64,000 bases of DNA from an uncultured Novosphingobium sp. (GTDB taxonomy: Bacteria; Pseudomonadota; Alphaproteobacteria; Sphingomonadales; Sphingomonadaceae): assembly GCA_946886075.1 (NCBI GenBank), contig CAMPHR010000006.1:51561-115560 (forward strand). Reading direction: 5' to 3'. A program made the translations under genes and the position numbers. Shown one piece after another: positions 1 to 64,000 of the stretch. The notes below the pieces were generated by a model that was not told the origin of the DNA, did no database searches, and worked only from the letters and a program-made list of their open reading frames with translations. Position 1 is the stretch's first letter, and the number at the start of each line of letters is the position of its first letter.

Positions 1-196
1 GGGTGAGCTGCATGCCCCGGCGGTGGCGGTGGAACAAAGGCGTCCCGGCTTCCCCCTCCAGGATGCGCATCTGGCGACTGAGCGCTGGCTGCGCGATCCG
101 GATCCTGTCTGCCGCCCGGCTGAGCGAGCCGAGCTCCGCGATCTTCAGAAAATGTTCTAGCCGCCGGAAGTCCACCTGCATGCGCCTTTCTATCAT
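1..196 (-). CDS. LysR-family transcriptional regulator (N-terminal part, cut by window edge)
   Basis: The reverse strand reads from an ATG at 196 and is still open at the left edge, so 65 codons are visible. They form a LysR helix-turn-helix: FLKIAELGSLSRAAD, then QPALSRQM, then an RHRRGMQLT segment typical of the end of the winged helix. The effector domain lies outside the window. A second in-frame ATG at 181 (MQVDF) is an equally good start. The gene is divergent from the decarboxylase genes at 287, the usual LysR layout, so it probably controls that catabolic locus in response to a pathway acid. That role is inference from position; the family call is secure. Confidence 0.88.
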   Translation of the reverse strand, partial: MIERRMQVDFRRLEHFLKIAELGSLSRAADRIRIAQPALSRQMRILEGEAGTPLFHRHRRGMQLT

Positions 197-229
197 GCCC
201 AACTGACATAGCAGGACGCGTAGATTGTT

Positions 230-258
230 CCTATTGCTTTAGCAAATCTCGCCATAGG
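230..258. promoter_or_regulatory. Candidate LysR operator in divergent intergenic region
   Basis: The 90-nt gap between the LysR start and the first decarboxylase gene holds the perfect inverted repeat TTGCT-TT-AGCAA (234-245), which also fits the LysR T-N11-A rule (T234 to A246). A looser pair, CCTAT at 230 and ATAGG at 254, surrounds it. LysR proteins normally bind such a site to repress themselves and activate the divergent operon. The repeat is directly visible; its use as an operator is inferred. Confidence 0.4.
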
Positions 259-286
259 CTTTTGCGAAATCCAGTCGAGGACCCGC

Positions 287-838
287 ATGTCAGCAATTAG
301 TGAGACAGAAACAGGGGCGCATGCCGACTCCCCCTGGGCACCCATAATTTTCGATGCCTTGCAGCAGGCAAATGTCCGGCAGATCAGCTATGTCCCGGAC
401 GCGGGCCATGCTCGCCTCATTCGGATGTGCGCCGCAGCGGAAAATATGAAGAGCATCGTTCTCACCACTGAGGAAGAGGGCATTGCTGTATGCGCGGGCG
501 CATGGCTGGGCGGGGAGCGCAGCGCCTTGCTCATGCAGTCCAGCGGTGTGGGCAATTGCGTTAATATGCTGTCGTTGCTGGCAAGCTGCCGCGTTCCCTT
601 CCTGACCGTCGTGACGATGCGCGGCGAGTTTCAGGAATTCAACCCGTGGCAGGTCTCCATGGGGCGTGCGACCCCTGCGGCGCTTGAAATCATGGGCGTG
701 ACCACGATCCGCGTCGACCGGCTGGAAGATTTGGCTCCGATGATGGCTTCCGCCGCTACGATGGCGTTTGAAAGCGATCAGCCGATCGCCATCCTGTTGT
801 CGCAAAGCATGCTGGGAGCGAAAAAATGGCTGAAGTGA
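287..838 (+). CDS. Thiamine-diphosphate decarboxylase, alpha (PYR-domain) subunit, sulfopyruvate/phosphonopyruvate decarboxylase type
   Basis: This 183-residue protein matches the N-terminal half of sulfopyruvate decarboxylase (ComD) or phosphonopyruvate decarboxylase. TTEEEGIAVCAGAWLGG carries the conserved glutamate that activates the thiamine ring, and MQSSGVGNCVNML is the following conserved helix. The cofactor-binding half is the next gene, which overlaps by 13 nt. Together they make about 379 residues, the length of the single-chain family. It should decarboxylate a small 2-oxo acid to an aldehyde in the cytoplasm, and an aldehyde dehydrogenase follows. The substrate cannot be read from sequence; nothing else nearby suggests sulfonate or phosphonate use, so a plain 2-oxo acid is equally possible. 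Confidence 0.82.
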   Translation: MSAISETETGAHADSPWAPIIFDALQQANVRQISYVPDAGHARLIRMCAAAENMKSIVLTTEEEGIAVCAGAWLGGERSALLMQSSGVGNCVNMLSLLASCRVPFLTVVTMRGEFQEFNPWQVSMGRATPAALEIMGVTTIRVDRLEDLAPMMASAATMAFESDQPIAILLSQSMLGAKKWLK

Positions 839-1416
839 ACCGTCTTCACCGCCGCCCGGCGGTCGCGGCCTTGCTTGCCGATCGCAAGGATATGCTGATC
901 GTCACCGGGCTTGGCTCTCCAACCTATGACGTCTTTGCTGCGGGTGATCATCCCGGCAATTTCTATCTTTGGGGCGCGATGGGTGGCGCGGCGCTGACTG
1001 GTCTGGGGCTCGCCTTGGCGCAGCCGGACCGCCCGGTGACCGTGGTCACTGGCGATGGTGAGCAGCTGATGGGTATTGGCGGGCTTGCCACCATCGGTAT
1101 GCAGCGTCCCAAGAACCTGTCGATCGTCGTTCTGGACAACGGCCACTATGGCGAAACCGGCGGGCAGTTGAGCCACGCTGGCGCAGGCATCAACCTGGCA
1201 GAAATGGCGCGGGTTTGCGGCTTTACCGAATGTTTCGAGGTGACGGACGAAGCAGGGATTGCCCGTGCGCGCGAAGCGATCGGCACCATCGGGGAGGGGC
1301 CACGCCTGATCGTCATTCGCATTGTCCATGAAGAAACGCCACGTGCCTTGCCCGCGCGTGATGGTGTATGGCTGAAGGCGCGCATGCGCGAACATCTGGG
1401 TTTCGGGCCGAATTAA
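826..1416 (+). CDS. Thiamine-diphosphate decarboxylase, beta (PP-domain) subunit
   Basis: This 196-residue partner of the preceding gene carries the thiamine-diphosphate/Mg motif: GDGEQLMGIGGLATIG begins it and the matching asparagine is in VVLDNGHYGETGG, about 30 residues later. FYLWGAMGGAALTGLGLALA is the segment before it, as in ComE-type subunits. The ATG at 826 lies inside the end of the alpha gene, so translation is probably coupled and subunits are made in equal amounts. It presumably forms an alpha/beta enzyme that converts a 2-oxo acid to an aldehyde. The separate chains recall archaeal ComD/ComE rather than the fused bacterial phosphonopyruvate decarboxylase. Confidence 0.84.
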   Translation: MAEVNRLHRRPAVAALLADRKDMLIVTGLGSPTYDVFAAGDHPGNFYLWGAMGGAALTGLGLALAQPDRPVTVVTGDGEQLMGIGGLATIGMQRPKNLSIVVLDNGHYGETGGQLSHAGAGINLAEMARVCGFTECFEVTDEAGIARAREAIGTIGEGPRLIVIRIVHEETPRALPARDGVWLKARMREHLGFGPN

Positions 1417-1450
1417 AGCGACGATCAGAGGCCGGGCTAAGGAGGGAAGT

Positions 1451-2944
1451 GTGATGGCTGAGGATTTGGCCCGGTTCCGCAATCTGGTTGCGGGAAGCGT
1501 GCGCGATGCGGCGGGTGGCGAATGGCTTGAGAGCCTCGACCCGGCGACGGGCGAAGCTTGGGCTCTGATCCCCCGTTGCACCTCTGCCGATGTCGATGCC
1601 GCGGTGGAGGCGGCGCGTACCGCATTCCGCTCACCTGAATGGCGCGGGATGACCGCAACGGCGCGTGGCGCTCTGCTTTACCGCTTCGCCGACATTCTGG
1701 CGGAGGAAGGGGAGCGGCTGGCGCAGCTCGAAACGCAGGACAACGGCAAGCTGATCGCGGAAATGCGAGCGCAGCTTAGTTATCTTCCTGCCTATTATCG
1801 TTATTTCGCGGGCCTCGCCGACAAGATCGAGGGGCATGTCCTTCCCATTGACAAGCCCCTTATGCACGCCTTCACACGCCGTGAACCGCTGGGCGTGATC
1901 GCCTGCATCACGCCGTGGAACTCGCCGCTCATGTTGCTCGCGTGGAAGCTGGCGCCGTTGCTGGCGGCGGGCAACACAACCGTCATCAAGCCGTCAGAGC
2001 ATGCCTCCTGCTCAACCCTTGCCTTCGTCGAACTGTTCGAACGCGCGGGCTTCCCTGCCGGTGTTGTCAACACTGTTACGGGACTGCCGCGGGAATGTGG
2101 CGAACCGCTGGTCATGCATCCCGACATTGCCAAGATCGCCTTCACCGGTGGCGAGCCCGGGGGCATTGCGGTGTATCGCTCCGCTGCCGAAAGCCTGAAG
2201 AAGGTGACACTGGAACTGGGCGGCAAGTCGCCGAACATCATCTTTGGCGATGCCGACCTTGAACGTGCCGTCTATGGTGCAGTGTCGGGGATTTTTGCCG
2301 CTTCCGGGCAGACCTGCATCGCCGGATCGCGGCTGCTGGTGCAGCGCGATGTCCATGACGAGGTGGTGGACATGCTGGTCGCGCTCGCCAGCACCGCCCG
2401 TATTGGCAATCCGAAACTGGCCGATACGCAGGTCGGACCGGTGACTACACTGGCGCAGCGCGGCAAGATACTCGATCATATTGCGGGCGCGCAGCAGTCG
2501 GGTGCGGAGTGCGTGCTGGGCGGAGGACGGCCGAATGTCGCCGGGCTGGAGGGCGGCTGGTTTGTGCAGCCCACCATCTTCACCGGCGTCAACAACCAGA
2601 TGCCGATCGCGCGCGAGGAAGTGTTCGGCCCCGTCCTAGCTATCATTCCCTTCGATGACGAGGAAGAAGCCCTGTCGATCGCCAACGACAGCCCCTATGG
2701 TTTAGCGGCGGGTGTATGGACACAGGATATCGGCCGGGCCATCCGCATGTCGGAACGGGTCGAAGCGGGCACCGTCTGGGTCAACACCTATCGCGCGGTC
2801 AGCTTCATGGCGCCGTTCGGGGGCATGAAGCGCAGCGGTATCGGCCGTGAAAGCGGACAGGAAGCGATAGACGAATATCTCCAGACGAAGAGCGTGTGGA
2901 TCGACCTCGGCTCGCCGGTATCCAACCCCTTTGTCATTAGGTGA
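1451..2944 (+). CDS. NAD(P)-dependent aldehyde dehydrogenase
   Basis: A full-length (about 497 residues) aldehyde dehydrogenase. Visible landmarks are the oxyanion asparagine in TPWNSP (N157), the cofactor lysine in TVIKPSEH (K180), the general-base glutamate in LELGGKSPN (E255), the nucleophile in ASGQTCIAGSR (C289), and the closing EEVFGPVLA and PFGGMKRSG blocks. A strong AGGAGG (1440-1445) precedes GTG 1451 and ATG 1454, either of which could start the protein. It likely oxidises the aldehyde released by the decarboxylase upstream. Its stop overlaps the next start as TGATG, so the four genes from 287 look like one transcript. The exact substrate is unknown. Confidence 0.93.
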   Translation: MMAEDLARFRNLVAGSVRDAAGGEWLESLDPATGEAWALIPRCTSADVDAAVEAARTAFRSPEWRGMTATARGALLYRFADILAEEGERLAQLETQDNGKLIAEMRAQLSYLPAYYRYFAGLADKIEGHVLPIDKPLMHAFTRREPLGVIACITPWNSPLMLLAWKLAPLLAAGNTTVIKPSEHASCSTLAFVELFERAGFPAGVVNTVTGLPRECGEPLVMHPDIAKIAFTGGEPGGIAVYRSAAESLKKVTLELGGKSPNIIFGDADLERAVYGAVSGIFAASGQTCIAGSRLLVQRDVHDEVVDMLVALASTARIGNPKLADTQVGPVTTLAQRGKILDHIAGAQQSGAECVLGGGRPNVAGLEGGWFVQPTIFTGVNNQMPIAREEVFGPVLAIIPFDDEEEALSIANDSPYGLAAGVWTQDIGRAIRMSERVEAGTVWVNTYRAVSFMAPFGGMKRSGIGRESGQEAIDEYLQTKSVWIDLGSPVSNPFVIR

Positions 2945-4317
2945 TGCAGATGAAAATTACAGAAAGTCTGGCAGAATTTTGCGCCAATGTCTCGGTGGAC
3001 TCCCTTCCGGCAGACGTCGTGGCGCGCACCCCGCTTCTCCTGCTCGATTTGGTCGGAAGTATCGTGCGGGCGCGGAGCGAAGCGGCGGTCGCTCCGCCCT
3101 TGCTTGCCACTGTGTCCGCCATGGGCCTGGGAAATGGAGCGGCCCGGGTATTTGGAGACGCGGCAGGCTATGCCCCGGCGGGCGCGGCGCTGCTTAATGG
3201 AGCGCTTGGCCATGCGCTCGACTTTGACGATACTCATGCGGCAGGGACATTGCACCCCGGAGCGCCGGTCATTCCAGCTGCGCTCGCCGCGGCGGAGATA
3301 GTGGGAGCGTCCGGAGCGGACATCCTCGCCGCGATTGTCGCGGGCTATGAGACATGCTGCCGGATCGCAGTGGCGCTGCCGGCGGGCGACCATTATGCGC
3401 GTGGCTTTCACCCCAGCGCGACCTGTGGCGTGTTCGGCGCGGCTGCCGCTGCGGCGCGGGTCTTCGGCCTTGATACGGCGGGGATCGTCTCTGCGCTCGG
3501 CATTGCGCTCAGCCAAAGCGCGGGCAGTCTCCAGTTTCTCGCCGATGGTGCGCAGACGAAGCCTTTTCAGGTGGGCTGGGCGGCGATGGCAGGCCTGACC
3601 GCCGCAACATTGGCGCGCAACGGCTATAAGGGGCCTGCCGAAGCGATCGAAGGACGCCATGGCTTCCTTCAGGGATATGCGCCCTCGCCACGGCCGGAGC
3701 GGGTCGTGCAGGATCTGGGGTCGGTCTTCGAGCTGATGCATACCGGCATCAAACCCTATCCATCCTGCCGCTACGGCCATGCCGGTATCGATGCAGTGCT
3801 GGCGCTGCGGGCAGAACATGAGCTCCGTCCCGAGGAGGTGGACAGCATCACCTATGGCCTGTCGAACGCCGGTCTTCTGCTGGTCGGCGCGCCCATCGAG
3901 CATAAGCGCAATCCGCGCAATATAGTGGATGCGCAGTTCAGCGCCCCGTTCGTGCTTTCTTGCGCTTTGGTAACGGGCGCGATGGAGTGGGACAGTTACG
4001 AGCGGCTAAACGACCCGGTAATCCGTGCGATGCTGCCCAAGGTCGATTGTATTCACGACCCGGAAATCGAGGCGGAGTTTCCGACCAACATGTCGGGGAA
4101 AATCACGATCGCGGCGCGCGGACAGGTGTTCAGCCGCAAGGTGGTCGTGCCGCTCGGCGAACCGTCCAACTTCCTCGCCAAGGACGCGCTGTTGGCGAAG
4201 TTTCTGGCGCTTGCCGCTCCGATGCTTGGGTCGGACGAGGCGGAGGCGCTTGCCGCTGCAGCGCTTGAGCTCGCCACTCTGCCCCATGTTGGGAAATTGA
4301 TGCGCGTGGCAGCGTAA
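2944..4317 (+). CDS. MmgE/PrpD family protein
   Basis: This protein of about 457 residues has the marks of the MmgE/PrpD fold: LLLDLVGS near the N-terminus, HALDFDDTHAAGTLHPG, GYETCCRIAVALPAGDHYARGFHPS, and KPYPSCRYGHAGIDA. The family includes 2-methylcitrate dehydratase, cis-aconitate decarboxylase and iminodisuccinate epimerase, so it dehydrates, decarboxylates or racemises small polycarboxylates. The ATG at 2944 overlaps the aldehyde dehydrogenase stop (TGATG); another ATG at 2950 is possible. It is the last gene of the rightward unit. It may prepare the 2-oxo acid for the decarboxylase or process a later intermediate. PrpD proper is unlikely because prpB and prpC are absent. Confidence 0.85.
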   Translation: MQMKITESLAEFCANVSVDSLPADVVARTPLLLLDLVGSIVRARSEAAVAPPLLATVSAMGLGNGAARVFGDAAGYAPAGAALLNGALGHALDFDDTHAAGTLHPGAPVIPAALAAAEIVGASGADILAAIVAGYETCCRIAVALPAGDHYARGFHPSATCGVFGAAAAAARVFGLDTAGIVSALGIALSQSAGSLQFLADGAQTKPFQVGWAAMAGLTAATLARNGYKGPAEAIEGRHGFLQGYAPSPRPERVVQDLGSVFELMHTGIKPYPSCRYGHAGIDAVLALRAEHELRPEEVDSITYGLSNAGLLLVGAPIEHKRNPRNIVDAQFSAPFVLSCALVTGAMEWDSYERLNDPVIRAMLPKVDCIHDPEIEAEFPTNMSGKITIAARGQVFSRKVVVPLGEPSNFLAKDALLAKFLALAAPMLGSDEAEALAAAALELATLPHVGKLMRVAA

Positions 4318-4385
4318 GCCCTAGCGTTTAGGACGTGGTCGGCCAACCCCAGGCTGCACTATGCGAGCCGGGGGTGAGGCCACGA

Positions 4386-5186
4386 TCAGCGGCTTTGCAC
4401 TTTCGCCTGCATCGCCAGCCCGCCCGCATGGTCGATCGCCATCAACTCGCCGCCTGTATCCTGAGGAGATAGGCCAAGCGTGAATGGCTCGCCCCCAAAA
4501 ATCGGCCGCTGCGCACGGAAGGAGAAACTCTCGACCTGCGCTGTTGGGGCGTGGCGCAGGAAATGGTCCATCAGCAAGGTTGCGATAAATGGACCATGGA
4601 CGACAAGCCCGGGATAGCCTTCGACGGTCTGGGTATAGGGCAGGTCGTAATGGATGCGGTGCGCGTTGAAAGTGAGCGCGGAGAAGCGGAAAAGCTGCAC
4701 CGGGTCGATCGTCACAACACGCGCTACAGATGGCGCAGGCGCCAGTGTTTCGGGGGGCGGAGGAGCGCCGTTCCGCCCGGCTGCGCGATAGACGATATCC
4801 TGCTCTTCCTCGACGCAGCTATGTCCATCCACCTTCAAGATGTGACGCAAGGTGACGAAGCGCATCCGCCCGGATCGCCCCTCCTTGTCGTCGGTCGCCA
4901 CCACCACGGTTTCGCGCGCCACTTCGCTGCCGAGCATGATCGGTGCGAGGAAACGGACACGGCTGCCTGCCCACATCCGGCGCGGCAGGCTGTCATCTTC
5001 CCTTATGGGATGGCCGTCCGGGCCGATTCCCGACTGCCGAGTGTCCGGCGGAAATAATAGCCAGTGTCCAAGCGGCGGCAATTCGCCTGGCCGCCAGGGT
5101 GGTGTGTCATGGTCGAGCAGCGCGGCAAGCAAATGCGCTTGCCGGGAAGCGGCGATATCGGTGCGATGCTCGGGCGCCAGGATCAC
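4386..5186 (-). CDS. HTD2/MaoC-type acyl-CoA hydratase (mesaconyl/itaconyl-CoA hydratase-like)
   Basis: A 266-residue double-hotdog protein. The C-terminal half carries FRFSALTFNAHRIHYD followed by GYPGLVVHGPFIATLL, the signature of HTD2-like hydratases, with the histidine and aspartate expected to act on the enoyl-CoA. An N-terminal hotdog (MWAGSRVRFLAPIMLG) precedes it. The family hydrates mesaconyl-C4-CoA, itaconyl-CoA or other short branched enoyl-CoAs. Its ATG overlaps the CoA-transferase stop by 4 nt, and an acyl-CoA dehydrogenase heads the operon, so activation, desaturation and hydration are encoded in order. The opposite strand's MmgE/PrpD gene ends 69 bp away, making the two units convergent. 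Confidence 0.85.
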   Translation of the reverse strand: MILAPEHRTDIAASRQAHLLAALLDHDTPPWRPGELPPLGHWLLFPPDTRQSGIGPDGHPIREDDSLPRRMWAGSRVRFLAPIMLGSEVARETVVVATDDKEGRSGRMRFVTLRHILKVDGHSCVEEEQDIVYRAAGRNGAPPPPETLAPAPSVARVVTIDPVQLFRFSALTFNAHRIHYDLPYTQTVEGYPGLVVHGPFIATLLMDHFLRHAPTAQVESFSFRAQRPIFGGEPFTLGLSPQDTGGELMAIDHAGGLAMQAKVQSR

Positions 5187-6304
5187 GCGAACTCCGCGCG
5201 GATCGCTTCGTCATCGGCGCCCAGTGCCGGAACCGGCATCGCGACCGCTTCCTCGCCATCCCACCTTATGGGCGAGGCTGGCAGCGCCACTGGACCGGTC
5301 GGCGTATCGGCGGTGATGCGGCGAAGCTGGCTATGCCGCGACAGGCCGTCAACGCCATTCAACCGCGCCCACGCGGTGCCTGCCGCTTCGAGCCTGGCGA
5401 TCAGCGCGTGGGGCATCTCCCCCGCGAAAATCTGCCCGACAAATGCGTCCAGTTCCGTGCGATTGGCGCAGCGCAGGGTGTTGGACGCATAGCGCGGGTC
5501 GGTGGCGAGGCTCGCGTCCCCCAGCACCGTGGCGCAGAATTTCGCCCATTCCCGTTCATTCTGGATCGACACGACGATCTGCGACCCGTCTGCTGTCGGA
5601 AAGGCGCCATAGGGTGCGATTGAGGGATGTTTGAGGCCCGCGCGCGAAGGAGCCTTGCCGCCATAATCATAATGCAGCAGCGGCACGGTCATCCAGTCCG
5701 CCAGACCGTCGAACAGCGACACTGCGATACCGCGCCCCTTGCCGGTCTGGTCGCGCTCGATCAGCGCCTGAAGGATCGCGGCATGTGCGTTCATCCCGCA
5801 GGCGATGTCGGCGACCGATACGCCTACGCGCGCGGGATCATCGGCCGTGCCAGTGATGCTGGCAAGGCCCGCCTCACACTGGATCAGGAAGTCATAGGCC
5901 TTCATGCCCGCCGCTTCGCCGCTCTCTCCATAGCCGGTGATGTCGCAAGTGATGAGGCGCGGGTAGCGGGCGCGCAGGTCAGCCGATCCGAAGCCGGATC
6001 GCGCCGCCGCACCGGGCGCGAGATTCTGGACGAAGACATCTGCTTTCGACAGCATGCGTTCGACCAGCGCCGCGTCGGCGGGATCCTTCAAATCGATGCG
6101 CAGCGACTGCTTGCCGCGATTGAGCCAGACGAAATAGGCGCTCTCGCCATGCACGACGGAGTCATAGCCGCGGGCAAAGTCGCCCTCAGCCCGCTCCAGC
6201 TTGATGACCCGCGCGCCCGCTTCGGAAAGACGGCTGGTGCAGAGCGGCGCTGCCACCGCCTGTTCCAGCGAGATGACCAGCAGGCCTTCCAGCACATTTC
6301 CCAT
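5183..6304 (-). CDS. CaiB/BaiF family (family III) CoA-transferase
   Basis: A 373-residue family III CoA-transferase. The N-terminus (LEGLLVISLEQAVAAPLCTSRL) and the RIDLKDPADAALVERML block are typical, and the catalytic aspartate that forms the acyl-anhydride is D138 in MKAYDFLIQCEAGL. It moves CoA from a donor such as succinyl-CoA to a free carboxylate in the cytoplasm. Its start overlaps the dehydrogenase stop by one base (TGATG) and its end overlaps the hydratase start by 4 nt, so the three are a coupled operon. The likely acceptor is the acid produced by the aldehyde dehydrogenase of the facing unit; this is inferred from context. Confidence 0.92.
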   Translation of the reverse strand: MGNVLEGLLVISLEQAVAAPLCTSRLSEAGARVIKLERAEGDFARGYDSVVHGESAYFVWLNRGKQSLRIDLKDPADAALVERMLSKADVFVQNLAPGAAARSGFGSADLRARYPRLITCDITGYGESGEAAGMKAYDFLIQCEAGLASITGTADDPARVGVSVADIACGMNAHAAILQALIERDQTGKGRGIAVSLFDGLADWMTVPLLHYDYGGKAPSRAGLKHPSIAPYGAFPTADGSQIVVSIQNEREWAKFCATVLGDASLATDPRYASNTLRCANRTELDAFVGQIFAGEMPHALIARLEAAGTAWARLNGVDGLSRHSQLRRITADTPTGPVALPASPIRWDGEEAVAMPVPALGADDEAIRAEFA

Positions 6305-7470
6305 CAGAAGCTCTTCGGCAGGCCCAGCACATGCGTCGCCACATGGCTGAGGATCAGGTTGGTGGAGATCGGCGCGACCTGGTAGAGGCGCGTCTCGCGG
6401 AACTTGCGTTCGATGTCATATTCTTCCGCGAAGCCGAAGCCGCCATGGGTCTGGACGCACATGTCGGCGGCGTACCATGACGCTTCGGACGCCACCATCT
6501 TGGCCATGTTCGCCTCGGTCCCCGGCTGAACGCCCGCGTCGAACAGCGCGGCTGCCTTGTCCACCATGGCAGCTGCGGCGGTCGTCTGCACATAGGCGCG
6601 GGCGATCGGAAACTGGACGCCTTGGTTCTGACCGATTGGACGGCCGAACACGGACCTGTCCTTTGCATAGGCGCTGGCGCGATCGATGAAGAAGCGCGCG
6701 TCGCCGATACATTCTGACGCGATCAGGATGCGTTCTGCGTTCATGCCCGAGAGGATGTAGCGGAAGCCTTTCCCTTCTTCGCCGATCAGATTTTCCGCGG
6801 GCACGCGCAGGTCGTCGAAGAACAGCTCGGTCGTCGCATGATTAAGCATGGTCCGGATCGGCCGGATGGTGAGGCCGTTGTTCACCGCCTCCCGCATGTC
6901 GACCAGGAGGACGCTGATGCCGTCGGTGGGCTTGGCGCATTCCTCACGCGGCGTGGTGCGCACAAGCAGCACCATGAGGTCGGAATGTTCAGCGCGGCTG
7001 ATCCAGATCTTCTGGCCGTTGATGACATAATCATCGCCATCGCGCTTGGCGAAGGTGCGGATGCGCGTGGTGTCGGTGCCGCTCGTCGGTTCGGTGACGC
7101 CGAACGCCTGCAGCCGCAGCTCGCCCGACGCGATCTTGGGCAGATAGCGCGCCTTCTGCTCTTCCGACCCATGGCGCAGGACGGTGCCCATCGTGTACAT
7201 CTGCGCATGCGCCGCGCCGCCATTGCAGCCCGAGCGATGCACTTCTTCCAGCACTGCCGTCGCTGCTGCCAGTCCAAGACCCGAGCCGCCATATTCTTCC
7301 GGGATCAGGACGGACAACCAGCCTTCGCTGGCCAGCGCGGTCACGAATTCTGTCGGGTAACGGCGTTCCGCGTCCAGTTCCTGCCAATAGGCCCCCGGAA
7401 ACCGCGAGCAAAGGCGGCGAATGCCTTCGCGGATGTCTGAAAACGTCTCTTCCTGCTCGGCCGTACCCAT
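6304..7470 (-). CDS. Acyl-CoA dehydrogenase
   Basis: A full-length FAD-dependent acyl-CoA dehydrogenase (about 388 residues from the ATG at 7470; a GTG at 7485 would add five). It shows FGVTEPTSGTD, the VINGQKIWISRAEHSDL FAD block, the RSVFGRPIGQNQGVQFP C-terminal helix, and THGGFGFAEEYDIER near the end. The usual catalytic glutamate near the C-terminus is absent: the stretch reads YQVAPIST instead of YQ-x-x-EGT. A glutamate in GMNAERILIA (E246) sits at the isovaleryl-CoA dehydrogenase position and probably serves as the base, hinting at a branched or bulky substrate. It starts the leftward operon with the CoA-transferase and hydratase. Confidence 0.92.
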   Translation of the reverse strand: MGTAEQEETFSDIREGIRRLCSRFPGAYWQELDAERRYPTEFVTALASEGWLSVLIPEEYGGSGLGLAAATAVLEEVHRSGCNGGAAHAQMYTMGTVLRHGSEEQKARYLPKIASGELRLQAFGVTEPTSGTDTTRIRTFAKRDGDDYVINGQKIWISRAEHSDLMVLLVRTTPREECAKPTDGISVLLVDMREAVNNGLTIRPIRTMLNHATTELFFDDLRVPAENLIGEEGKGFRYILSGMNAERILIASECIGDARFFIDRASAYAKDRSVFGRPIGQNQGVQFPIARAYVQTTAAAAMVDKAAALFDAGVQPGTEANMAKMVASEASWYAADMCVQTHGGFGFAEEYDIERKFRETRLYQVAPISTNLILSHVATHVLGLPKSF

Positions 7471-7656
7471 TTCGATCCCAATCACATGAAGCCCAGGCCG
7501 GGCTATTCGTAAGTCAGCTATCCGAGAAATACAGAATCCGGGATCACCTATTCAAATACAATATGCATGCCGGACGGCGGACTTCAAATCCGGCATGGGC
7601 GCAATGTCAGAAGTTGGGAGGCGTGCAGGCGCTGATGCAGCGCGCGGGCTCGTCAC

Positions 7657-7876
7657 TCACGCAGCGGACACGATGTGCGCGTGACGCAAAGCACTGTGCA
7701 GGAGGCCTTGCACAAGCGGGTCCATCACTAATGATCGTGCAGTCGGCGATCTTTCAATCAACCGGTCGGTCCGGCGGGTCTTCAGGCCGAAGCCTTCATT
7801 GCTTCCCAATGCTGTCGCTTCGATATGGGGCTGCAACTCCGCGACGACTTGTCCCATAGTTTCGCGCGTCGCTGCA
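7657..7876 (-). pseudogene. Fragment of a phytanoyl-CoA dioxygenase (PhyH)-like gene
   Basis: From about 7876 the reverse frame reads GQVVAELQPHIEAT, then GFGLKTRRTDRLIERSPTAR and MDPLVQGLLHSA before stopping at 7657. This resembles the early part of PhyH-family Fe(II)/2-oxoglutarate oxygenases, in which a TRRTGALIARSP-like stretch is followed by MHPLVLG. The iron-binding H-x-D...H residues and the rest of the domain are missing. It is joined in frame, without a start, to the end of the broken SDR gene, so a deletion seems to have fused two neighbouring genes. The family call rests on remembered motifs and is moderate; the fragment is surely non-functional. Confidence 0.5.
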
Positions 7877-8545
7877 AGTTCGTCGGGGCGGCCCATGCGG
7901 CCTCCTGGATTAAAAGCGAGCATCTGCTCATATTCGGCCGGGTTTTCGCGCTTCCGATTGCCGAAGAAACCATCATCGACATACACCATGCCGGGCGAGA
8001 TATTATTGGCGCGCACACCCTTGAGGGCGCCCATTCTCGATAGGCTCTTGGTAAAGGTCAGGAGGCTCGCCTTGATCGACGCATAGGCGTCGGCGCTGTG
8101 ACATGCTTGCGGCGTTGGACGAGATGGCGAGGAAGGAGCTGTCGCCATAGCGTGCCGCTGCTGCTTCCAAAAACGGCCATACTGCTTTTGAAGCATTCAC
8201 AGCCTCCATCAGGTCTACCGCGATTGCACTTTCCCATACTTCGGCGCTGTTGGATTATGCCGTGCTGGTTGCATTTGAAATATAGGCGTCGATACCGCCA
8301 AATTCGTCGGCTACATCAAGGATGAACGTCTTGGTCGCTTCACTGTCTCCTTGATCGACGGCTCGTCCAAACGCCTTCACCCCTGTGGCTTGTTATGCCG
8401 CGACAGCTTCTTTGCCTTGCGGGCCATGATGGCGACGTTTGCGCCTTCCGCGGCAAAAAGCTTGGCCGTCGCACGGCCAATTCCACGTGTTCCGCCCGAG
8501 ATTAGTGCGGTGCGTCCCCTAAGCTTTGTGTCGAACGATCTTCTC
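7872..8545 (-). pseudogene. Broken short-chain dehydrogenase/reductase gene
   Basis: Pieces of one SDR appear in order on the reverse strand. LISGGTRGIGRATAKLFAAE is the nucleotide-binding site, GGIDAYISNATSTA the NNAG region, AYASIKASLLTFTKSLSRMG the catalytic Y-x-x-x-K helix, and VRANNISPGMV the following strand. The frame is broken by a shift near 8380, a TAA at 8255-8257 and another shift near 8100-8110. No start codon follows the AGAGGAG near 8535. The C-terminal end after GRMGRPDELA is replaced by the PhyH-like fragment. At least four independent lesions make this a clear pseudogene. The intact ancestor was probably an acyl-chain or alcohol dehydrogenase beside the acyl-CoA operon. Confidence 0.85.
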
Positions 8546-8792
8546 CTCTGACGATATTATACTTGTAATGACAAGGGCTTAATATGGCGAAGTCGAGAAG
8601 CAGGTTAGATGAGCATAGTCCGATCACTTCGCGAGCACAGCAGCGACTGGCAAGAAAAAACCTAGCTCCTTCCTGCTTATAGGTGACAATTTGTAGATCG
8701 AATATGGCTGGTTTGTAATATCTCAAACTGGGATTGCTCATATACCGAATTGGCACACCCCTTGAGCGGTATGAAGCTGACGCCCAGCACCA
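8546..8792. other. AT-richer stretch without a supportable gene
   Basis: These 247 bases are visibly richer in A and T than the flanks and follow the decayed SDR gene. The only reading frame of note is a 32-codon one at 8584-8682 (+), beginning MAKSRSRLDEHSPITSRAQQ, which could be the beginning of a lost divergent gene. It has no convincing Shine-Dalgarno site and I recognise no family. The TonB gene ends at 8793. I see no terminal repeats or target-site duplications of an insertion sequence. Confidence 0.4.
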
Positions 8793-9551
8793 TCATGCGG
8801 GTAATGTGAACAGTATCGGCGCGGTGAATTCGATGCGCTCTCCGGACAGTTCAGCCGGGGCGGGAGGATAGGGCGCCGCGCGGCGCAGCATCGCTTCGGC
8901 TTCCTCATCCAGCACTTCATTGCCCGACCCTCGGATGATAGCGCCCTCAAGCAGCATGCCGGCGCGGTTCAGGACAAAGCGGACCTGCACCTGCCCCTCC
9001 TCCCGCCGCATCCGGGCGCGACGAGGATAGATTTTATGGGCGTAAAGCCAGGATCGTATCTTTGCGGCGTAGCTGCGGCTTGTGCCTGCGGGCGCCCGCA
9101 CGTCCAAGCCATCGGCGGCGCCGCGCCGGGCGGGGGATGCAGTCGCGGGAGCGGAAGCGTCGGCGGTCGCCGGGCGGGAAGGCTGTGGCGCGGCCACGGC
9201 GGCATCGGGAGTGGAGACGGCGGGCTGCAAGGGCGAGGATGAATGAATGCGCGACGGCACCGGGACGATCGGCGGCCTAACCTCTGCAACCACCGCCGAT
9301 ATGGGCGTCGGCGCGGGGGGCGGAGGCTGGGTGGCGGCGGGCGCGCTGTCCGCCGCCATGTCCGCCGCTTCCTTGCCCTGCTCGGTTCCCTTGGGCAATG
9401 CCAGGGACAGGACAGTCAGGGCAGCGGTCTCGACCCGCCGACTGACATGTCCCATGCCCAGGTTGAGCAGCGCTGCGATCAACAGGCCATTGACCAGCAG
9501 CGATGCCGCCGCTGGCCCACCTATGCGAAAGGGATGCGCTGCCCGATCCAT
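8793..9551 (-). CDS. TonB-family energy transducer
   Basis: The start ATG at 9551 (MDRAAHPFRIGG) lies 4 nt after the receptor gene, giving about 252 residues. A single N-terminal membrane helix (AAASLLVNGLLIAALLNLGM) is followed by a long Pro/Ala-rich linker that spans the periplasm. The C-terminal TonB domain contains WLYAHKIYPRRARMRREEGQ, RFVLNRAGMLLEGAIIRGSG and APYPPAP. It should pass proton-motive energy from ExbB/ExbD to an outer-membrane receptor, most likely the one encoded directly upstream. No exbB or exbD lies in the window, so a shared ExbBD is implied. An upstream in-frame extension to 9602 overlaps the receptor gene and is unlikely to be used. Confidence 0.9.
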   Translation of the reverse strand: MDRAAHPFRIGGPAAASLLVNGLLIAALLNLGMGHVSRRVETAALTVLSLALPKGTEQGKEAADMAADSAPAATQPPPPAPTPISAVVAEVRPPIVPVPSRIHSSSPLQPAVSTPDAAVAAPQPSRPATADASAPATASPARRGAADGLDVRAPAGTSRSYAAKIRSWLYAHKIYPRRARMRREEGQVQVRFVLNRAGMLLEGAIIRGSGNEVLDEEAEAMLRRAAPYPPAPAELSGERIEFTAPILFTLPA

Positions 9552-9555
9552 GGCG

Positions 9556-11637
9556 TCAGAATGTATTGGCCACGGTGAAGCGGAAGCTCTGGCCCTCCGC
9601 ATCGAGCGCGGAAAGGTGTCGGCGATATTGTTTGTCGAAGATATTATCCACGGCGAAGCGGAATTCGAAACCCTGCGCAGGGCCGCTCTGTGGCTTGAAG
9701 GCGAAGAACAGATTGTGGACGCTGTAGCCCGGCGTTGGAAGGCCCGATCCCGCCGAGGAGAAGGGCCCCGTCGTCACTTGATCCTGCCGCTCGGCAAACT
9801 CGCCGGTCCATCCGCCGGACAGGCCGGTCTCCGCATCGGCGTAGCCAAGCGTCAGCCGATAATCGTTGGCCGGGATAGTATTGAGATAATTTCCGGTCAG
9901 TCGATCCTTGCCATCGATGAAGGACGCGTTGCCGCGCGCGAAGAAGCCGCCGATGCCATATTCGGCCTCGACCTCCAGTCCCTTGAAGCGCGATCGATTG
10001 ACGTTCTGGAAATAGGGCGTTCCCGCTGGTCCCGCGACATTGACGATCAGGTCCTTCACATCGTTGCGGAACAGGGTGGTCTTGGCACGGAATCGATCAG
10101 CTTCGCCCAGCAGTCCGTCGAAGGACAGGGTGAAGCCTGCTTCGACATTGTCCGATTTTTCCGGCCGCAGGTCAGGATTGTTGGGCCGCGTTGCCGATCG
10201 GGTGAAGATCTCGTCGACATTGGGCATGCGAACCGTTCGCGCGATTGATCCAAAAAGCCCGAACCACGGCGTGACATTGTAGAGCGCGGCGAACTTGGGC
10301 GACACGCCGCTGTCCTTCACTTCGCCGGTCAGGCGGGTGCCCCCGACGACCGTCGCGCCGGGCTTCAGCTTCGTCCAGTCGACACGGATGCCCGGCATGA
10401 TGGTCAGCTTGTCGGACCAGACGATCTCCAACTGGCCGAACAGGCCATAGCGATCCATGTCGCCTTCAGGATGGGTGCCCGCGCCTGGCGTCACCGCACC
10501 GCTAAGGCCGACGCGGGGGTTGCGCCGTTCTTGCGTGCTCCACTGGCCGCCAAGGATCAGGAAGGTCGTCCAGTCGCCGCCCATGTCGAACCGGCTGCTG
10601 TTCTGGACCTTCGCCTGCCAGCTTTCATAGGTGAAGTCCGAGTAAGCGAGCGGGCCAAGGAAGCTGGTTTCGGTCTGATGGACCTTCGACAGCGAATAGG
10701 CGGCCTGCGCCTCGATATTGAAGAGGTTGCTGCCGTTGAAGTCGTTGACATAGCCGAGCACGGCCGTCTTGTCGTGGACGCGGCGGCGCATCAGGCTGTT
10801 GCCGGTGGCGGCGGACACCTGGTCATAGACTTGCGGCGCGTCGCTCAGCCAATCCTGATAGCTGGCCCAGATCGCATGCTTGCTGTTGCCACCGATCGCG
10901 ACCCGGCCCTTGACCAGCCAACTGTCGGATTTCGTCGCGGAAGCGGCGACCGTGTCTCCGTCGCCGTTCTTGTAATCATCTGTGCGGCGATAATTGTAGC
11001 TGCCGAGCAGTTCGACGCCTTCTGTCGGCTGAACCGCGACGATGCCCGACAGGGTATGGGCCTGCGCGTTGGTTTCCGTTGCGGCCTTCAGGCGCACCGC
11101 CAGCGGGTCGCCCGGGGTGAGGAAGTCCGACGCATCCTTGGTCGTGAAGTTGACCACGCCCGCCAACGCGCCCGCGCCATAGAGCGTCGAGGACGCAGGG
11201 CCGCGCAACACCTCAACCCGCTTGTACAGTTCCGGCTCGGTGAAGAGCGCGCCCATTCGATATTGTTCGTAGAATTTCGTGACGCCATCGACGTTCAGCA
11301 GGATGCGATTGTCGCTGTCGCCGATCGCGGTGCCCATGCCGCGAATGTTGAAGCCCTGGCCCAGCTGGCCGACGCCGCCCTGGACATTGACGCCCGGCAT
11401 GCCTTCGAGCAGGTCGCCGATCGTGGTCGCCTGAAGCTGGTCGACATCCTCCTGGTCGAGCGCGCTGACCGCCTGAGGCGTATCGATCGCGACCTTTTCC
11501 ACACCGGCGGAGATGACCAGACGGTCGAGCGCCATACGCGTGGTTTCCGGCGTGTCGGCATCATTCTGCGCCAGCGCAACACTTGGCATGACGATCATCG
11601 CAGTCCCAAGCAGCAGTGGCAATCTGGTCTTCTTCAT
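9556..11637 (-). CDS. TonB-dependent outer-membrane receptor, hemoglobin/heme type
   Basis: A 693-residue receptor with a signal peptide (MKKTRLPLLLGTAMIVMPSV...ALAQ), an early TonB-box-like stretch (LDRLVISAG), and a plug domain containing LLEGMPGVNVQGG, NIRGMG, VEVLRGPASSTLYGAGALAG and VVNFTTKD. The long beta-barrel ends in an aromatic residue (VANTF). The barrel segment VRMPNVDEIFTRS...NNPDLRPEKSDNVEAG matches the FRAP/NPNL region of heme and hemoglobin receptors only loosely. The TonB gene follows 4 nt later. A divergent DUF4198 gene and a Fur-like site upstream support iron or heme uptake, though another metal chelate is possible. Confidence 0.9.
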   Translation of the reverse strand: MKKTRLPLLLGTAMIVMPSVALAQNDADTPETTRMALDRLVISAGVEKVAIDTPQAVSALDQEDVDQLQATTIGDLLEGMPGVNVQGGVGQLGQGFNIRGMGTAIGDSDNRILLNVDGVTKFYEQYRMGALFTEPELYKRVEVLRGPASSTLYGAGALAGVVNFTTKDASDFLTPGDPLAVRLKAATETNAQAHTLSGIVAVQPTEGVELLGSYNYRRTDDYKNGDGDTVAASATKSDSWLVKGRVAIGGNSKHAIWASYQDWLSDAPQVYDQVSAATGNSLMRRRVHDKTAVLGYVNDFNGSNLFNIEAQAAYSLSKVHQTETSFLGPLAYSDFTYESWQAKVQNSSRFDMGGDWTTFLILGGQWSTQERRNPRVGLSGAVTPGAGTHPEGDMDRYGLFGQLEIVWSDKLTIMPGIRVDWTKLKPGATVVGGTRLTGEVKDSGVSPKFAALYNVTPWFGLFGSIARTVRMPNVDEIFTRSATRPNNPDLRPEKSDNVEAGFTLSFDGLLGEADRFRAKTTLFRNDVKDLIVNVAGPAGTPYFQNVNRSRFKGLEVEAEYGIGGFFARGNASFIDGKDRLTGNYLNTIPANDYRLTLGYADAETGLSGGWTGEFAERQDQVTTGPFSSAGSGLPTPGYSVHNLFFAFKPQSGPAQGFEFRFAVDNIFDKQYRRHLSALDAEGQSFRFTVANTF

Positions 11638-11711
11638 GTGGTGCAGCCCCCTTAGGCAATGAGTGAGAGGCGAACGCCCCTGCGACCGCCACCTAGCAGC
11701 TATAAACGATA

Positions 11712-11729
11712 TTGCAAGTGAGTCGCATT
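11712..11729. promoter_or_regulatory. Candidate Fur-type iron box between divergent genes
   Basis: The 125-bp divergent gap contains TTGCAAGTGAGTCGCATT, close to Fur boxes of the TTGCAAATGATTCGCATT kind, with TGC and GCA as inverted outer bases. It lies about 75 bp upstream of the receptor and 33 bp upstream of the DUF4198 start, so one bound repressor could control both. The sequence resemblance is seen; binding by Fur (or Irr/Mur) is inferred. Confidence 0.45.
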
Positions 11730-11762
11730 AGAGATAGATGCGGCGACAGAAAGGGGACTTTA

Positions 11763-12551
11763 ATGAAATCATCAGTATATCTGGCTGCCGCCATTGTGCT
11801 GGCAGCGATCGGCACGTCCGTCGCGCAGGCGCACATGCCCTATGTGCTGCCGACCTTGTTCGACGTGGGCAAGGGGGACCATGTCACCGTGCAGTCGGCC
11901 TTTGCGGAAGACGCCTTCCTGCCTGAAGTGGCGATGCGCGATGCGCCCTTCCATCTGGTCGGGCCAGACGGGAAGGCGGTGCCGGTGGGCCAGGTCACGC
12001 ATCTGCGCGACCTCAGCATATTCGAAGCGGCGATCCCTGCGGACGGCACCTATCGTATCACCAGCGGTCAGCGTGCCGGGCGTAAGAGCAAGATGTTCAG
12101 GCAGGGTGGCGAATGGAAAATGGGGGGCGAAGGCGCCAAACCCGCCGCTGATGCCGAGCAGGTCGAAGTGCAAAGCATGACGCTGGCCGACGCCTATGTG
12201 ACACGGGGCCAAGCGAGCGATGCAGCGCTCAAGCCCACGGGCAAGGCGCTCGAAATCCAGCCGATCACTCATCCCAATGGCATCGTCGCGGGATCGGACG
12301 CCAGTTTTGCCCTGCTGTTCGACGGCAAGCCGCTGGCTGGGGCGGACATCACCCTGTTTCGCGGCGCCGGACTATATGATGGTCGCAAGGTAGCGGCTCA
12401 GGTCAAGAGCGGAACTGACGGCCGCTTCAGCCTGAAGCCAGAGGACGCGGGCACCTATCTGATCCTAGTGCGCCATCGCACCGCAGCGCCAGCCGGTTCG
12501 GAAACGCCCTATCGCAGCTATACCTATAGCCTGACCTTCGACGCCGCCTGA
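11763..12551 (+). CDS. DUF4198 periplasmic protein
   Basis: The ATG at 11763 follows a good Shine-Dalgarno (AAAGGGGAC) and gives 262 residues. A signal peptide ends at VAQA, directly before HMPYVLPTLFDV, so a histidine is the first or second mature residue. DUF4198 proteins (NikM-like fold) have a beta-rich body with an N-terminal histidine and are often encoded near metal transporters and TonB receptors; GTYRITSGQRAGRKSKMF and DGRFSLKPEDAGTYLILVRH are typical blocks. It is divergent from the receptor gene and 34 bp before the EF-hand gene. A role in periplasmic metal or heme handling is likely but unproven. Confidence 0.82.
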   Translation: MKSSVYLAAAIVLAAIGTSVAQAHMPYVLPTLFDVGKGDHVTVQSAFAEDAFLPEVAMRDAPFHLVGPDGKAVPVGQVTHLRDLSIFEAAIPADGTYRITSGQRAGRKSKMFRQGGEWKMGGEGAKPAADAEQVEVQSMTLADAYVTRGQASDAALKPTGKALEIQPITHPNGIVAGSDASFALLFDGKPLAGADITLFRGAGLYDGRKVAAQVKSGTDGRFSLKPEDAGTYLILVRHRTAAPAGSETPYRSYTYSLTFDAA

Positions 12552-12585
12552 CCGCAGCGCCATGTTCTTTTTCCAAGGAGATCTC

Positions 12586-13077
12586 ATGAAAATCCATCTT
12601 CCGCTGACCGCCGCCCTGCTTGCCACCGCTGCAACGGCGAGCGCCGCCCCGCATGAAGGGTCAGCCTTCATCCACGATTATGACGCCGACCATGACGGCC
12701 AGGTCACGCGCGCCGAGTTCGACGCAGGCCGCATCGCCCGTTTCAAGGCTACGGATGCGAATGGTGACGGCTGGCTATCCGAAGAAGAATATGTCGGCGA
12801 ATATCGCGCACGGCTGGAGCAGCAACTTGCCGCCTCGAACCTTGGCGAGGACAAGAAGACCGAGGAACGCCAGCGCCAGATGCGCCAGGCCCATGTCCGC
12901 TTTGGCGTGCTGGACAAGGATAAGAACGGCAAGATGGTCCAGGCCGAATATGACGCCTCTGGTGCGCGTGCCTTCGCCGAGCAGGATAATGACAAAGACG
13001 GCATCGTGACGGCTGCGGATGCCGCCGCCACGGCAGCGCGTCGGTTGGCGGAGCGGCAAAAGGCCGATCGGCAATAA
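12586..13077 (+). CDS. Secreted EF-hand calcium-binding protein
   Basis: The ATG at 12586 is chosen because AAGGAGAT sits just upstream and a signal peptide (MKIHLPLTAALLATAATASA) follows. The mature part of the 163-residue protein contains four EF-hand loops: DYDADHDGQVTRAE, DANGDGWLSEEE, DKDKNGKMVQAE and DNDKDGIVTAAD. The first two and the last two are paired, with a charged helix between. It probably binds calcium (or another divalent metal) in the periplasm. It follows the DUF4198 gene closely and may share its transcript. Small EF-hand proteins beside TonB receptors are common in this group, but their task is not established. Confidence 0.88.
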   Translation: MKIHLPLTAALLATAATASAAPHEGSAFIHDYDADHDGQVTRAEFDAGRIARFKATDANGDGWLSEEEYVGEYRARLEQQLAASNLGEDKKTEERQRQMRQAHVRFGVLDKDKNGKMVQAEYDASGARAFAEQDNDKDGIVTAADAAATAARRLAERQKADRQ

Positions 13078-13097
13078 GCTATCGGGGAATGCATGTG

Positions 13098-13123
13098 CCC
13101 CTCCAGTTCATGGACTGGAGGGG
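13098..13123. terminator. Hairpin between convergent genes
   Basis: A perfect 10-bp inverted repeat, CCCCTCCAGT-TCATGG-ACTGGAGGGG, lies 20 bp after the EF-hand stop and spans the stop codon of the convergent antiporter gene (TCA at 13108-13110 on the plus strand, in the loop). No clear T-run follows on either side, so it could be a bidirectional terminator of weak type or an mRNA 3'-end stabiliser. Confidence 0.5.
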
Positions 13124-14457
13124 TGAGCCGCCCTCTGGCGGGCCGTTGCCAAGGCACCTAGGCTCGCTGCGCCATCTGGCTCATCCGTCGGCACGTCTGG
13201 TCGGTCCGGATCACGTCCCTGCTGCCGGTCGATGGAGCGCATCACCGGCGTCACGGTCAATCCGTGCAGCAGGATCGAAAGCAGCGCGACGAGCCCAACG
13301 ATCGCCCATAGGCGCTCGGCTTCGGCAAAGTCGGCATGATTGAGGGCATAAGCCAGATAGTAGAAGGATCCGACGCCACGAATGCCGAAGAAGGCCAGCG
13401 TCAGCTTTTCCGACCGGTCCGCGGGAAAATTCGTCAGCCCGATCAGTCCGGCGGCGGGTCGCACCAGCAGGATGATCACGACAGCAGCCAACACGTCCTG
13501 CCACTGCAATGGGACCAGCAGACCGCTCACCAACGCCCCGCCGAACAGCAGCAGCAGGACCATCATCGCGATCCGCTCTACCTGCTCGGTAATGTCATGC
13601 ATCTCGCGCTGGAATTCATGGTCGCGGTGGGATCGTCGCAGCGTCAGCGCGGTGATGAACACGGCGAGAAAGCCATAGCAGTCGAAAATCTCGGTGACGC
13701 CGTAAGATACGAATGTCGCTGCAATCGCGATCAGGCCATCACCGGTCTGCGCAAGTTTGCTTTCAGCGGGCACATGGAAAGTGAGCCAGCCAAACAGCTT
13801 GCCGATCAGCCAGCCGCCAGCGATGCCAGCGCCAATCTCCCACAGCACATCGTGCAGCAGCCAATCGCGCGCCCATGGGCCGCCGGTGGATGATGCCAGC
13901 GCGAGCGCTATCGCAAGGTTTACAAAGGGGAAGGCGAGGCCGTCGTTCAGGCCCGCTTCCGATGTCAGGCCAAAGCGTACCTCATCCTCCTCGCCGCTTT
14001 TTGGCGGACCGACCTGGACGTCAGATGCGAGGACCGGGTCAGTCGGTGCGAGACAGGCGCCGAGCAGCAGGGCGGCTGTCCATGACAGGCCGAGCCCCCA
14101 CCCGCCTATCAGCGTGATCGCCGCGATCGAAAGCGGCATGGTGATCGCCAGCAACCGCCATGTGACGGCCCAGCGGCGCCAACTGAACAGCCGGTCCAAC
14201 TTAAGTCCGGCCCCCATAAGTGCGATGATTACGACAAGCTCGGTAAATCGCTCGGTGAGTTTGGGAAAAGACAAAGGCATCGGGCGCAGCGACACGGCGG
14301 GCAGCAGAAAGACGCCCGCGCCGATCGCGATGCAAATGATCGGCAGCGACAAGGGCAGTCGTCTAAGAGCGAGCGGCAACCACGCAACGAGCGCGATCAG
14401 GACGCCTGCGCCTGTGAGCCAGAGTATATAAGGCTCAGGTGAGGAAAAGCCGGGCAT
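13108..14457 (-). CDS. Cation:proton antiporter, CPA1 (Na+/H+ exchanger) family
   Basis: This 449-residue inner-membrane protein has about 12 hydrophobic segments. Two family signatures are clear: LLLGACLAPTDPVLASDVQVG, and TSEAGLNDGLAFPFVNLA, whose acidic residue carries the ion. FFGIRGVGSFYYLAYALNHA near the end matches the last conserved helix pair. It should exchange Na+ (or K+/Li+) for H+ and help with pH and salt balance. A 40-residue hydrophilic tail is present. It stands alone, leftward, between the EF-hand gene and a TonB receptor, with its 3' end in a shared hairpin. Substrate selectivity cannot be read from sequence. Confidence 0.92.
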   Translation of the reverse strand: MPGFSSPEPYILWLTGAGVLIALVAWLPLALRRLPLSLPIICIAIGAGVFLLPAVSLRPMPLSFPKLTERFTELVVIIALMGAGLKLDRLFSWRRWAVTWRLLAITMPLSIAAITLIGGWGLGLSWTAALLLGACLAPTDPVLASDVQVGPPKSGEEDEVRFGLTSEAGLNDGLAFPFVNLAIALALASSTGGPWARDWLLHDVLWEIGAGIAGGWLIGKLFGWLTFHVPAESKLAQTGDGLIAIAATFVSYGVTEIFDCYGFLAVFITALTLRRSHRDHEFQREMHDITEQVERIAMMVLLLLFGGALVSGLLVPLQWQDVLAAVVIILLVRPAAGLIGLTNFPADRSEKLTLAFFGIRGVGSFYYLAYALNHADFAEAERLWAIVGLVALLSILLHGLTVTPVMRSIDRQQGRDPDRPDVPTDEPDGAASLGALATARQRAAHPSSP

Positions 14458-14568
14458 CCATGCTCAACCCTCCTGAAGCGCAAGCGTTCAACGCGTGATC
14501 CGCTGCCGCGCCGGAGGGTTGATGGACGGCAGCCGAATTTGGTTCTGGGTAAATGCCGGCCGGAAATG

Positions 14569-14601
14569 AAAAAGGGGCCAGCAGAAATAACTGCTGGCCC
14601 C
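14569..14601 (-). terminator. Rho-independent terminator of the second TonB receptor
   Basis: On the reverse strand an 11-bp GC-rich stem (GGGGCCAGCAG / CTGCTGGCCCC, 14574-14601) with a 6-nt loop is followed by TTTTT (14573-14569). It begins 28 bp after the receptor stop, so it is the clearest intrinsic terminator in the window. Confidence 0.88.
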
Positions 14602-14628
14602 GATTTCAACTTGAAAGACCCGTCGAGA

Positions 14629-17001
14629 TCAGAAGCGGAACATGCCGGTCAATCCGAATTCGCGCGGGTTGGTGACGTTCACGACGCGATAGCCGGAATT
14701 GTAGAAGCTTCCGTCTGCCGTGGCGACCTGCGCCGTGCCCAGGTTGATGTTGGTGATCCGCTTCTGGTTCAGCACATTCTTAGCGAACGCGGTGAGTTCA
14801 AAACGACCATCTTCGGTCCGGAACCCTGCAAAGATGTTCAACAGGGTGCGCGAGCGGTAGTCATAATCGACCTGGTCCGCATAGAAGCCCGGACGATAGT
14901 TGACGAGCGCGCGCAGGAACGGCGTCACTTCACCCATCGGGAAACGGATTTCCGTGTTGGCGGTCAGGTTGAAGTCCGGCGTCTGCGACAGACGGCCGTT
15001 GGTCTGGCAATAGCTGACATTGCCCGGCCCGGTGATAACAGGAGTGCCGTCCTGATTGGGAACGCCCGTCCCGGCAAAGTCATTGCAGGGCACGAGCGCG
15101 TTTTTGAAACGCGCACGAACGTAGGAAGCGCTGATGCCCAGGTCCCAATCGTCCGTTACGCGGCCGTCGATCGACGCTTCCACGCCCTTGATCTTGGCGT
15201 CACCATTATAGTTGAAATCGAACCCGCCGTTGACGGGCTGTCCCGGTGCGATCGCCGGTCCGTCTACGCTGCAAGCGCCATTTTCTTCAGGACAGTTGTA
15301 CTGGATGCCCGTGAAGCGGCTCAGATAATTTTCGAGCGTCTGATAGAAAGCCGAAACCGTGAAATTCACCCGGTTGTCGAACAGCTTGCCCTTCAGACCG
15401 GCTTCGAAGGAGTCGGTTTTTTCGGGTTGCGTGCGGATCAGGTCACGGCTCACCCCGGCTGGAACAGCTACGCCGGTGCTGCCTGCCCGATAGGAGTGGC
15501 CATAGGCAAAGTAGGCATTGAGGCGCGGATTGAATTCGTAGGAAATCGTCAGGCCGCCAGTCAGCGGCTTGTCCGTGAACCGCTGCAGATCGTCAGGAAC
15601 GCCCTGTTCAAACCGTTCGAAAGCAGGAATTCCGAAACCCGCGTAACCCGGAGAGGTCAGGAAGATATCAGTCGTCTGGACGTTTTTGATGATCGAATAG
15701 CGAAGGCCGCCCTCGATCGAGAAGCCGTTCGAGCGATAACGCAGGTTGCCGTTGAACGACCAGGTCTGCGTATTAACCGGGGTAAACACCTCGGTATTGA
15801 TCGGCAGATAGACGCCAAACTCAATCGGCACGGGCGCGAAGAACTGGTCTGCCCGCTGATTGGTCAAGACGGTGCCCGTCTGCTTGGTGTAGAAAGCACC
15901 AACGCCCCAGCCAAAACCTTCCGTGTTGTTGGAAGCGAGGCGGAGTTCCGCAGAGTCCACCTTGTAAGGCGTGCGGACCGTGGACGCACCCACATAACCA
16001 GGAATGGCGTTGCCCGAGTCGAGGTCGCGTTCAGCGCTCAGCCTGCTGAACTGATGGGCGCCAACGAAGGACAAGGTCGCCGGGCCAAGATCATAGTCGA
16101 ACGAGAGGTTGACGATGTGGCTTTCGTTCTGGTTGCGGAAGCGGCCATCCGACACGCCTGCATAGTCCGAAGCGTCAAGCGCGGGCCCGGACAGGTTGAA
16201 ACCATCTGCCAAAGCGCCCGAACCGACAACCTGCTGGTTCTGGAAGTTATCCGCGAACAGATACTGGTAGCTGAGATAAGCGGTGAAATCGCTGCTCGGA
16301 CGCCAGCCCAGCGTCACGCGAGCGCTTTCGGTGCTGCTGCGCGAACGTTCATCACGGTTGATGTTGCGGACGTTGTTCAGGCGATTGCCATCGACCAGGC
16401 CCGCGACGCGGATCGCAAGCGTGTCGTTGAACGGCAGCGAAACACCAGCCTGCACGTTGTAGCCGGCGCGCGATGTCGCGGTCGCCTGCGCATAGCCTTC
16501 GATCTCGTCGAAGTTCGGGCGACGGGTCGCGATGGTGATGGAGCCAGCCGGTGCGGAAAGGCCGCGCAGCAGGCCCTGGGGGCCGCGCAGGACTTCGATC
16601 TGCTGGATGTCGTACAGCGCGGTATAAACGGTCTGCGCGTCGGTCGGAATTTCGTTGTAATAGACCTGAACCGCCGGGCTGGTGCCCTGGTCGGGATCGA
16701 AGGTCACGCCGCGCAGCGTCGTCGTGTTATTGCGGCCCGTGGTGTTGGTGAGTTCGAGGCCAGGCGCAAGCTGCTGCACGTCCTTGGCATCGAAAATGTT
16801 GAACTTCTGAAGCTGCTCGCCGGTCGCGACATTGACCGCCATCGGCACCGACTGGAGCGACCGTGCCTCACGCGTGGCGGTGACGACGATCTCGTTTACA
16901 TCACTGCCTTCGCTGCTGACCGCGTCCTGCGCCAGAGCCGCAGCCGGTACGATAAGGGCGGCGCTGCACAGCAATGCAGCAAGGGAATTGGCCTTCTTCA
17001 T
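14629..17001 (-). CDS. TonB-dependent outer-membrane receptor
   Basis: A 790-residue receptor with a signal peptide ending AAALAQ, a TonB-box-like NEIVVTATREARSLQSVP, and a plug with VQQLAPGLELTN, TTTLRGVTFD, VYYNEIP and IEVLRGPQGLLRGLSAPAG. The beta-barrel closes with FGLTGMFRF, ending in phenylalanine as the assembly signal requires. It belongs to the large sphingomonad group of receptors that often import aromatic, terpenoid or other carbon compounds rather than iron. GGAAAGGA precedes the ATG at 17001, and a strong terminator follows. The divergent neighbours are a decayed acyl-CoA gene scar and a ketosteroid-dehydrogenase-like gene, so a steroid or terpenoid ligand is a reasonable guess only. 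Confidence 0.92.
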   Translation of the reverse strand: MKKANSLAALLCSAALIVPAAALAQDAVSSEGSDVNEIVVTATREARSLQSVPMAVNVATGEQLQKFNIFDAKDVQQLAPGLELTNTTGRNNTTTLRGVTFDPDQGTSPAVQVYYNEIPTDAQTVYTALYDIQQIEVLRGPQGLLRGLSAPAGSITIATRRPNFDEIEGYAQATATSRAGYNVQAGVSLPFNDTLAIRVAGLVDGNRLNNVRNINRDERSRSSTESARVTLGWRPSSDFTAYLSYQYLFADNFQNQQVVGSGALADGFNLSGPALDASDYAGVSDGRFRNQNESHIVNLSFDYDLGPATLSFVGAHQFSRLSAERDLDSGNAIPGYVGASTVRTPYKVDSAELRLASNNTEGFGWGVGAFYTKQTGTVLTNQRADQFFAPVPIEFGVYLPINTEVFTPVNTQTWSFNGNLRYRSNGFSIEGGLRYSIIKNVQTTDIFLTSPGYAGFGIPAFERFEQGVPDDLQRFTDKPLTGGLTISYEFNPRLNAYFAYGHSYRAGSTGVAVPAGVSRDLIRTQPEKTDSFEAGLKGKLFDNRVNFTVSAFYQTLENYLSRFTGIQYNCPEENGACSVDGPAIAPGQPVNGGFDFNYNGDAKIKGVEASIDGRVTDDWDLGISASYVRARFKNALVPCNDFAGTGVPNQDGTPVITGPGNVSYCQTNGRLSQTPDFNLTANTEIRFPMGEVTPFLRALVNYRPGFYADQVDYDYRSRTLLNIFAGFRTEDGRFELTAFAKNVLNQKRITNINLGTAQVATADGSFYNSGYRVVNVTNPREFGLTGMFRF

Positions 17002-17301
17002 GACATCCTTTCCATAGGTTCAGGGATCGGTCCCCGCGAATGGTGCCGCCGCTAGACGCGCGGGGCGGAGGCCGCAATCCGGTTCAGCGTCTCACAGGAA
17101 TTTTCGAACGAAACCGTGCTTTATATGCAACAGATAGCATGGCGGTTCTTCAGTTTAGCTTTTGATTCTGGCATATTAGCGCTGCTCATAGGCCCCTTTG
17201 CAAATTGCCCGGCCTCGCCGCGATGACGTGGCAGCGCGAAATGCGTGATGGCGTTAAGTTTGATTTTTTTCCTTTGTGATCGGGCAGAAGGAGAGGCGGT
17301 A
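17002..17301. promoter_or_regulatory. Divergent intergenic region upstream of the TonB receptor and the carrier remnant
   Basis: About 300 bases without a supportable gene. They hold the receptor's leader and Shine-Dalgarno at the left end and a T-rich patch (GATTTTTTTCC near 17261) at the right. No clear operator, RNA gene or repeat was recognised. Promoters for both directions are expected here but no confident -35/-10 pair can be named. Confidence 0.35.
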
Positions 17302-17948
17302 ATGATCGCCTATGATCCGCGTCAGGCGGGCAAAGGCGCCGACGATATGCTGGTGGCAGGAGGCGGGCAGGTTTGGCGCCTCACACCATGGCGCGCGGGC
17401 GGCGCGACGGGCGGGGATGCGTCGGACGGGGCAGTGCTTTCCCCCATGCCTGTCCGCATCATCGCTGTTGCAGTCGCGGCTGGGGAGGCCGTAGTGAAAG
17501 GGCGGAAGCTGCTGACGCTGGAAGCCATGAAGATGGAACACAGCCTTGTCGCGCCGTTCGACGGCACGATCCGCGCAGCTCAATGCCAGCGAATGCGGGC
17601 AGCAACCCGCAGCCGCTGCACATCGATGTGGAGGCGGCAAAGGCGAGTGAGTTCGGCCAGATCCTCGTCAACGGCACCTTCACCTTCGCCTTGATGATTG
17701 GCTTGTCGGTCGGCGACACGACGCTCGGCACGCTGATCGCCAATCTTGGCTATGACAAGCTGCTGATGCCAAAGCCCGTGTTCATCGGCGATACGCTGCG
17801 CGCGGAAACCGAGGTCATGGAATTGAAAGCCAGTAAGTCGCGCCCCGGTGCCGGGATAGTCACTTTCTCGCATCGCCTGATCAACCAGCGTGACGAGATC
17901 GTGTGCCAGTGCCTGCGCATGACTTTGATCAAAGGAAGCAACGTATAA
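17302..17948 (+). pseudogene. Fused remnants: biotin-carrier end of an acyl-CoA carboxylase joined to a MaoC hydratase fragment
   Basis: From the ATG at 17302 (AGAAGGAGAGG upstream) the frame gives the C-terminal part of an acyl-CoA carboxylase alpha subunit: [19 protein letters not shown] and the biotinylation site [20 protein letters not shown]. The homology then stops near 17580. In another frame a MaoC protein continues: [39 protein letters not shown] and [14 protein letters not shown], ending at 17948. The N-terminal part of MaoC and the end of the biotin domain are missing. A deletion across a carboxylase-MaoC boundary, as found in branched acyl-CoA clusters, explains both. A 121-residue MaoC piece could start at ATG 17583 but lacks the usual GD before NP. 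Function is very unlikely. Confidence 0.8.
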
Positions 17949-18050
17949 AGCTGCGTCAATTCCTTGCATCGCCAAAGGCCCTTACGTTAGGGGACAGCCA
18001 GAACCAATCGCGACAGTGCGATTAACTCGGGCAGGTTAGGCGTTTCGATA

Positions 18051-19685
18051 ATGGCAAATGCAGATTTTATCGTGGTGGGGACGGGCGCAGGTGGCCTTGC
18101 GGGTGCGATCTCTGCCAAGCTGAACGGCCTCAACCCGTTGATCATTGAAAAGTCGGCCCTTTGGGGTGGCACGAGCGCATTGTCCGGCGGCGGCGTGTGG
18201 ATCCCCAACAACCACCTGATGCAGCGGGACGGGATCGACGACAGTTTCGACGCCGCGCTTGCCTATATGGAGGCGACCATCGGCGATGTCGGCCCGTCCA
18301 GCAGCCGCGAACGCAAGACCGCCTATCTGAATGCCGGGCCCGACATGGTCCGTGGGCTTGAAGCACAAGGCCTCGGCTGGTGCCGTGCGCCGCGATACCC
18401 CGACTATCATCAGGATAAGCCCGGCGCGCGTGTGGGTCGCACGTTGGAGGGTGTGAGCTTCGACGGCAAGAAATTGGCGGGCTGGCTCAAGACCATGCGC
18501 ACGTCGGGCCTGCCATCCATGGTGATGAGCACTGACGATGCGCCCCAGATTCCGACCATGTTCCGGTCACTCAAATCCTTTTCTGCCGCGATGCGCATGA
18601 TGGGCCGCACACTGGCCTGGCGGGTACGCGGGCGCGAGCCGCTGTCGATGGGTGGCACGCTGGTCGCGCAGTTGATGGCGATCGTCCACAGGCTGGAGAT
18701 TCCCGTTCTCCTCGATACGCCGCTCAAATCGTTGATCCAGGATGGCGATCGCGTGGTCGGCGTCGTGACGGGCGAGGGACCAACCGAACAACGCATCATG
18801 GCCTCGCACGGCGTGTTGCTCGCCACTGGCGGGTTTGCGAAGAACAGCAGCTACCGCAAGCAATTTCAGGAAGTCGATGGGCGGTGGAGCCCGGCCAGCC
18901 CGGACGACACGGGCGACGGCCAGCGCATCGGGGCAGAAGCTGGCGCCGAACTTGCGCTGATGGACGCTGCCACCTGGTATCCGGTGTCGATACTGCCCGA
19001 TGGCACCATCAACGTCGGCATCTGGGAACGCACCTTGCCGGGATCGATTATCGTCGACAGTTCGGGCCAGCGCTACACGAACGAAGCGGCATCCTATGTG
19101 AATGCCGGACGTGCCATGCTGGACCGCGACAAGACCGTAAGCGCGGTGCCGAGCTGGCTGATCTTCGACAACCGCTACCGCAGCCGCTATTTCTTCGGAT
19201 CGACCCCGCCGGGAGTGAATGGTGAATTCCTCAAGAGCGGCTTCTTCATAAAGGCGGCAACGCTCGATGAACTGGCGGAGAAGTGCGGGATCGACGCGGA
19301 AGGACTGAAGCGGACGGTGCAACGGGTGAACGCCATGGCGCAAAATGGCGTCGATGAAGATTTTGGCCGTGGCGACAATGTCTATGATCAATATTATGGC
19401 GATCCGAAGAACCAGCCTAACCCATCCTTCGGCCCCATCGACAAAGCTCCATTTTACGCCACTCGCTTCTATCCGGGTGATCTGAGCACCAAAGGCGGGC
19501 TCATGGCGGACGAACATGCCCGCGTCATTCGCCCTGACGGCAGCGTGATCGGAGGGCTATATGCCGCTGGCAACTGCGCCGCGCCGGTCATGGGTAGGAC
19601 CTATCCGGGCGCGGGCGCGACGCTCGGCCCGTCCATGGTGTTCGCCTGGATCGCCGGGAAGCATGCTGCGGCGCACGGCGAATAA
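18051..19685 (+). CDS. FAD-binding dehydrogenase, 3-ketosteroid-delta1-dehydrogenase (KstD) type
   Basis: A 544-residue flavoprotein beginning with the dinucleotide motif VVGTGAGGLAGAISAKLNG and EKSALWGGTSALSGGGVWIP. The C-terminal block GGLYAAGNCAAPVMGRTYPG, then AGATLGPSMVFAWIAG, is that of KstD enzymes. Y518 and G522 have the tyrosine-x3-glycine spacing of the Rhodococcus active site (Y487/G491), and GQRYTNEAASY may supply another tyrosine. It would introduce a C1-C2 double bond in a 3-oxo steroid or a related cyclic ketone. It lies 102 bp after the carboxylase/MaoC scar, so it may be the survivor of a once larger cluster. Related fumarate-reductase-like flavoproteins are the alternative. 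Confidence 0.82.
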   Translation: MANADFIVVGTGAGGLAGAISAKLNGLNPLIIEKSALWGGTSALSGGGVWIPNNHLMQRDGIDDSFDAALAYMEATIGDVGPSSSRERKTAYLNAGPDMVRGLEAQGLGWCRAPRYPDYHQDKPGARVGRTLEGVSFDGKKLAGWLKTMRTSGLPSMVMSTDDAPQIPTMFRSLKSFSAAMRMMGRTLAWRVRGREPLSMGGTLVAQLMAIVHRLEIPVLLDTPLKSLIQDGDRVVGVVTGEGPTEQRIMASHGVLLATGGFAKNSSYRKQFQEVDGRWSPASPDDTGDGQRIGAEAGAELALMDAATWYPVSILPDGTINVGIWERTLPGSIIVDSSGQRYTNEAASYVNAGRAMLDRDKTVSAVPSWLIFDNRYRSRYFFGSTPPGVNGEFLKSGFFIKAATLDELAEKCGIDAEGLKRTVQRVNAMAQNGVDEDFGRGDNVYDQYYGDPKNQPNPSFGPIDKAPFYATRFYPGDLSTKGGLMADEHARVIRPDGSVIGGLYAAGNCAAPVMGRTYPGAGATLGPSMVFAWIAGKHAAAHGE

Positions 19686-19776
19686 GAATGTCGGGGAGCG
19701 AAATTCCAGGCTTGGTCCTTTTGGGTAAGACTTTCGCTCCAAAGACATAATCTGTCGCCTCCTCTATCCCCGTCGG

Positions 19777-20775
19777 ATGGCATCCGATCCGACGTGGTGG
19801 AATCAGGCAGGCTCTCATGTTGTGGCGGCGAGCGACTGGTGCGCGCGCCGGACGCCTGTTCGCATCGCCCTGCATCTGGCGGTCGGCGTCGGATTTCTCT
19901 GGCTCTTCCTGAGACAGGTCGATCTCGGCCCTGCTTTCGCGATCGTTGGCCGGGCTTCCGTCCTTCCGCTGCTGATTGCGCTTGTTGCCTATGCAGCCGA
20001 CTTCCTGCTGCGGGCTGCACGCTTCTGGCTGTTGTTGATGCGCGCATCGGGCCAAAGCTTGGCCTGGGCCCCTGTGCCTGGCCCTTTCATCGCCAGCTTC
20101 GGCATCAGTGACCTGTTGCCACTGCGCGCAGGGGACGTGTTCCGCCTTCTCTGGTTTCAGCGAAACATGAAGCTGCGTTCCGGCGGCGTGCTCGGCGCGA
20201 TGATGATCGAGCGATTTTTCGACCTGTTCTCACTTCTGCTGCTCGGTCTCGCGATCTTCACCTGGCACCTTGCCGGAGACTGGCGCTTCTGCCTGATCCT
20301 GCTGATACTAGTCTCCGGCATGGCAGGGTTGCTGGTGCCGATTGGCAGCCGAATGGCAGAGAAGGCGGGCACGCTTCGCTCCAAATGGCTGGCATGGCTG
20401 GCGTCCGCCGTTGGTTCTTTCCAGATGCTGCGATCGGTCCCGCTGCTTGCGGGCCTGACGGCCATGTCGCTTCTCTGCTGGCTGCTGGAGGCGGTGGTCA
20501 TGCTCGGCGCCTGGATCAGTCTTGGCGGTGCTGCGGAGCGCTGGGCAGAGCCCATGGCGGCCTTTGTGGGTAGCACGCTCGGCACCCTGTTTCCCGGATT
20601 GCCCGGCCATTTCGGCACGTTCGAGCTGTTCGGGCTTGAGATATTCTCCCGCAGCGGAGTGGAGCCGGGTTTCGCCGCCGCTGTCCTGCTGCTCGCGCAT
20701 CTTCTGCTGTGGGCGCCGACCGCTCTGTTCGCAATGATCTGGCTGCCGCTCAGCGGATCAGGAAAGACGGCGTAG
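19777..20775 (+). CDS. Flippase-like membrane protein (lysylphosphatidylglycerol synthase TM / UPF0104 family)
   Basis: A 332-residue integral membrane protein with about eight hydrophobic helices. LRAARFWLLLMRASGQ, FGISDLLPLRAGDVFRLLWFQ and MMIERFFDLFSLLLLG match the conserved first half of the LPG-synthase TM / AglD-like family, which includes HpnL and the flippase half of MprF. LGTLFPGLPGHFGTFELFGL is the conserved late glycine/proline loop. Such proteins move lipids or lipid-linked sugars across the inner membrane. Its end overlaps the convergent epimerase gene by 18 bp, tying it physically to the glycan operon. A flipping role in that pathway is inference. The start at 19777 has no strong Shine-Dalgarno. 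Confidence 0.82.
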   Translation: MASDPTWWNQAGSHVVAASDWCARRTPVRIALHLAVGVGFLWLFLRQVDLGPAFAIVGRASVLPLLIALVAYAADFLLRAARFWLLLMRASGQSLAWAPVPGPFIASFGISDLLPLRAGDVFRLLWFQRNMKLRSGGVLGAMMIERFFDLFSLLLLGLAIFTWHLAGDWRFCLILLILVSGMAGLLVPIGSRMAEKAGTLRSKWLAWLASAVGSFQMLRSVPLLAGLTAMSLLCWLLEAVVMLGAWISLGGAAERWAEPMAAFVGSTLGTLFPGLPGHFGTFELFGLEIFSRSGVEPGFAAAVLLLAHLLLWAPTALFAMIWLPLSGSGKTA

Positions 20776-21780
20776 CAAGCCGATCATATGTTGCTGGACG
20801 GGTGAACGGTGGGCAGATGCACCCTGAGCATGGGAGCGATGTGCGCAGAACCAGTCATAGCTTTCCGCCAGCATGTCCGCGTTCGAATAGCGCGCGCTCC
20901 AGCCGAGCTTTTCGAGCGGCGCGGTGTCGAACCAGCAGTCACGATGATAGGTGCGGTATTGCCAGGGGACCAGTGGCGAAAGCCTCATCTGGCGCAGCAG
21001 GCCAAGCGCTGCCATGGCAGGAGCGGTCGGCAGGCCCATGATGCGCGAGGTGCTGTCCGCATGTGCGATCAGCCCTTCCAGATCTTGGCGCAGGGTGCCG
21101 AAGCGATTGGTCCCCACATTATAGGTTCCCGGCTGTCGGCGCGCGAGCACCAACAGGATGAAATCGACCAGGTCGTCGGCATGGATGAACTGCATCCGGT
21201 TCGATCCGTCACCGATGATGAAGAGCCGCCGCCCCTCCGCGATCCACTGGAAAAGGATCTGGTAAATGCCCAGCCTTCCTTCCCCCAGAGTGGCGCGCGG
21301 CCGGATGATGGTAAGTGGCATGCCAGCCCGGCCGCAGATGTCCGACACAATGCGTTCTGCCGCCAGCTTGGACTGGCCATAGGGCTCGAACGGGCGCGGT
21401 CCGGTGGCTTGGGTGATGGGCCCTTTGGGGGGAAGGCCGAAGATGGCGGTGCTGCTCACATGCACGAACGCGCGCGCCCCGGCACGGACAGCCTCTTGCG
21501 CGACGATGCGCGATCCCTCGACATTGACCTCATGATAGCGCCGCCCCGCGTTGGACTGCGCCACCAGCGCGGCGTGATGGTGCAGCACATCGACACCGCG
21601 CATCGCCAGGGCGACCGTTTCGCGATCACATACGCTGCCCTGATGAAATTCGATGTCCGGCATTAGGGCAGGATCGCGGACCAGATCCAATATTCGCACC
21701 CTGTCCCCCGCCTGATGCAGGCGCTGGGCGAGGCGCGATCCGATAAATCCCGATCCCCCCGTCACAAGGTGCGTGGTCAA
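20758..21780 (-). CDS. NAD-dependent epimerase/dehydratase (extended SDR)
   Basis: This 340-residue protein begins HLVTGGSGFIGSRLAQRLHQ, an NAD(P)-binding motif, and has the extended-SDR catalytic set: VHVSSTAIFG with the serine and PYGQSKLAAE with tyrosine and lysine. Relatives epimerise, reduce or dehydrate nucleotide- or lipid-linked sugars, and 3-beta-hydroxysteroid-like members exist. It starts with TTG inside the end of the GMC gene (TTGA, 4-nt overlap) and is the last gene of the seven-gene operon. With the GMC oxidase it could perform an oxidation/reduction epimerisation like DprE1/DprE2 of mycobacteria; that pairing is my inference. Confidence 0.85.
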   Translation of the reverse strand: MTTHLVTGGSGFIGSRLAQRLHQAGDRVRILDLVRDPALMPDIEFHQGSVCDRETVALAMRGVDVLHHHAALVAQSNAGRRYHEVNVEGSRIVAQEAVRAGARAFVHVSSTAIFGLPPKGPITQATGPRPFEPYGQSKLAAERIVSDICGRAGMPLTIIRPRATLGEGRLGIYQILFQWIAEGRRLFIIGDGSNRMQFIHADDLVDFILLVLARRQPGTYNVGTNRFGTLRQDLEGLIAHADSTSRIMGLPTAPAMAALGLLRQMRLSPLVPWQYRTYHRDCWFDTAPLEKLGWSARYSNADMLAESYDWFCAHRSHAQGASAHRSPVQQHMIGLLRRLS

Positions 21781-23186
21781 GCGAAGCGCCTTTCAATAGC
21801 GCGCAGTGCGTTGCGGTGCGCGATGGCCATGACCGATCCTTGCGGATTGGCGATGGTCGGCCCGCACATCAGCGATGCGTCGGCGATGCGTAGCCCATCG
21901 CCGCCATGCACCCGCCCCCAGCTGTCGGTCGCGGCGATCCGTTGATTCTCCCCCATCGGGCAGGATGCGAAGACATGCACCGACGATAGCGAAGCGGACT
22001 TGCGCGGCAGCCGCTTGGGCAACGCATCGATCTCGGCGGCGGATCGAAGCAGGGGAAGCCCCGGCAGGCAGGGCTGAACTGCCTCCGCCCCGGCGGCGAA
22101 CAGCGCGCGCAGCAGGTGGCGGAGTCCGTCATACAGCGCTTCCAGTTCGCCTTCGTCATGGGCCACGGAAACGACCGGGTCCCGCGCGCCGGGCAGGCAC
22201 CTCACCTTGGCACGGCCGCTACCATTCTGGACATAATAGAGCCCCATCCGGTCCGAAGCATGCGCGATGTGGCAGCGCATGTCCGGATTGCCCGCCAGCG
22301 CCAACGCCAGGAGGGCGGGTGAACTGATCGAGCAGCCGATGCCGAAACGCGGTTCGAAACCCTTGATCTGGTGCACGGGATCGGGATCGCCAAGCCTGTT
22401 CACCGCATCGCTGAACAGCGCGACGGCCTTCAGCATGGGATGAAAGCGCAGGCTGTTGCCGACATTATGCCGGATGCCGGAGCGGCGCAACAGCGCAGGC
22501 GTCTGGATCGCGCCGCATGCCACGAACAGTCCGTCCGCCTCTATTTCCATCTCTCGTCCATCGCGGACCGCGCTGACCCGCCACCGCCGGTTGGCGCGGC
22601 TAATGCGCACCGCACGGGTCCCGGCCATCAACTCGCCGCCCGCACGCCGGAATTGCGGGATGAATGTCTCGCTCATCGATTGCTTGCGTCCGCTCACATA
22701 GTCGAACAGCCTGGGCGCCTGCACGCAATCCCAGCCTAGCGCCGCGCCCCCGTCGCCCAGCCGCTGGGACAAAGGCGGCGCGCGTCCGGGAAGACCGGCC
22801 ACTTTCGCCCTCGCCTCGCAAGCGTCGAAATGGGGGGCGAGCGCCTCGCCCGTCAGCGCATCGACCTGATATTCGCGCGCCCACTGCTCCAGAACATAGG
22901 CTGGCGTGCGATGGTAGAGCCCACGATTGACCTCGCTCCCACCCCCGACGCAGCAGCCTTCCATATAGCTGATCGACGGCTTGCCGAACGCAAGGCTGAG
23001 GCCCCTGTTGCGATATTTGCGCACGATCTCGTCGCCCGAAAAATGCCTGCACGCGTCCAAGGGCAGGTCCGGCCCTTCTTCCAGCAACAGCGTTTGAAAG
23101 CCCGCCTCGGCGCACAAGGCGGCGGTGACTGATCCGCCCGGCCCTGAACCGAGCACGGCCACATCGATGCGAAGCCGGTCAGCCAT
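21777..23186 (-). CDS. GMC-type FAD-dependent oxidoreductase
   Basis: The ATG at 23186 (MADRLRIDVAVLGSGPGGS) is chosen over an upstream in-frame extension and yields about 469 residues. The FAD-binding motif is G13-S-G-P-G-G18. YMEGCCVGGGSEVNRGLYHR matches the GMC signature, and VHVFASCPMG with GGDGLRIADASLMCGPTIAN and PQGSVMAIAHRNA form the conserved C-terminal active-site and flavin blocks. GMC enzymes oxidise alcohols of sugars, choline or lipids. The gene overlaps the small upstream protein by 8 nt and the epimerase by 4 nt. An alcohol of a lipid-linked sugar is the context-based substrate guess; cholesterol-oxidase-like activity is an alternative. Confidence 0.88.
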   Translation of the reverse strand: MADRLRIDVAVLGSGPGGSVTAALCAEAGFQTLLLEEGPDLPLDACRHFSGDEIVRKYRNRGLSLAFGKPSISYMEGCCVGGGSEVNRGLYHRTPAYVLEQWAREYQVDALTGEALAPHFDACEARAKVAGLPGRAPPLSQRLGDGGAALGWDCVQAPRLFDYVSGRKQSMSETFIPQFRRAGGELMAGTRAVRISRANRRWRVSAVRDGREMEIEADGLFVACGAIQTPALLRRSGIRHNVGNSLRFHPMLKAVALFSDAVNRLGDPDPVHQIKGFEPRFGIGCSISSPALLALALAGNPDMRCHIAHASDRMGLYYVQNGSGRAKVRCLPGARDPVVSVAHDEGELEALYDGLRHLLRALFAAGAEAVQPCLPGLPLLRSAAEIDALPKRLPRKSASLSSVHVFASCPMGENQRIAATDSWGRVHGGDGLRIADASLMCGPTIANPQGSVMAIAHRNALRAIERRFA

Positions 23187-23553
23187 AGCGCCTGTCCTCC
23201 CGTTGATCGGCCTTCTCCTCCTGCTGGTCGGGCCACAGGCCAAACAGCGTCAGGCTGACATAGAGCGTCATCAGCATGCGGCACGGCCCCAGGGCGGATC
23301 GCTCCCATGCTTCCACCTGCCGCAGCCGCTCTTTCTGCCGCAGCCGATGGAACGGACATCCGCGCCGGATGAGGGGCCACGCGTCGAAGGCAAGCGTCGC
23401 CAGATGCAGGGGAGGGCGAAGATAGCCGGGCATGCCAGCCAGGCTGTCCATGACGAACCGGCGAGCTATGTCCGGTTGCGCGGCATCGCCTCTTTCCCGC
23501 TGCGCCACTGCCTCTACCAGCGCGCCGATCGCGGCTCGGGCGTCAGGCATCAT
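23179..23553 (-). CDS. Small helical protein, probable detached N-terminal part/partner of the GMC oxidoreductase
   Basis: A 124-residue protein beginning MMPDARAAIGALVEAV. It has helical, Arg/Leu-rich sequence without a clear signal peptide: MPGYLRPPLHLATLAFDAWP, then RLRQKERLRQVEAWERSALG, and a hydrophobic MLMTLYVSLTLFGLWP near the end. A similar helical region precedes the flavin domain in long single-chain GMC oxidoreductases, where a PLLR...ERxxxLxxWERS pattern occurs. Here it is a separate gene overlapping HAD by 11 nt and GMC by 8 nt, so the two halves may assemble as subunits. The comparison is from memory and is moderate. The gene is real by its overlaps and coding quality. Confidence 0.65.
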   Translation of the reverse strand: MMPDARAAIGALVEAVAQRERGDAAQPDIARRFVMDSLAGMPGYLRPPLHLATLAFDAWPLIRRGCPFHRLRQKERLRQVEAWERSALGPCRMLMTLYVSLTLFGLWPDQQEEKADQREDRRYG

Positions 23554-24184
23554 GGCGAAACATGGGCTCGCGAAAATGGCGGAAGTCCCGTCCCCGGATC
23601 AGTGACCGTACCCCCACGCGCCGCGCCGCTTCACCATCCCGGTCGTCGCGGTCGCCGATCATCAGCGTTCGGGCGGGCACCGTCTTCGCCTGCTCGATCA
23701 GCCACAACAGCCCAGCCGGGTCGGGCTTCAACCGGCCCACATCCTCTGCCGTGACGCACAGATGCGCCGACAGGCCCAGGGCGTCGAGCTTCCCTTCTGG
23801 CCGATAGTCGGAAAAGACCGCCAGCACATGGCGCCGCGCCAGCCGGGTGAAGAGCGATCCCGCGCCCGGTGTTCGGCAGTCGCGCAACAATGGCAGCGGG
23901 CGACGCTCCATCCAGTCGGCAACGATCGCGCGCACCTGATCGGGTTGATGGCCGGGCAGGGCATATTGCGCATCGGCAAAGTCGCTGGCCATGACATCGC
24001 CCATCGCTTCCCGCTGTCGGCGATAGGCGGACAGCGTGCGCATCACCGACAGGCTGCGGCTGCGGATGGCTTCCCGCGCGAGCAGTCCCGCCATGCGCCG
24101 CCGCAACCGGGGCTGGTCGTACAGGGTGCCGTCCATGTCGAACACGATCAGGTCGAACCTGTCCCAGGAAACTGCAGCCGTCAC
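23543..24184 (-). CDS. HAD-superfamily phosphatase
   Basis: This 213-residue protein has all four HAD motifs: nucleophile DMDGTLYD (D16 with D18), AVFSDYRPEGK as motif II, RLKPDPAGLLWL with the lysine, and MIGDRDDRDGEAARRVGVRS with the metal-binding acids. The helical cap between motifs I and II is that of subfamily I. It starts with GTG overlapping the UbiA stop (GTGA). In mycobacteria, decaprenyl-phosphoryl-5-phosphoribose made by a UbiA enzyme must be dephosphorylated; a HAD enzyme here could do that step. That assignment is inferred from gene order; phosphatase chemistry itself is well supported. Confidence 0.87.
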   Translation of the reverse strand: MTAAVSWDRFDLIVFDMDGTLYDQPRLRRRMAGLLAREAIRSRSLSVMRTLSAYRRQREAMGDVMASDFADAQYALPGHQPDQVRAIVADWMERRPLPLLRDCRTPGAGSLFTRLARRHVLAVFSDYRPEGKLDALGLSAHLCVTAEDVGRLKPDPAGLLWLIEQAKTVPARTLMIGDRDDRDGEAARRVGVRSLIRGRDFRHFREPMFRHDA

Positions 24185-25170
24185 GGCCGGGCGTAGACGT
24201 GGCTGGGTGAGGACAGGTCGCTGATCGACGGGATGTCGATGAAGGACAGGCCCGCCAGCGCCGCGATGACGATGAAGGACGCCATCATCAGCCGCCGTGA
24301 ACGGAACAGCCGTTCAGGGCGGGACGCGACCGAATCCCGCCGCATCGCCAGCCAGAAATAGCTGGCGAACAGCACGGCGATGAACGGCAGCGCGAATATA
24401 TATTCCTGCCGGTACCGGATCAGGAATGCGGCCACGAAGAAGGCGGACAGCATGGCGTAGAGCATGCAGGATACCGCCAGATTTTCCGCATTGTAGCTGG
24501 CGAAGGACCGGCGGTAACGCGCCAGCAGGTCAGCCCCACCCGTCTCGCTGATATCGCGATATTCGGCCAGCCGCTTGGCCGCCATCAGGAACGCGCCGCC
24601 CATCCAATAGGCGAGCAGCAATGTCGTAGGCGCGCGGGTATAAGGCTCGATCATCGTCCAGCCCAGCATCAGGCGGATCGGGTTGTTGATGCTCTCGCTG
24701 ATCACATCGAGATAGACGCGATCCTTGGTGCGGACCGGCGGCACATTGTAGATAAGGCCCGACAGGACGAACGCCGTCGAAGTCCAGGCGAACAAGGCCC
24801 CCAGCTGCACCGCAAGCGACAGGCCAAGGATGACCAGCAACAGATATTCGGCATAGACGATCGGCGCCGACAAATTGCTCTGCACTGCGGTACGGGCTGA
24901 CTTCAGCGGATGGAAGGCGTCGAAGTCGCGGTCCAGCCATTCGTTGATCACATAATTGGCCGAAGCGATGGCGACGGCGCTGATGAGGCCGAGCAGCAGC
25001 GTTATCAGGCGGGGGTCCTGGGCCGGGTCTCGCAAGACATAGGCGAGGACGATCCCGGGGAGGATGAACACATGCTTCGTCATATGGTCCAGCCGGGCGA
25101 TGGCGACATAATCGCGCCACCGGCCATGTGGAGCCTGGATTGGACTGACCGTCATGGCTTCCTCACTCAT
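24181..25170 (-). CDS. UbiA-family membrane transferase, decaprenyl-phosphate phosphoribosyltransferase-like
   Basis: A 329-residue integral membrane protein with about eight or nine helices. The first acidic motif is N76-E-W-L-D80-R-D-F-D84, followed directly by AFHPLKSAR. That HP-x-K-x-x-R extension resembles phosphoribosyl-diphosphate-using members (mycobacterial Rv3806c type) rather than quinone prenyltransferases. The second motif region is YLDVISESINNPIRLMLGW. Such an enzyme would join polyprenyl phosphate to phosphoribosyl diphosphate at the inner face of the membrane. The HAD, GMC and SDR genes downstream could dephosphorylate and epimerise the product. A UbiA enzyme for another lipid is possible; aromatic prenylation seems unlikely here. 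Confidence 0.8.
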   Translation of the reverse strand: MSEEAMTVSPIQAPHGRWRDYVAIARLDHMTKHVFILPGIVLAYVLRDPAQDPRLITLLLGLISAVAIASANYVINEWLDRDFDAFHPLKSARTAVQSNLSAPIVYAEYLLLVILGLSLAVQLGALFAWTSTAFVLSGLIYNVPPVRTKDRVYLDVISESINNPIRLMLGWTMIEPYTRAPTTLLLAYWMGGAFLMAAKRLAEYRDISETGGADLLARYRRSFASYNAENLAVSCMLYAMLSAFFVAAFLIRYRQEYIFALPFIAVLFASYFWLAMRRDSVASRPERLFRSRRLMMASFIVIAALAGLSFIDIPSISDLSSPSHVYARP

Positions 25171-26713
25171 TGTTGGCCTCTCCCGGAGCGCGTCGATAGA
25201 TGGCGCCGTCCTTCAGCTGGGCGGTGCGGACGAGATGCAGGCGATCGGAAAGCTCCTGCTCCGATGCCATGTAAAAGCGCCAATCGACCCTGTTCAGAAG
25301 GACGACATAGGCATTGCCGCGCGCCAGCACGGCGTTGGCTGACGCCAACTGCTGGGCGTAGGGGAATTGCGCATCCTCCCGTCCAATTCGCAGGCTGATG
25401 TGCATCGGCGTGTCGCGCGCAGGACGGCGGAGCAGATAGGTGATGACATCGGGGCCGTTGGAGTAGATGACCGCGTCTTTCGGCAGCCGCGCGACTGCGG
25501 CGATCGTCGGCGAACGCACCCACTCCAGCGCGGCGTATCCGACGCCCTTGCGGTAATCCTGATAGGTGCGCACAGTCGTGCGGACCGCATGGCCAGCCAG
25601 CATCATGCAGCCGATGCCGATCAGGATGAGGCGCAGCGGGCGCGCCCTTTTGGACGTGCGGTCAAGCTGCGCGACCGCGATCGTCGCCGCCATGACGCTG
25701 GTGCAGTAGATCGGATAGGCATAGCGGCCATTAAGGTGCAGATTGGCTTCGATCGAAGTTGCCAGCACCATGAAGGCGAGATAGGTGAAGAAGAACAGGG
25801 CGAGCGGCACGGCGAGCAGCGACCGATCGGTGCCGACGGCCTGCCCAAGCGCGCGGCGGCCCTGAAGGACGATCGCGTATAGGCTCGCACCCAGCGCCAC
25901 AAGGAACAGGGCGCCGCGCACTGGTCCTGGAATATTGTCCGGCAGCAGCCAGGCGGTCATTGCATGGAAACTCAACCACCAATCGGCCGTGGTCATGTTG
26001 CCCAGCCATTCCAAGGGGCGGCCGGTCGACCGGCCATTCACCACTTCGCCCAGCGCGACCCATCCCAGGAATATCAACGCCGATGGCAAAAGGATGCGCA
26101 GTATGTTGCCGAACCTGCTGGACAAGGGCTGGCGCGGATCGATCAGCAGGAACAAGGCGATGGCCGCACCCAGCGCCGGGCCGGTGAAGCGGACCAATGA
26201 GGCAAGGCCTACGCCGACGCCCGCCATGATCAGCCAGCGGCCCTCGCCATCGCGCAGATAGCGGGCCAGGGCGATCAGCGTGGCGTAGATGGTGGTGAGG
26301 AACAGCGGCTCTGACATGGCAAGGCCGTGCAACGTCACCGACTGCGGCGCGATGACGATGATCGCCGTGCCCATGGCTGCCGCCGCGGGGCTGCCGCTCG
26401 CGATCCTCAGCAGATACCAGGCAAGCAGTGCGTTGAGCGGAGCTAGAACCAGCCCGATACCCCACGCGCCCTTGACGATGTCGATGCCTGTCATCGCCAC
26501 CAGCTGCAACAGGGCTGGATAAAGCGGGGCGTCCCACGGCTGGCTCGACAAGTTCATGTAGCGCGTACTGTCCGGCCAAACGCCGATGCCGTGATGCGTC
26601 ACCAGCAGGAACAGCAGCAGCGCAAGGACGGGCAAGCCGCCAGCGCTGATGCGGTCGAGCAGTATTTCGGACCGGGCACGGGCCAGCGCCGTTTCGGGTT
26701 GGAACGGGTACAT
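25163..26713 (-). CDS. GT-C fold membrane glycosyltransferase (ArnT/PMT-like)
   Basis: A protein of about 516 residues with roughly 11 membrane helices and a C-terminal soluble part. WPDSTRYMNLSSQPW in the first periplasmic loop carries the acidic residue that GT-C enzymes use with polyprenyl-phosphate sugars, and LVRFTGPALGAAIALFLLID is a typical later helix. ATG 26713 overlaps the aminotransferase stop as TGATG; GTG 26716 is also possible. It should transfer a sugar from a polyprenyl-phosphate donor on the periplasmic side to an envelope lipid or glycan. Its place beside the UbiA gene suggests the donor is made by this operon. The acceptor is unknown. Confidence 0.82.
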   Translation of the reverse strand: MYPFQPETALARARSEILLDRISAGGLPVLALLLFLLVTHHGIGVWPDSTRYMNLSSQPWDAPLYPALLQLVAMTGIDIVKGAWGIGLVLAPLNALLAWYLLRIASGSPAAAAMGTAIIVIAPQSVTLHGLAMSEPLFLTTIYATLIALARYLRDGEGRWLIMAGVGVGLASLVRFTGPALGAAIALFLLIDPRQPLSSRFGNILRILLPSALIFLGWVALGEVVNGRSTGRPLEWLGNMTTADWWLSFHAMTAWLLPDNIPGPVRGALFLVALGASLYAIVLQGRRALGQAVGTDRSLLAVPLALFFFTYLAFMVLATSIEANLHLNGRYAYPIYCTSVMAATIAVAQLDRTSKRARPLRLILIGIGCMMLAGHAVRTTVRTYQDYRKGVGYAALEWVRSPTIAAVARLPKDAVIYSNGPDVITYLLRRPARDTPMHISLRIGREDAQFPYAQQLASANAVLARGNAYVVLLNRVDWRFYMASEQELSDRLHLVRTAQLKDGAIYRRAPGEANNE

Positions 26714-28200
26714 CACGGCTTTGACCGGAAGCCAGCAAGGATGCGCTTCACATTCCCGGCGACGAAATGCAGCACGGAGTCCGGGATACCGCGATCAAAG
26801 ATATCGTCCAACCCATCCACCAGCCGGTCGATCTCCGCCTTGGTGACGATGAAGGGCGGCATGAAGTGGAGCATGTCGCGCGCGCCGGGCTGGAAATGAA
26901 CCAGGACGCCGTGCCGGTCGAACAACTGCCGCGCGAGCGCGCCGATCAGCACGGACTGATAAGTGAGGAATAGCGGATTGTTCGACACATCGACCAGCTT
27001 TGCTGCCATGTCTTCGCGGAAATTAAGGCGGATGGCGCGGAACAGCCCCCGGCCGCGCACTTCCAGCAGCGTGCGGGGATATTTGATGTGCAAGGCCTCA
27101 AGCCGCGCTTCGAGATAATCTCCCATCTCCCGCGCATTGTCGATCAGCCCATCTTCGTAGAGCGTGTTGAGTGTTTCGATCGCCACGGCGCAGCTTTCAC
27201 CAATGCCGCTGAATGTCGAGCTATGCAGGTTGCAGTCATTGCGATTGCCGTATGCCTGCTCGAACAGCGCGCGCGAAGTCACCATAGCGCCGATCGCCCG
27301 TTTACCGCCGCCCAATGTCTTTGCCAGCGTGACTATATCGGGCACCACATCTTCATGCATGAATGCGCAGAAGCGGCCCGTGCGCCCGCAACCCACCTTC
27401 ACCTCGTCAAAGATCGACAGGATGTCATTGGCGCGGCAAAGCTCGGCAAATTGCGTGAGATAGCCCGAAGGAGGCACCTCGCAGGCCGTGCCGCGGATTG
27501 GTTCGATGATGGCCGCGATGATGCTGTTGCCCTTTGCGCCGCTTTCCTCGGCGATGGCGCGATGCATCGCATCGATATCGCCATAGGGGACGTAAACCAC
27601 ATTTTCCTTCGGTACGCCCAGCAGGAAGCCGGTGTGCACGTTCGTCGCCGTTGTCAGCGCGAGCGCGCCATGCGTCTTCCCATGGAAAGCGCCGCGCATG
27701 CAGAGGAATTTGTGCTTCCCCTTGGGCGTCTGGATGCGCTCGGCCAGCTTCATCGCCGCTTCGTTGGCTTCGGCGCCCGATGTGGAGAAGAAGCTGGTGT
27801 CCAGCGGATCGGGCAGGATCTGGGCCAGATTATAGGCCAGCGCCGCCTGCAACTTGTGCGGGGCAAGCTTGATGATGTCCAGCACCTGCCGGGCATGACA
27901 CAGCTGCTCGGCGGCTACGATGCGGGGGTGGTTATGGCCTAGCCCAGCCGCTCCCATGCCGGTGGAAAAATCAAGCACCTCCCGCCCATCGGCCAGGTGC
28001 AGCACGGTGCCCCGCGCTGACCGCACGTCGAGGTCGTCCAGACCCAATATGCCGTATAGTCCCAGCAAATGCCGGTTGAGGTGCCTGGCATAAAGGCGAT
28101 TGGCTTCGCTTACGTCCAGAGACAGCGATTGTTCGAGTGTCAGGATCGCCGGCCGGTCAAACGGCGTGGGCAGAATATCCTGTTTGAACTGGGTTGCCAT
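26713..28200 (-). CDS. Class III PLP-dependent aminotransferase
   Basis: The ATG at 28200 (MATQFKQDILPTPF) gives about 495 residues; a TTG at 28239 could extend it. The PLP-binding parts are STSGAEANEAAMKLAE, MRGAFHGKTHGALALTT, IFDEVKVGCGRTGRF with the aspartate, and the Schiff-base lysine in AKTLGGGKRAIGAMV. This class transfers amino groups to terminal aldehydes, as in ornithine or putrescine aminotransferases and in HpnO, which aminates a hopanoid-linked ribose. As first gene of the glycan operon it may put an amino group on the lipid-linked sugar or its acceptor. It overlaps the glycosyltransferase gene and starts 103 bp after the response regulator gene. Confidence 0.88.
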   Translation of the reverse strand: MATQFKQDILPTPFDRPAILTLEQSLSLDVSEANRLYARHLNRHLLGLYGILGLDDLDVRSARGTVLHLADGREVLDFSTGMGAAGLGHNHPRIVAAEQLCHARQVLDIIKLAPHKLQAALAYNLAQILPDPLDTSFFSTSGAEANEAAMKLAERIQTPKGKHKFLCMRGAFHGKTHGALALTTATNVHTGFLLGVPKENVVYVPYGDIDAMHRAIAEESGAKGNSIIAAIIEPIRGTACEVPPSGYLTQFAELCRANDILSIFDEVKVGCGRTGRFCAFMHEDVVPDIVTLAKTLGGGKRAIGAMVTSRALFEQAYGNRNDCNLHSSTFSGIGESCAVAIETLNTLYEDGLIDNAREMGDYLEARLEALHIKYPRTLLEVRGRGLFRAIRLNFREDMAAKLVDVSNNPLFLTYQSVLIGALARQLFDRHGVLVHFQPGARDMLHFMPPFIVTKAEIDRLVDGLDDIFDRGIPDSVLHFVAGNVKRILAGFRSKP

Positions 28201-28302
28201 TTCGACTGATTCTCCCGCCGCATGCTGTCGATGGGACAATCTTTATGGATGGCGGAGAGACGCGGGAATCCATGGATTTATATACTCCCAAGGGGCCGTG
28301 GC

Positions 28303-28959
28303 CTAGCCATTCGGAGCCTCGCCATTTGCGGCCGTTGCACCCTCGAAATAGATGGCGGCCAGCGCGGTGCGATTGGTGATGCGCAGCTTTTGGAAGATAT
28401 TGTGAAGATGGATCTTCACCGTGCCCTCGCCAGCCCCCAATTGTCGGGCGATGTCACGGTTGGACAGGCCCCGGCATGCCTGCGCGGCGATCTCCAGCTC
28501 CCGCGGGGTGAGCGCCGCCAGGCCGGGCGAGGGGCCCTCGTCCTGCCAGACGCGGGTTGCCTTTCTCGCCATTTCCTCTGGCAGCCACTGCCGTCCGCCC
28601 GCGACGCTGCGCAGGCAGTCGATCAACGTATTGGGTGCGGCTTCCTTCAGCACGATGCCCCAAATGCCATTTTCGATCGCTTCGGACAGCTGCGGGGGGG
28701 TAATCAGCGCAGTCAGGAAGACTGCCCGGATGGGCAGGTCCGCCATCCTTATTCGCCGCAGCAGAGCCAGTCCGCTGATGTCGGGCATGTTGATGTCCAG
28801 CACCACGATGTCGGGTTTCAACCGGTCTATGGCCTGGAAGGCGGCGGCGCCGTCGGTCATGCTGCCAACAACCCGAAAGTCCGGCTCCATCGCGACCAGC
28901 TCGGCCAATCCATGCAGCACAACCGGATGATCATCGACCAGGAAAACCGACTGCTTCAT
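28303..28959 (-). CDS. NarL/FixJ-type response regulator
   Basis: The ATG at 28959 gives 218 residues. The receiver domain has the acidic pair in FLVDDHPVVLHG, the phosphorylated aspartate D55 in VVLDINMPDISG, and a conserved lysine in IVLKEAAPN. The LuxR-type helix-turn-helix is LTPRELEIAAQACRGLSNRD, followed by GTVKIHLHNIFQKL. The start overlaps the kinase stop as ATGA, so both are translated together. It probably activates or represses transcription on a signal sensed by the kinase. The aminotransferase-led operon begins 103 bp downstream on the same strand and is the nearest candidate target or even part of the same transcript. Confidence 0.93.
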   Translation of the reverse strand: MKQSVFLVDDHPVVLHGLAELVAMEPDFRVVGSMTDGAAAFQAIDRLKPDIVVLDINMPDISGLALLRRIRMADLPIRAVFLTALITPPQLSEAIENGIWGIVLKEAAPNTLIDCLRSVAGGRQWLPEEMARKATRVWQDEGPSPGLAALTPRELEIAAQACRGLSNRDIARQLGAGEGTVKIHLHNIFQKLRITNRTALAAIYFEGATAANGEAPNG

Positions 28960-30620
28960 TGCAAAGGCACCTCGATCCGCATCGCCAATCCTGGTGCGTA
29001 GCGCGTTATCGCCATGCGGCCGCCCAAGTCCCGGATGCGCGCGCGCAAGGATCGGGGCCAAGCTGACCTGCTGTTGGGCGTTCGCACCATACCGCAGCCA
29101 TTGTCGGCGATGGTGAGGCGCAGGGCTTGGTCCGCCCTGTTCAACTCGACGGTTACCCGCGTTGCCCCGCCATGACGCACCGCATTGGCTGTCGCTTCGC
29201 TCAGCAACTGCCTGAGTTCACGGTGTAGGTCGCCCGACGCCTCCATGTCTGGCGGATTGACCGACAGGGCGATGTCGCATCCCCATTGATCGGACAGTTC
29301 ATCGGCGCTCTGGGCCAGTGATTGGGACAAGAACCGCAAGGGCGGCGATTCCATGTCGCGGCTACTTTCGACGAAAAGGCGGATGCGCCGCTGTTGTTCG
29401 GCCATGACGACAGCTACACCGTCAAGCGCGCCGCGCGCACTTTCGGGAAGGCTCATGCCCGCCGCCTTTAGCTTCAGCGAGGCAGCGGTCAACTCTTGCA
29501 GGACGCTGTCATGCAGGTCCCGCGCCAGCCGGATGCGTTCCTGCGCGCGCGCATTGTCGGCGATGGCATGGATCATTTCCCATCGTTCAAGTTCGTGGCC
29601 GATGCGAAGCGCAGTGATCTGAGTCAGATGCTGCGTTTCTTCGTGATGATTTTCAGCCCCGATCACGAACAGCCTGTCCGCGCCGTCGGAACCTGCGACC
29701 GGGGCTGAACGCAATCCGGCAGGATCGTCGAACAACTTGCCCCATCCGGTGACCGCGCCGATCGCGTCCAGTTCGGCGGTGTCGCTCGTGCGGAAAAGCT
29801 CCCTCCATTCCCGCCGCGGACTTCTGGCGCGCCAGAATGATGGGTCATCGATTTCCGCGATCCGCAACCCGCCCGGTCCCCACAATGCTATCGTCCCGCC
29901 GGACCCTTTCTGATCCTGCCAGAGCAGCAGCACCTGCCTGACGCCAAGGAGCTCGGCTGCATGCCGCAACATGTCGCTCAGCAAGATCCGCCGGTCCGTC
30001 GCGGCAGGCGCAGGATACCAACTTGCCAGCTGCGCGAAGCGATGGCTGCTCCGCGCCCGGCACGCGCCGAAATAGCCCAGCATCGCAGCCGCCACCAGGA
30101 AATAGGCCGACCGCATGATCAACAGGTTGAGTTCGGATTCCCCATCCTGCAAATCCCGCCAACCCAGCGCGATCAGCAGCAACTGCATGACGACCGCGCC
30201 CAGCACCGCACCCAGCATGTCCCAACGCAGCGTTGTCGCCAGCAGGATGAACGGCAGGAACGGGAAGAACGGGCTGCTGAGTTCGTCGGTCAGATAGACA
30301 AGAGCCCCTAGCGCCAGCAGGTCTATGCCATGGATGATGAGATGCGCCTTGCTTTCCAACGGCCAGCGCGGCGGCGTAAGGGCCAGCCAGAGCGAGAAGG
30401 CGATATAGCTGCCGAGCAGCAAATGCGCTTCGGCCAGGAAACCGGCCGGACGCGTCGGGTCGAGGTAGATGGCCAATGCTGCGAACAGCACCGTCACCAG
30501 CCTGCCTGCCGATATCAGCCATTCAGGATCGGCACCCGCGCGCAGCCCGTCCAGCAGGAAGCATCGCCTGATTGCCGCTAAAATGCGCGGCGCGGGTCCA
30601 TCCATCTTGCGCGTGCGCAT
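28956..30620 (-). CDS. Sensor histidine kinase of the NarL type (HisKA_3)
   Basis: This 554-residue kinase has five or six N-terminal membrane helices (for example LVTVLFAALAIYLD and FFPFLPFILLATTL), a GAF-like cytoplasmic region, and a HisKA_3 dimerisation helix with the phosphorylated histidine in RIRLARDLHDSVLQELTAAS (about residue 367). The ATP-binding domain shows EATANAVRHGGATR (N box) and TIADNGCGM (G1). No large periplasmic sensor loop is evident, so it may sense a membrane or envelope state. It is co-translated with the response regulator. Its place upstream of a membrane-glycolipid operon fits envelope control, which is inference. Confidence 0.92.
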   Translation of the reverse strand: MRTRKMDGPAPRILAAIRRCFLLDGLRAGADPEWLISAGRLVTVLFAALAIYLDPTRPAGFLAEAHLLLGSYIAFSLWLALTPPRWPLESKAHLIIHGIDLLALGALVYLTDELSSPFFPFLPFILLATTLRWDMLGAVLGAVVMQLLLIALGWRDLQDGESELNLLIMRSAYFLVAAAMLGYFGACRARSSHRFAQLASWYPAPAATDRRILLSDMLRHAAELLGVRQVLLLWQDQKGSGGTIALWGPGGLRIAEIDDPSFWRARSPRREWRELFRTSDTAELDAIGAVTGWGKLFDDPAGLRSAPVAGSDGADRLFVIGAENHHEETQHLTQITALRIGHELERWEMIHAIADNARAQERIRLARDLHDSVLQELTAASLKLKAAGMSLPESARGALDGVAVVMAEQQRRIRLFVESSRDMESPPLRFLSQSLAQSADELSDQWGCDIALSVNPPDMEASGDLHRELRQLLSEATANAVRHGGATRVTVELNRADQALRLTIADNGCGMVRTPNSRSAWPRSLRARIRDLGGRMAITRYAPGLAMRIEVPLQ

Positions 30621-30710
30621 ATCTTAGGAAGGACTGGCACGAACTTACATGCCGCACAAATGCGATTATGGATAAGGGGTTGAAGGGAACAGCAGAATCC
30701 CTGAACGAAC

Positions 30711-33700
30711 TTAGCCGATCATCATGAGGCTGGCGTTGCCACCGGCGGCTGTGGTGTTGATCGATATCGAAATCTCTTCAAGCAACCAGTCGGAATGATA
30801 GGCAAGGGGCTGGTCCTGCTCGGCCGCATGGACCGATATGATCGGTCCGGGCGCCGCCGCTGCTTCCGCTACCGCCCGGGCAACGGCACTCGTGTCTCCT
30901 TCCACCAGAATGACCGAACAGGGGCCGGTCGCGCTTACTGAAAACGCCGCGGCTACATTGGGCGGCAGATCGTCAGGAAGTGGGTGTGCAACCACGCCCC
31001 GGTTTCCCGTCCCCAGCACCGCTGCCATCTGCTCGAACAAGCCTTGGCCAGTTTCAGGCCTCATCCCTATCTGACCGCGTGGCTGGAGCCGGTACAGGTT
31101 GCTTTCCCCGACCGGCCCGGCCAGCCTGATCTCTGTGCCAAGAGCAAAAGCGGCGGCGTAGCGCCGGGCTTTCGCGGCGCTGGCGGTCTCTCCCTTTCTT
31201 TCCAGCCAGTCGGCGAATTCATGAATGGGCGATGCGACATTGTGGGGCAGATGGGGAAAGGCGGGTGGCGACGTTACCAGCCGCCTGAGATAAAGCGGCC
31301 CGCCTGCCTTGGGCCCGGTTCCTGACAACCCGCGCCCTCCGAACGGCTGGACGCCCACGACCGCGCCGATCATGTTGCGGTTCACGTAAAGATTGCCTGC
31401 CTCCACCCGCGCGGTGACATGGGCGATGGTATCATCCAGCCTTGTGTGCAGGCCGAACGTCAATCCATATCCGGTCGCGTTGATCGCATCGATCAGCGCG
31501 TCCAGCCCCTCGCGGCGGAAGCGCACGATATGAAGCACAGGGCCGAACACTTCCCGTTCCAGCTCCGCTATGTCCCCGATCTCGATGATCGTGGGCGCAA
31601 CAAAGCTGCCATGCACGGCCTGTGGGGGCAGGGGGAGCCGATCGACCGGTGCGCCGCGATCGCGCATCATGGCGATGTGCTTCTCGATCCCCGCTTTTGC
31701 CTCACCCGTTATCACGGGCCCGACATCGACCTTCAGCGCGTCCGTCCGGCCGATACGTATTTCCCGCAACGCACCTTTCAGCATCAGCAGGATGCGCTCC
31801 GCCACCTCGTCCTGCAGGCACAGGACGCGGAGCGCGGAGCAGCGCTGGCCGGCACTGTCAAATGCCGATAGCAGCACATCCGCCACGACTTGTTCGGTAA
31901 GAGCGGACGAGTCCACGATCATCGCATTCTGGCCGCCCGTCTCGGCGATCAGGGGGATGGGTCGCCCGGTCGGGGAAAGCCGCTTGGCAAGTTTTCCCTG
32001 GATCAGTCGCGCAACGGCCGTCGATCCCGTGAACATCACGCCTGCCGTGTCCTTTGCCGCCACCAGGGCGCTGCCCAAAGCCCCGTCGCCTGGCGCCAGC
32101 AGCAGCGCATGGCGGGGCACGCCCGCCTCATGCAGCAGCCGCACCGCCTCTGCCGCTATCAATGGCGTCTGGCCTGCCGGTTTGGCCAGAACCGGGTTGC
32201 CCGCGACCAGAGCGGCCGCGACCTGGCCGGTGAAGATCGCCAGCGGAAAGTTCCACGGACTGATGCAGACAACCGGTCCCAGAGGTTGCTGCTGGCTGCC
32301 AAAATTCGTCCGCGCCTGCGCCGCATAATAGCGCAGGAAATCGATGGCCTCTCGCACCTCGGCGATTGCGTTGGGAAGGGATTTTCCGGCTTCACGGATC
32401 AGAAGGCCGAGCAGGATCGGCATGCGCGCCTGCATTGCATCGGCGGCTCGCTCCAAGATGGCAGCACGCTCGTCCACTGGCTTGGCACCCCAGTCGGAAG
32501 ACGCGGCATGGGCGACGAGGGCAGCGACATCTTCCGCTGCCAGCTCAGCGACCGTGCCCACCACGTCCCGATGATCGGCGGGATTGACGATCATCCGATC
32601 GATGCCCGACCCAAATGTCGGGTCCGCCCTCCACGCAATCTCCGCGCTGTCCCGAAGCGCCCGCGACAGCGCGGCGAGCGTGCCCTCATCGCTCAGGTCA
32701 AAGCCCGCCGAATTGCGGCGATCGGGATAGAGATTGGCGGGCAAGGCGATCTGCTCATGCCTTGCCCCCGCTTCGGGCATGGCGCGGACAATCTCGGCCG
32801 GGTCGGCGATCAGATCTTCGACCGAAACCGCCGGGTCCGCAATCCGGTGAACGAAGGAAGAATTGGCGCCATTCTCAAGCAGGCGGCGGACCAGATAGGC
32901 AAGCAGCGTCTCATGCGTGCCCACCGGCGCATAGATGCGGCAGGGACGGTTGAGCTTCTCCCTGCCCACCACCTGTTCGTACAGCGGCTCTCCCATTCCG
33001 TGCAGGCACTGAAACTCATATTGGCCGACGCTGAAATCCGGCCCGGCAAGACGATAGATGGTCGCCAGCGTCTGCGCATTATGCGTCGCAAATTGCGGGA
33101 AGATCGCGTCAGGCGCTGCCAGCAACTTGCGCGCGCAGGCGATATAGGCGACGTCCGTATGCACCTTGCGCGTATAGACCGGGAAGTCGGCGAGCCCGTC
33201 CACCTGGGCGCGCTTGATCTCCGCATCCCAATAGGCGCCCTTTACGAGCCGCACCATCAGTCGGCGCCCTGACCGCCGGGCAAGGTCGATGATCCAATCG
33301 ATGACGAACGGGCAGCGCTTGCCATAGGCCTGGATGACGAAGCCCAAGCCCTCCCATCCGCTCAGCGCCGCGTCGGTCGCCAGGCTTTCGAGCAGATCGA
33401 GCGAAAGTTCGAGCCGGTCCATCTCCTCGGCATCGATGTTGAGGCCGATGTCATAGCTTTTGGCAAGGATGGCCAACTGGCGAACACGGGGCAGCAACTC
33501 GGCCATGACCCGGTCGGCCTGCGAACGGGCATAGCGGGGGTGCAGGGCGGAAAGCTTGATCGATATGCCCGGCCCTTCATAAACGCCGCGCCCGTCCGCC
33601 GCATGTCCGATCGCGTGAATGGCGCGCTCATAATCGGCAAAATAGCGGGCGGCATCCGCCGCCGTCGCCGCCGCTTCGCCAAGCATGTCGTAGCTGTAGC

Positions 33701-34352
33701 GAAAGCCCTTGGCCTCCATGCCGCGCGCACGCCTCAACGCCTCCGCGATTGTCTCGCCAGTGACGAACCGTTCGCCCATCATCCGCAGGGCGAGATCGAC
33801 GCCACGACGGATCACCGGCTCTCCTGCCCGCGCAACAAGCCGGGTGAGCGCGGCGCCCAGCCCATGGTCATCCACGCTGCCGACCAGCTTGCCGGTGACG
33901 ACCAGCCCCCAGCTGGCCGCATTGACGAAGAGTGACCTGCCGCCGCCGATGTGCGCGCTCCAGTCGCCATCGGACAGCTTGTCCTGGATCAGCGCGTCGC
34001 GGGTCGCATCGTCGGGGATGCGCAGCAGCGCCTCGGCAAGGCACATCAACGCGACGCCCTCTTCGCTGGACAGCGAATATTCCTGCACCAAAGCTTCCAC
34101 GCCGTTGCCCCTGTGGCTGGCGCGGAGCGCGCCTGTGAGGTGGCGGGCGGTCTCCCTGATTGAGGCGCGATCGGACACCCCGAGAGTTGCGGCCTCCAGC
34201 AGTGGCGCCACACAGGCTATTTCATCGCGCCTGTAGGCTGCGGTAATCGCCTGGCGGAGCATGCTCTGGGGACGGATCGGCGGCGCAAAGGCGTCGAAGG
34301 CGATGCGACCGGACATGGCGGGCATACTATCCACAGGCCTTCTATCATCCAT
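30711..34352 (-). CDS. putA: Bifunctional proline dehydrogenase / L-glutamate-gamma-semialdehyde dehydrogenase PutA
   Basis: A 1213-residue PutA. The N-terminal FAD domain has GISIKLSALHPRYARSQADR, RLVKGAYWDAEIKRAQ and QFATHNAQTLATI. The aldehyde dehydrogenase domain has SPWNFPLAIFTGQVAAAL, glutamate in IAETGGQNAMIVD (about 803) and the nucleophile in SAGQRCSALRVL (about 838). A C-terminal ALDH-like extension ending SLMMIG marks type B PutA. The ribbon-helix-helix DNA-binding domain of the E. coli protein is absent, so it is not a self-repressor. It oxidises proline to glutamate through pyrroline-5-carboxylate, at the membrane with quinone as acceptor. ATGs at 34352, 34325 and 34316 compete as start. 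It stands as a single gene. Confidence 0.96.
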   Translation of the reverse strand: MDDRRPVDSMPAMSGRIAFDAFAPPIRPQSMLRQAITAAYRRDEIACVAPLLEAATLGVSDRASIRETARHLTGALRASHRGNGVEALVQEYSLSSEEGVALMCLAEALLRIPDDATRDALIQDKLSDGDWSAHIGGGRSLFVNAASWGLVVTGKLVGSVDDHGLGAALTRLVARAGEPVIRRGVDLALRMMGERFVTGETIAEALRRARGMEAKGFRYSYDMLGEAAATAADAARYFADYERAIHAIGHAADGRGVYEGPGISIKLSALHPRYARSQADRVMAELLPRVRQLAILAKSYDIGLNIDAEEMDRLELSLDLLESLATDAALSGWEGLGFVIQAYGKRCPFVIDWIIDLARRSGRRLMVRLVKGAYWDAEIKRAQVDGLADFPVYTRKVHTDVAYIACARKLLAAPDAIFPQFATHNAQTLATIYRLAGPDFSVGQYEFQCLHGMGEPLYEQVVGREKLNRPCRIYAPVGTHETLLAYLVRRLLENGANSSFVHRIADPAVSVEDLIADPAEIVRAMPEAGARHEQIALPANLYPDRRNSAGFDLSDEGTLAALSRALRDSAEIAWRADPTFGSGIDRMIVNPADHRDVVGTVAELAAEDVAALVAHAASSDWGAKPVDERAAILERAADAMQARMPILLGLLIREAGKSLPNAIAEVREAIDFLRYYAAQARTNFGSQQQPLGPVVCISPWNFPLAIFTGQVAAALVAGNPVLAKPAGQTPLIAAEAVRLLHEAGVPRHALLLAPGDGALGSALVAAKDTAGVMFTGSTAVARLIQGKLAKRLSPTGRPIPLIAETGGQNAMIVDSSALTEQVVADVLLSAFDSAGQRCSALRVLCLQDEVAERILLMLKGALREIRIGRTDALKVDVGPVITGEAKAGIEKHIAMMRDRGAPVDRLPLPPQAVHGSFVAPTIIEIGDIAELEREVFGPVLHIVRFRREGLDALIDAINATGYGLTFGLHTRLDDTIAHVTARVEAGNLYVNRNMIGAVVGVQPFGGRGLSGTGPKAGGPLYLRRLVTSPPAFPHLPHNVASPIHEFADWLERKGETASAAKARRYAAAFALGTEIRLAGPVGESNLYRLQPRGQIGMRPETGQGLFEQMAAVLGTGNRGVVAHPLPDDLPPNVAAAFSVSATGPCSVILVEGDTSAVARAVAEAAAAPGPIISVHAAEQDQPLAYHSDWLLEEISISINTTAAGGNASLMMIG

Positions 34353-34505
34353 AGTTTCTTCGCCCGATATAGGGACACATCGCAGCCAATTCTGGTTCCG
34401 TTGGAGGAGAAAGAAGGAAGCAGCACCAGCGCAGGCTTTGCACCAGCAGCGGCGAAGCTATAGTTGCTGGTTCCCATATAAGAAAACCCGCAGGTGGAGA
34501 GGCCA

Positions 34506-35510
34506 ATGGCTGAATGGCGGCATCATTGGGCTGAGGTCAACGGCCTCACCATGCATTATGTCGAGCAGGGCGAGGGGCCGCTCGTCGTGCTGGCACACGG
34601 CTTCCCCCATAGCTGGTTCAGCTGGCGCCATCAGATCGCCGCCATCGCCGCCGCTGGGTATCGCGTCGTCGCGTTCGATCTGCGCGGCATGGGGCAGACC
34701 AGCGCCCCGGCTGAAGTGCAGGTCTATGATGTGCAGCATACGATGGGCGACCTTGTCGGCCTGCTCGATCATCTGGGCGAGGAACGGGCCGTATTCGCCG
34801 GTCTGGATTTCGGCCTCTTCGCCATTTACGACCTCGCCTATCATCACCCCGAACGCATGACCGCGATCATCGGGCTGGGCAATCCGGCCTGGCCTCACGA
34901 TCCCGACTGCTCACCCTTGACCGAAGCCCGCGATCTGGGAAGCAAGCATTTCTACCATATCGATTATTTCACAAGGCAGCCGGGCCTTGCGGAAGCCGCG
35001 CTGGATGCAGATCCGCGCGCCTTCCTCAAGCGGGTCTTCTACGCCCTGTCGGGTGATTATCATTATATCGATGTCTGGAGGCATCCGCCGGGAACCTCGT
35101 ATCTCGACGCCTTGCCCGAAGCGCCGCCATTGCCCTGGCCATGGCTCAGTGAATTGGAACTCGAATTCTTCGTGAACGACTATGCTCGCTCCGGATTTCG
35201 GGGCGGGCTCAACTGGTATCGCGCCATGGACCTGCGCTGGGCCTATCGCCGCAAGTTCGAGACTATTCCCAACCCGGTGCCATTCTATTTCCTGACCAGT
35301 GAAAATGACACGGACATGGAGGCATTTCACGGCGACGATCCGCTGGCAAAATTGCCGAGCCAATATGCCGACCTGCGCCGCGTCGAGATCTTGCCGAAGG
35401 CTGGCCATATGCTCCAGATGGAAAGATCAGATGAAGTCAGCGCCTGCATGGTGGAGTTCCTCGCAGAGATTGGGGAAGCTCAGCGGCGACCAAAATACGC
35501 GGGGGCTTGA
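34506..35510 (+). CDS. Alpha/beta hydrolase, epoxide-hydrolase-like
   Basis: The ATG at 34506 (GGAGAGG upstream) gives a 334-residue hydrolase. HGFPHSWFSWRHQI is the oxyanion-hole strand of epoxide hydrolases, and the nucleophile elbow is G-L-D101-F-G, an aspartate as in epoxide hydrolases and haloalkane dehalogenases. The late histidine is in LPKAGHMLQMERSDEV. The usual elbow GHDWG is changed to GLDFG, so substrate range may differ. It could open an epoxide or hydrolyse an ester or halide. It is divergent from putA, and an MFS transporter and a flavin monooxygenase gene follow on the same strand, suggesting a small degradative unit. Confidence 0.85.
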   Translation: MAEWRHHWAEVNGLTMHYVEQGEGPLVVLAHGFPHSWFSWRHQIAAIAAAGYRVVAFDLRGMGQTSAPAEVQVYDVQHTMGDLVGLLDHLGEERAVFAGLDFGLFAIYDLAYHHPERMTAIIGLGNPAWPHDPDCSPLTEARDLGSKHFYHIDYFTRQPGLAEAALDADPRAFLKRVFYALSGDYHYIDVWRHPPGTSYLDALPEAPPLPWPWLSELELEFFVNDYARSGFRGGLNWYRAMDLRWAYRRKFETIPNPVPFYFLTSENDTDMEAFHGDDPLAKLPSQYADLRRVEILPKAGHMLQMERSDEVSACMVEFLAEIGEAQRRPKYAGA

Positions 35511-35647
35511 CTAAAGGTTGACGCGGGCCAACTATTCGCCCGCTTTCGGGGAATGCAGTGCGCGAGTTCGAGTGATGCGGGCGCCGTCTTCCAGATATAG
35601 GCGGACGGTCGGGAAGCCCCCGTCTGATCGGACAAGGCGGTGAGTGC

Positions 35648-36922
35648 ATGACGCAAGATTTTCGCGCAGACACATCTGACATGGGATCGGCACGCCTTCG
35701 GCGCGGCATGCTGCTCCGCGCGATGCTTGCGCAGAATACCGGCACCGGCTGCGCCTTTGGCGGCCTTGGCGTCAGTGTTCTGACCCTTCAGGATCGCTAT
35801 GGCGCGTCCCTGGGCATGGCGACGATGGCGCTTTCCCTTGCCGTCCTCTCCATGACCGCATTCGGGCCCCTGACAGCCATTCTCATCACGCGCTGGGGCT
35901 TGCGGCGAGTCATGTCTGCAGGGGTACTGATCTCGCTCATCGGCTATGTCGCGCTTGCCTACGCGCCCAGCATGTTGCTCGCTCTCGCTGCATGTGGCCT
36001 CTTGATCGGGCCCGGAGCGGCGTTGTTCGCCGCCCTCCCGCCCGCGGTGCTGGCAGGCGGCTGGTATCCAGAGGCGCGGGGCAGGGTGATGGGGATCGCC
36101 TATCTTCCCCTGTTCGTCACCTTCATCCCGATGTTGGGCGTCAGCATCATCCAGGCCTATGGATTGAAGGCTTTGTTTCTCTCACTCGCCTTCGTGCATC
36201 TGCTGCTGCTGCCGCTCATGCTTGGCGTGGTCGATCCGCCGATCGAGGCGATGGATGATCAGGCCGCTGCCGCTGCGCCAGCTTTGGCGTCCCGGCATGT
36301 CGTCATCCTGGGCGGCGCGATGTTCTGGCTGATCACGGCGGCAGACGGCATCCTGAACGGCACCGCGATCGCAGGTGCGGCGCACATCTTGCCGATCGTT
36401 GAGGAATATAAGGTGTCCATAGAGGCGGGCGCCTTGCTGCTTTCCGTTTCGGGAGTTTCCAGCATGGTGGGCTCCCTTTTGGCGGGCTATGCCTGCGACC
36501 GCATCGGCGCGGCCAAAACGCTCGGCTTGGCCGGGGTGGGTTTCGCGCTTGCCTGGGTCATATTGGCGATAACCGGATGGATGCCCGCGCTGATCGCTTC
36601 CTCCTTCATCATCGGTCTTTGTGGTGCATCGGTTTTCCCGCCGCTCAATGCGCTGGTGGTTCAGCTATATGGTGCCGAGGCATTGCCAAAGGTTCTCAGC
36701 CTGCTCGGGGTGATGACGCTTCCCTTCGCCTTTCTCATGTCGCCCGCCGCGGGTTGGCTTCGCGATTTTGCCGGCAATTACGAGCCGGTCTTCATCGCGG
36801 TGGTGATCGCCAACGGGATAGCAGCCGCTATCTGCTTTGGCATAACCCGCTATTTGGCCCGCAATGGATCGCCGCTCGACGATATGCCCCACGCGGCCTT
36901 GTCGCCAGCGAACCCGGCCTGA
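35648..36922 (+). CDS. Major facilitator superfamily transporter
   Basis: A 424-residue membrane protein with 12 predicted helices and the MFS loop motif between helices 2 and 3 (ITRWGLRRVMSAG) repeated in the second half as GYACDRIGAAKTLG. The N-terminal half includes GGWYPEARGRVMGIAYLP, as in oxalate/formate-like and monocarboxylate-type MFS groups. It likely imports or exports a small organic acid. It begins 137 bp after the hydrolase gene and ends 155 bp before the monooxygenase gene, all in one direction, so the three may serve one substrate. The start ATG at 35648 is preceded by a weak GGTGAGTGC. Confidence 0.88.
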   Translation: MTQDFRADTSDMGSARLRRGMLLRAMLAQNTGTGCAFGGLGVSVLTLQDRYGASLGMATMALSLAVLSMTAFGPLTAILITRWGLRRVMSAGVLISLIGYVALAYAPSMLLALAACGLLIGPGAALFAALPPAVLAGGWYPEARGRVMGIAYLPLFVTFIPMLGVSIIQAYGLKALFLSLAFVHLLLLPLMLGVVDPPIEAMDDQAAAAAPALASRHVVILGGAMFWLITAADGILNGTAIAGAAHILPIVEEYKVSIEAGALLLSVSGVSSMVGSLLAGYACDRIGAAKTLGLAGVGFALAWVILAITGWMPALIASSFIIGLCGASVFPPLNALVVQLYGAEALPKVLSLLGVMTLPFAFLMSPAAGWLRDFAGNYEPVFIAVVIANGIAAAICFGITRYLARNGSPLDDMPHAALSPANPA

Positions 36923-37077
36923 TTCTTCCAGCCATCCGGAACGTTCAGGAGTCTGGCTCGACCAGCTGCTGCGCGCTTGATAAATGTTGAGCAATGCCAA
37001 CGATTGAGAATCTGCCGCCCTCCGGATCATCGGGGAAAATCTGATTCCAGATAAATCGAAGAGAGAGGTTGCCGAAA

Positions 37078-38382
37078 ATGGCCCATAAGAAATTCCACCT
37101 TGGCTATTTCACGAAATTCGGCGCCACGTCCTGGCCTGGCGATGGCAAGGAATTCGGCTCAGAATGGGCGGATGGGTCCTATCACAAGGAATTGGCCAAG
37201 ATGCTGGAAGCGGCCAAGTTCGACTTCATCTTCTTCGAGGATACGACGATCGTGGGCGATCGCTATGCCGGTTCGATGGAGCTTGATCTCAAGAATGCGA
37301 CCCTCGCACCCAAGCTCGATCCCTTGCCGCTGCTGCCGGTGATGGCGCAAGATACTTCGCATATCGGGTTGATCGCAACCGCCTCGACGACGTTCTATCC
37401 GCCCTATCTGCTCGCGCGCCTGCTTTCCACCATCGATTCCCTGACAAAGGGCCGGGCGGGGTGGAACATGGTGACGTCGAGCGAGAAAAACGCGGCGTTG
37501 AACTTCGGCCTGGAAAAGCTGCTGCCGCCCAACGAACGCTATGACATCGCCGATGAATTTGTCGAGCTGTGCAAGAAGCTTTGGGACTCCTGGGAAGAAG
37601 GCGCGCTTGTCGCAAACACTGAAACAGGCGTTTATGTCGACCACACGAAGGTCCACACAGTGAATTTCGAGGGCAAGCATTTTCGTTCGCGCGGGCCGTT
37701 GAACACCCTGCGATCACCCCAAGGCTATCCGGTCCTGGCGCAGGCGGGCGCATCCGAACGCGGCCGTGATTTTTCGTCCAAGAATGCTGAAGTCGTGCTC
37801 GGCATGATGACCGGCGGCGTGAAGGGGATGAAGGCCTATCGGGAGGACATCCGGAACCGTGCCGAAAAGCAGGGCCGTAACCCCGACGACGTCAAGGTCT
37901 TCTTCCTGACCCCGATCAACATCCTGCCCGAAGGCGGCGAGATCCCCGAAATGACCGAGGCGCAGAAGCAGGCCGCGTTCGAGCATAATATCGTCATGGC
38001 CTCATCCTCGCTGGACGTCGATTTCTCGCAATATGACCTGGATGCGCCGGTTCCGCAGGACATCAAGGCAGGCGGCCATACCAGCGCGCTTGAGCATATG
38101 AAGAAGGCAGGGCGCGAAGAGGGCAAGTCCCTGCGCGACCTCTTCTCATCAGGAAAGGGCGGCAGCGGCTCGCGCTTCAGGGGTACGCCGCAGCAGATCG
38201 CGGACCAGCTGATGGAGGTCATGGACGAAGTTGGCGGCGACGGCATCCTGATCGAAGGATCGGGCTATAACCACCAGCTTCCCGGCTTGCTGAACGGCGT
38301 CATTCCTGCGCTTCAAAAGGCGGGCGCGGTGCGCACCGAATATGAGGGCACGACGCTGCGCGAGATCCTCCGGGAGTTCTAG
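37078..38382 (+). CDS. FMN-dependent monooxygenase of the NtaA/SnaA/DszA (bacterial luciferase-like) family
   Basis: The ATG at 37078 (GAGAGAGG upstream) yields 434 residues. The pattern is that of the NtaA/SnaA/DszA subgroup: FDFIFFEDTTIVGDRYAG, then STTFYPPYLLARLLSTIDSL, KGRAGWNMVTSSEKNAALNF with the family's GWNxVTS, and RSPQGYPVLAQAGASERGRD. These enzymes use FMNH2 from a separate reductase and oxygen to cleave C-N, C-S or C-C bonds in chelators, sulfones or ketones. No flavin reductase gene lies nearby, so reduced flavin must come from elsewhere. It follows the hydrolase and MFS genes. The true substrate cannot be inferred. Confidence 0.92.
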   Translation: MAHKKFHLGYFTKFGATSWPGDGKEFGSEWADGSYHKELAKMLEAAKFDFIFFEDTTIVGDRYAGSMELDLKNATLAPKLDPLPLLPVMAQDTSHIGLIATASTTFYPPYLLARLLSTIDSLTKGRAGWNMVTSSEKNAALNFGLEKLLPPNERYDIADEFVELCKKLWDSWEEGALVANTETGVYVDHTKVHTVNFEGKHFRSRGPLNTLRSPQGYPVLAQAGASERGRDFSSKNAEVVLGMMTGGVKGMKAYREDIRNRAEKQGRNPDDVKVFFLTPINILPEGGEIPEMTEAQKQAAFEHNIVMASSSLDVDFSQYDLDAPVPQDIKAGGHTSALEHMKKAGREEGKSLRDLFSSGKGGSGSRFRGTPQQIADQLMEVMDEVGGDGILIEGSGYNHQLPGLLNGVIPALQKAGAVRTEYEGTTLREILREF

Positions 38383-38502
38383 GCTCTAGTCAGCGGGCCT
38401 AGCCACCATTGGTCGCTCGCCTCTTGCCACACCATATCGTGCGTCTAAGGAACGGAATGATAATGCTCTGAATTGAAAAGATACGATAAAAAAGAGGTCG
38501 CA

Positions 38503-39129
38503 ATGACGCGGGTATTGGTGGCAGAGGATGATCCGCTTACCTTGAGCGGCATCAGCATGCTTCTCGACAAGACCAATTTCGAAGTGGTCGCTACAGTGAA
38601 CACCGGGACGGCAGCATTGGATGCGCTGCCGAAGGCCCGGCCGGACATGCTGATCCTCGACAACAGCATGCCCGAACGCACCGGGCTCGACGTGCTGCGC
38701 ACGCTGCGCCATCGCGGCGATAATCGCTCAGTCATCCTGCTGACGGGCGGCATCAATGACCAGGCGACGAAGGAAGCCATGCAATTGGGCGTGGACGGCA
38801 TCGTCATCAAATCGACCGCGCCTCGCGACCTGCTCACTTGCCTTGAAACCGTGGTGCAGGGGCGGCGCTGGCTCGACCAGGAAGTCATGCAGCGCGCCAT
38901 GCAACTCGCGATGTCGCCCGATGCCCCACGCGATCCCCTGGAGGCTCTGAGCGCGCGTGAACGCGCCGTCGCCTCGCTCGCGCAGCGGGGGTTGCGTAAC
39001 AAGGAAATCGCCGACGAACTGGGCCTGACCGAAGGAACGGTGAAGGTTCATCTGCACAAGGTGTTCGAAAAGCTTGGGCTGCGTGGCCGGACCGAACTCA
39101 TCCTGCTCGCGCAGGACCGCGAAGACTGA
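38503..39129 (+). CDS. Orphan NarL/FixJ-type response regulator
   Basis: ATG 38503 is chosen for the AAGAGGTCG upstream and the direct start of the receiver domain (MTRVLVAEDDPLTL); 208 residues follow. D53 in LILDNSMPERTG is the phosphorylation site and K103 in GIVIKSTAP the conserved lysine. The LuxR helix-turn-helix is LSARERAVASLAQRGLRNKE, then GTVKVHLHKVFEKLG. No kinase gene is adjacent, so its partner lies elsewhere or it acts by another signal. It sits 133 bp before the first pilus-subunit gene on the same strand and is the obvious candidate regulator of that locus. Confidence 0.92.
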   Translation: MTRVLVAEDDPLTLSGISMLLDKTNFEVVATVNTGTAALDALPKARPDMLILDNSMPERTGLDVLRTLRHRGDNRSVILLTGGINDQATKEAMQLGVDGIVIKSTAPRDLLTCLETVVQGRRWLDQEVMQRAMQLAMSPDAPRDPLEALSARERAVASLAQRGLRNKEIADELGLTEGTVKVHLHKVFEKLGLRGRTELILLAQDRED

Positions 39130-39262
39130 CATTATACCGAAAGAGATAGGCGCTTTCATCCGAAGGTAAGCGCGCTTCTTGCCGGGGGTTGAATGTTTCT
39201 GTCCCCTTAAATGGAGCATTTGCCGATCAGGGCAGCGGTCTTGGACCGCGCATGATAGGCGA

Positions 39263-39874
39263 ATGATGAAGCGGTTTTTGATCCTTTGCATGGCGATGAT
39301 GGTGGCGGCGTTCAGCCTTGCCAGCCCGTCCGCGTATGCGCAGGTCACCGCCTATGCCTCTGGTCAGGGATCAGTAAACAGCATCACCGTGGGGGTCGAT
39401 GTGCGCGCCTCCGTTCGCGGCCGTTGTGGCTTCGCGACCGGGGGCGCGCCTACCGGCAGCATCGACCAGGCGGATTTCGACCAGACCGGTTTTACCAAGG
39501 ATTTTGCGATCCAGCTCAATTGCAGCGGCGCATCGCGCATCGCCATCTCGTCTGCCAATGGCGGCATGGCGGCGGCCCCGACTAGCGGGCAGGGCTATTC
39601 CGCCAAGGCGCCCTATCAAGTCGCGCTGCGCATGGTGGCGGATAATGGCACCAGCGCTTCCGCCTCCTGCGACGCATCCGCGCTCGCATCGGGCGGTGCT
39701 TGCAGCTTTGCCGGCGTGGCTGGCGAGACAAAGGGGCTCCGCCTCGCGGGCGCATCCACCAAAGCGAACGGCTCCTACCTCCGCGTCAGCGCCCCTGCCT
39801 ATTCCGGCGCAGACACCCTGATCGCGGGCCGCTACAGCGACACATTGTCGATCACGGTTAGCGTTTCTCCTTAA
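39263..39874 (+). CDS. Spore-coat-U (SCPU) domain pilus subunit
   Basis: ATG 39263 (or 39266) starts a protein of about 203 residues with a signal peptide, FLILCMAMMVAAFSLASPSA then YAQ. The mature part has the SCPU layout of secreted pilins: an early cysteine in SVRGRCGFATGG, a second in IQLNCSGAS, a pair near CDASALASGGAC, and the closing strand IAGRYSDTLSITVSVSP, which resembles the last, donor-complemented strand of chaperone-usher subunits. It is probably a structural or tip subunit of the pilus encoded downstream. The response regulator lies just before it. Upstream in-frame codons to 39179 are ignored because they precede the signal peptide. Confidence 0.8.
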   Translation: MMKRFLILCMAMMVAAFSLASPSAYAQVTAYASGQGSVNSITVGVDVRASVRGRCGFATGGAPTGSIDQADFDQTGFTKDFAIQLNCSGASRIAISSANGGMAAAPTSGQGYSAKAPYQVALRMVADNGTSASASCDASALASGGACSFAGVAGETKGLRLAGASTKANGSYLRVSAPAYSGADTLIAGRYSDTLSITVSVSP

Positions 39875-39934
39875 AATGCTGATAAGTAGTTAGAATGAGT
39901 GATCTTTCACGAATGGAGAGCATTGTCATGATCT

Positions 39935-40261
39935 ATGACGCGGACAATCTCCCCTCCGGCCTGCAGCCAGACCGTCAAGCGCCCGATCGCCTGGGCGGCG
40001 GCGATCCTGTTCCTCACGCCGGTGCAGGCGCAGGCAGGCGCGCAGTTCGACATAGTCGGTCATGTCGCGCCGCGATGCTGGGTTTCGAACGCAGCGCTGC
40101 TGCCGCAACCCGCGACGCAGGGAAGCGCGATCTGCAATCAGGCGCGTCCCGCCCTGCAATCGCGCGTCCGCGTGCTGGAGACGGCCGGGACATTGCAGCC
40201 GCTCAGGCCTCAACCATCAGCCCGCACCGCGCTGGAGATCATCGTCTCGCCCCAGCTGTGA
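39935..40261 (+). CDS. Small secreted protein of the pilus locus
   Basis: A 108-residue reading frame beginning MTRTISPPACSQTVKRPIAW has a good signal peptide (WAAAILFLTPVQAQA) and a mature part with two cysteines: HVAPRCWVSNAALLPQP and GSAICNQARPALQSRV. Its stop overlaps the next gene's GTG as GTGA. The competing frame from 39895 is longer but poor in secretion features, so I take this one as coding. It may be a minor subunit or adaptor, as its cysteine pair and terminal ALEIIVSPQL strand are pilin-like. No named family is recognised. The Shine-Dalgarno GGAGAG lies 17 nt away, so the start is uncertain. Confidence 0.6.
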   Translation: MTRTISPPACSQTVKRPIAWAAAILFLTPVQAQAGAQFDIVGHVAPRCWVSNAALLPQPATQGSAICNQARPALQSRVRVLETAGTLQPLRPQPSARTALEIIVSPQL

Positions 40262-41295
40262 TCGGCTGGAAAGCCGGGCTCGCCATCGCCGCATTGATCG
40301 GCGCGAGCATGGCGGCGGCTCCCGCAGAAGCGCAGTCGCAAATATCCTCCGTCTGCGGCGTGACCGGCAGCGCGACCGCGCCCGCCAGCATAACCTATGA
40401 TCCCTTCTCGCCCTCCGGCCTTTCCGAAGTCACCATCCCGCTGGTCCTCCGACGCAATCGTGGTTTGATCATCGGCCGCACGAACGAAGTCAGCCTTGTC
40501 CTGGTCGCGCCATCAGGCACACCGCCGCTGGACATCACCTATCGGGGCTATCGGGTGCTCTATCCTGAAGGATCAACCGCCGGGCGTCCGCGCGCGCTCG
40601 ATTCGAAGGACAACGGCGCGGGCGCTGCGGGCGAGATTCGCTATGACTTCGGCAGCCTCTTCGCGTCCGACCTCTCGACCGCACTCAACCTGCGCGTGTC
40701 GGTGCCGCCCGGCACCGATCTGTCCGCAGGCGATCCGATCATCCTCGACATGCTCTATATCTGCTCGGGCGAGAATGGGATGCTGAGCGTGCCCGTGCCA
40801 ACGCGCGATACCGGATCGATCAGGATCAACGTGAATACGGTCAGCGCGCTTCAGGCCTATTATGCGGGCGCGGCGCTCGACTTCGGTGAAATCGGCGATG
40901 TCACGACCGCGCAGGTCCAGGCCGCGCCAGACCGTTATACGACATCGACGGCCAATGCGCTCAAGGTCCGCAGCTCCGGCGCCTATGAAGTGCAGGTGCG
41001 GTCCCAAAATGATTTCCGCCTGACCTTCCCCGGCGGCAATCTAGGCGACGCCGCGCAGACGATCCGCTACAGCGCCCGCTTCCTGGGGCAGGAGGTCACG
41101 TCTAACGCATCCTTCGGCACGCGCACCTGCGCGCGCGCGGGCGTCGGCGGCGAAGCGGGCACGCTGCCCCTGCGCGCGACGCTGAAGGAAGGCGGCGCGG
41201 CCAAGACCCCCGCCACCAACTATGCCGATATAATCAGCATCACCTTCACCCCGATCGTGTCCGCCGCGTCGGCGACCAACTGTGCGGGGCTGTAG
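40258..41295 (+). CDS. Large secreted pilus-locus protein, probable tip or minor subunit
   Basis: The GTG at 40258 overlaps the preceding stop and starts a 345-residue protein with a clear signal peptide (IGWKAGLAIAALIGASMAAA, then PAEAQ). Upstream codons of the same frame back to 39895 are not used. The mature protein has two beta-rich halves, one with cysteines in SSVCGVTG and DMLYICSGENGM, the other in FGTRTCARAG and ATNCAGL. The second half ends NYADIISITFTP, like a pilin's final strand. A two-domain subunit (receptor plus pilin domain) is typical of pilus tips, so it may be the adhesin. No specific family is recognised; function is inferred from location. Confidence 0.65.
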   Translation: MIGWKAGLAIAALIGASMAAAPAEAQSQISSVCGVTGSATAPASITYDPFSPSGLSEVTIPLVLRRNRGLIIGRTNEVSLVLVAPSGTPPLDITYRGYRVLYPEGSTAGRPRALDSKDNGAGAAGEIRYDFGSLFASDLSTALNLRVSVPPGTDLSAGDPIILDMLYICSGENGMLSVPVPTRDTGSIRINVNTVSALQAYYAGAALDFGEIGDVTTAQVQAAPDRYTTSTANALKVRSSGAYEVQVRSQNDFRLTFPGGNLGDAAQTIRYSARFLGQEVTSNASFGTRTCARAGVGGEAGTLPLRATLKEGGAAKTPATNYADIISITFTPIVSAASATNCAGL

Positions 41296-41363
41296 CGCGG
41301 ACCTATCAACTGCTCATTCGAAACGAGAGCGGATTGCTTTTTTGCAACCGTTTCTCTCCACCC

Positions 41364-41410
41364 GTTCGGGCTGAGCTTGTCGAAGCCTTTTCCTGAGCCT
41401 GTCGAAGGGC
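41364..41410. repeat. Dispersed sphingomonad-type repeat (TTCG...CTGAGC...GTCGAAG)
   Basis: Two related units lie head to tail: GTTCGGGCTGAGCTTGTCGA (41364) and CCTGAGCCTGTCGAAGGGC (41392). The same motif recurs at 53478-53525. Such CTGAGC/GTCGAAG elements are common between genes in sphingomonads. This one lies in the 286-bp gap before the main pilin gene and might separate transcripts. No gene is seen in the rest of the gap. Confidence 0.7.
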
Positions 41411-41581
41411 GGAGGGCGAACCGTGCCTCCCAACGCCCGCCCGCTATATCGTCCGGTATAGCGCCTTATCTCCTGAAGTTAGGGCGATTTTCGCTGATCG
41501 CTGAATGTGTTGGGCGCGTGATTCGCCGTATCTCCAATCTCGTCGGGGCGATTGGAACCCCAGTCACTTTGGAGATACGAA

Positions 41582-42139
41582 ATGAAGAAGCTGCTTGTTT
41601 CCGCCCTGATGTTCGGTTCGGTCGCCACTGCCGCTCCCGCCTTCGCACAGGCCAGCGGTTCGGTCGATGTCAGCGGTACGGTCGCCGCCAAGTGCTCGGC
41701 CGTGACGCCGATCAGCGGCAGCATCACGCTGGGCGAACTTGCCAAGACCGACGGCACCGTTGATCCCGCTTTCGCCAGCAACACGGGCGGGCTCAGCCGC
41801 ACCTTCACCATCAAGTGCAACGGCGCCAACCCCAAGCTGACCGTCGAGGCCAAGCCGCTGGTGAACGCTGCAGCCACCAACTCGCCGAACGGCTACACCA
41901 ACACGGTCCACTATACCGCGACGGTCGTTGCAACCGGTGCCAAGGGCGGCAGCGCAACCGTGGCTGATCAGTCGCTCAGCTCCGGCGCGACTTCGGGCCA
42001 GGTCGGTGATCGTCTGGCGGCTGTTTCCAACAACCTCTCGCTCACGGTCGGCAGCGGCCTGACGTCGGACTCCACCGCGATCCTCGACGCTGGCACCTAT
42101 GCTGGCAAGGTCGAAATCACGGTCGCTCCGGCCGCCTGA
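41582..42139 (+). CDS. Major pilin-like subunit
   Basis: ATG 41582 follows GGAGATACGAA and a 185-residue protein results. The signal peptide is MKKLLVSALMFGSVATAAPA then FAQ. The mature part is small, rich in Gly, Ser, Thr and Ala, with cysteines in AAKCSAVTPIS and TIKCNGANP that probably form the pilin disulfide, and ends LDAGTYAGKVEITVAPAA, a typical donated last strand. It has its own promoter gap and a hairpin just after it, as expected for the most abundant subunit. Chaperone and usher genes follow. The N-terminal SGSVDVSGTV stretch could be the donor strand that fills the neighbouring subunit. Confidence 0.82.
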   Translation: MKKLLVSALMFGSVATAAPAFAQASGSVDVSGTVAAKCSAVTPISGSITLGELAKTDGTVDPAFASNTGGLSRTFTIKCNGANPKLTVEAKPLVNAAATNSPNGYTNTVHYTATVVATGAKGGSATVADQSLSSGATSGQVGDRLAAVSNNLSLTVGSGLTSDSTAILDAGTYAGKVEITVAPAA

Positions 42140-42151
42140 TAAAGGATTTCG

Positions 42152-42176
42152 GGCAGGCCCGTTCATCGGACCTGCC
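42152..42176 (+). terminator. Partial terminator/attenuator after the major pilin gene
   Basis: The inverted repeat GGCAGGCCCG-TTCAT-CGGACCTGCC has nine paired bases and one C/A mismatch, and begins 12 nt after the pilin stop. No T-run follows, so it may stabilise the pilin mRNA end or reduce read-through to the chaperone and usher genes. Confidence 0.45.
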
Positions 42177-42193
42177 TGATCCAAGCCCGGAGC

Positions 42194-42367
42194 ATGGACG
42201 TGCAAGACCCTCGCGCACTGGCGGCAGAGCTGCGGATCCGGGCTATCGAGGCCGAGGACGATCAGCGCGCCGATCTCCTGTTCCTGGCGGCAGAATATGA
42301 ACGGATGGCGGATGCGCCACCGCTTTCATCCGGTGGGGAGCAGGTGAAAGTCCGCCTGCCCCGTTGA
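42194..42367 (+). CDS. Small cytoplasmic protein of 57 residues
   Basis: This short frame reads MDVQDPRALAAELRIRAIEA, then EDDQRADLLFLAAEYERMAD, and ends VKVRLPR. It is a charged helical hairpin without a signal peptide. Similar short proteins with an LAAEYERLA-like end occur in many alphaproteobacteria, where they are of unknown function. A GGAG is just before the ATG (CCCGGAGC). It lies between the pilin and chaperone genes, on the same strand, so it is transcribed with them. Whether it takes part in pilus formation or is a regulatory peptide is unknown. Confidence 0.5.
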   Translation: MDVQDPRALAAELRIRAIEAEDDQRADLLFLAAEYERMADAPPLSSGGEQVKVRLPR

Positions 42368-42507
42368 TGCTCCCGTGCAACAGTGCATCCCTTCCGGATG
42401 AACCTCTGCGCGATTTCGGCTTTTTCTGTCTTGGCGGCGACCACGCATACGTTCATCGTCTTGCCAGCCGTCACGGTGAAATGGCCCAAGCTGTTAGGAG
42501 CAAGCCT

Positions 42508-43266
42508 TTGAAGTTCCAGCCCAGATCCTGTGTCACCGCGCTCCTTGCCTGCGTTGCCGTGGCTGGTCTTGCCCCCGCTGCAAAGGCGATGACGGTCCAG
42601 CCGGTGGTCATCGATCTCACCACGTCGGGCCGCAGCATGAGCCAGGTCGTCACGGTGGAGAACAGCTTCGACAAGCCGCTGCCCGTGGAGTTGCGGATCG
42701 AAACGCTGGACCTGACGGCCGATGGCGCGAAGCCGACCGGCAAGGATAGCGGCGAACTGGCCGTATTCCCCCCGCAAGCGTTGATCCAGCCCGGCCAGCG
42801 GCAGAATTTCCGCGTGCAATATGTCGGTGACCCGGCCTTGGCGCGCAGCAAGCATTATTTCGTGACGGTCGCGCAGCTGCCGGTGCAGACCAGCGATACC
42901 CAATCCAACATCCAGCTGCTTTATAATTTCCAAGTGCTGGTCAGCATCTCGCCCGATGGCGCGAAGCCCGCTCTGTCGATCGCGTCGGCGGAAATCGGGA
43001 AGAATGCGGAAGGCGCGCCTGCCCCCGTAATCACCGTCACGAATACGTCCGTTGCCCATGGCTATCTGTCGCGTGGCCGACTCCGCGTCGTCGAGTTCGG
43101 GCCGGACGGCAAGGAAGTCTTGCGCAAGCAGCTGACCGGGCCGGAGCTTCAGCAGACGATCGGCTATGGCCTGGTCGGCGGTGGACAGACGCGCCGGGTG
43201 ACGCTGCCCGTCACGCTTCCACAGCCCAGCGGCAGGGTCGAGGCGCAGTTCACGCCCGACAACTGA
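42508..43266 (+). CDS. Periplasmic pilus chaperone
   Basis: A TTG at 42508, seven bases after AGGAG (42496-42500), gives a signal peptide of proper length (KFQPRSCVTALLACVAVAGL, then APAAKA) and 252 residues; ATG 42481 would put nine extra residues before it. The two Ig-like domains show SQVVTVENSFDKPLPVELRI, then AVFPPQALIQPGQRQNFRVQ with the conserved proline-rich F1-G1 region, and HYFVTVAQLPVQ. The chaperone would donate a strand to pilin subunits in the periplasm and pass them to the usher encoded 11 bp downstream. The usual basic anchor residues are not firmly placed by eye. Confidence 0.85.
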   Translation: MKFQPRSCVTALLACVAVAGLAPAAKAMTVQPVVIDLTTSGRSMSQVVTVENSFDKPLPVELRIETLDLTADGAKPTGKDSGELAVFPPQALIQPGQRQNFRVQYVGDPALARSKHYFVTVAQLPVQTSDTQSNIQLLYNFQVLVSISPDGAKPALSIASAEIGKNAEGAPAPVITVTNTSVAHGYLSRGRLRVVEFGPDGKEVLRKQLTGPELQQTIGYGLVGGGQTRRVTLPVTLPQPSGRVEAQFTPDN

Positions 43267-43277
43267 AGGTTCGCACC

Positions 43278-45752
43278 TTGCTCGCAAAGCCGACTGCTGC
43301 TGCCGGGGCATTGCTGCTCGCCGCCTGCCTCATGGCGTCCGCGGCCGGTGCGCAGACATCCGCGCAGGTGGTGATCGAACCGGATGCCACTGCAACTGGC
43401 ATAAATCCGACCGGCAAGCCCGTCATCCTCACCGCGCCGGTGATGGACGGGCAGGCCTATCTTGGCGACGCCACCGTCACCCTGGACCCGAACGGCCGCG
43501 CCACCTTTACGGCCGAGCGCCTGCTCACGCTGCTTGAACCGCGCATCGCTGCTCCCTTGCTGACTCGCCTGCGCGCTCGGCTCGGGGAGCGGGGTCAGCT
43601 TGACGGCGCGGACTTGCGCGGCGTCGGCGTCACCATCCGCTATGACCCGCAAGCGCTTCAGGTAACGCTCGACATCGCCGCGCCCAGCCGTGCCGCGCGG
43701 TCCGTCGATCTTGGCGACGGCAACAGGCGCGGACCCGTCAGCTATGCCCCGCCCGCGGACTTCAGCGCCTATCTCAACATTCGCGGCTCGCTCGATTGGG
43801 TGCAGCAGGGATCGGACGAGGGCCTCGCCGCGCCCATCACCTATCTCGACGGCGCCATCCGCGCCGGTGGCGTGGTGCTGGAAAGCGAGGCGAACTGGCA
43901 GGCGGGCGTCGCCGGGCCCGACCTGCAAAGACGGGGTACGCGGCTCGTCTATGACGACCGGCAGAACCTCGTCCGCTGGGCGGCAGGCGATCTCCAGACC
44001 CTCGCGCGGGGCTTTCAATCCGCCCCCGAGATCGCTGGCCTCTCCGTATCGCGCTTCTATTCGCTGCTCGACCCGCAAACCATTATCCGCCCACGCGGTA
44101 GCCGCAGCTTCCAGCTGGAGCGCCGCTCCGTCGTCGAGGTGCGCGTCAACGACCAGCTCGTCCGCCGCATGGAGCTTGACCCCGGCACCTTCGACCTGCG
44201 CGATTTTCCGTTCACCCAAGGGTCGAACGACGTCAAGCTGACCATCACCGACGACGCCGGACGCAAGGAGACGGTGGATTTCAGCATCTTCCTCGACCAG
44301 GCCCAACTCGCCAAAGGCTTGAGCGAATTTGGCTTCTATGCGGGCGTCCGCTCGCCACTTGGACGGCGCGGCCCTATCTATACCGACGATCTCGCCTTCA
44401 GCGGCTTCTACCGGCGCGGCGTTAGCGACCGGCTGACCCTCGGCGCCAATGCGCAGGCCGATGGCCGCGGCTGGATGGGCGGGATAGAATCCGTCATTGC
44501 CACCTCGATCGGCACCTTCGGCAGCTTCGCGTCCGCCTCTCATGTGAATGGCGAAGGGTCGGGCTGGGCGTCCATCCTGACCTTTCAGCGCACCATCAGC
44601 CGCAGCAGCGATCGCGCCGACGCCTTGTCGCTCTCTCTCGAAACGCGCAGCCGGAAATTCGCGCCGATCGGCACCGGCACGCCCTTCAACCCCTACAGCT
44701 ACATCGCCGGGGCAAGCTATAATAGCGGCATCAGCGAGTCCCTTTACGCCGGGCTAGACGCCCGCTATTCACGCGGCCGTGACGGCGAGCCCGACGCCGC
44801 AAGCGTCCGCGTCACCGGCGGCTGGCGCATCTCGCCCGCGCTCAACTTCACCGGCGACATTGGCTATGAACGGGCAGGGCGCAACAACCGCCTCGCCGCC
44901 TTCCTCTCGCTCACCTACCGCCTCGATCGCTCATCCAGCCTGCGCACCGACTATGACAGTCGCAACAATCGCAGCCGCCTCAGCTATCAAAGCTATAGCG
45001 GCTCCGGCACCGGCGCCTATAATCTCAGCGCCGACGTCGAACGCAGCGACATCGGCGCAGGGGTCAGCGCCAGCGGCGTCTATTATGCCAACCGCGCCGA
45101 ACTCGGCTTCAGTCATTTCGGCAGCTTTGAGCGCGATCTTGGCGGATCGACCGGCCAGCGGACCTCCTTCCGCTTCGGCACTGCGCTCGCCCTCGCTGAC
45201 GGCTCTTTCTCCATCGGCCGCCCGATCCAGGACGCCTTCGCCATCGTCCGCGCTCACCCCTCGCTCAAAGGCGCGGACATATTCATCGACGAAAGCGGCG
45301 ACAGCTACACCGCCCGCACCGCCCGCTTCGGCACCGCCATTCAGCCTAGCCTCAGCAGCTACAGCGAACGCAACATCCTGACGACCGCGCCCGACGCTCC
45401 GCTCGGCCTCGACCTTGGCGAAGGATCGTTCCGCCTCCTGCCGCCCTATCGCGGCGGCTACAAGCTGACCGTCGGCTCCGACTATATGGTGAGCGTCGTC
45501 GGCCGCCTGATCGGAAGCGATGGCCAGCCGCTCGCCTTGGTCGCGGGCCAGGCGATCGAGGCGGCGCACCCTGATCGCGAAGCCATCCCGCTCTTCACCA
45601 ACGCCGCTGGCCGCTTCGGCGCGACCGGCCTCGCGCCTGGTCGCTGGACAATCGTGATGAACGATGCGGACAAGACCAGCTTCGACCTCGTCATCCCGGC
45701 TGGATCAACCGCAACAATCCCCGCCGGGGACTTGCATCCCAAAGGGCAGTAG
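43278..45752 (+). CDS. Outer-membrane pilus usher
   Basis: An 824-residue usher starting with TTG 43278; no ATG or GTG lies between the chaperone stop and its signal peptide (LAKPTAAAGALLLAACLMAS, then AAGAQ). The N-terminal domain contains TLDPNGRATFTAERLLTLL. GDLQTLARGFQSAPEIAGLS, RSVVEVRVNDQLVRRMEL and DFPFTQGSNDVKLTITDDAG are the usher pore/plug signatures. The long beta-barrel is rich in Ser/Arg/Tyr, and the C-terminal domain includes LIGSDGQPLALVAG. It secretes and assembles the pilins across the outer membrane. The locus has SCPU-like subunits but not the csu gene order, so its pilus class is uncertain. Confidence 0.9.
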   Translation: MLAKPTAAAGALLLAACLMASAAGAQTSAQVVIEPDATATGINPTGKPVILTAPVMDGQAYLGDATVTLDPNGRATFTAERLLTLLEPRIAAPLLTRLRARLGERGQLDGADLRGVGVTIRYDPQALQVTLDIAAPSRAARSVDLGDGNRRGPVSYAPPADFSAYLNIRGSLDWVQQGSDEGLAAPITYLDGAIRAGGVVLESEANWQAGVAGPDLQRRGTRLVYDDRQNLVRWAAGDLQTLARGFQSAPEIAGLSVSRFYSLLDPQTIIRPRGSRSFQLERRSVVEVRVNDQLVRRMELDPGTFDLRDFPFTQGSNDVKLTITDDAGRKETVDFSIFLDQAQLAKGLSEFGFYAGVRSPLGRRGPIYTDDLAFSGFYRRGVSDRLTLGANAQADGRGWMGGIESVIATSIGTFGSFASASHVNGEGSGWASILTFQRTISRSSDRADALSLSLETRSRKFAPIGTGTPFNPYSYIAGASYNSGISESLYAGLDARYSRGRDGEPDAASVRVTGGWRISPALNFTGDIGYERAGRNNRLAAFLSLTYRLDRSSSLRTDYDSRNNRSRLSYQSYSGSGTGAYNLSADVERSDIGAGVSASGVYYANRAELGFSHFGSFERDLGGSTGQRTSFRFGTALALADGSFSIGRPIQDAFAIVRAHPSLKGADIFIDESGDSYTARTARFGTAIQPSLSSYSERNILTTAPDAPLGLDLGEGSFRLLPPYRGGYKLTVGSDYMVSVVGRLIGSDGQPLALVAGQAIEAAHPDREAIPLFTNAAGRFGATGLAPGRWTIVMNDADKTSFDLVIPAGSTATIPAGDLHPKGQ

Positions 45753-45767
45753 CCCAGGCGAAGCGGT

Positions 45768-46142
45768 TCAGGACTGCCGGTCGCGATAAAACTGGGTGCC
45801 GAGCTGCAGGCTTTCGGCAATGCGATCTGCTTTTTCCTGAAAGGCGGCCGCCGCCTCTGGTGAAAGCACATCCTCGCTCGTCCGCCGCCACAATTCCAGC
45901 CATCGGCTAAAGTTGTCAGCCGTCATATGCGGCGCGTGCCGGACATGCGCGACCATCGGCTGACCCTTGTACCGGCCAGTGCCCAGCATCACCGATGACC
46001 AGAATGCCTTCAGCTTTTCCAGATGAAGCGGCCAATCGTCGATCGCTCCGTCGAATACCGGCCCAAGCAGCGGGTCCGCACGCACGCGCTCGTAAAAGGC
46101 AGGGACCAGGCGGCCGATATCCTCTTCGCTAATCATGCCCAT
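45768..46142 (-). CDS. Group III truncated hemoglobin
   Basis: A 124-residue globin. LVPAFYERVRADPLLGPVF carries the B10 tyrosine of truncated globins. KLKAFWSSVMLGTGRYKGQP and AHVRHAPHMTADNFSRWLEL contain the group III pattern, with the heme-binding histidine in the HVRHAP region and the RWLELWRRT helix. Group III globins are thought to handle oxygen, NO or peroxide; their biology is poorly known. The gene starts 18 bp after a cytochrome P450 gene on the same strand, so both are probably one transcript and the globin may supply oxygen to the P450 or protect it. The hydrolase-type usher gene ends convergently 15 bp away. Confidence 0.88.
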   Translation of the reverse strand: MGMISEEDIGRLVPAFYERVRADPLLGPVFDGAIDDWPLHLEKLKAFWSSVMLGTGRYKGQPMVAHVRHAPHMTADNFSRWLELWRRTSEDVLSPEAAAAFQEKADRIAESLQLGTQFYRDRQS

Positions 46143-46160
46143 CTACCGGAAGCAGCATCC

Positions 46161-47345
46161 TCAGTCGCAGGATATGACCGCATTGCGCAGTTCATAGCCC
46201 GTCACCAGCGGATTCCACGTCATGGTCGGCGCCTGGTCCAGCTTCAGGCCCGGCACCTGCAATAAGCGTTCGAGGAACAGGCAACTTTCCTGAAGCGCCA
46301 CCTGCGCTCCGGGGCAGCGATGTTCGCCGTCCCCGAACGAAAGGCCCGCATTGCCATATTTGGCGCTGACTTCCCGCCCCGCAACCAGTTCGCAGGGCCG
46401 CTCGCCAAAGGCAGCCGGGTCACTGTTCGCCGCCCGTACATCGATGGCGACGGCAGAGCCGGGAGGGGCACCCGCCGCGTCGCCCTCGCTATCCGGCACG
46501 CGGCGGTAAAGGTAGCCCACAACCGGCTCAAGCCGCAGCAATTCCTCGAGCAGGGCGATTTTCCCCTTCTCGTCGGCGGCAAGGAAGGCCGCTCGCAACT
46601 CCTCACGCTCCAGCATGTGCCATGCCGCCATGACGATGAACTCGCGCGTGGTCGCCATTCCCGCCGCGCCATAAACCAGGCATTCGGTCAGTATCTCGCG
46701 GCCATTATAGCCTTCGTCGATCAGGTGAGAGATGACATCGTCTCGCCGCTGCTTGCGCCGCGCGCGGATCGCCGGGGCGACGTCCTGATAATAGAAGGAC
46801 AAGACCCGAAATTGGGCCTGCACGAATTTCACGAGTGACGCGACCTTGCCCGGATGTGGGCGGAAATCCCCGGTGAAGAACACATCCAGCCGCCGGGCGA
46901 GCCCCTTGGGATCGCTGTCGGTCAGGCCGACGATCTGGCTCGCGACCGCAACCGCCAGCTCCAGGCTCAGCTGGTCGAGGAAGGCAGTCTTGTCCTTCAC
47001 GAACCGGGATAGCAACTGCTCGCTGAGCGCGATCATCAACTCGCGATAATGAGTGGTGACGATGCGGGGGGTGAAGAAACGAGCTGTCGCGCTACGCTGA
47101 ACGCGATGCGCTTCACCCTCCAGGAACAGGATGGGCTGGCGCGTCGCGCTCCCGATCTTGCCGACCTGCTCGGCCAGGAAACCTGCCTGCCGCACATTCT
47201 GGTTGCGCAGGATCGCGCGTGCTTCAGCGAAATTCCGGGTGCGCACATCGGGTTCGACGGTCCCGCCAGCGCTCGCGGCGGCGGCGGATTTTCGGTCATC
47301 GCCGTTGCGATGGACAGGACAGGCGCCGGAAAGACGAGCTTCCAT
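46161..47345 (-). CDS. Cytochrome P450
   Basis: This 394-residue soluble P450 has the heme-ligand loop LSFGDGEHRCPGAQVALQES (cysteine near residue 344), the ExxR pair in EELLRLEP, and an I-helix reading GAAGMATTREF, where the usual acid before the threonine is replaced. It needs a ferredoxin and reductase, none of which lie nearby. The missing I-helix acid may change proton delivery or chemistry. The truncated globin gene follows after 18 bp. A Baeyer-Villiger monooxygenase gene ends 145 bp upstream behind a terminator, so the P450 pair has its own promoter. The substrate is unknown. Confidence 0.92.
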   Translation of the reverse strand: MEARLSGACPVHRNGDDRKSAAAASAGGTVEPDVRTRNFAEARAILRNQNVRQAGFLAEQVGKIGSATRQPILFLEGEAHRVQRSATARFFTPRIVTTHYRELMIALSEQLLSRFVKDKTAFLDQLSLELAVAVASQIVGLTDSDPKGLARRLDVFFTGDFRPHPGKVASLVKFVQAQFRVLSFYYQDVAPAIRARRKQRRDDVISHLIDEGYNGREILTECLVYGAAGMATTREFIVMAAWHMLEREELRAAFLAADEKGKIALLEELLRLEPVVGYLYRRVPDSEGDAAGAPPGSAVAIDVRAANSDPAAFGERPCELVAGREVSAKYGNAGLSFGDGEHRCPGAQVALQESCLFLERLLQVPGLKLDQAPTMTWNPLVTGYELRNAVISCD

Positions 47346-47443
47346 CAGCTTCGACCCTCAATGTGCATGACGGGCCCTTAACTTAGGCGCCCCTCAGTGC
47401 CGGTCAAGGCCGGGCCTGTCCTCATCTGTCAGCAGTGAAGCGA

Positions 47444-47477
47444 AGAGGCGTCTGGCCGCATGGCAGCCGGACGCCTC
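47444..47477 (-). terminator. Terminator-like hairpin after the Baeyer-Villiger monooxygenase gene
   Basis: AGAGGCGTCTGGC and GCCGGACGCCTCT form a 13-bp stem with one mismatched position and a 9-nt loop, starting 14 bp after the monooxygenase stop. Only a short, interrupted T-rich stretch (TCGCTTC) follows on the reverse strand, so termination is likely but not certain. Confidence 0.6.
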
Positions 47478-47490
47478 TCCTGCCTTATGG

Positions 47491-49437
47491 TCAATCGAAC
47501 TTATAGTCTTCCAGCACAGGCTTCTGCAGCTCGTTCCACATGTCGACCAGGCGGAATGGCCAGGGACCGACCGGGCGGCCCTTGCTGTTCTGATAATAGC
47601 TCTTCGACCGCGGATGGGTCCAGATCATGTGCTTCATCTGGTCGTCGATCCGCTTGTTGTGACGCCAGAAGGCTTCTTCCGTAACCTCGATGGTGCGGGC
47701 ACCGGTCGCGATCATGTGATCGAGGCATTCGATCAGATAATGGACCTGCGATTCACTGACTATGTTGACGCCGCCAGCATGGTTGGGGCCGATGTTCGGA
47801 CCGGTCGACAGGAAGTAGTTGGGGTAGCCGGGGATGGTCGTGCCCAGATAGGCCCGCTCTTCCTCGTCCGCCCAATCCTCTGCCAGATCATGGCCGTCGC
47901 GTCCCTTGATCTCCAGCTCCTGCACCAGGGCTTCAGCCCTGAAGCCGGTCGCGCAAATGATCACGTCGAACTCATATTCCGTGCCGTCCTTCGTGCGAAT
48001 GCCGGTCGGCGTGATTTCGGCGATATGGGTCGTTTCCAGCGTCGTCTTCGGCTGCATCAGGGCGTCGTACCAGCCCGCATCCATGATGACCCGCTTGGAA
48101 AAGATCGGGAAGTCCGGTGTCAGCTTCTCGATCAGGTCAGGGCGGCCTGCCAGCTTGTGATTCATATGCGACAACGCATATTGGCGCATGCCTTCGTTAA
48201 GCGCCGACACCGCAATGCCATCTTCGGGGTAGGACGGGTCCTTCACCACGTTGGGATAGAGGCCGTCGGCGGCAAACCAGAAGACGCGGAAACGGAACCA
48301 TTCCTTGTAATAGGGAATGTGCCGCATGGCCCACTTCACGGGCTCGGGCACTTCGGCCTTCACTTCCGGATTGTTGATGACCCAGTGCTTGGTGCGCATG
48401 AAGACGACCAGCTCATCCACCTCGCTGACGATCGACGAAACGATCTGGGCGGAGCTGGCGCCGGTTCCGATGACGGCGACCTTCTTGCCCTTCAGGTCGA
48501 TACTTTCATCATAATCAGCCGAATGGCAGATGATGCCCTTGAAGCCTTCGATACCGGGGATGTCGGGCAGCTGCCAGCGGTCGGTGGTGCCGAATGCGTT
48601 GAACACGGCATTGGCCTTGATGACTTCGCGCTTGCCGGTGTTCAGATCCTCGACCGTCACGTTCCACACTGCTTCGGCCTCATCGAAGATCAGGCTGTGA
48701 ACGACCGTCTTGAAACGGATGTTGCGGCGGACGTCATATTTGTCGGCCACGGCGCGGAAATATTCGCGCATATCCGCGCCATGCGGGTGATATTCATTCC
48801 ATTCGGGGCTGATTTCGAAGGAGTAGGAATAGAAGTGGCTGGGCGTGTCCACGCCGACGCCGGGGTAGCGGTTCTTCCACCAGGTGCCGCCGACTTCCTC
48901 ATTCTTTTCGATGACGACATGTTCGTAGCCGGCGCGTTCCAGCTCGATGCTGGCGAGAATGCCGGTCAGGCCTGCGCCGATGACCAGCACCTTGAAACCG
49001 GGCGGGGGAGGGGTACGGCCGGGCAGTTCCTTGCGCACTGGGCTGCGGTGGAAGCCGCCCTGTTCCAGTACCATGGGGACGAATTCGTCGGTCACCGGTT
49101 CGCCGACACCGACGCTCATCATCTTCTGCATCAGCGCAATGGGCGGATCTTCCGACTTTGCCGCGCCCGGCGTCGTCAACACATGAACCAGCCGCTCATG
49201 CAGGTCGTCGATGCATTCCTGCGGAATGACATAATCGGGATTGGTGTAGGGCGGATGGATGTGGACCTGGAAAGTATCCAGCATCGATTCATCATGCGTC
49301 AGGTGAACATAGACCATCAGCAAGGTCTGGAGGTTCGCTGCCTTCAGCGCTTCACGTAGTTCCGGGCCGTCCGTTAGGGGAAGGGGGCGGCTGCCATTGT
49401 CAAGCATGTTCGGCGAAGTCGTCGTTCTCATATCCAT
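47491..49437 (-). CDS. Flavin-dependent Baeyer-Villiger monooxygenase, 4-hydroxyacetophenone monooxygenase (HAPMO)-like
   Basis: ATG 49437 is preferred because GGAGAG lies just upstream; 648 residues result. A 145-residue N-terminal extension (LREALKAANLQTLLMVYVHL ...) precedes the FAD motif VLVIGAGLTGILASIELERA, as in HAPMO. The second dinucleotide motif is VAVIGTGASSAQIV. The Baeyer-Villiger fingerprint F-x-G-x3-H-x3-W is present as FKGIICHSADYD, with tyrosine in place of tryptophan. GGTWWKNRYPGVGVDTPSH is also conserved. It would insert oxygen beside a ketone to make an ester, using NADPH. VOC and TetR genes follow upstream in the same direction. Confidence 0.93.
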   Translation of the reverse strand: MDMRTTTSPNMLDNGSRPLPLTDGPELREALKAANLQTLLMVYVHLTHDESMLDTFQVHIHPPYTNPDYVIPQECIDDLHERLVHVLTTPGAAKSEDPPIALMQKMMSVGVGEPVTDEFVPMVLEQGGFHRSPVRKELPGRTPPPPGFKVLVIGAGLTGILASIELERAGYEHVVIEKNEEVGGTWWKNRYPGVGVDTPSHFYSYSFEISPEWNEYHPHGADMREYFRAVADKYDVRRNIRFKTVVHSLIFDEAEAVWNVTVEDLNTGKREVIKANAVFNAFGTTDRWQLPDIPGIEGFKGIICHSADYDESIDLKGKKVAVIGTGASSAQIVSSIVSEVDELVVFMRTKHWVINNPEVKAEVPEPVKWAMRHIPYYKEWFRFRVFWFAADGLYPNVVKDPSYPEDGIAVSALNEGMRQYALSHMNHKLAGRPDLIEKLTPDFPIFSKRVIMDAGWYDALMQPKTTLETTHIAEITPTGIRTKDGTEYEFDVIICATGFRAEALVQELEIKGRDGHDLAEDWADEEERAYLGTTIPGYPNYFLSTGPNIGPNHAGGVNIVSESQVHYLIECLDHMIATGARTIEVTEEAFWRHNKRIDDQMKHMIWTHPRSKSYYQNSKGRPVGPWPFRLVDMWNELQKPVLEDYKFD

Positions 49438-49496
49438 ATGTCTCTCCATGAGAGCTGCAGGTCTGCTGGGTGCGCGGGGGCGGAGCCGCCCTCCTG

Positions 49497-49913
49497 TTAT
49501 CTCGCCATCATCTCCACATTCTCGCTCAACCGTCCTTCAGGGTCGCTGGTGAACAGGACGCGCACGCCATGTTCGGGCATTTCGCGCACCGGACCGACAT
49601 GCTGGCCGCCATGCGCAAGGACGCGTGCGGCAAGCGCATCGAGATCCGTGGTGATGAATCCAAGAATCACTTCGCGGTCGCGTGGTGCTGGCCTATCCAA
49701 AAAGTTGATCATCGTCAACGATTCTGCGCCCATGCTTTCACCGGGCCCCATGATGACTTCCCGCAGGCGTCCCAAGACGGCGGGATCGCCTGCTTCCACC
49801 CGGTGCAGGCTGTTGAGCCCATAGACCGCGCCATAATAGGCGGCCATGGCTTCCTCATCCGCGACGATCAGCTTGGTGAAGCCGAAATGCGTGTCTCCTT
49901 CATGGGTCATCAT
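49497..49913 (-). CDS. VOC-family (glyoxalase/dioxygenase fold) protein
   Basis: A 138-residue protein with two beta-alpha-beta-beta-beta units: HFGFTKLIVADEEAMAAYYG starts the first, and EVILGFITTDLDALAARVLA with VRVLFTSDPEGRLSENVEM ends the second. The late glutamate of SENVEM is where VOC enzymes place a metal ligand; an early histidine (HFGF) could be another. Members isomerise, epoxide-open or cleave C-C bonds, or bind toxic compounds. It overlaps the TetR stop by 4 nt and lies 59 bp before the monooxygenase gene. The three probably form one operon, the enzyme perhaps working on the monooxygenase product. Confidence 0.83.
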   Translation of the reverse strand: MMTHEGDTHFGFTKLIVADEEAMAAYYGAVYGLNSLHRVEAGDPAVLGRLREVIMGPGESMGAESLTMINFLDRPAPRDREVILGFITTDLDALAARVLAHGGQHVGPVREMPEHGVRVLFTSDPEGRLSENVEMMAR

Positions 49914-50635
49914 GATTCTCCTGTACTGCCCGGCTGTGGGCCCGCTGCCTCGGCGATGATGCGCTCCAGCCCTGCGATGATGTGGCCAAAGCCGTAGGTC
50001 AGCGCCGCCCGTCCATCGAGCTGCAGCAGGTCGCGCTGCAAATTCTGCAGCAACGCGGCTTCATAGCTGCTCAGCGCGTGAATGTGCGCGGTCGTGCGCC
50101 GGTTGTTCTGTTCGGGCGGCGGCGCCTGCGACGTGATGAAGCCAAGCGCCGAGGTCGTGAACCACCGTACCGCAAAGGCGAGGTCGGGCCCGTCCAGCCC
50201 CTGCGCCCGGATCAGCTCCACCACCGGGATCCAGGTGCGCAACCAGCCGGGCGAGGCGTGCCCATCCCACAGGCTGAGCTTCATCGCGACGGGATAGCGT
50301 TGGAACAGGTCCACCGTCGCCCACAGCCACTGGCGGATTTCATCCTGCCAGCAGCCGCCCTTCTCCGGATGGTCGAACCGGCTGTATATCTCGTCCGCGA
50401 CCGCGATCAGCAGGTCGTCGCGGCTTGGGAAATAATTGTAGAGCGTCATGACCCCGGCGCCCAGGCTCTTCGCCAGCAAACCCATCGAGAACCGCTCGAC
50501 CGGCATGTCGTCGAGCAGGCGCAGCGTCGTGCCGATGATCGCATCGCGCGACAGCCGAGCAGGCCGCCCCCGCCTCCGCACGGGCTCGCCGCGCTCGCCT
50601 TCGCCCGGCTGCACCGGCCCCACGTCAGCTTTCAT
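49910..50635 (-). CDS. TetR/AcrR-family transcriptional regulator
   Basis: ATG 50635 gives 241 residues; a GTG at 50647 could add four. The N-terminal DNA-binding domain shows RLSRDAIIGTTLRLLDD, MGLLAKSLGAGVMTLYNYFP and SRDDLLIAVADEIYSRF, clearly TetR. The C-terminal helices form the ligand pocket (LWATVDLFQRYPVAMKLSLW). It leads the VOC and monooxygenase genes and overlaps the VOC gene by 4 nt, so it probably represses its own operon until a ketone or aromatic effector binds. Two palindromes just upstream are candidate operators. Confidence 0.92.
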   Translation of the reverse strand: MKADVGPVQPGEGERGEPVRRRGRPARLSRDAIIGTTLRLLDDMPVERFSMGLLAKSLGAGVMTLYNYFPSRDDLLIAVADEIYSRFDHPEKGGCWQDEIRQWLWATVDLFQRYPVAMKLSLWDGHASPGWLRTWIPVVELIRAQGLDGPDLAFAVRWFTTSALGFITSQAPPPEQNNRRTTAHIHALSSYEAALLQNLQRDLLQLDGRAALTYGFGHIIAGLERIIAEAAGPQPGSTGES

Positions 50636-50671
50636 GCCCCCTGCCACACGCTCCTCCCCGCTATTTTCCGC

Positions 50672-50720
50672 CTATACGCATAGAGGTTCAGCGGCTCCTG
50701 TCAATTTACGTATGGCATAC
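50672..50720. promoter_or_regulatory. Candidate TetR operator region
   Basis: The gap upstream of the TetR gene has two palindromes: CTAT-ACGC-ATAG (50672-50683) and GTATG-G-CATAC (50710-50720). Both contain TATG/CATA-like half sites, and they are about 38 bp apart. They suit binding by the adjacent TetR protein, but this is only inferred. Confidence 0.4.
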
Positions 50721-50762
50721 TACATTGTGCAGATCTGCCTTCCGCCCGCACCCCGCCGCGCC

Positions 50763-51500
50763 TCAAAGCCGCGCGAGCCGCCCGCCATCCACCGCCAGCG
50801 CCGCGCCCGTGATGAAAGCCGCATCCTCGCTCGCCAGGAATGCGACGGCCGCCGCGATATTCTCCGGCGTACCGACATCCGCCTTGTCGATCGTCTCCGC
50901 GCCTGATTTGACGTTGGGATTTTCCCACAGCATCGGCGTATCGATCGCGCCCGGCAGCACCGCATTCGCCCGGATCTTCACGTCCCGCCCCTCGATAGCG
51001 CTCGTCCGCGTCAGCGACAGCATCGCCGCCTTCGCAGCCGCATAGGGCGCCGCGTTCGCGCTCGTCTCGATCGCATGGACGCTGGCGATGTTGACGATCG
51101 CGCCGCCATTCTCACCACAATGCAGGAAAGCCTGCTTGGTAAAGAATACCGCGCCCAGCAAGTCGACGCGCAACACCTTCAGCCAATCCTCGCCCGTCCA
51201 TTCGGCCAGGCTCTTGAAGGTCATCAGCCCGGCATTGTTCACCACCACGTCCAGCCTGCCGAAGCGATCCAGCGCCGCCCGGACGCACGCCTCGACCGCC
51301 TCTTCCGATCCGACGTCGCACCCAAAGCCCATCGCTGGTCCGCCCAGGCCAGACGCTGTCGCCTCCGCCGCATCACCCTTCAGGTCCGCGATCACCACGC
51401 GCGCACCCTCCGCGCTCAGCCGCTGCGCGATCGCCGCGCCGATGCCACCTGCTGCACCGGTGATGATCGCTACCTTGTCCTCAAAGCGCCTTTCCATCAC
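50763..51500 (-). CDS. Short-chain dehydrogenase/reductase (classical SDR)
   Basis: A 245-residue classical SDR. It has the cofactor motif VAIITGAAGGIGAAIAQRLS, the acidic residue of ADLKGD that favours NAD, VVVNNAGLMTF, the serine in NIASVHAIET, the Y-x-x-x-K of APYAAAKAAMLSLTR, and VLPGAIDTPML. FITGAALAVDGGRLARL is the expected end. It oxidises or reduces an alcohol/ketone pair. The start overlaps the stop of the GH1-like gene by 4 nt, so the two are co-translated. A sugar or glycoside aglycone alcohol is a possible substrate. No further specificity can be inferred. Confidence 0.93.
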   Translation of the reverse strand: MMERRFEDKVAIITGAAGGIGAAIAQRLSAEGARVVIADLKGDAAEATASGLGGPAMGFGCDVGSEEAVEACVRAALDRFGRLDVVVNNAGLMTFKSLAEWTGEDWLKVLRVDLLGAVFFTKQAFLHCGENGGAIVNIASVHAIETSANAAPYAAAKAAMLSLTRTSAIEGRDVKIRANAVLPGAIDTPMLWENPNVKSGAETIDKADVGTPENIAAAVAFLASEDAAFITGAALAVDGGRLARL

Positions 51501-52831
51501 TCACCCTCCTGCACCGCTGGGCTTGCTGAAGGCGCTCTGATCATATGCTTAGCCCGCGCGCGCTGCTCGACCGCATAGGGACGCTCGGCATCGCTTGGCA
51601 TTACCAGCGGAACCGCCAGGCACATGCTCTGCGTCGGCAACACGTCGCGCCACTGCTCGATCAGCCGCTTATACGCCCTGCCTACCGGCCGGATCTTGCG
51701 ATCGAGGTCGAACAGGCCCAGCGGATTGACGTTGCCATTCTTCTCCCGCAGCGCGCTGTCCCAATCGACCTGATCGGTCAGCGAATACCAGGTGAAGCCG
51801 ACGATCGGCACGCCGTCATTGCGCACCCTCAGCACATTGGCCCATTGCTTCCACATCCAATCGACCGCCTCCGTGCCCAGCGGCCCTTCCGACAGGTTGG
51901 TTTCGGTGTGCATCACCGGCAGGCGGTAGCGCTGATGATATTGGCGCGTGATCTCGCTATAGCCGAAAATCTCTCCCGACGCCCGCGTGCCCCCATTTTC
52001 CGCGACGCGATGCTCGTTCGTGACATAATAGTCGTTGCCCATGATGCAGTGCTGCTTCAGGCGATTGTCGAGGAAGAAATGATATTCCTCCCGCGTCATC
52101 CCGCTATCCATCAGATATTCGTACATTTCTGAATCCACGCGCCGCCCGTAATTCAGGTCGAGCGACAGGAAACGCTGCGAATTCATGATCTCCGCAGGCT
52201 TGATCGCAGCAGGCGATTCCGCATGAAAATATTCCGAAGACTCGCTCTGGATGAAGATAGCATCCGGCCGCACTTCCAATATCTGCCGCATGGCGCACAC
52301 ATTGGCGCGCACGATATGTTTGAGCGCGGTGACGAACGCCACATCGCTGCTCAACTGCTCATTCCACCAGCCGTATCGCGCTGAAAAGGTGGCGCAGATA
52401 TACATTTCGTTGACCGGCGTATAAAGCTGCACCCAGGGAAAGCGCTCCGCAAAGGCGCGGGCATAGACGCCGAACAGGTCGGCAAAATCCGGGTTCTGGA
52501 AATTGCCGATCCAATCGGGCACGCCGAAATGGCACAGGTCCACGATCGGCACGATGTTAAGCCGCTTCAGCTCGGCAAAAGTTTCGTCTGCAAAGTCCCA
52601 GTCATAACGGCCGGGGCCCAGCCATGTCCGGTGGATCGGCGGGCCATAGCGGAGATAGCCGATCTCCATCTCCTGAACGAGAGCGAAGTCCTCGCGCCAC
52701 CGTTCATAATGGTGGCAACTTTCCATCTCATCGACGCGCACCCGCCCATTGTCGATGGTGGGCACACTGTTTTCGACGCCCGTCGCGAACATGAAATTGG
52801 CGATTGGCTCTCTCCCGGCAATGTCTGCCAA
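51497..52831 (-). CDS. Family 1 glycoside hydrolase-like protein with divergent active-site motifs
   Basis: A 431-444-residue TIM-barrel protein; TTG 52831 and ATG 52792 are both possible starts. IGYLRYGPPIHRTWLGPGRY, VPIVDLCHFGVPDWIGNFQN and WVQLYTPVNEMYICATFSAR follow the GH1 order, the last giving the acid/base glutamate as NEM rather than the usual NEP. The nucleophile region reads PVMHTETNLSEG where GH1 has ITENG. GFTWYSLTDQVDWDSALREK resembles the GH1 W-S-L-x-D-N-F-E-W stretch. It may cleave an unusual beta-glycoside, or have changed activity. A Cys/Pro-rich basic tail of about 40 residues is extra. It shares an operon with the SDR. Confidence 0.75.
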   Translation of the reverse strand: MADIAGREPIANFMFATGVENSVPTIDNGRVRVDEMESCHHYERWREDFALVQEMEIGYLRYGPPIHRTWLGPGRYDWDFADETFAELKRLNIVPIVDLCHFGVPDWIGNFQNPDFADLFGVYARAFAERFPWVQLYTPVNEMYICATFSARYGWWNEQLSSDVAFVTALKHIVRANVCAMRQILEVRPDAIFIQSESSEYFHAESPAAIKPAEIMNSQRFLSLDLNYGRRVDSEMYEYLMDSGMTREEYHFFLDNRLKQHCIMGNDYYVTNEHRVAENGGTRASGEIFGYSEITRQYHQRYRLPVMHTETNLSEGPLGTEAVDWMWKQWANVLRVRNDGVPIVGFTWYSLTDQVDWDSALREKNGNVNPLGLFDLDRKIRPVGRAYKRLIEQWRDVLPTQSMCLAVPLVMPSDAERPYAVEQRARAKHMIRAPSASPAVQEGE

Positions 52832-52895
52832 TCGAAACGCCGGGGATCGCTATGGTTTCCGCGAAAATCTATGCGGAAAAAGCCGACATACCGGG

Positions 52896-53408
52896 TTACC
52901 GGGATTCGGAGAAGACCATAAGGGGCAGGTCGAGCGGCTCATATTCGAAGCCCAGCATCGAAACAGCGGCCGTGACTTGACCCCTGTGATGCGTCCCGTG
53001 ATTGAAGACGTGGAAAAGTGCGACTGACATAGGAAGCACCCGCGGCTGCCCCGTAGTCATCATATAGCAAAGGTCTCCGGCAATCGCGGCGTCATCAAGC
53101 CCGTCAATATATGCAGACCAGCGCGCCGTTGCGGTTTTCAGGCTGGATGCTAGTTCGGCCCGATCCGTCTCCACTTCCGCGTCGAGGCTCACGAACTTTA
53201 TGGGTGCCTGCACGAATCTGGGATACCATATGCCGCTATCGGTGAGCAGTAGATGATTGAGGGTGCGATGGACCGATCCGAAGAACAGCCCACAGGGCTT
53301 GTGATATGCTTCATCTGCTATCTGCTCGAGGGAGGCCAAAAGCCGTTCGGTCGCCCAAGCATGGTACCGCGCCATCTGCGCGAGCTGCAGTTTGGCTGAC
53401 ACGGTCAT
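52896..53408 (-). CDS. DinB-family four-helix protein
   Basis: A 170-residue DinB-like protein. The metal-binding histidine triad is visible: SVHRTLNHLLLTDSGIW gives the first, and LFHVFNHGTHHRGQVTAAVS the second and third. MARYHAWATERLLASLEQIA is the usual first helix. The family includes stress-induced DinB of Bacillus and mycothiol/bacillithiol-dependent transferases; sphingomonads lack those thiols, so the task is uncertain (hydrolase or thiol transferase). The gene is leftward, 64 bp before the GH1-like gene on the same strand. It is not DNA polymerase IV, which is also called DinB in E. coli. Confidence 0.9.
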   Translation of the reverse strand: MTVSAKLQLAQMARYHAWATERLLASLEQIADEAYHKPCGLFFGSVHRTLNHLLLTDSGIWYPRFVQAPIKFVSLDAEVETDRAELASSLKTATARWSAYIDGLDDAAIAGDLCYMMTTGQPRVLPMSVALFHVFNHGTHHRGQVTAAVSMLGFEYEPLDLPLMVFSESR

Positions 53409-53477
53409 GCAAATCTCCCCTCCGTCATCCCAGCGAAAGCTCGATATCAGGCCGTCATGAAGAACTCCTCAACCAAC

Positions 53478-53525
53478 CCGTTCGCCCTGAGCGAAGTCGA
53501 AGGGTAAGCTGAGCGTAGCGAAGCC
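53478..53525. repeat. Dispersed sphingomonad-type repeat
   Basis: CCGTTCGCCCTGAGCGAAGT is followed by CGAAGGGTAAGCTGAGCGTA and GCGAAGCC, related to the element at 41364-41410. It lies in the 160-bp gap between the DinB-family gene start and the small secreted protein's end. No gene is seen in this gap. Confidence 0.65.
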
Positions 53526-53569
53526 ATCTGCTCCGTCCATCCCCACGGAAAAGGTGAAGCCTCGCCCCT

Positions 53570-53893
53570 TCAATTATCGCAATATTCCCACCGCCCCGCA
53601 TTGCAGGCCGCAACCGCCCGCCGCCACGACGCCATCTGGCGATCATAATCCGCACGCGCGTCGGCATAGCCCTCGCCGCCGCCCTGCGCGCGGCGATAGT
53701 TGCGCATGATGCGCGCATCGCGCTCCCGGACATAGGCAAGCTGCTGCTGGTTCATCCGCCGGATGATCGCCCGATCCCGCTCGCGAGCCGTGGAACTGCG
53801 CATCGTCGGGTCATGCGGGTCATCAGCCAGCGCAACGGCCGGGAGCAACGCGGCGCCGATCGCGGCCACGCATGCGAAAATCTTGACCTTCAT
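53570..53893 (-). CDS. Small secreted protein of unknown function
   Basis: ATG 53893 follows AAGGATCC and gives 107 residues with a clear signal peptide (KIFACVAAIGAALLPAVALA). The mature part is very basic and helical: RERDRAIIRRMNQQQLAYVR, ERDARIMRNYRRAQ, then MASWRRAVAACNAGRWEYCD with two cysteines near the end. It probably lies in the periplasm. Similar small Arg/Tyr-rich proteins occur in sphingomonads, but I know no function. It is leftward and divergent from the glycosylase pseudogene 143 bp away. It may be alone in its transcript. Confidence 0.72.
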   Translation of the reverse strand: MKVKIFACVAAIGAALLPAVALADDPHDPTMRSSTARERDRAIIRRMNQQQLAYVRERDARIMRNYRRAQGGGEGYADARADYDRQMASWRRAVAACNAGRWEYCDN

Positions 53894-54036
53894 GGATCCT
53901 TGCCCCCTTAATTCCCTTTCTCCTGCTATTCTCCATCCGTTTCGCCAAAGGCAACGGATTTGCGACGAATGGCGGACCACATCTGCAATGGAAACATGGG
54001 GAGGAGACTGCTGATGGCGGCAGGAGCGGCAGGGCG

Positions 54037-54619
54037 TTGAACAGCAGGTCAGGCGAGGGCGCGTGTTTCGATCCCGACTTCTTCCACCAGCCTGTCGAAG
54101 CGGTCGCGCGCGGCCTGATCGGCGCGACCCTGCTGGTGGATGGCGTCGGCGGCCGCATCGTCGAAACCGAAGCCTATGACAGCAGCGACCCCGCTTCCCA
54201 CAGCTTCCGGGGCCAGACGGCTGGCAATGCCGCGATGTTCGGCCCCGTCGCCCGCACCTATGTCTATCGCATATACGGCCTGCACTGGTGCCTCAACATC
54301 GTCGCCGGGTCTTCGGGCAGTGCCGTGCTGATCCGCGCATTGGAGCCGGTCGAGGGTATCGAACAGATGATCGCCCGTCGCGGCGTCGCCGATCCGTTGA
54401 AGCTCTGTTCCGGCCCCGGCCGCCTGTGTCAGGCGCTGGCCGTTTGACGGCTCAATGAACGGGGCTTCATTGAATGCACCGCCCTTTGACCTACATCCAC
54501 CGCCAAGCCCCGTGCCGATCCTCACCGGCTCGCGCATCGGCATCAGCCGGGGCGCGGAGACGCCATGGCGCTTCGGCGCAAGCGGCTCCCGCTACCTTAG
54601 CCGCCCCTTTCCGGCATAG
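54037..54619 (+). pseudogene. 3-methyladenine DNA glycosylase (AAG/Mpg family) with one frameshift
   Basis: The frame from TTG 54037 encodes the AAG-family start: DPDFFHQPVEAVARGLIGAT, RIVETEAYDSSDPASHSFRG with the catalytic glutamate, MFGPVARTYVYRIYGLHWCL, and CSGPGRLCQALAV, then stops at 54447. One base further, another frame continues the same protein: DGSMNGASLNAPPFDL, TGSRIGISRGAETPWRFGAS and GSRYLSRPFPA to the TAG at 54617-54619. Removing one T from GTTTGAC (54439-54446 region) would join both. Total length would be about 193 residues, as expected. Either the gene is newly broken, or this is a sequencing error. The enzyme removes alkylated purines. Confidence 0.88.
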
Positions 54620-54650
54620 CCGCCCTTGGAGCATAACAGGTTCACCAAAT

Positions 54651-54734
54651 CGTCACCCGGGACTTGATCCGGGGTCCCGCTTCTTATCTGACGCTGCCGT
54701 AGCAGCGGGACCCCGGGTCAGGCCCGGGGTGACG
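54651..54734. repeat. Palindromic intergenic repeat (REP-like)
   Basis: Two arms of about 30 bp, starting GTCACCCGGGACTTGATCCG at 54652 and ending TCAGGCCCGGGGTGAC at 54733, are inverted copies with few mismatches, separated by 22 nt. The GTCACCC...GGGGTCCCGC pattern is a common dispersed palindrome in alphaproteobacteria. It can form a large hairpin and may act as a terminator between the convergent glycosylase and 64-residue protein genes. Confidence 0.8.
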
Positions 54735-54780
54735 CAAACGGAGACTGAATACTGACGCTTCAATGGGAGACGATCATGCC

Positions 54781-54975
54781 CTAATCCTCCTCGGCATCGA
54801 CCCCCAGCGCATCTTCCTCGTCGCCGTCCAGCTGCGCGTCGATCGCCTCGGCAATCAGGTCCAGCTGCTCATAGGAGGCGCTCAGCTCCAGCCGGGGGCC
54901 TCCCTCTGTTTCAAAGGCGATAAGATACTCCTCGCCGGAGCGGGTGATGTCGAAACCGGAAATCTTGTCAGCCAT
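54781..54975 (-). CDS. Small acidic protein of 64 residues
   Basis: ATG 54975 has a strong AGGAGG seven bases before it. The protein reads MADKISGFDITRSGEEYLIA, FETEGGPRLELSASYEQLDL, then IAEAIDAQLDGDEEDALGVD and AEED. It looks like a short beta sheet followed by a helix and an acidic tail, and has no signal peptide. No named family is recognised. It lies 46 bp after the Mfd-like gene on the same strand and may be transcribed with it. The acid-rich end suggests a protein- or cation-binding task, but this is a guess. Confidence 0.7.
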   Translation of the reverse strand: MADKISGFDITRSGEEYLIAFETEGGPRLELSASYEQLDLIAEAIDAQLDGDEEDALGVDAEED

Positions 54976-55021
54976 GAAGGTCCTCCTGACGGGCTGGGTC
55001 GGGCGATGCGGGTGAGTGTCT

Positions 55022-58000
55022 TCAAGAGCTGGCGCGCGCCATGGTTCCACGCGATGCGGTGGGCGCGGTGGATCGTCCGACATTTTCCAGAAGGTCGGTA
55101 ACGAAGGCCAGCCGTTCCTCATCGCTCGACTGCTGTTTCAGCAGCCAGCGCCCGTCTTTCTCCGTCAATTCCGCCTCGCCGGGATCGAATCCACTCTTGT
55201 CGCGCGGCGTAAGCGCGATTGCCGCAGGCCCCGCATCGACACGCGCGACATGCGCCGCCCGCGCCAGGATGGCGATCCTGGCGTTCGCGACCAGAGCTTC
55301 CGCCGCAGGGGGCATCGGGCCGAACCGGTCGATAATCTCCTCTTCAAAGCCTTGCAGCTCCGTCTCTTCGCTGATGCGGGCGAGGCGCACATAAAGGCCC
55401 ATCCTGATGTCGGCTTCCGGTATCCACTCCGGCGGAAAGGCGCCCGCCGTCCCGATATTCACCTCCGGCAGCCACAGCCCCGGATCTTCTCCGCGCGCCT
55501 GCCGCAGCGCCGCTTCGAACAGATGCTGGTACAGGTCGACGCCGATCAGCTTCATATGCCCCGCCTGCGCATCGCTCAGCAGATCGCCCGCGCCCCGCTG
55601 GTCCAGGTCGGCGGCGCTGATCTCGAACCCCGCGCCCAGCTGGTCATAGGTCGAAAGGGTGCGCAGCCGCTTCATCGTCCGTTCGGCGATGCCGGGGCCT
55701 TCCGTCACCAGCATCACCTGTCCCCGCCGGTTGCCGCGTCCCACGCGTCCGCGCAGCTGGTGCAGCTGGGCAAGGCCGAAACGATCCGCGCGCCAGACGA
55801 TCATGCTGTTGGCCCTCGGCACGTCCAGACCCGCCTCAATGATGTTGGTGGCGAGCAGCACGTCGCCGACCCCGTCCGCGAAATCCACCATCGCCCGGTC
55901 AATCTCGGCGGCCGGCATCTTGCCATGGACTGTGACGAGCTTCAGCTGAGGGACGACGCGCTTCAGCCGTTCGGCGAGCGGCGCTATCTCCTCGATCCGC
56001 GGCACGACGACGAAGCTCTGCCCGCCCCGCGTTTTTTCTCGGATCAGCGCGGTCCTCATCCGGTTGTCGTCCGGCTCGACCAGGCTGGTGCGGATCGGCT
56101 GGCGGCGGGCGGGCGGGGTGGCGATGATCGAGATTTGCTGAAGCCCAATCATCGCGCGGTGCAGCGTGCGCGGGATCGGCGTCGCGCTCATGGCGAGCAG
56201 GTGGATGTCCGCGCGGCTGCGCAGCTTCGCCTTGTCCGCCGCGCCAAACCGCTGTTCCTCATCGATGATGACGAGGCCCAGATTGGCGTAGCACACGTCC
56301 TTGCCCATAACCGCGCCGGTGCCGATCACGATCTGCACCGACCCGTCGGCAAGGCCCGCCTTCACCGCCTTCTTCTCCGCCGCGCTCGACAGGCGGGAAA
56401 GGCCCGCGACCTTGATGCCGCTGTCGGCAAAGCGCCGCTCGAACGTCTGGATATGCTGGCGCACCAGCACCGTGGTCGGTGCGGCCAATATGACCTGATA
56501 TCCCGCCAACGCGGCAAGCGCGGCGGCGCGCAGGGCGACCTCCGTCTTGCCATAGCCAACGTCGCCGATGACCAGCCGGTCCATGGGCTTTCCAGACGCC
56601 AGATCATCCCGCACCGCCTGGATCGCGCGCGCCTGATCAGCGGTTTCGTTGAACGGAAAACCATGAACGAACTGCTCATATCGCGAAGCATCGGGCTCGA
56701 TGACCACCGCCTCCAACTTCGCCCTCTCATCAGCCACTTTCAGCAAAACTCGCGCGCTCTCGCTAATTGCTTCATGAATCGCCGCCCGCCGCTTCGCCCA
56801 GCTCGATCCATTCAGCGTATCCAGCCGCACCGCGTCGGCATCCGCGCCATAGCGCCAGATCCGCCCCGCTTCCCCCACCGGCACCAACCTCCGGCCACCA
56901 TCCGCATATTCCAGCGCGATGACTTCCGATCCCGAACCATCCGGCGCAGGTTCCAGCCCAGCCACGCGCCCGACGCCATGATCCTCATGCACGACCACGT
57001 CCCCGGCGCGCACCTCACCCCCGTTCCGCGCCAAGACGGTCGAAACCGTCTCCGGCGCTTCCCCAATGAGCGCGCGGCTTCCCAGAAGGTCGGCGGCGGC
57101 GATCATGACCACGCGATCGACGACCGCCCCGCGATCGATCGGCGCAATCAGGACAGCGCCGTCGCCATCCGGCAGCGCCAGTGCTCCATCAAGACTGTCG
57201 GCATCGGCGAGGGTGATCTTGAGCTTCCGTTCGATCCGCGGCCGCAGGAAACGCACATCACGCTCGCTGCCGACCAGGAGCAGGCGATGCCCGTCGTCCA
57301 GCAGAGGCCGCGCAAAGCGCGCCATCGCGGACAGGGGGGAGGGCTGCAGCGCAAAGCGCGGGACCTCCGCCGCCTCCTGCTCCTCCAGCGAAACTTCGAT
57401 CCAAGTTTCGATAGCTTTCGCCCAACTCTCCTCATCGACGGCATCGGTGCATTTCGCGACCTGGGCGGCCAGCCGGACGAAGCGCCGCCGCCGCTCGTCC
57501 GCCTTGGGCGACTTGACGATCATACCCTGCCGCATGTGCGCGAGGATGCTCATCTTCACCTTACATTCCGGTTCGGCAGCCCGACCGATCTCCAGCGCGG
57601 AGCATTCTTCGGTCGTCAGTTGCGTCACCGGGTCATAGCGGCGAATTCCGCTGACATGGCCGTCCGCAACCTCTATACGAGCAGGCGTTCCCGCGTCGGC
57701 GGGGAAGATGTCGATGACATCGCCGCGCACCGCGACCTCGCCCGGTTCGTCTACCCGGTCGTCGATCAGATAGCCGATCGCCTCCATCTCTGAAGCAAAG
57801 CAGCTGCTGTCGATGGCATCGCCTTTGGCGAGGCTCGGCGGTGCCGCGTCAAGAGCTTCGGGTGCGGCATAGAGGCGCGCTGCGGCCTCGCCACTCATGA
57901 TCACGGCCAACGGCGCGCGATCTCTGTCTTCACTCAAGCGGCGAAGGACACGCAAGGCGGCAACGCGCTTTCCGATATTTGCGGGGGAAGCAGGAGCGTC

Positions 58001-58183
58001 ATCGCCCGGCAACGTGTCGCTCGAGGGTAGAAAGACAACAGGCTTGTCAGGCACCAGGGCACCCAGTGCCGCCGCCAGCGCCTCCGCCTCCTGCTCGTCG
58101 TCCGCGAGGTAGAGAAGGTCTTCCTTCTGCAACAGTCTCGAAAGCAACAGAGCCGTTTCACCGACACCACGCGCCCCGCTCAT
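55022..58183 (-). CDS. mfd: Mfd-like transcription-repair coupling helicase, compact form
   Basis: A 1053-residue protein with the Mfd order. The N-terminal UvrB-like part has VVFLPSSDTLPGDDAPASPA and RGDVIDIFPADAGTPARIEV. The CarD-like RNA-polymerase-binding region (about 385-440) has GDVVVHEDHGVGRVAGLEP. The helicase has Walker A GDVGYGKTEVALRAA (about 543), VIIDEEQRFGAADKAKLRSR, MSATPIPRTL and the later QLRGRVGRGNRRG. The C-terminal TRCF domain closes. E. coli Mfd has 1148 residues; here about 80 are missing at the N-terminus. It would remove stalled polymerase and recruit UvrA, or be a divergent second Mfd. It overlaps the PRC-barrel gene by 4 nt. Confidence 0.87.
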   Translation of the reverse strand: MSGARGVGETALLLSRLLQKEDLLYLADDEQEAEALAAALGALVPDKPVVFLPSSDTLPGDDAPASPANIGKRVAALRVLRRLSEDRDRAPLAVIMSGEAAARLYAAPEALDAAPPSLAKGDAIDSSCFASEMEAIGYLIDDRVDEPGEVAVRGDVIDIFPADAGTPARIEVADGHVSGIRRYDPVTQLTTEECSALEIGRAAEPECKVKMSILAHMRQGMIVKSPKADERRRRFVRLAAQVAKCTDAVDEESWAKAIETWIEVSLEEQEAAEVPRFALQPSPLSAMARFARPLLDDGHRLLLVGSERDVRFLRPRIERKLKITLADADSLDGALALPDGDGAVLIAPIDRGAVVDRVVMIAAADLLGSRALIGEAPETVSTVLARNGGEVRAGDVVVHEDHGVGRVAGLEPAPDGSGSEVIALEYADGGRRLVPVGEAGRIWRYGADADAVRLDTLNGSSWAKRRAAIHEAISESARVLLKVADERAKLEAVVIEPDASRYEQFVHGFPFNETADQARAIQAVRDDLASGKPMDRLVIGDVGYGKTEVALRAAALAALAGYQVILAAPTTVLVRQHIQTFERRFADSGIKVAGLSRLSSAAEKKAVKAGLADGSVQIVIGTGAVMGKDVCYANLGLVIIDEEQRFGAADKAKLRSRADIHLLAMSATPIPRTLHRAMIGLQQISIIATPPARRQPIRTSLVEPDDNRMRTALIREKTRGGQSFVVVPRIEEIAPLAERLKRVVPQLKLVTVHGKMPAAEIDRAMVDFADGVGDVLLATNIIEAGLDVPRANSMIVWRADRFGLAQLHQLRGRVGRGNRRGQVMLVTEGPGIAERTMKRLRTLSTYDQLGAGFEISAADLDQRGAGDLLSDAQAGHMKLIGVDLYQHLFEAALRQARGEDPGLWLPEVNIGTAGAFPPEWIPEADIRMGLYVRLARISEETELQGFEEEIIDRFGPMPPAAEALVANARIAILARAAHVARVDAGPAAIALTPRDKSGFDPGEAELTEKDGRWLLKQQSSDEERLAFVTDLLENVGRSTAPTASRGTMARASS

Positions 58184-58776
58184 GCCGCGTCGCCTCTAGG
58201 CAGTTCGGCCGGCGCTGCGGGCCAATCCCCGTCCTCCAGCGGTGGCAAGGCCTCAAACCATGCCTTGTCCCGCTTCAGCGTGAAGCCGTCGCAGGAGAAG
58301 CGAATATCTTCCCGTGACACGGCGCGCAGGACTTCATTGATCCCGCCTACGCCGCTCGCGCTGATGACGACATAGCTGACCGACGCGGCTTCGCAGGTGA
58401 CGAGCGCCTCCACGACCTTGCCCAGCGTCTCCCCATCAGAAGCCGTGACGGGCAGGCCCGCAATGCCCGTCGCCGTGAACAGCGTGGGATAGGCGGAACG
58501 GCGGCTCGCTTGCGCGGCGGACTTACCGCCATCCTCATAAGCGCGCTGGCGGCCGAGCCACCGCCAAACGCCAACGAGGTTCACGAAAGTGAGGAAGCCG
58601 TTGGTGGCGACCAGGTTGGTCTGTCCTGACGAGAGGCCGACGATCGACCAGGCAATTGACCCAACCGTAAATACGACGAAGCCCCAGCCAGTGACGCGCG
58701 CGCCCAGATTGGCGGCGGTCATCATGGCGGCGATCATGGTCGCAATCGGCGCGACCCAGCCAGCAATATCTTCCAG
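58180..58776 (-). CDS. Membrane protein with PRC-barrel-like C-terminal domain
   Basis: The frame from ATG 58737 gives 185 residues with two membrane helices (VTGWGFVVFTVGSIAWSIVG and LVATNGFLTFVNLVGVWRWL) and a PRC-barrel-like domain: GIAGLPVTASDGETLGKVVE, ALVTCEAASVSYVVISASG, EVLRAVSREDIRF. The frame stays open upstream as LEDIAGWVAPIATMIAAMMT, which completes a natural first helix. A CTG at 58774-58776, six bases after GGGAG, is therefore a possible start and is used here. The stop overlaps the Mfd-like start by 4 nt. PRC-barrels bind other proteins or RNA. A link with Mfd is suggested only by the overlap. Confidence 0.72.
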   Translation of the reverse strand: MEDIAGWVAPIATMIAAMMTAANLGARVTGWGFVVFTVGSIAWSIVGLSSGQTNLVATNGFLTFVNLVGVWRWLGRQRAYEDGGKSAAQASRRSAYPTLFTATGIAGLPVTASDGETLGKVVEALVTCEAASVSYVVISASGVGGINEVLRAVSREDIRFSCDGFTLKRDKAWFEALPPLEDGDWPAAPAELPRGDAA

Positions 58777-58927
58777 AACAAGCTCCCACGATCCGAAGCA
58801 TCGAACGACGCTTCAACGCGCGCCAGCCATGTTGGTGGCGGCGGAAGTCAGGAGCCCGCGAAAATCTATGCTAACTTATGTGAATGGGTGCAGCCGATCC
58901 GGCCTTCAGGACCAGCTGCCCATACAA

Positions 58928-59341
58928 TCAGCCTTGCGGCAGGATCGCGGCGATCCCGGCGCGAGCAATCTGCGCGTCCTGATCCGACTTGACGCCTGAT
59001 ACGCCGACCGCGCCGACATAATCGCCGTCAATGACGATCGGAACCGCGCCTTCCAGCATGGCAGGCATGCCGGGTGCAGAGAGCATCGAGACGCGGCCGC
59101 CCAGCACCAGATCTTCATAGACCTTGGATTCCCGGCGTCCCAGCATCGAAGTTGAAGCCTTCGATTCCGCCATCTTGACGGTGCTGGTCGCCGCGCCATC
59201 CAGGCGGAGAAGCCCAAGCAGATGCGCGCCGTCATCGACCACCGCGATCGTCACGGCCCAGCCATTCGCCAGCGCCTCCGCTTCGGCTGCGGCGAGGATC
59301 GCCTTTACGTCGCTTGCTTCCAGGCAGTGCTTGGTCTTCAT
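58928..59341 (-). CDS. GlcG/HbpS-family heme-binding-like protein
   Basis: ATG 59341 (MKTKHCLEASDVKAILAAAE) gives 137 residues. The family signature follows: ANGWAVTIAVVDDGAHLLGL, RLDGAATSTVKMAESKASTS, and PIVIDGDYVGAVGVSGVKSD. GlcG-type proteins are found in glycolate clusters; HbpS binds heme and iron and senses oxidative stress in Streptomyces. Neither glycolate nor heme genes are adjacent here, so the exact role is open. It has no signal peptide and is probably cytoplasmic. It reads leftward and ends 190 bp from the PRC-barrel gene on the same strand. Confidence 0.9.
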   Translation of the reverse strand: MKTKHCLEASDVKAILAAAEAEALANGWAVTIAVVDDGAHLLGLLRLDGAATSTVKMAESKASTSMLGRRESKVYEDLVLGGRVSMLSAPGMPAMLEGAVPIVIDGDYVGAVGVSGVKSDQDAQIARAGIAAILPQG

Positions 59342-59420
59342 CCAGTTCAATCCGTTGTTGATGCGCCGCGGGCGCTTGATGGAGCAGGCGCCTTATCACC
59401 GCCCGCTCATCTTGCCAGCA

Positions 59421-61004
59421 TTATAGGGGGAGGGGATGTTCCGCTGCGTCCTGATCCCCTTGCACAGGGATCGTCAGCAATTCGGGCTTGTCGGCACCGA
59501 AGGACTGGATTGACAGGATGACATTGCCTGCTGATGGAAGATCGGAAAGGGGCATGTCGATCGCGATCATGTCCCGGCCGGATGCCTGCCATTTCACACC
59601 GACGCTCCGTCCGTCCGGGAACTGGGCGGTCACGGTCCTGACACAGGCCGTCGTCGGCCCGGTCACCAGCAGCTTGCCATTGGTTCCGGCGGTCAGTTGC
59701 TGACCAGCCACGGCCAGCAAGCTACCGGGCTGCGGGAATTGCAGCGCGAACTCTGGTCCTTCAAAGGCGTCGAAGCCCCAATGTCCGTGCAAGCGGCCAG
59801 TCATGGGCCCGCTTATGTCTTCCGCTTTGAAGGAAGGAGCGAATATGTACCCGCCCTTGTCCGCCCGGGCGATAACGGGTGCGTCGACGCCATGGCCGTC
59901 CTTGTCCGTCAGGCGCAAAGCCATGTCATGCGCATAGTCGGTGGCGAAGATCAGCGGGGCGCCATCCACGCCCAGCACTACGCCGGGCCGAGATCCGCAA
60001 ATCGGCGCATCGCTGCTCCGTCGCAGTGGCGGGGGCACGTTCTTCTCGATCGCTGGCAGTGCTGCGACCAGTACGGACTTCGGCTTTCTAAAGGACGGCG
60101 CGCTGTTCAGCAGCAAGGATACCGACTTGCCATTCTGGACGCCCAGCGCTGGCAGATAATTGAACTCCGGATTGTTGAACGCGCCGAAGATGCGGGCAAG
60201 GTCGCGCACAACGCTGATATATGGGCTGTAAAAGCCATAGCCGCCCTCCCGTGTAGCGCTTAGCTGCAGGGCCAGGTCGGTGGGCGCGCCGGTGATGGTT
60301 TCCGTCAGCGAGTTGCTGTGAATGTCACCCAGCACAAGGCCATCGCGGTTTTCCACGAGGCAAGCGGCCTGAAACTCGACGATCTTCGCCAGACAGTCGG
60401 GATTCAGCTTTACCGCGAGGCTTGAGGAAAGAACCGGGGCGACATTCCGAAGATATTCGGGATGGCTGTTTTCCTGCGACCGGATCCCCAGGATGAAGGC
60501 GTTGAGGCGGGTCCGGTCGAGCGAAGCCTTGTTTATGTCCTGGGTCACGCGCACGAACTCGCCCGGACGCCCGCGCACCGCGTCGCTGATGGTGCCAAGG
60601 TCACCGCCCGTGTCGGGCACCATGAACAGCACCAGTTGGCGCGCATGATCCGGCACTGTCAGCTTCAGGGTCCGCTTCCGCTCAGCCTTCTCCCAGGTTT
60701 CCGCGGTCGATACCCATTTCTTTGGCGGCGGATTGATCGCGCCACGCAGGAAAGCCGATATGAGGCGGTAGCGCACCGATTGATCCTCGGGCAGGTTCGC
60801 ATCGATCCTGACGATGTCGCCGGTTGCCAGCGCGGGCACTTGTCCGATTGGCAGGGTCCGTCCCGCCCGTGTGACCGTGACAGTCAATTCTGGCCCGGGC
60901 AAGTCGAAGGGCGCCGGCTCAGCGGCCCGAGCGACGCAGGGAGCCATGGCCGTAGTCAGGGCGAGCAGGCAGATGCCCTTCGAAAGAATCCAGCGATAGA
61001 TCAT
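59421..61004 (-). CDS. Large secreted protein of unknown function
   Basis: The 527-residue product has a signal peptide (LSKGICLLALTTAMAPCVAR, then AAEP). I recognise no family. Visible parts include an N-terminal beta-domain with an ordered loop (LPGPELTVTVTRAGRTLPIG), a middle region FILGIRSQENSHPEYLRNVA, NPDCLAKIVEFQAACLVENR and GYGFYSPYISVVRDLARIFG, and a C-terminal immunoglobulin-like half (TGPTTACVRTVTAQFPDGRS, then VGVKWQASGRDMIAIDMPLS). Six or so cysteines could pair in the periplasm. It reads leftward and its start is divergent from a histidine kinase gene. It may be a surface or periplasmic structural protein; no catalytic motif is evident. Confidence 0.8.
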   Translation of the reverse strand: MIYRWILSKGICLLALTTAMAPCVARAAEPAPFDLPGPELTVTVTRAGRTLPIGQVPALATGDIVRIDANLPEDQSVRYRLISAFLRGAINPPPKKWVSTAETWEKAERKRTLKLTVPDHARQLVLFMVPDTGGDLGTISDAVRGRPGEFVRVTQDINKASLDRTRLNAFILGIRSQENSHPEYLRNVAPVLSSSLAVKLNPDCLAKIVEFQAACLVENRDGLVLGDIHSNSLTETITGAPTDLALQLSATREGGYGFYSPYISVVRDLARIFGAFNNPEFNYLPALGVQNGKSVSLLLNSAPSFRKPKSVLVAALPAIEKNVPPPLRRSSDAPICGSRPGVVLGVDGAPLIFATDYAHDMALRLTDKDGHGVDAPVIARADKGGYIFAPSFKAEDISGPMTGRLHGHWGFDAFEGPEFALQFPQPGSLLAVAGQQLTAGTNGKLLVTGPTTACVRTVTAQFPDGRSVGVKWQASGRDMIAIDMPLSDLPSAGNVILSIQSFGADKPELLTIPVQGDQDAAEHPLPL

Positions 61005-61211
61005 CTTTTCTTCCCTGCGCGGGTGAATGGAACCGTCAAGACATAAGCAGGGGATTTTTCGCCCTGACGCTCGGCAAGGAGGGCAGAATGTGCGTTCCGC
61101 GCGTTAGAGCGCGTACATGGCTGGCGCCATCGTCTGGAATTACTAAACTAGGCAATTGCGGCCGCTCTGACATTATTGATATGGTGGATGACGCTTTTGG
61201 TTGATGAAAAT

Positions 61212-63071
61212 ATGTCTTCGGACGCTGCTGTAGTATTTCAGCATTTCTTCGAATTGTCCGTGGACATGCTCGCTACCGCTTCGTCCAAGGACGGTACCTT
61301 CTGCAGCGTCAATCCTGCTTTTGAACGCATTTTGGGATGGAGCAAGGCCGATCTGATCGGCTACCCCCTTGCTCCCCTGGTGCATCCCGACGATTTGGAG
61401 ATGTCCCGGGCCGCGCGTGTCGATCTTGATCGCGGGGATGCTCTGATCGATTTTGAGCACCGGCTCCGGTGCAGGGACGGCAGCTATCGCTGGATTTCCT
61501 GGCATGCGGCTGTCCGGGAAGAAGATGGTCTGGCCTATTGCATTGGCCGTGACGTGACCGGGCGGCGGGCGGCCGAGGAACGGCAGGCATTTTTGTTGAA
61601 CCTTGGCGAAGGACTCCGCGACGAGGCAGAGCCGATAAGGGTTCAGGAATTCGCGCAGCAGCTGCTTGGCGAATATCTTCGTGCGACGCGGGTGGGCTAT
61701 GCGGAGGATGTCGGCGACGGCGTACATGTCGAAATGACCCGCGACTGGACCAACGGCGCTCCAAGCCTGGCGGGCCGGTATCGCTACGCCGATTATGGGG
61801 AGGAGCTGTTTGAGGCCCTACGTGACGGGCGGACGTTCATCAGGCCTGATATTCAAGCCGATCCGGATATGAGCCCGTCGGCCAAGGCGGCGCATGCGCG
61901 GTTGGGACTGGCGGCGACGATCAATGTGCCCCTCTCACGCGGCGGCCGACCGCTGGCGATCCTGGCGGTGCATTACGATGTTCCGCATGATTTTACGGCC
62001 GCCGAAATCTCGATCATCGAGGAAACGGCCCGGCGCACGCTGGTTGCGGTAGAGCGGGCGCGGGCGGAAGCCGCACTGAGGAGAAGCGAGCTCAAATATC
62101 GCGACCTCTTCAACTCGATGGATGAGGGATATTGCATCATCCAAATCCTTTATGAAGGCGCCCGCCCGGTCGACTGGCGCTTTCTGGAGGTCAATCCTGC
62201 CTTCGAAAAGCATAACGGCCTTGGCAACGCCGCGGGCCGGACCATGCGAGAAATGCAACCGGCGATCGAACCCAAGTGGATCGACATCTATGCGCATGTC
62301 GCCGAGACGGGAGAAAGCCTCCGGTTCGAAGAGGATTCCCAAGCGCTCAACGGGCGAACCTTCAATCTGTTTGCCTTCCAGGTAGGTGATCCCGCAGACA
62401 AGACGGTCGACGTCCTGTTCCAGGACATCACTGAACAACGGCGAAGCGAGAAGGAGTTGCGCGAAAGCGAGGATCGGCTGCGCGCGCTGGTTGCCGAACT
62501 CCAGCATCGGGTCCGCAACATGCTGACGGTTGTCAGATCGATGTTCGCCAGCACCGCGGATACGAGCGAGAATATCGACCACTTGGTCGATCATTTCGTC
62601 GGAAGGCTGGACGCCTTGGCGCGCACGCAGGTGATCGTCACCAGCAGCCCTGATCAGACGGTGGATCTGGAAAACCTCATACGCGACGAGCTGCTGAGCG
62701 TGGGCGTCCATGACGGGCCGGTAGTCAATATCGAGGGTCCGGACGTGTCCCTGAGCGCAAAGATCGCCGAGACATTGGGGCTGGCCTTTCACGAGCTGAC
62801 GACCAATGCCTTGAAATATGGCGCGCTCAAGGTGCCTACGGCTCGCCTGAATATCTCATGGCGCGTCTACCGGGATGGAGGCGGTGCGGCTAAGCTGCAC
62901 TTATGCTGGTCGGAGGAAGGCGTACCAGCAATCTCCATCAACCCGTCCCGAGAAGGATTTGGCCGTGAGTTGATCGAGGACGCGCTTGCTTATCGCCTGG
63001 GCGCCGAAACCAGATTGGAGTTCCGATCAGGCGGGGTGCGCTGGTCCATTTCCCTTCCTTTGAACGGATAG
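61212..63071 (+). CDS. HWE-family sensor histidine kinase with PAS and GAF domains
   Basis: A soluble kinase of about 619 residues from ATG 61212 (ATG 61188 is possible). The order is PAS (FFELSVDMLATASSKDGTFC, then WISWHAAVREEDGLAYCIG), GAF (about 120-280, with ATINVPLSRGGRPLAILAVH), a second PAS (LFNSMDEGYCIIQILYEGAR), and the kinase. The phosphorylated histidine is H432 in VAELQHRVRNMLTVVRSM, as in HWE kinases, with the N box LAFHELTTNALKYGALK and the WSEEGVP that names the class. It has no membrane helix and no adjacent response regulator. Such kinases often act in the general stress response of alphaproteobacteria or in light sensing; neither is shown here. Confidence 0.92.
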   Translation: MSSDAAVVFQHFFELSVDMLATASSKDGTFCSVNPAFERILGWSKADLIGYPLAPLVHPDDLEMSRAARVDLDRGDALIDFEHRLRCRDGSYRWISWHAAVREEDGLAYCIGRDVTGRRAAEERQAFLLNLGEGLRDEAEPIRVQEFAQQLLGEYLRATRVGYAEDVGDGVHVEMTRDWTNGAPSLAGRYRYADYGEELFEALRDGRTFIRPDIQADPDMSPSAKAAHARLGLAATINVPLSRGGRPLAILAVHYDVPHDFTAAEISIIEETARRTLVAVERARAEAALRRSELKYRDLFNSMDEGYCIIQILYEGARPVDWRFLEVNPAFEKHNGLGNAAGRTMREMQPAIEPKWIDIYAHVAETGESLRFEEDSQALNGRTFNLFAFQVGDPADKTVDVLFQDITEQRRSEKELRESEDRLRALVAELQHRVRNMLTVVRSMFASTADTSENIDHLVDHFVGRLDALARTQVIVTSSPDQTVDLENLIRDELLSVGVHDGPVVNIEGPDVSLSAKIAETLGLAFHELTTNALKYGALKVPTARLNISWRVYRDGGGAAKLHLCWSEEGVPAISINPSREGFGRELIEDALAYRLGAETRLEFRSGGVRWSISLPLNG

Positions 63072-63107
63072 GGCGGCTAGGGCGCTACGCAGTCACAGGA
63101 GATTATC

Positions 63108-63503
63108 GTGTTACCTGCCAGAACGTTCAGCGTGTCGATCGATCAGGAATGGCGGACGCTGTATGAGAGGATCTGGCGGCCCGAATTTTTCCCGAGCTGG
63201 GCCTCCGGCCTGTCGGAATCCGCGATGCGCCAGGAGGGCGATAGCTGGTTGGCCGATGGCGCGGAGGGCCCTATCCGCATCCGCTTCACGCCGCATAATG
63301 ATCTGGGCGTGATGGATCATTATGTCGATCTGGGAGGCGGCGAGGAGGTCCATGTACCCTTGCGCGTGGTGCAAAATGGGCAAGGCGCGGAGGTCATGCT
63401 GACGCTGTTCCGCCAGCCGGGCATGGATGATGAGCGGTTCGCCGCCGACATCAGGTGGGTCAACCGCGATCTCAAGGCATTGAAGAGGCTCGTCGAGGCA
63501 TAA
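63108..63503 (+). CDS. SRPBCC-fold protein
   Basis: The GTG at 63108 is the start because AGGAG lies 7 nt before it; 131 residues result. ARTFSVSIDQEWRTLYERIW, RPEFFPSWASGLSES, and VMDHYVDLGGGEEVHVPLRV with VMLTLFRQPGMDDERFAADI are the helix-grip (START/Bet v1-like) order, ending in the long helix WVNRDLKALKRLVEA. These proteins bind hydrophobic ligands or act as cyclases/polyketide-related enzymes; small bacterial ones are mostly uncharacterised. It starts 36 bp after the histidine kinase gene on the same strand and may be co-transcribed with it. Confidence 0.85.
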   Translation: MLPARTFSVSIDQEWRTLYERIWRPEFFPSWASGLSESAMRQEGDSWLADGAEGPIRIRFTPHNDLGVMDHYVDLGGGEEVHVPLRVVQNGQGAEVMLTLFRQPGMDDERFAADIRWVNRDLKALKRLVEA

Positions 63504-63518
63504 CTCGAACTGGCTGCA

Positions 63519-64000
63519 TCATGCCTCGCGCCATTCGCCCGGTGCGATGCCGTCCAAAGTCCAGTCGCCGACCCTCCAACGCACCAGACGCAACGTGGGA
63601 TGCCCCACCGCGGCCGTCATCCGGCGGACCTGCCGGTTCCGTCCTTCGCGGATCGTGATGCGCAGCCAGCAATCGGGCACGCTTTTGCGATACCGCACCG
63701 GGGGATCGCGCGGCCAGAGGTCAGGCGTGTCTATTCGCTCGACTTCGGCAGGCAAGGTGATGCCGTCCTTCAGCTTGACGCCGCGCCTCAGCGGTTCGAG
63801 TTGCGCTTCGGTGGGTTCCCCCTCGACCTGCGCCAGATAGGTTTTGGGCATTTTGAAGCGCGGGTCGGCGATCCGCGCCTGCAACCGCCCGTCGTCGGTC
63901 AGCAGCAGCAAGCCTTCGCTGTCGAGATCGAGCCGGCCGGCAGGATAGACGTCCGGCTTTTCGATATAAGCCGCGAGGGTTGGGCGGGGTGGGCCGGTGC
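63519..64000 (-). CDS. rluE: 23S rRNA pseudouridine synthase RluE-type (cut by window edge)
   Basis: The reverse frame is open from the right edge and ends at 63519; 160 codons are visible. The catalytic aspartate is in [56 protein letters not shown] and [20 protein letters not shown] follow closely the order of E. coli RluE, as does the end [16 protein letters not shown]. The enzyme converts a uridine (2457 in E. coli) to pseudouridine in 23S rRNA. The N-terminal start lies outside. The gene is convergent with the SRPBCC gene, 15 bp away. Confidence 0.93.

What the first reader, a model, noticed from the sequence alone, without database searches (positions are those of the whole stretch)
19777..28200. 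Tightly coupled operon for a polyprenyl-linked sugar of the cell envelope, possibly a new pathway
Seven leftward genes, with every neighbouring pair overlapping by 1-11 nt, encode an aminotransferase, a GT-C glycosyltransferase, a UbiA enzyme with an HP-x-K-x-x-R extension, a HAD phosphatase, a small helical protein, a GMC flavoprotein and an extended SDR. They converge (18-bp overlap) on a flippase-like protein. By analogy with mycobacterial decaprenyl-phosphoryl-arabinose synthesis, the order suggests phosphoribosyl transfer to polyprenyl phosphate, dephosphorylation, a C2 oxidation/reduction by GMC plus SDR in place of DprE1/DprE2, flipping, and periplasmic transfer. The class III aminotransferase could add an amino group, as HpnO does to hopanoid ribose. 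The overlaps and domains are seen; the pathway is inference.
Basis: partly seen in the sequence, partly recalled or inferred. Interest (0 to 1): 0.78.

Follow-up and report, generated by a model that had tools for sequence, protein, structure and literature searches.

The report
Operon for lipid-linked amino-pentose sugar
A tightly packed set of genes in a bacterium related to Sphingobium looks like a route for building an unusual nitrogen-containing five-carbon sugar on a membrane lipid and attaching it outside the cell, using a different oxidising enzyme from the one tuberculosis bacteria use.

Summary
In detail: seven leftward genes overlap by 1-11 nt and meet a flippase-like gene with an 18-nt overlap; the relative Chol11 has the same layout. 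A histidine kinase/response regulator pair belongs to the neighbourhood.

The UbiA protein is of the decaprenyl-phosphate phosphoribosyltransferase type, not the quinone or heme type. With the HAD, GT-C and flippase-like genes it forms a 'three-component' lipid-linked pentofuranose system, a route described in 2024 (PMC11127046). The pathway type is not new; its oxidation and amination part is.

GMC plus a small helical protein stands in for DprE1. The aminotransferase stays with the operon while the SDR comes and goes (4 changes). The closest aminotransferase relatives found sit in a second Rhizobiales operon: HAD-UbiA, DprE1-like oxidase, small transporter, SDR, aminotransferase (6 of 6 fetched loci). 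A probable HpnO is the next branch.

Best reading: polyprenyl-P-ribofuranose is oxidised by GMC plus the small protein, transaminated, flipped, and added by a GT-C to an unknown envelope acceptor: an aminopentofuranose. Product, carbon position and acceptor are inferred.

The parts
26713..28200 (-). Class III PLP aminotransferase (AT1), 495 aa; predicted to aminate the oxidised lipid-linked pentose
   Evidence: Aminotran_3 2.7e-77; invariant K294 in TLAKTLGGGK (that it is the PLP lysine is recalled); clade with AT2 of a DprE1-like operon, 100/99, probable HpnO as sister 99/97
25163..26713 (-). GT-C membrane glycosyltransferase, 516 aa; predicted to transfer the sugar to an envelope acceptor
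24181..25170 (-). UbiA-family polyprenyl-phosphate phosphoribosyltransferase, 329 aa, conserved N-E-W-L-D-R-x-x-D-A-x-H-P-x-K-x-x-R
   Evidence: best NCBIfam decaprenyl-P phosphoribosyltransferase 70.5 bits, cut-off 234; profile finds only Mtb decaprenyl-P phosphoribosyltransferase in PDB, E 3.8e-6; motif invariant in 24 aligned sequences
23543..24184 (-). HAD phosphatase, 213 aa; predicted 5-phosphate removal
   Evidence: Pfam Hydrolase 6.1e-14; FDMDGT motif in the translation
23179..23553 (-). Small six-helix protein (124 aa), conserved next to GMC; predicted GMC partner
   Evidence: no Pfam/NCBIfam hit at E 0.001; model pLDDT 91.6, no PDB fold match at E<=0.001; present in class I and II loci; fused to the HAD in L009
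21777..23186 (-). GMC flavoprotein oxidoreductase, 469 aa; predicted oxidation of the lipid-linked ribose
   Evidence: GMC_oxred_N 6.1e-26, GMC_oxred_C 1.8e-16; invariant H404 and N447 (that these are the catalytic pair is recalled); nearest solved: cholesterol oxidase, pyranose oxidase
20758..21780 (-). Extended SDR (Epimerase family), 340 aa; optional stereochemistry-setting reductase/epimerase
   Evidence: Epimerase 3.9e-40; TGGxGFIG and YGxSK invariant; presence needs 4 changes on a tree of 22 operons
19777..20775 (+). Flippase-like protein (LPG_synthase_TM), 332 aa
   Evidence: PF03706 5.9e-27, TIGR00374 above cut-off; present in 22 of 23 rows; ATG at 19777 agrees with the start of the L001 homologue
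28303..28959 (-). LuxR/NarL-type response regulator, overlapping the kinase by 4 nt
   Evidence: Response_reg 1e-23, GerE 7.7e-16; with the kinase in 17 of 23 rows
28956..30620 (-). Sensor histidine kinase (HisKA_3/HATPase_c), 554 aa
   Evidence: HisKA_3 1.8e-10; neighbourhood conserved

Best explanation
The operon makes a polyprenyl-phosphate-linked amino-deoxy-pentofuranose and adds it to something outside the cytoplasmic membrane. UbiA transfers 5-phosphoribose from PRPP to polyprenyl phosphate and the HAD enzyme removes the 5-phosphate, giving polyprenyl-P-ribofuranose. The GMC flavoprotein with its small partner oxidises one hydroxyl to a carbonyl (the job DprE1 does elsewhere), and the class III aminotransferase turns the carbonyl into an amine. 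The SDR, where present, sets the stereochemistry or makes a second, non-amino epimer. The LPG_synthase_TM-type protein flips the lipid-linked sugar and the GT-C, of the same general fold as ArnT and AftA, transfers it to an envelope acceptor, under control of the adjacent two-component system. Shown here: domains, motifs, conserved linkage, tree positions. Inferred: every reaction, the carbon that is aminated (C2/C3 by DprE1 analogy; C5 by analogy with flavin dehydrogenase/class III pairs that make CH2-NH2 on aminoglycosides), the regulation and the acceptor.
For: UbiA: best NCBIfam is decaprenyl-P phosphoribosyltransferase (70.5 bits; heme O synthase 26.8). A profile of 24 homologues finds only chains named decaprenyl-phosphate phosphoribosyltransferase in PDB: 8j8j at E 3.8e-6, and 8j8k, whose aligned motif residues are alanine, at E 0.42. 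Linkage: 23 of 80 UbiA-scan loci carry AT with GTC, UbiA and GMC (split in L023). Where the operon is split, the parts stay a set: L030's locus lacks HAD, flippase-like gene and regulator, and its genome has all of these beside a second aminotransferase (936 bits) about 224 kb away. Genome-wide, AT1 (over 900 bits) is in 8 of 8 searched genomes with the class I set or both sets and in 0 of 17 others, among them 7 genomes that have GMC/SDR without AT (the 8 were chosen from loci with AT). SDR presence needs 4 changes on a tree of 22 operons. The closest aminotransferase relatives found (clade 100/99) lie in a second operon, HAD-UbiA, DprE1-like oxidase, small transporter, SDR, AT2, in 6 of 6 fetched loci; for L112 NCBIfam gives DprE1 325.6 bits and ArnF 51 bits. 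GMC/small protein/SDR occur without AT in class II and on pNGR234a. The GT-C model shares its fold with ArnT and AftA. A flavin dehydrogenase plus class III aminotransferase (GenQ/GenB1) aminates a sugar aldehyde and a ketone in vitro (PMC4039129, passages read).
Against: No reaction, lipid or glycan has been measured. UbiA and DprE1-like hits are below the NCBIfam cut-offs. The HAD is missing from the locus in L011 (its genome was not searched for it). Class Ia operons, including the window, carry both SDR and aminotransferase, which a pure SDR-or-AT branch does not explain. Four of the 10 SDR-less genomes checked have a 31-32% SDR relative beside an AT2-type gene, which could act in trans. 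In random sampling the co-occurrence is thin: besides the two centre genomes, which were known positives, only G220 of 344 genomes has AT1, and its GMC match covers only the C-terminal half. The aminotransferase copy inside the L030 operon lacks stretches that the others have. HpnO and the aminoglycoside enzymes act on a terminal aldehyde or an exocyclic ketone, not on a ring ketone. The small protein matched the pNGR234a one only weakly (16.6-17.1 bits, 14-sequence search). The GT-C fold matches oligosaccharyltransferases and PMTs as well or better.
Confidence: 0.57

Rival explanations
1. A plain D-arabinofuranose (or xylofuranose) system: GMC plus SDR replace DprE1/DprE2, and the aminotransferase acts on the acceptor or on something else that happens to be co-regulated.
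For: GMC, small protein and SDR occur together without the aminotransferase in class II loci and on pNGR234a/pRCCGE531b. Kelly et al. report an SDR or DprE1/E2 as the diversifying enzymes; the word aminotransferase is not in their main text.
Against: The SDR is absent from 11 of 23 aminotransferase loci, with short GMC-flippase junctions in 9 of the 10 tabulated, and from 6 of 10 checked genomes altogether at E 1e-30. The aminotransferase family also travels with a DprE1-like oxidase.
Confidence: 0.25
2. The lipid is not polyprenyl phosphate but a terpenoid such as a hopanoid, and the operon makes an amino-polyol head group in the manner of HpnO.
For: A probable HpnO is the sister of the AT1+AT2 clade; the SDR's best NCBIfam model is HpnA (92.8 bits, cut-off 367.65); of three class I genomes searched, one (G364, L030) has a squalene-hopene cyclase.
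Against: The other two class I genomes, G001 (nearest relative) and G004 (which has both AT1 and AT2), have no squalene-hopene cyclase match (4 of 8 genomes searched have one). UbiA is of the phosphoribosyltransferase type and a GT-C is present.
Confidence: 0.05
3. UbiA is a quinone, heme or chlorophyll-type prenyltransferase and the cluster belongs to an aromatic or steroid pathway (a 3-ketosteroid dehydrogenase-like gene lies next door).
For: KstD-like gene at 18051-19685; the relative Chol11 degrades bile salts (PMC5754482, search listing only).
Against: Profile and NCBIfam results; within the stretch shown (8.5 kb either side of UbiA) the KstD label appears only in L001 of 80 loci.
Confidence: 0.03

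Closest known systems
Three-component pentofuranose systems (Kelly et al. 2024, PMC11127046; Citrobacter youngae O1/O2)
   Same: PRPP-dependent UbiA-type synthase, HAD-family phosphoribose phosphatase, flippase, GT-C, optional enzymes that change the pentose.
   Different: Flippase is LPG_synthase_TM-type, not MATE; UbiA and HAD are separate genes; GMC plus small protein and a class III aminotransferase are added (neither 'GMC' nor 'aminotransferase' occurs in its main text; its supplement was not seen).
Mycobacterial decaprenylphosphoryl-arabinose pathway (Rv3806c, Rv3807c, DprE1, DprE2)
   Same: First step and logic: phosphoribosyl transfer, dephosphorylation, oxidation on the lipid.
   Different: GMC instead of the FAD_binding_4-type DprE1; extended SDR; HAD instead of the Rv3807c-type phosphatase; aminotransferase added.
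noeCHOP / noeCNHOP of Azorhizobium and Rhizobium sp. IRBG74 (PMC2443382, PMC5080398; passages read)
   Same: Alphaproteobacterial lipid-linked pentose operon; noeC, noeH and noeO are related there to mycobacterial arabinose-precursor genes.
   Different: Involved in D-arabinosylation of Nod factors; no aminotransferase or GMC is named in the passages read.
Arn pathway (undecaprenyl-P-4-amino-4-deoxy-L-arabinose, ArnT)
   Same: Works like it: lipid-linked amino-pentose, flippase, GT-C (fold match to ArnT), two-component regulation (the Arn side of this is recalled).
   Different: Sugar built on the lipid from PRPP rather than from UDP-glucuronate (recalled); class III, not DegT/ArnB-type, aminotransferase.
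HpnO (hopanoid aminotransferase)
   Same: A probable HpnO is the next branch outside the AT1+AT2 clade; HpnO acts on ribosylhopane (PMC12583986, passages read).
   Different: Separate branch; no hopanoid cyclase match in the genome of the nearest relative.

Membership tests
Three-component pentofuranose system | UbiA-type polyprenyl-phosphate phosphoribosyl transferase | tested here: met
   NCBIfam best match (70.5 bits, below the cut-off of 234) and PDB profile match to decaprenyl-P phosphoribosyltransferase only; activity untested
Three-component pentofuranose system | HAD-family phosphoribose phosphatase | tested here: met
   HAD gene overlapping UbiA by 4 nt; not compared with the PRP domain itself, activity untested
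Three-component pentofuranose system | MATE-family flippase | tested here: not met
   LPG_synthase_TM (PF03706) is the only Pfam match
Three-component pentofuranose system | GT-C of family GT136 | tested here: inconclusive
   GT-C fold supported; GT136 itself not compared
Three-component pentofuranose system | lipid-linked pentofuranose product | not testable with these tools
   needs mass spectrometry/NMR
DprE1/DprE2 arabinose pathway | DprE1-type (FAD_binding_4) oxidase in the locus | tested here: not met
   oxidase is GMC; the G.G.S.GD motif was found in no gene called in the 80 loci or the window (the gene finder misses some genes), while all 6 AT2 loci show it
DprE1/DprE2 arabinose pathway | DprE2-type classical SDR | tested here: not met
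   SDR is of the extended Epimerase type; that DprE2 is a classical SDR is recalled
Arn pathway | ArnT-like GT-C fold | tested here: met
Arn pathway | ArnB-type (DegT) aminotransferase | tested here: not met
   Aminotran_3 is the only Pfam match; that ArnB is DegT-type is recalled
Hopanoid HpnO | falls in the HpnO clade and sits in a hopanoid producer | tested here: not met
   separate clade (one probable HpnO only, named from its place 7.4 kb from a cyclase gene); no cyclase match in G001

The most novel reading that the evidence does not exclude
A previously undescribed class of envelope decoration: aminopentofuranoses built on polyprenyl phosphate from PRPP. It was reached by two operon families that use unrelated oxidases (GMC plus small partner, or a DprE1-like enzyme) feeding one aminotransferase lineage, in effect an 'Arn-like' positively charged modification assembled from arabinan-type enzymes, in sphingomonads and rhizobia.
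Probability: 0.48. Interest if true: 0.78.

Novelty: new variant of a known kind. Interest (0 to 1): 0.6.

Why it matters
If true, bacteria have a second chemistry for putting a charged amino-pentose on their surface, parallel to the aminoarabinose (Arn) system known for tolerance of cationic peptides (recalled), and DprE1 has an unrelated natural stand-in. It would explain orphan aminotransferase and GMC genes in rhizobia and sphingomonads, link them to surface glycans that have not been looked for, and give concrete mutants and masses to test. It also puts HpnO next to a wider aminotransferase family that may act on lipid-bound ribose.

Tried and rejected
Hopanoid reading of the aminotransferase: I first took the second-tier aminotransferases (about 370 bits) for HpnO because they lie beside an HpnA-like SDR; fetching the loci showed a HAD-UbiA/DprE1-like operon instead. 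My own early guess, rejected. The gene I call probable HpnO (L117) is named only from its place near a cyclase gene; PMC12583986 (passages) says hpnO is typically not in the hpn cluster, and no verified HpnO sequence was compared.

Quinone/heme/chlorophyll UbiA: rejected by profile scores. No tree with such enzymes was built.

Small protein as the N-terminal domain of long-chain alcohol oxidases: a recalled resemblance only; the best PDB sequence match was E 0.37 to an unrelated protein and there was no fold match at E<=0.001, so not claimed. GT-C families not in the VIA list are not excluded.

Plasmid search: no match for the aminotransferase or the flippase-like protein at the limits set (1e-100 and 1e-20); GMC gave 4 records at 1e-60.

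ORF-length gene picking failed in high-GC loci and was replaced by a codon-score gene finder of my own; it misses some genes (the DprE1-like gene in L115, found by translation; small proteins in L064 and L067, seen as ORFs).

Rows dropped: the SDR tree leaves out L002 (contig cut before the aminotransferase), L023 (GMC split) and L040 (both sets). The aminotransferase tree uses 12 of 24 AT1, 6 fetched AT2 and 11 of 23 other hits.

Papers: 10 counted searches. Those on GMC oxidoreductase/UbiA/polyprenyl/aminotransferase/flippase (no paper with 4 of 5 terms), DprE1/aminotransferase/Rhizobium/UbiA (5) and polyprenyl/amino sugar/pentofuranose/aminotransferase/three-component (12, of which 10 listed) showed no title or abstract start that describes this operon; only open-licence papers are held.

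Changes after holding the report against the calls: two of the three AT1-positive genomes in the random samples are the centres of those samples, which weakens that point; the second aminotransferase in L030's genome, which I had put down as a stray copy, turned out on fetching to sit with the HAD, flippase-like and regulator genes missing from L030, which strengthens the linkage. I left the confidence at 0.57.


Full report
What is there. The finding is real. On the minus strand, in order, lie a class III aminotransferase (28200-26713), a GT-C protein (26713-25163), a UbiA protein (25170-24181), a HAD phosphatase (24184-23543), a 124-aa helical protein (23553-23179), a GMC flavoprotein (23186-21777) and an extended SDR (21780-20758). 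A plus-strand flippase-like gene (19777-20775) converges on them. Overlaps are 1, 8, 4, 11, 8, 4 and 18 nt, and Novosphingobium sp. Chol11 (L001, 84% DNA identity over 16.8 kb) has the same ones. Directly upstream on the same strand are a response regulator and a histidine kinase (28303-30620).

Conservation. A UbiA alignment found 452 relatives in genome contigs, of which the best 80 were kept. With a codon-score gene finder I labelled their neighbourhoods. The aminotransferase occurs in 23 of the 80 loci, in each with a GT-C and UbiA, and with the GMC (split in L023). tabulates 23 rows with both aminotransferase and GMC (22 loci plus the window): the small protein is in all 23 (21 at threshold, plus L009, where it is fused to the HAD, and L017, by the profile search), the flippase-like gene in 22, the kinase/regulator pair in 17. 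The HAD is missing from L011 and L030. Class II (L035, L036, L040, L043, L064, L065, L067) has GT-C, UbiA and HAD opposite SDR, GMC and small protein, with a GtrA-type protein in place of the flippase-like one (6 of 7; L043 is cut; GtrA by Pfam on two homologues). L040 has the class II set and, beside it, aminotransferase, a second GT-C, flippase-like gene and regulator. Its two GT-Cs fall in different parts of the GT-C tree, one with class II and one with class I. Many other loci have only GT-C, UbiA, HAD and GtrA.

A split operon. L030's locus has aminotransferase, GT-C, UbiA, small protein, GMC and SDR but no HAD, flippase-like gene or regulator. About 224 kb away on the same contig, the genome has histidine kinase, response regulator and flippase-like gene on one strand, facing a HAD gene and a second, better-matching aminotransferase (936 against 757 bits) on the other. 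The parts missing from one place are together in the other, which argues that they work as one set.

UbiA. NCBIfam's best model is decaprenyl-phosphate phosphoribosyltransferase (70.5 bits, cut-off 234); heme O and chlorophyll synthases score 27-31 bits. The profile finds in PDB only 8j8j (E 3.8e-6) and the related entry 8j8k, in which the aligned motif residues read as alanine and the match drops to E 0.42. Both chains are named decaprenyl-phosphate phosphoribosyltransferase.

Which step is essential. In 11 aminotransferase loci (L008, L009, L010, L012, L015, L017, L019, L021, L023, L024, L026) the SDR is missing. In the ten of these tabulated, GMC and the flippase-like gene nearly touch (gaps -25 to 175 nt; 630 in L015). 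Ten of these 11 genomes were searched: six have no SDR hit at E 1e-30, four have only a 31-32% hit, which sits beside an AT2-type gene (scored for G004 and G005; judged by eye for G003 and G006). On a joint tree of UbiA, GMC, aminotransferase and GT-C from 22 operons, SDR presence needs 4 changes, and well-supported branches force 4. So the SDR comes and goes while aminotransferase, GMC and the small protein remain.

The aminotransferase across genomes. AT1 (over 900 bits) is in 8 of 8 searched genomes with the class I set or both sets, and in 0 of 17 others: 7 with GMC/SDR sets (L035, L036, L043, L052, L064, L065, L067) and 10 with UbiA sets lacking GMC beside them (4 of these 17 have an AT2-level gene). 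In two random samples, 199 genomes of the family of G014 and 147 of the order of G001, AT1 occurs in 2 and 1. Two of these three are the centre genomes, known positives. The third, G220, has a GMC match over the C-terminal half only. GMC without AT1 occurs in G317, a class II genome, and G208. The small protein is in 1 of the 147, G001. So the operon is rare and patchy.

The aminotransferase family. In four genomes the profile ranks AT1 at 917-973 bits, a second set (AT2) about 365, a Bradyrhizobium gene 7.4 kb from a squalene-hopene cyclase 217 (probable HpnO), and the other 23 hits 159 or less. AT1 (12) and AT2 (6) form a clade (100/99), the probable HpnO joins next (99/97), and 11 other class III enzymes fall outside. 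Six AT2 loci were fetched. In 6 of 6 there is a UbiA protein of 461-505 aa (HAD-UbiA fusion confirmed by Pfam in L112), a gene with the DprE1-type G.G.S.GD motif (in L115 found only by translating the gap), a small transporter-like protein, an SDR of the same family (191-200 bits) and AT2. For L112 the best NCBIfam models are DprE1 (325.6 bits, cut-off 500), the HAD-UbiA family (635, cut-off 351) and ArnF (51, cut-off 99). G004 carries both AT1 and AT2 and has no squalene-hopene cyclase match.

A third arrangement. On symbiosis plasmid pNGR234a, about 6.6 kb from nodS, an SDR, an SMR transporter, a 125-aa protein and a GMC face a 658-aa protein of no Pfam family, a second SDR and a 489-aa UbiA protein with a HAD-like N-terminus; pRCCGE531b has the same order. 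The GMC and first SDR match at 395-401 and 325-339 bits, the small protein only weakly (16.6-17.1 bits in a 14-sequence search).

Mechanism. UbiA plus HAD make polyprenyl-P-ribofuranose; GMC plus the small protein oxidise it; the aminotransferase aminates it; the flippase-like protein and the GT-C finish the job. The GT-C model (pLDDT 87.5) matches ArnT and AftA, though oligosaccharyltransferases and PMTs match as well or better. A flavin dehydrogenase with a class III aminotransferase doing just this to a sugar aldehyde and an exocyclic ketone is known from gentamicin (GenQ/GenB1, PMC4039129, passages read; that GenQ is a GMC enzyme is recalled). Whether C2, C3 or C5 is aminated is open: DprE1 analogy favours C2, HpnO and GenQ/GenB1 favour a terminal position, which the HAD step would expose. 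The role of the SDR when both it and the aminotransferase are present is the weakest point; Kelly et al. showed that their SDR decides the identity of the pentose but not its addition (PMC11127046, section 11 read).

Comparison with what is known. 'GMC' and 'aminotransferase' do not occur in its main text. The supplementary figures were not seen, so an unremarked example there cannot be excluded. noeCHOP (PMC5080398, PMC2443382, passages read) is the closest alphaproteobacterial precedent.

Verdict. Observation confirmed, interpretation partly supported, best filed as a new variant of lipid-linked pentofuranose systems. The amino-sugar product is the bold and testable part.

Noticed in passing
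window 17245-17948: Remnant next to the KstD-like gene: only residues 490-588 of a 614-aa protein of L001 (17704-19548; biotin-dependent carboxylase-like by eye) match here (80% identity), and the following small gene is shortened (121 aa against 150), as if a deletion joined them.
   Followed up: partly
window 18051-19685: 3-ketosteroid delta-1-dehydrogenase-like gene beside the operon (637.8 bits to the NCBIfam model, below its cut-off of 789), shared with the bile-salt degrader Chol11 and not labelled in the stretches of the other 79 loci shown.
   Followed up: no
L091 8040-16105 (pNGR234a) and L092 8181-16123 (pRCCGE531b): Lipid-linked pentose-like set on rhizobial plasmids, 6.6 kb from nodS on pNGR234a: SDR, SMR transporter, small protein, GMC, 658-aa protein, SDR, UbiA with HAD-like N-terminus. 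A paper search for the recalled y4n gene names found nothing relevant.
   Followed up: partly
L110-L115: Second Rhizobiales operon: HAD-UbiA, DprE1-like oxidase, small transporter (ArnF-like in L112), SDR, class III aminotransferase; in L110 and L112 also a further protein (384 and 410 aa; weak GT87 match in L112) and a FkbM-type methyltransferase.
   Followed up: partly
L018, L020, L027, L029, L031, L032: Putative GT-C (c9), UbiA, HAD and GtrA sets without GMC or the operon's SDR beside them in Polaromonas and Ramlibacter: candidates for plain ribofuranosylation.
   Followed up: no
L009 11035-12135: The HAD and the small GMC partner are one fused gene (366 aa), which suggests that they work together.
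   Followed up: no
L147 4845-10474 and L030 6941-13839 (genome G364): The operon is split over two places about 224 kb apart, with an aminotransferase in each; the copy inside L030 is the weaker match and lacks stretches that the others have.
   Followed up: partly
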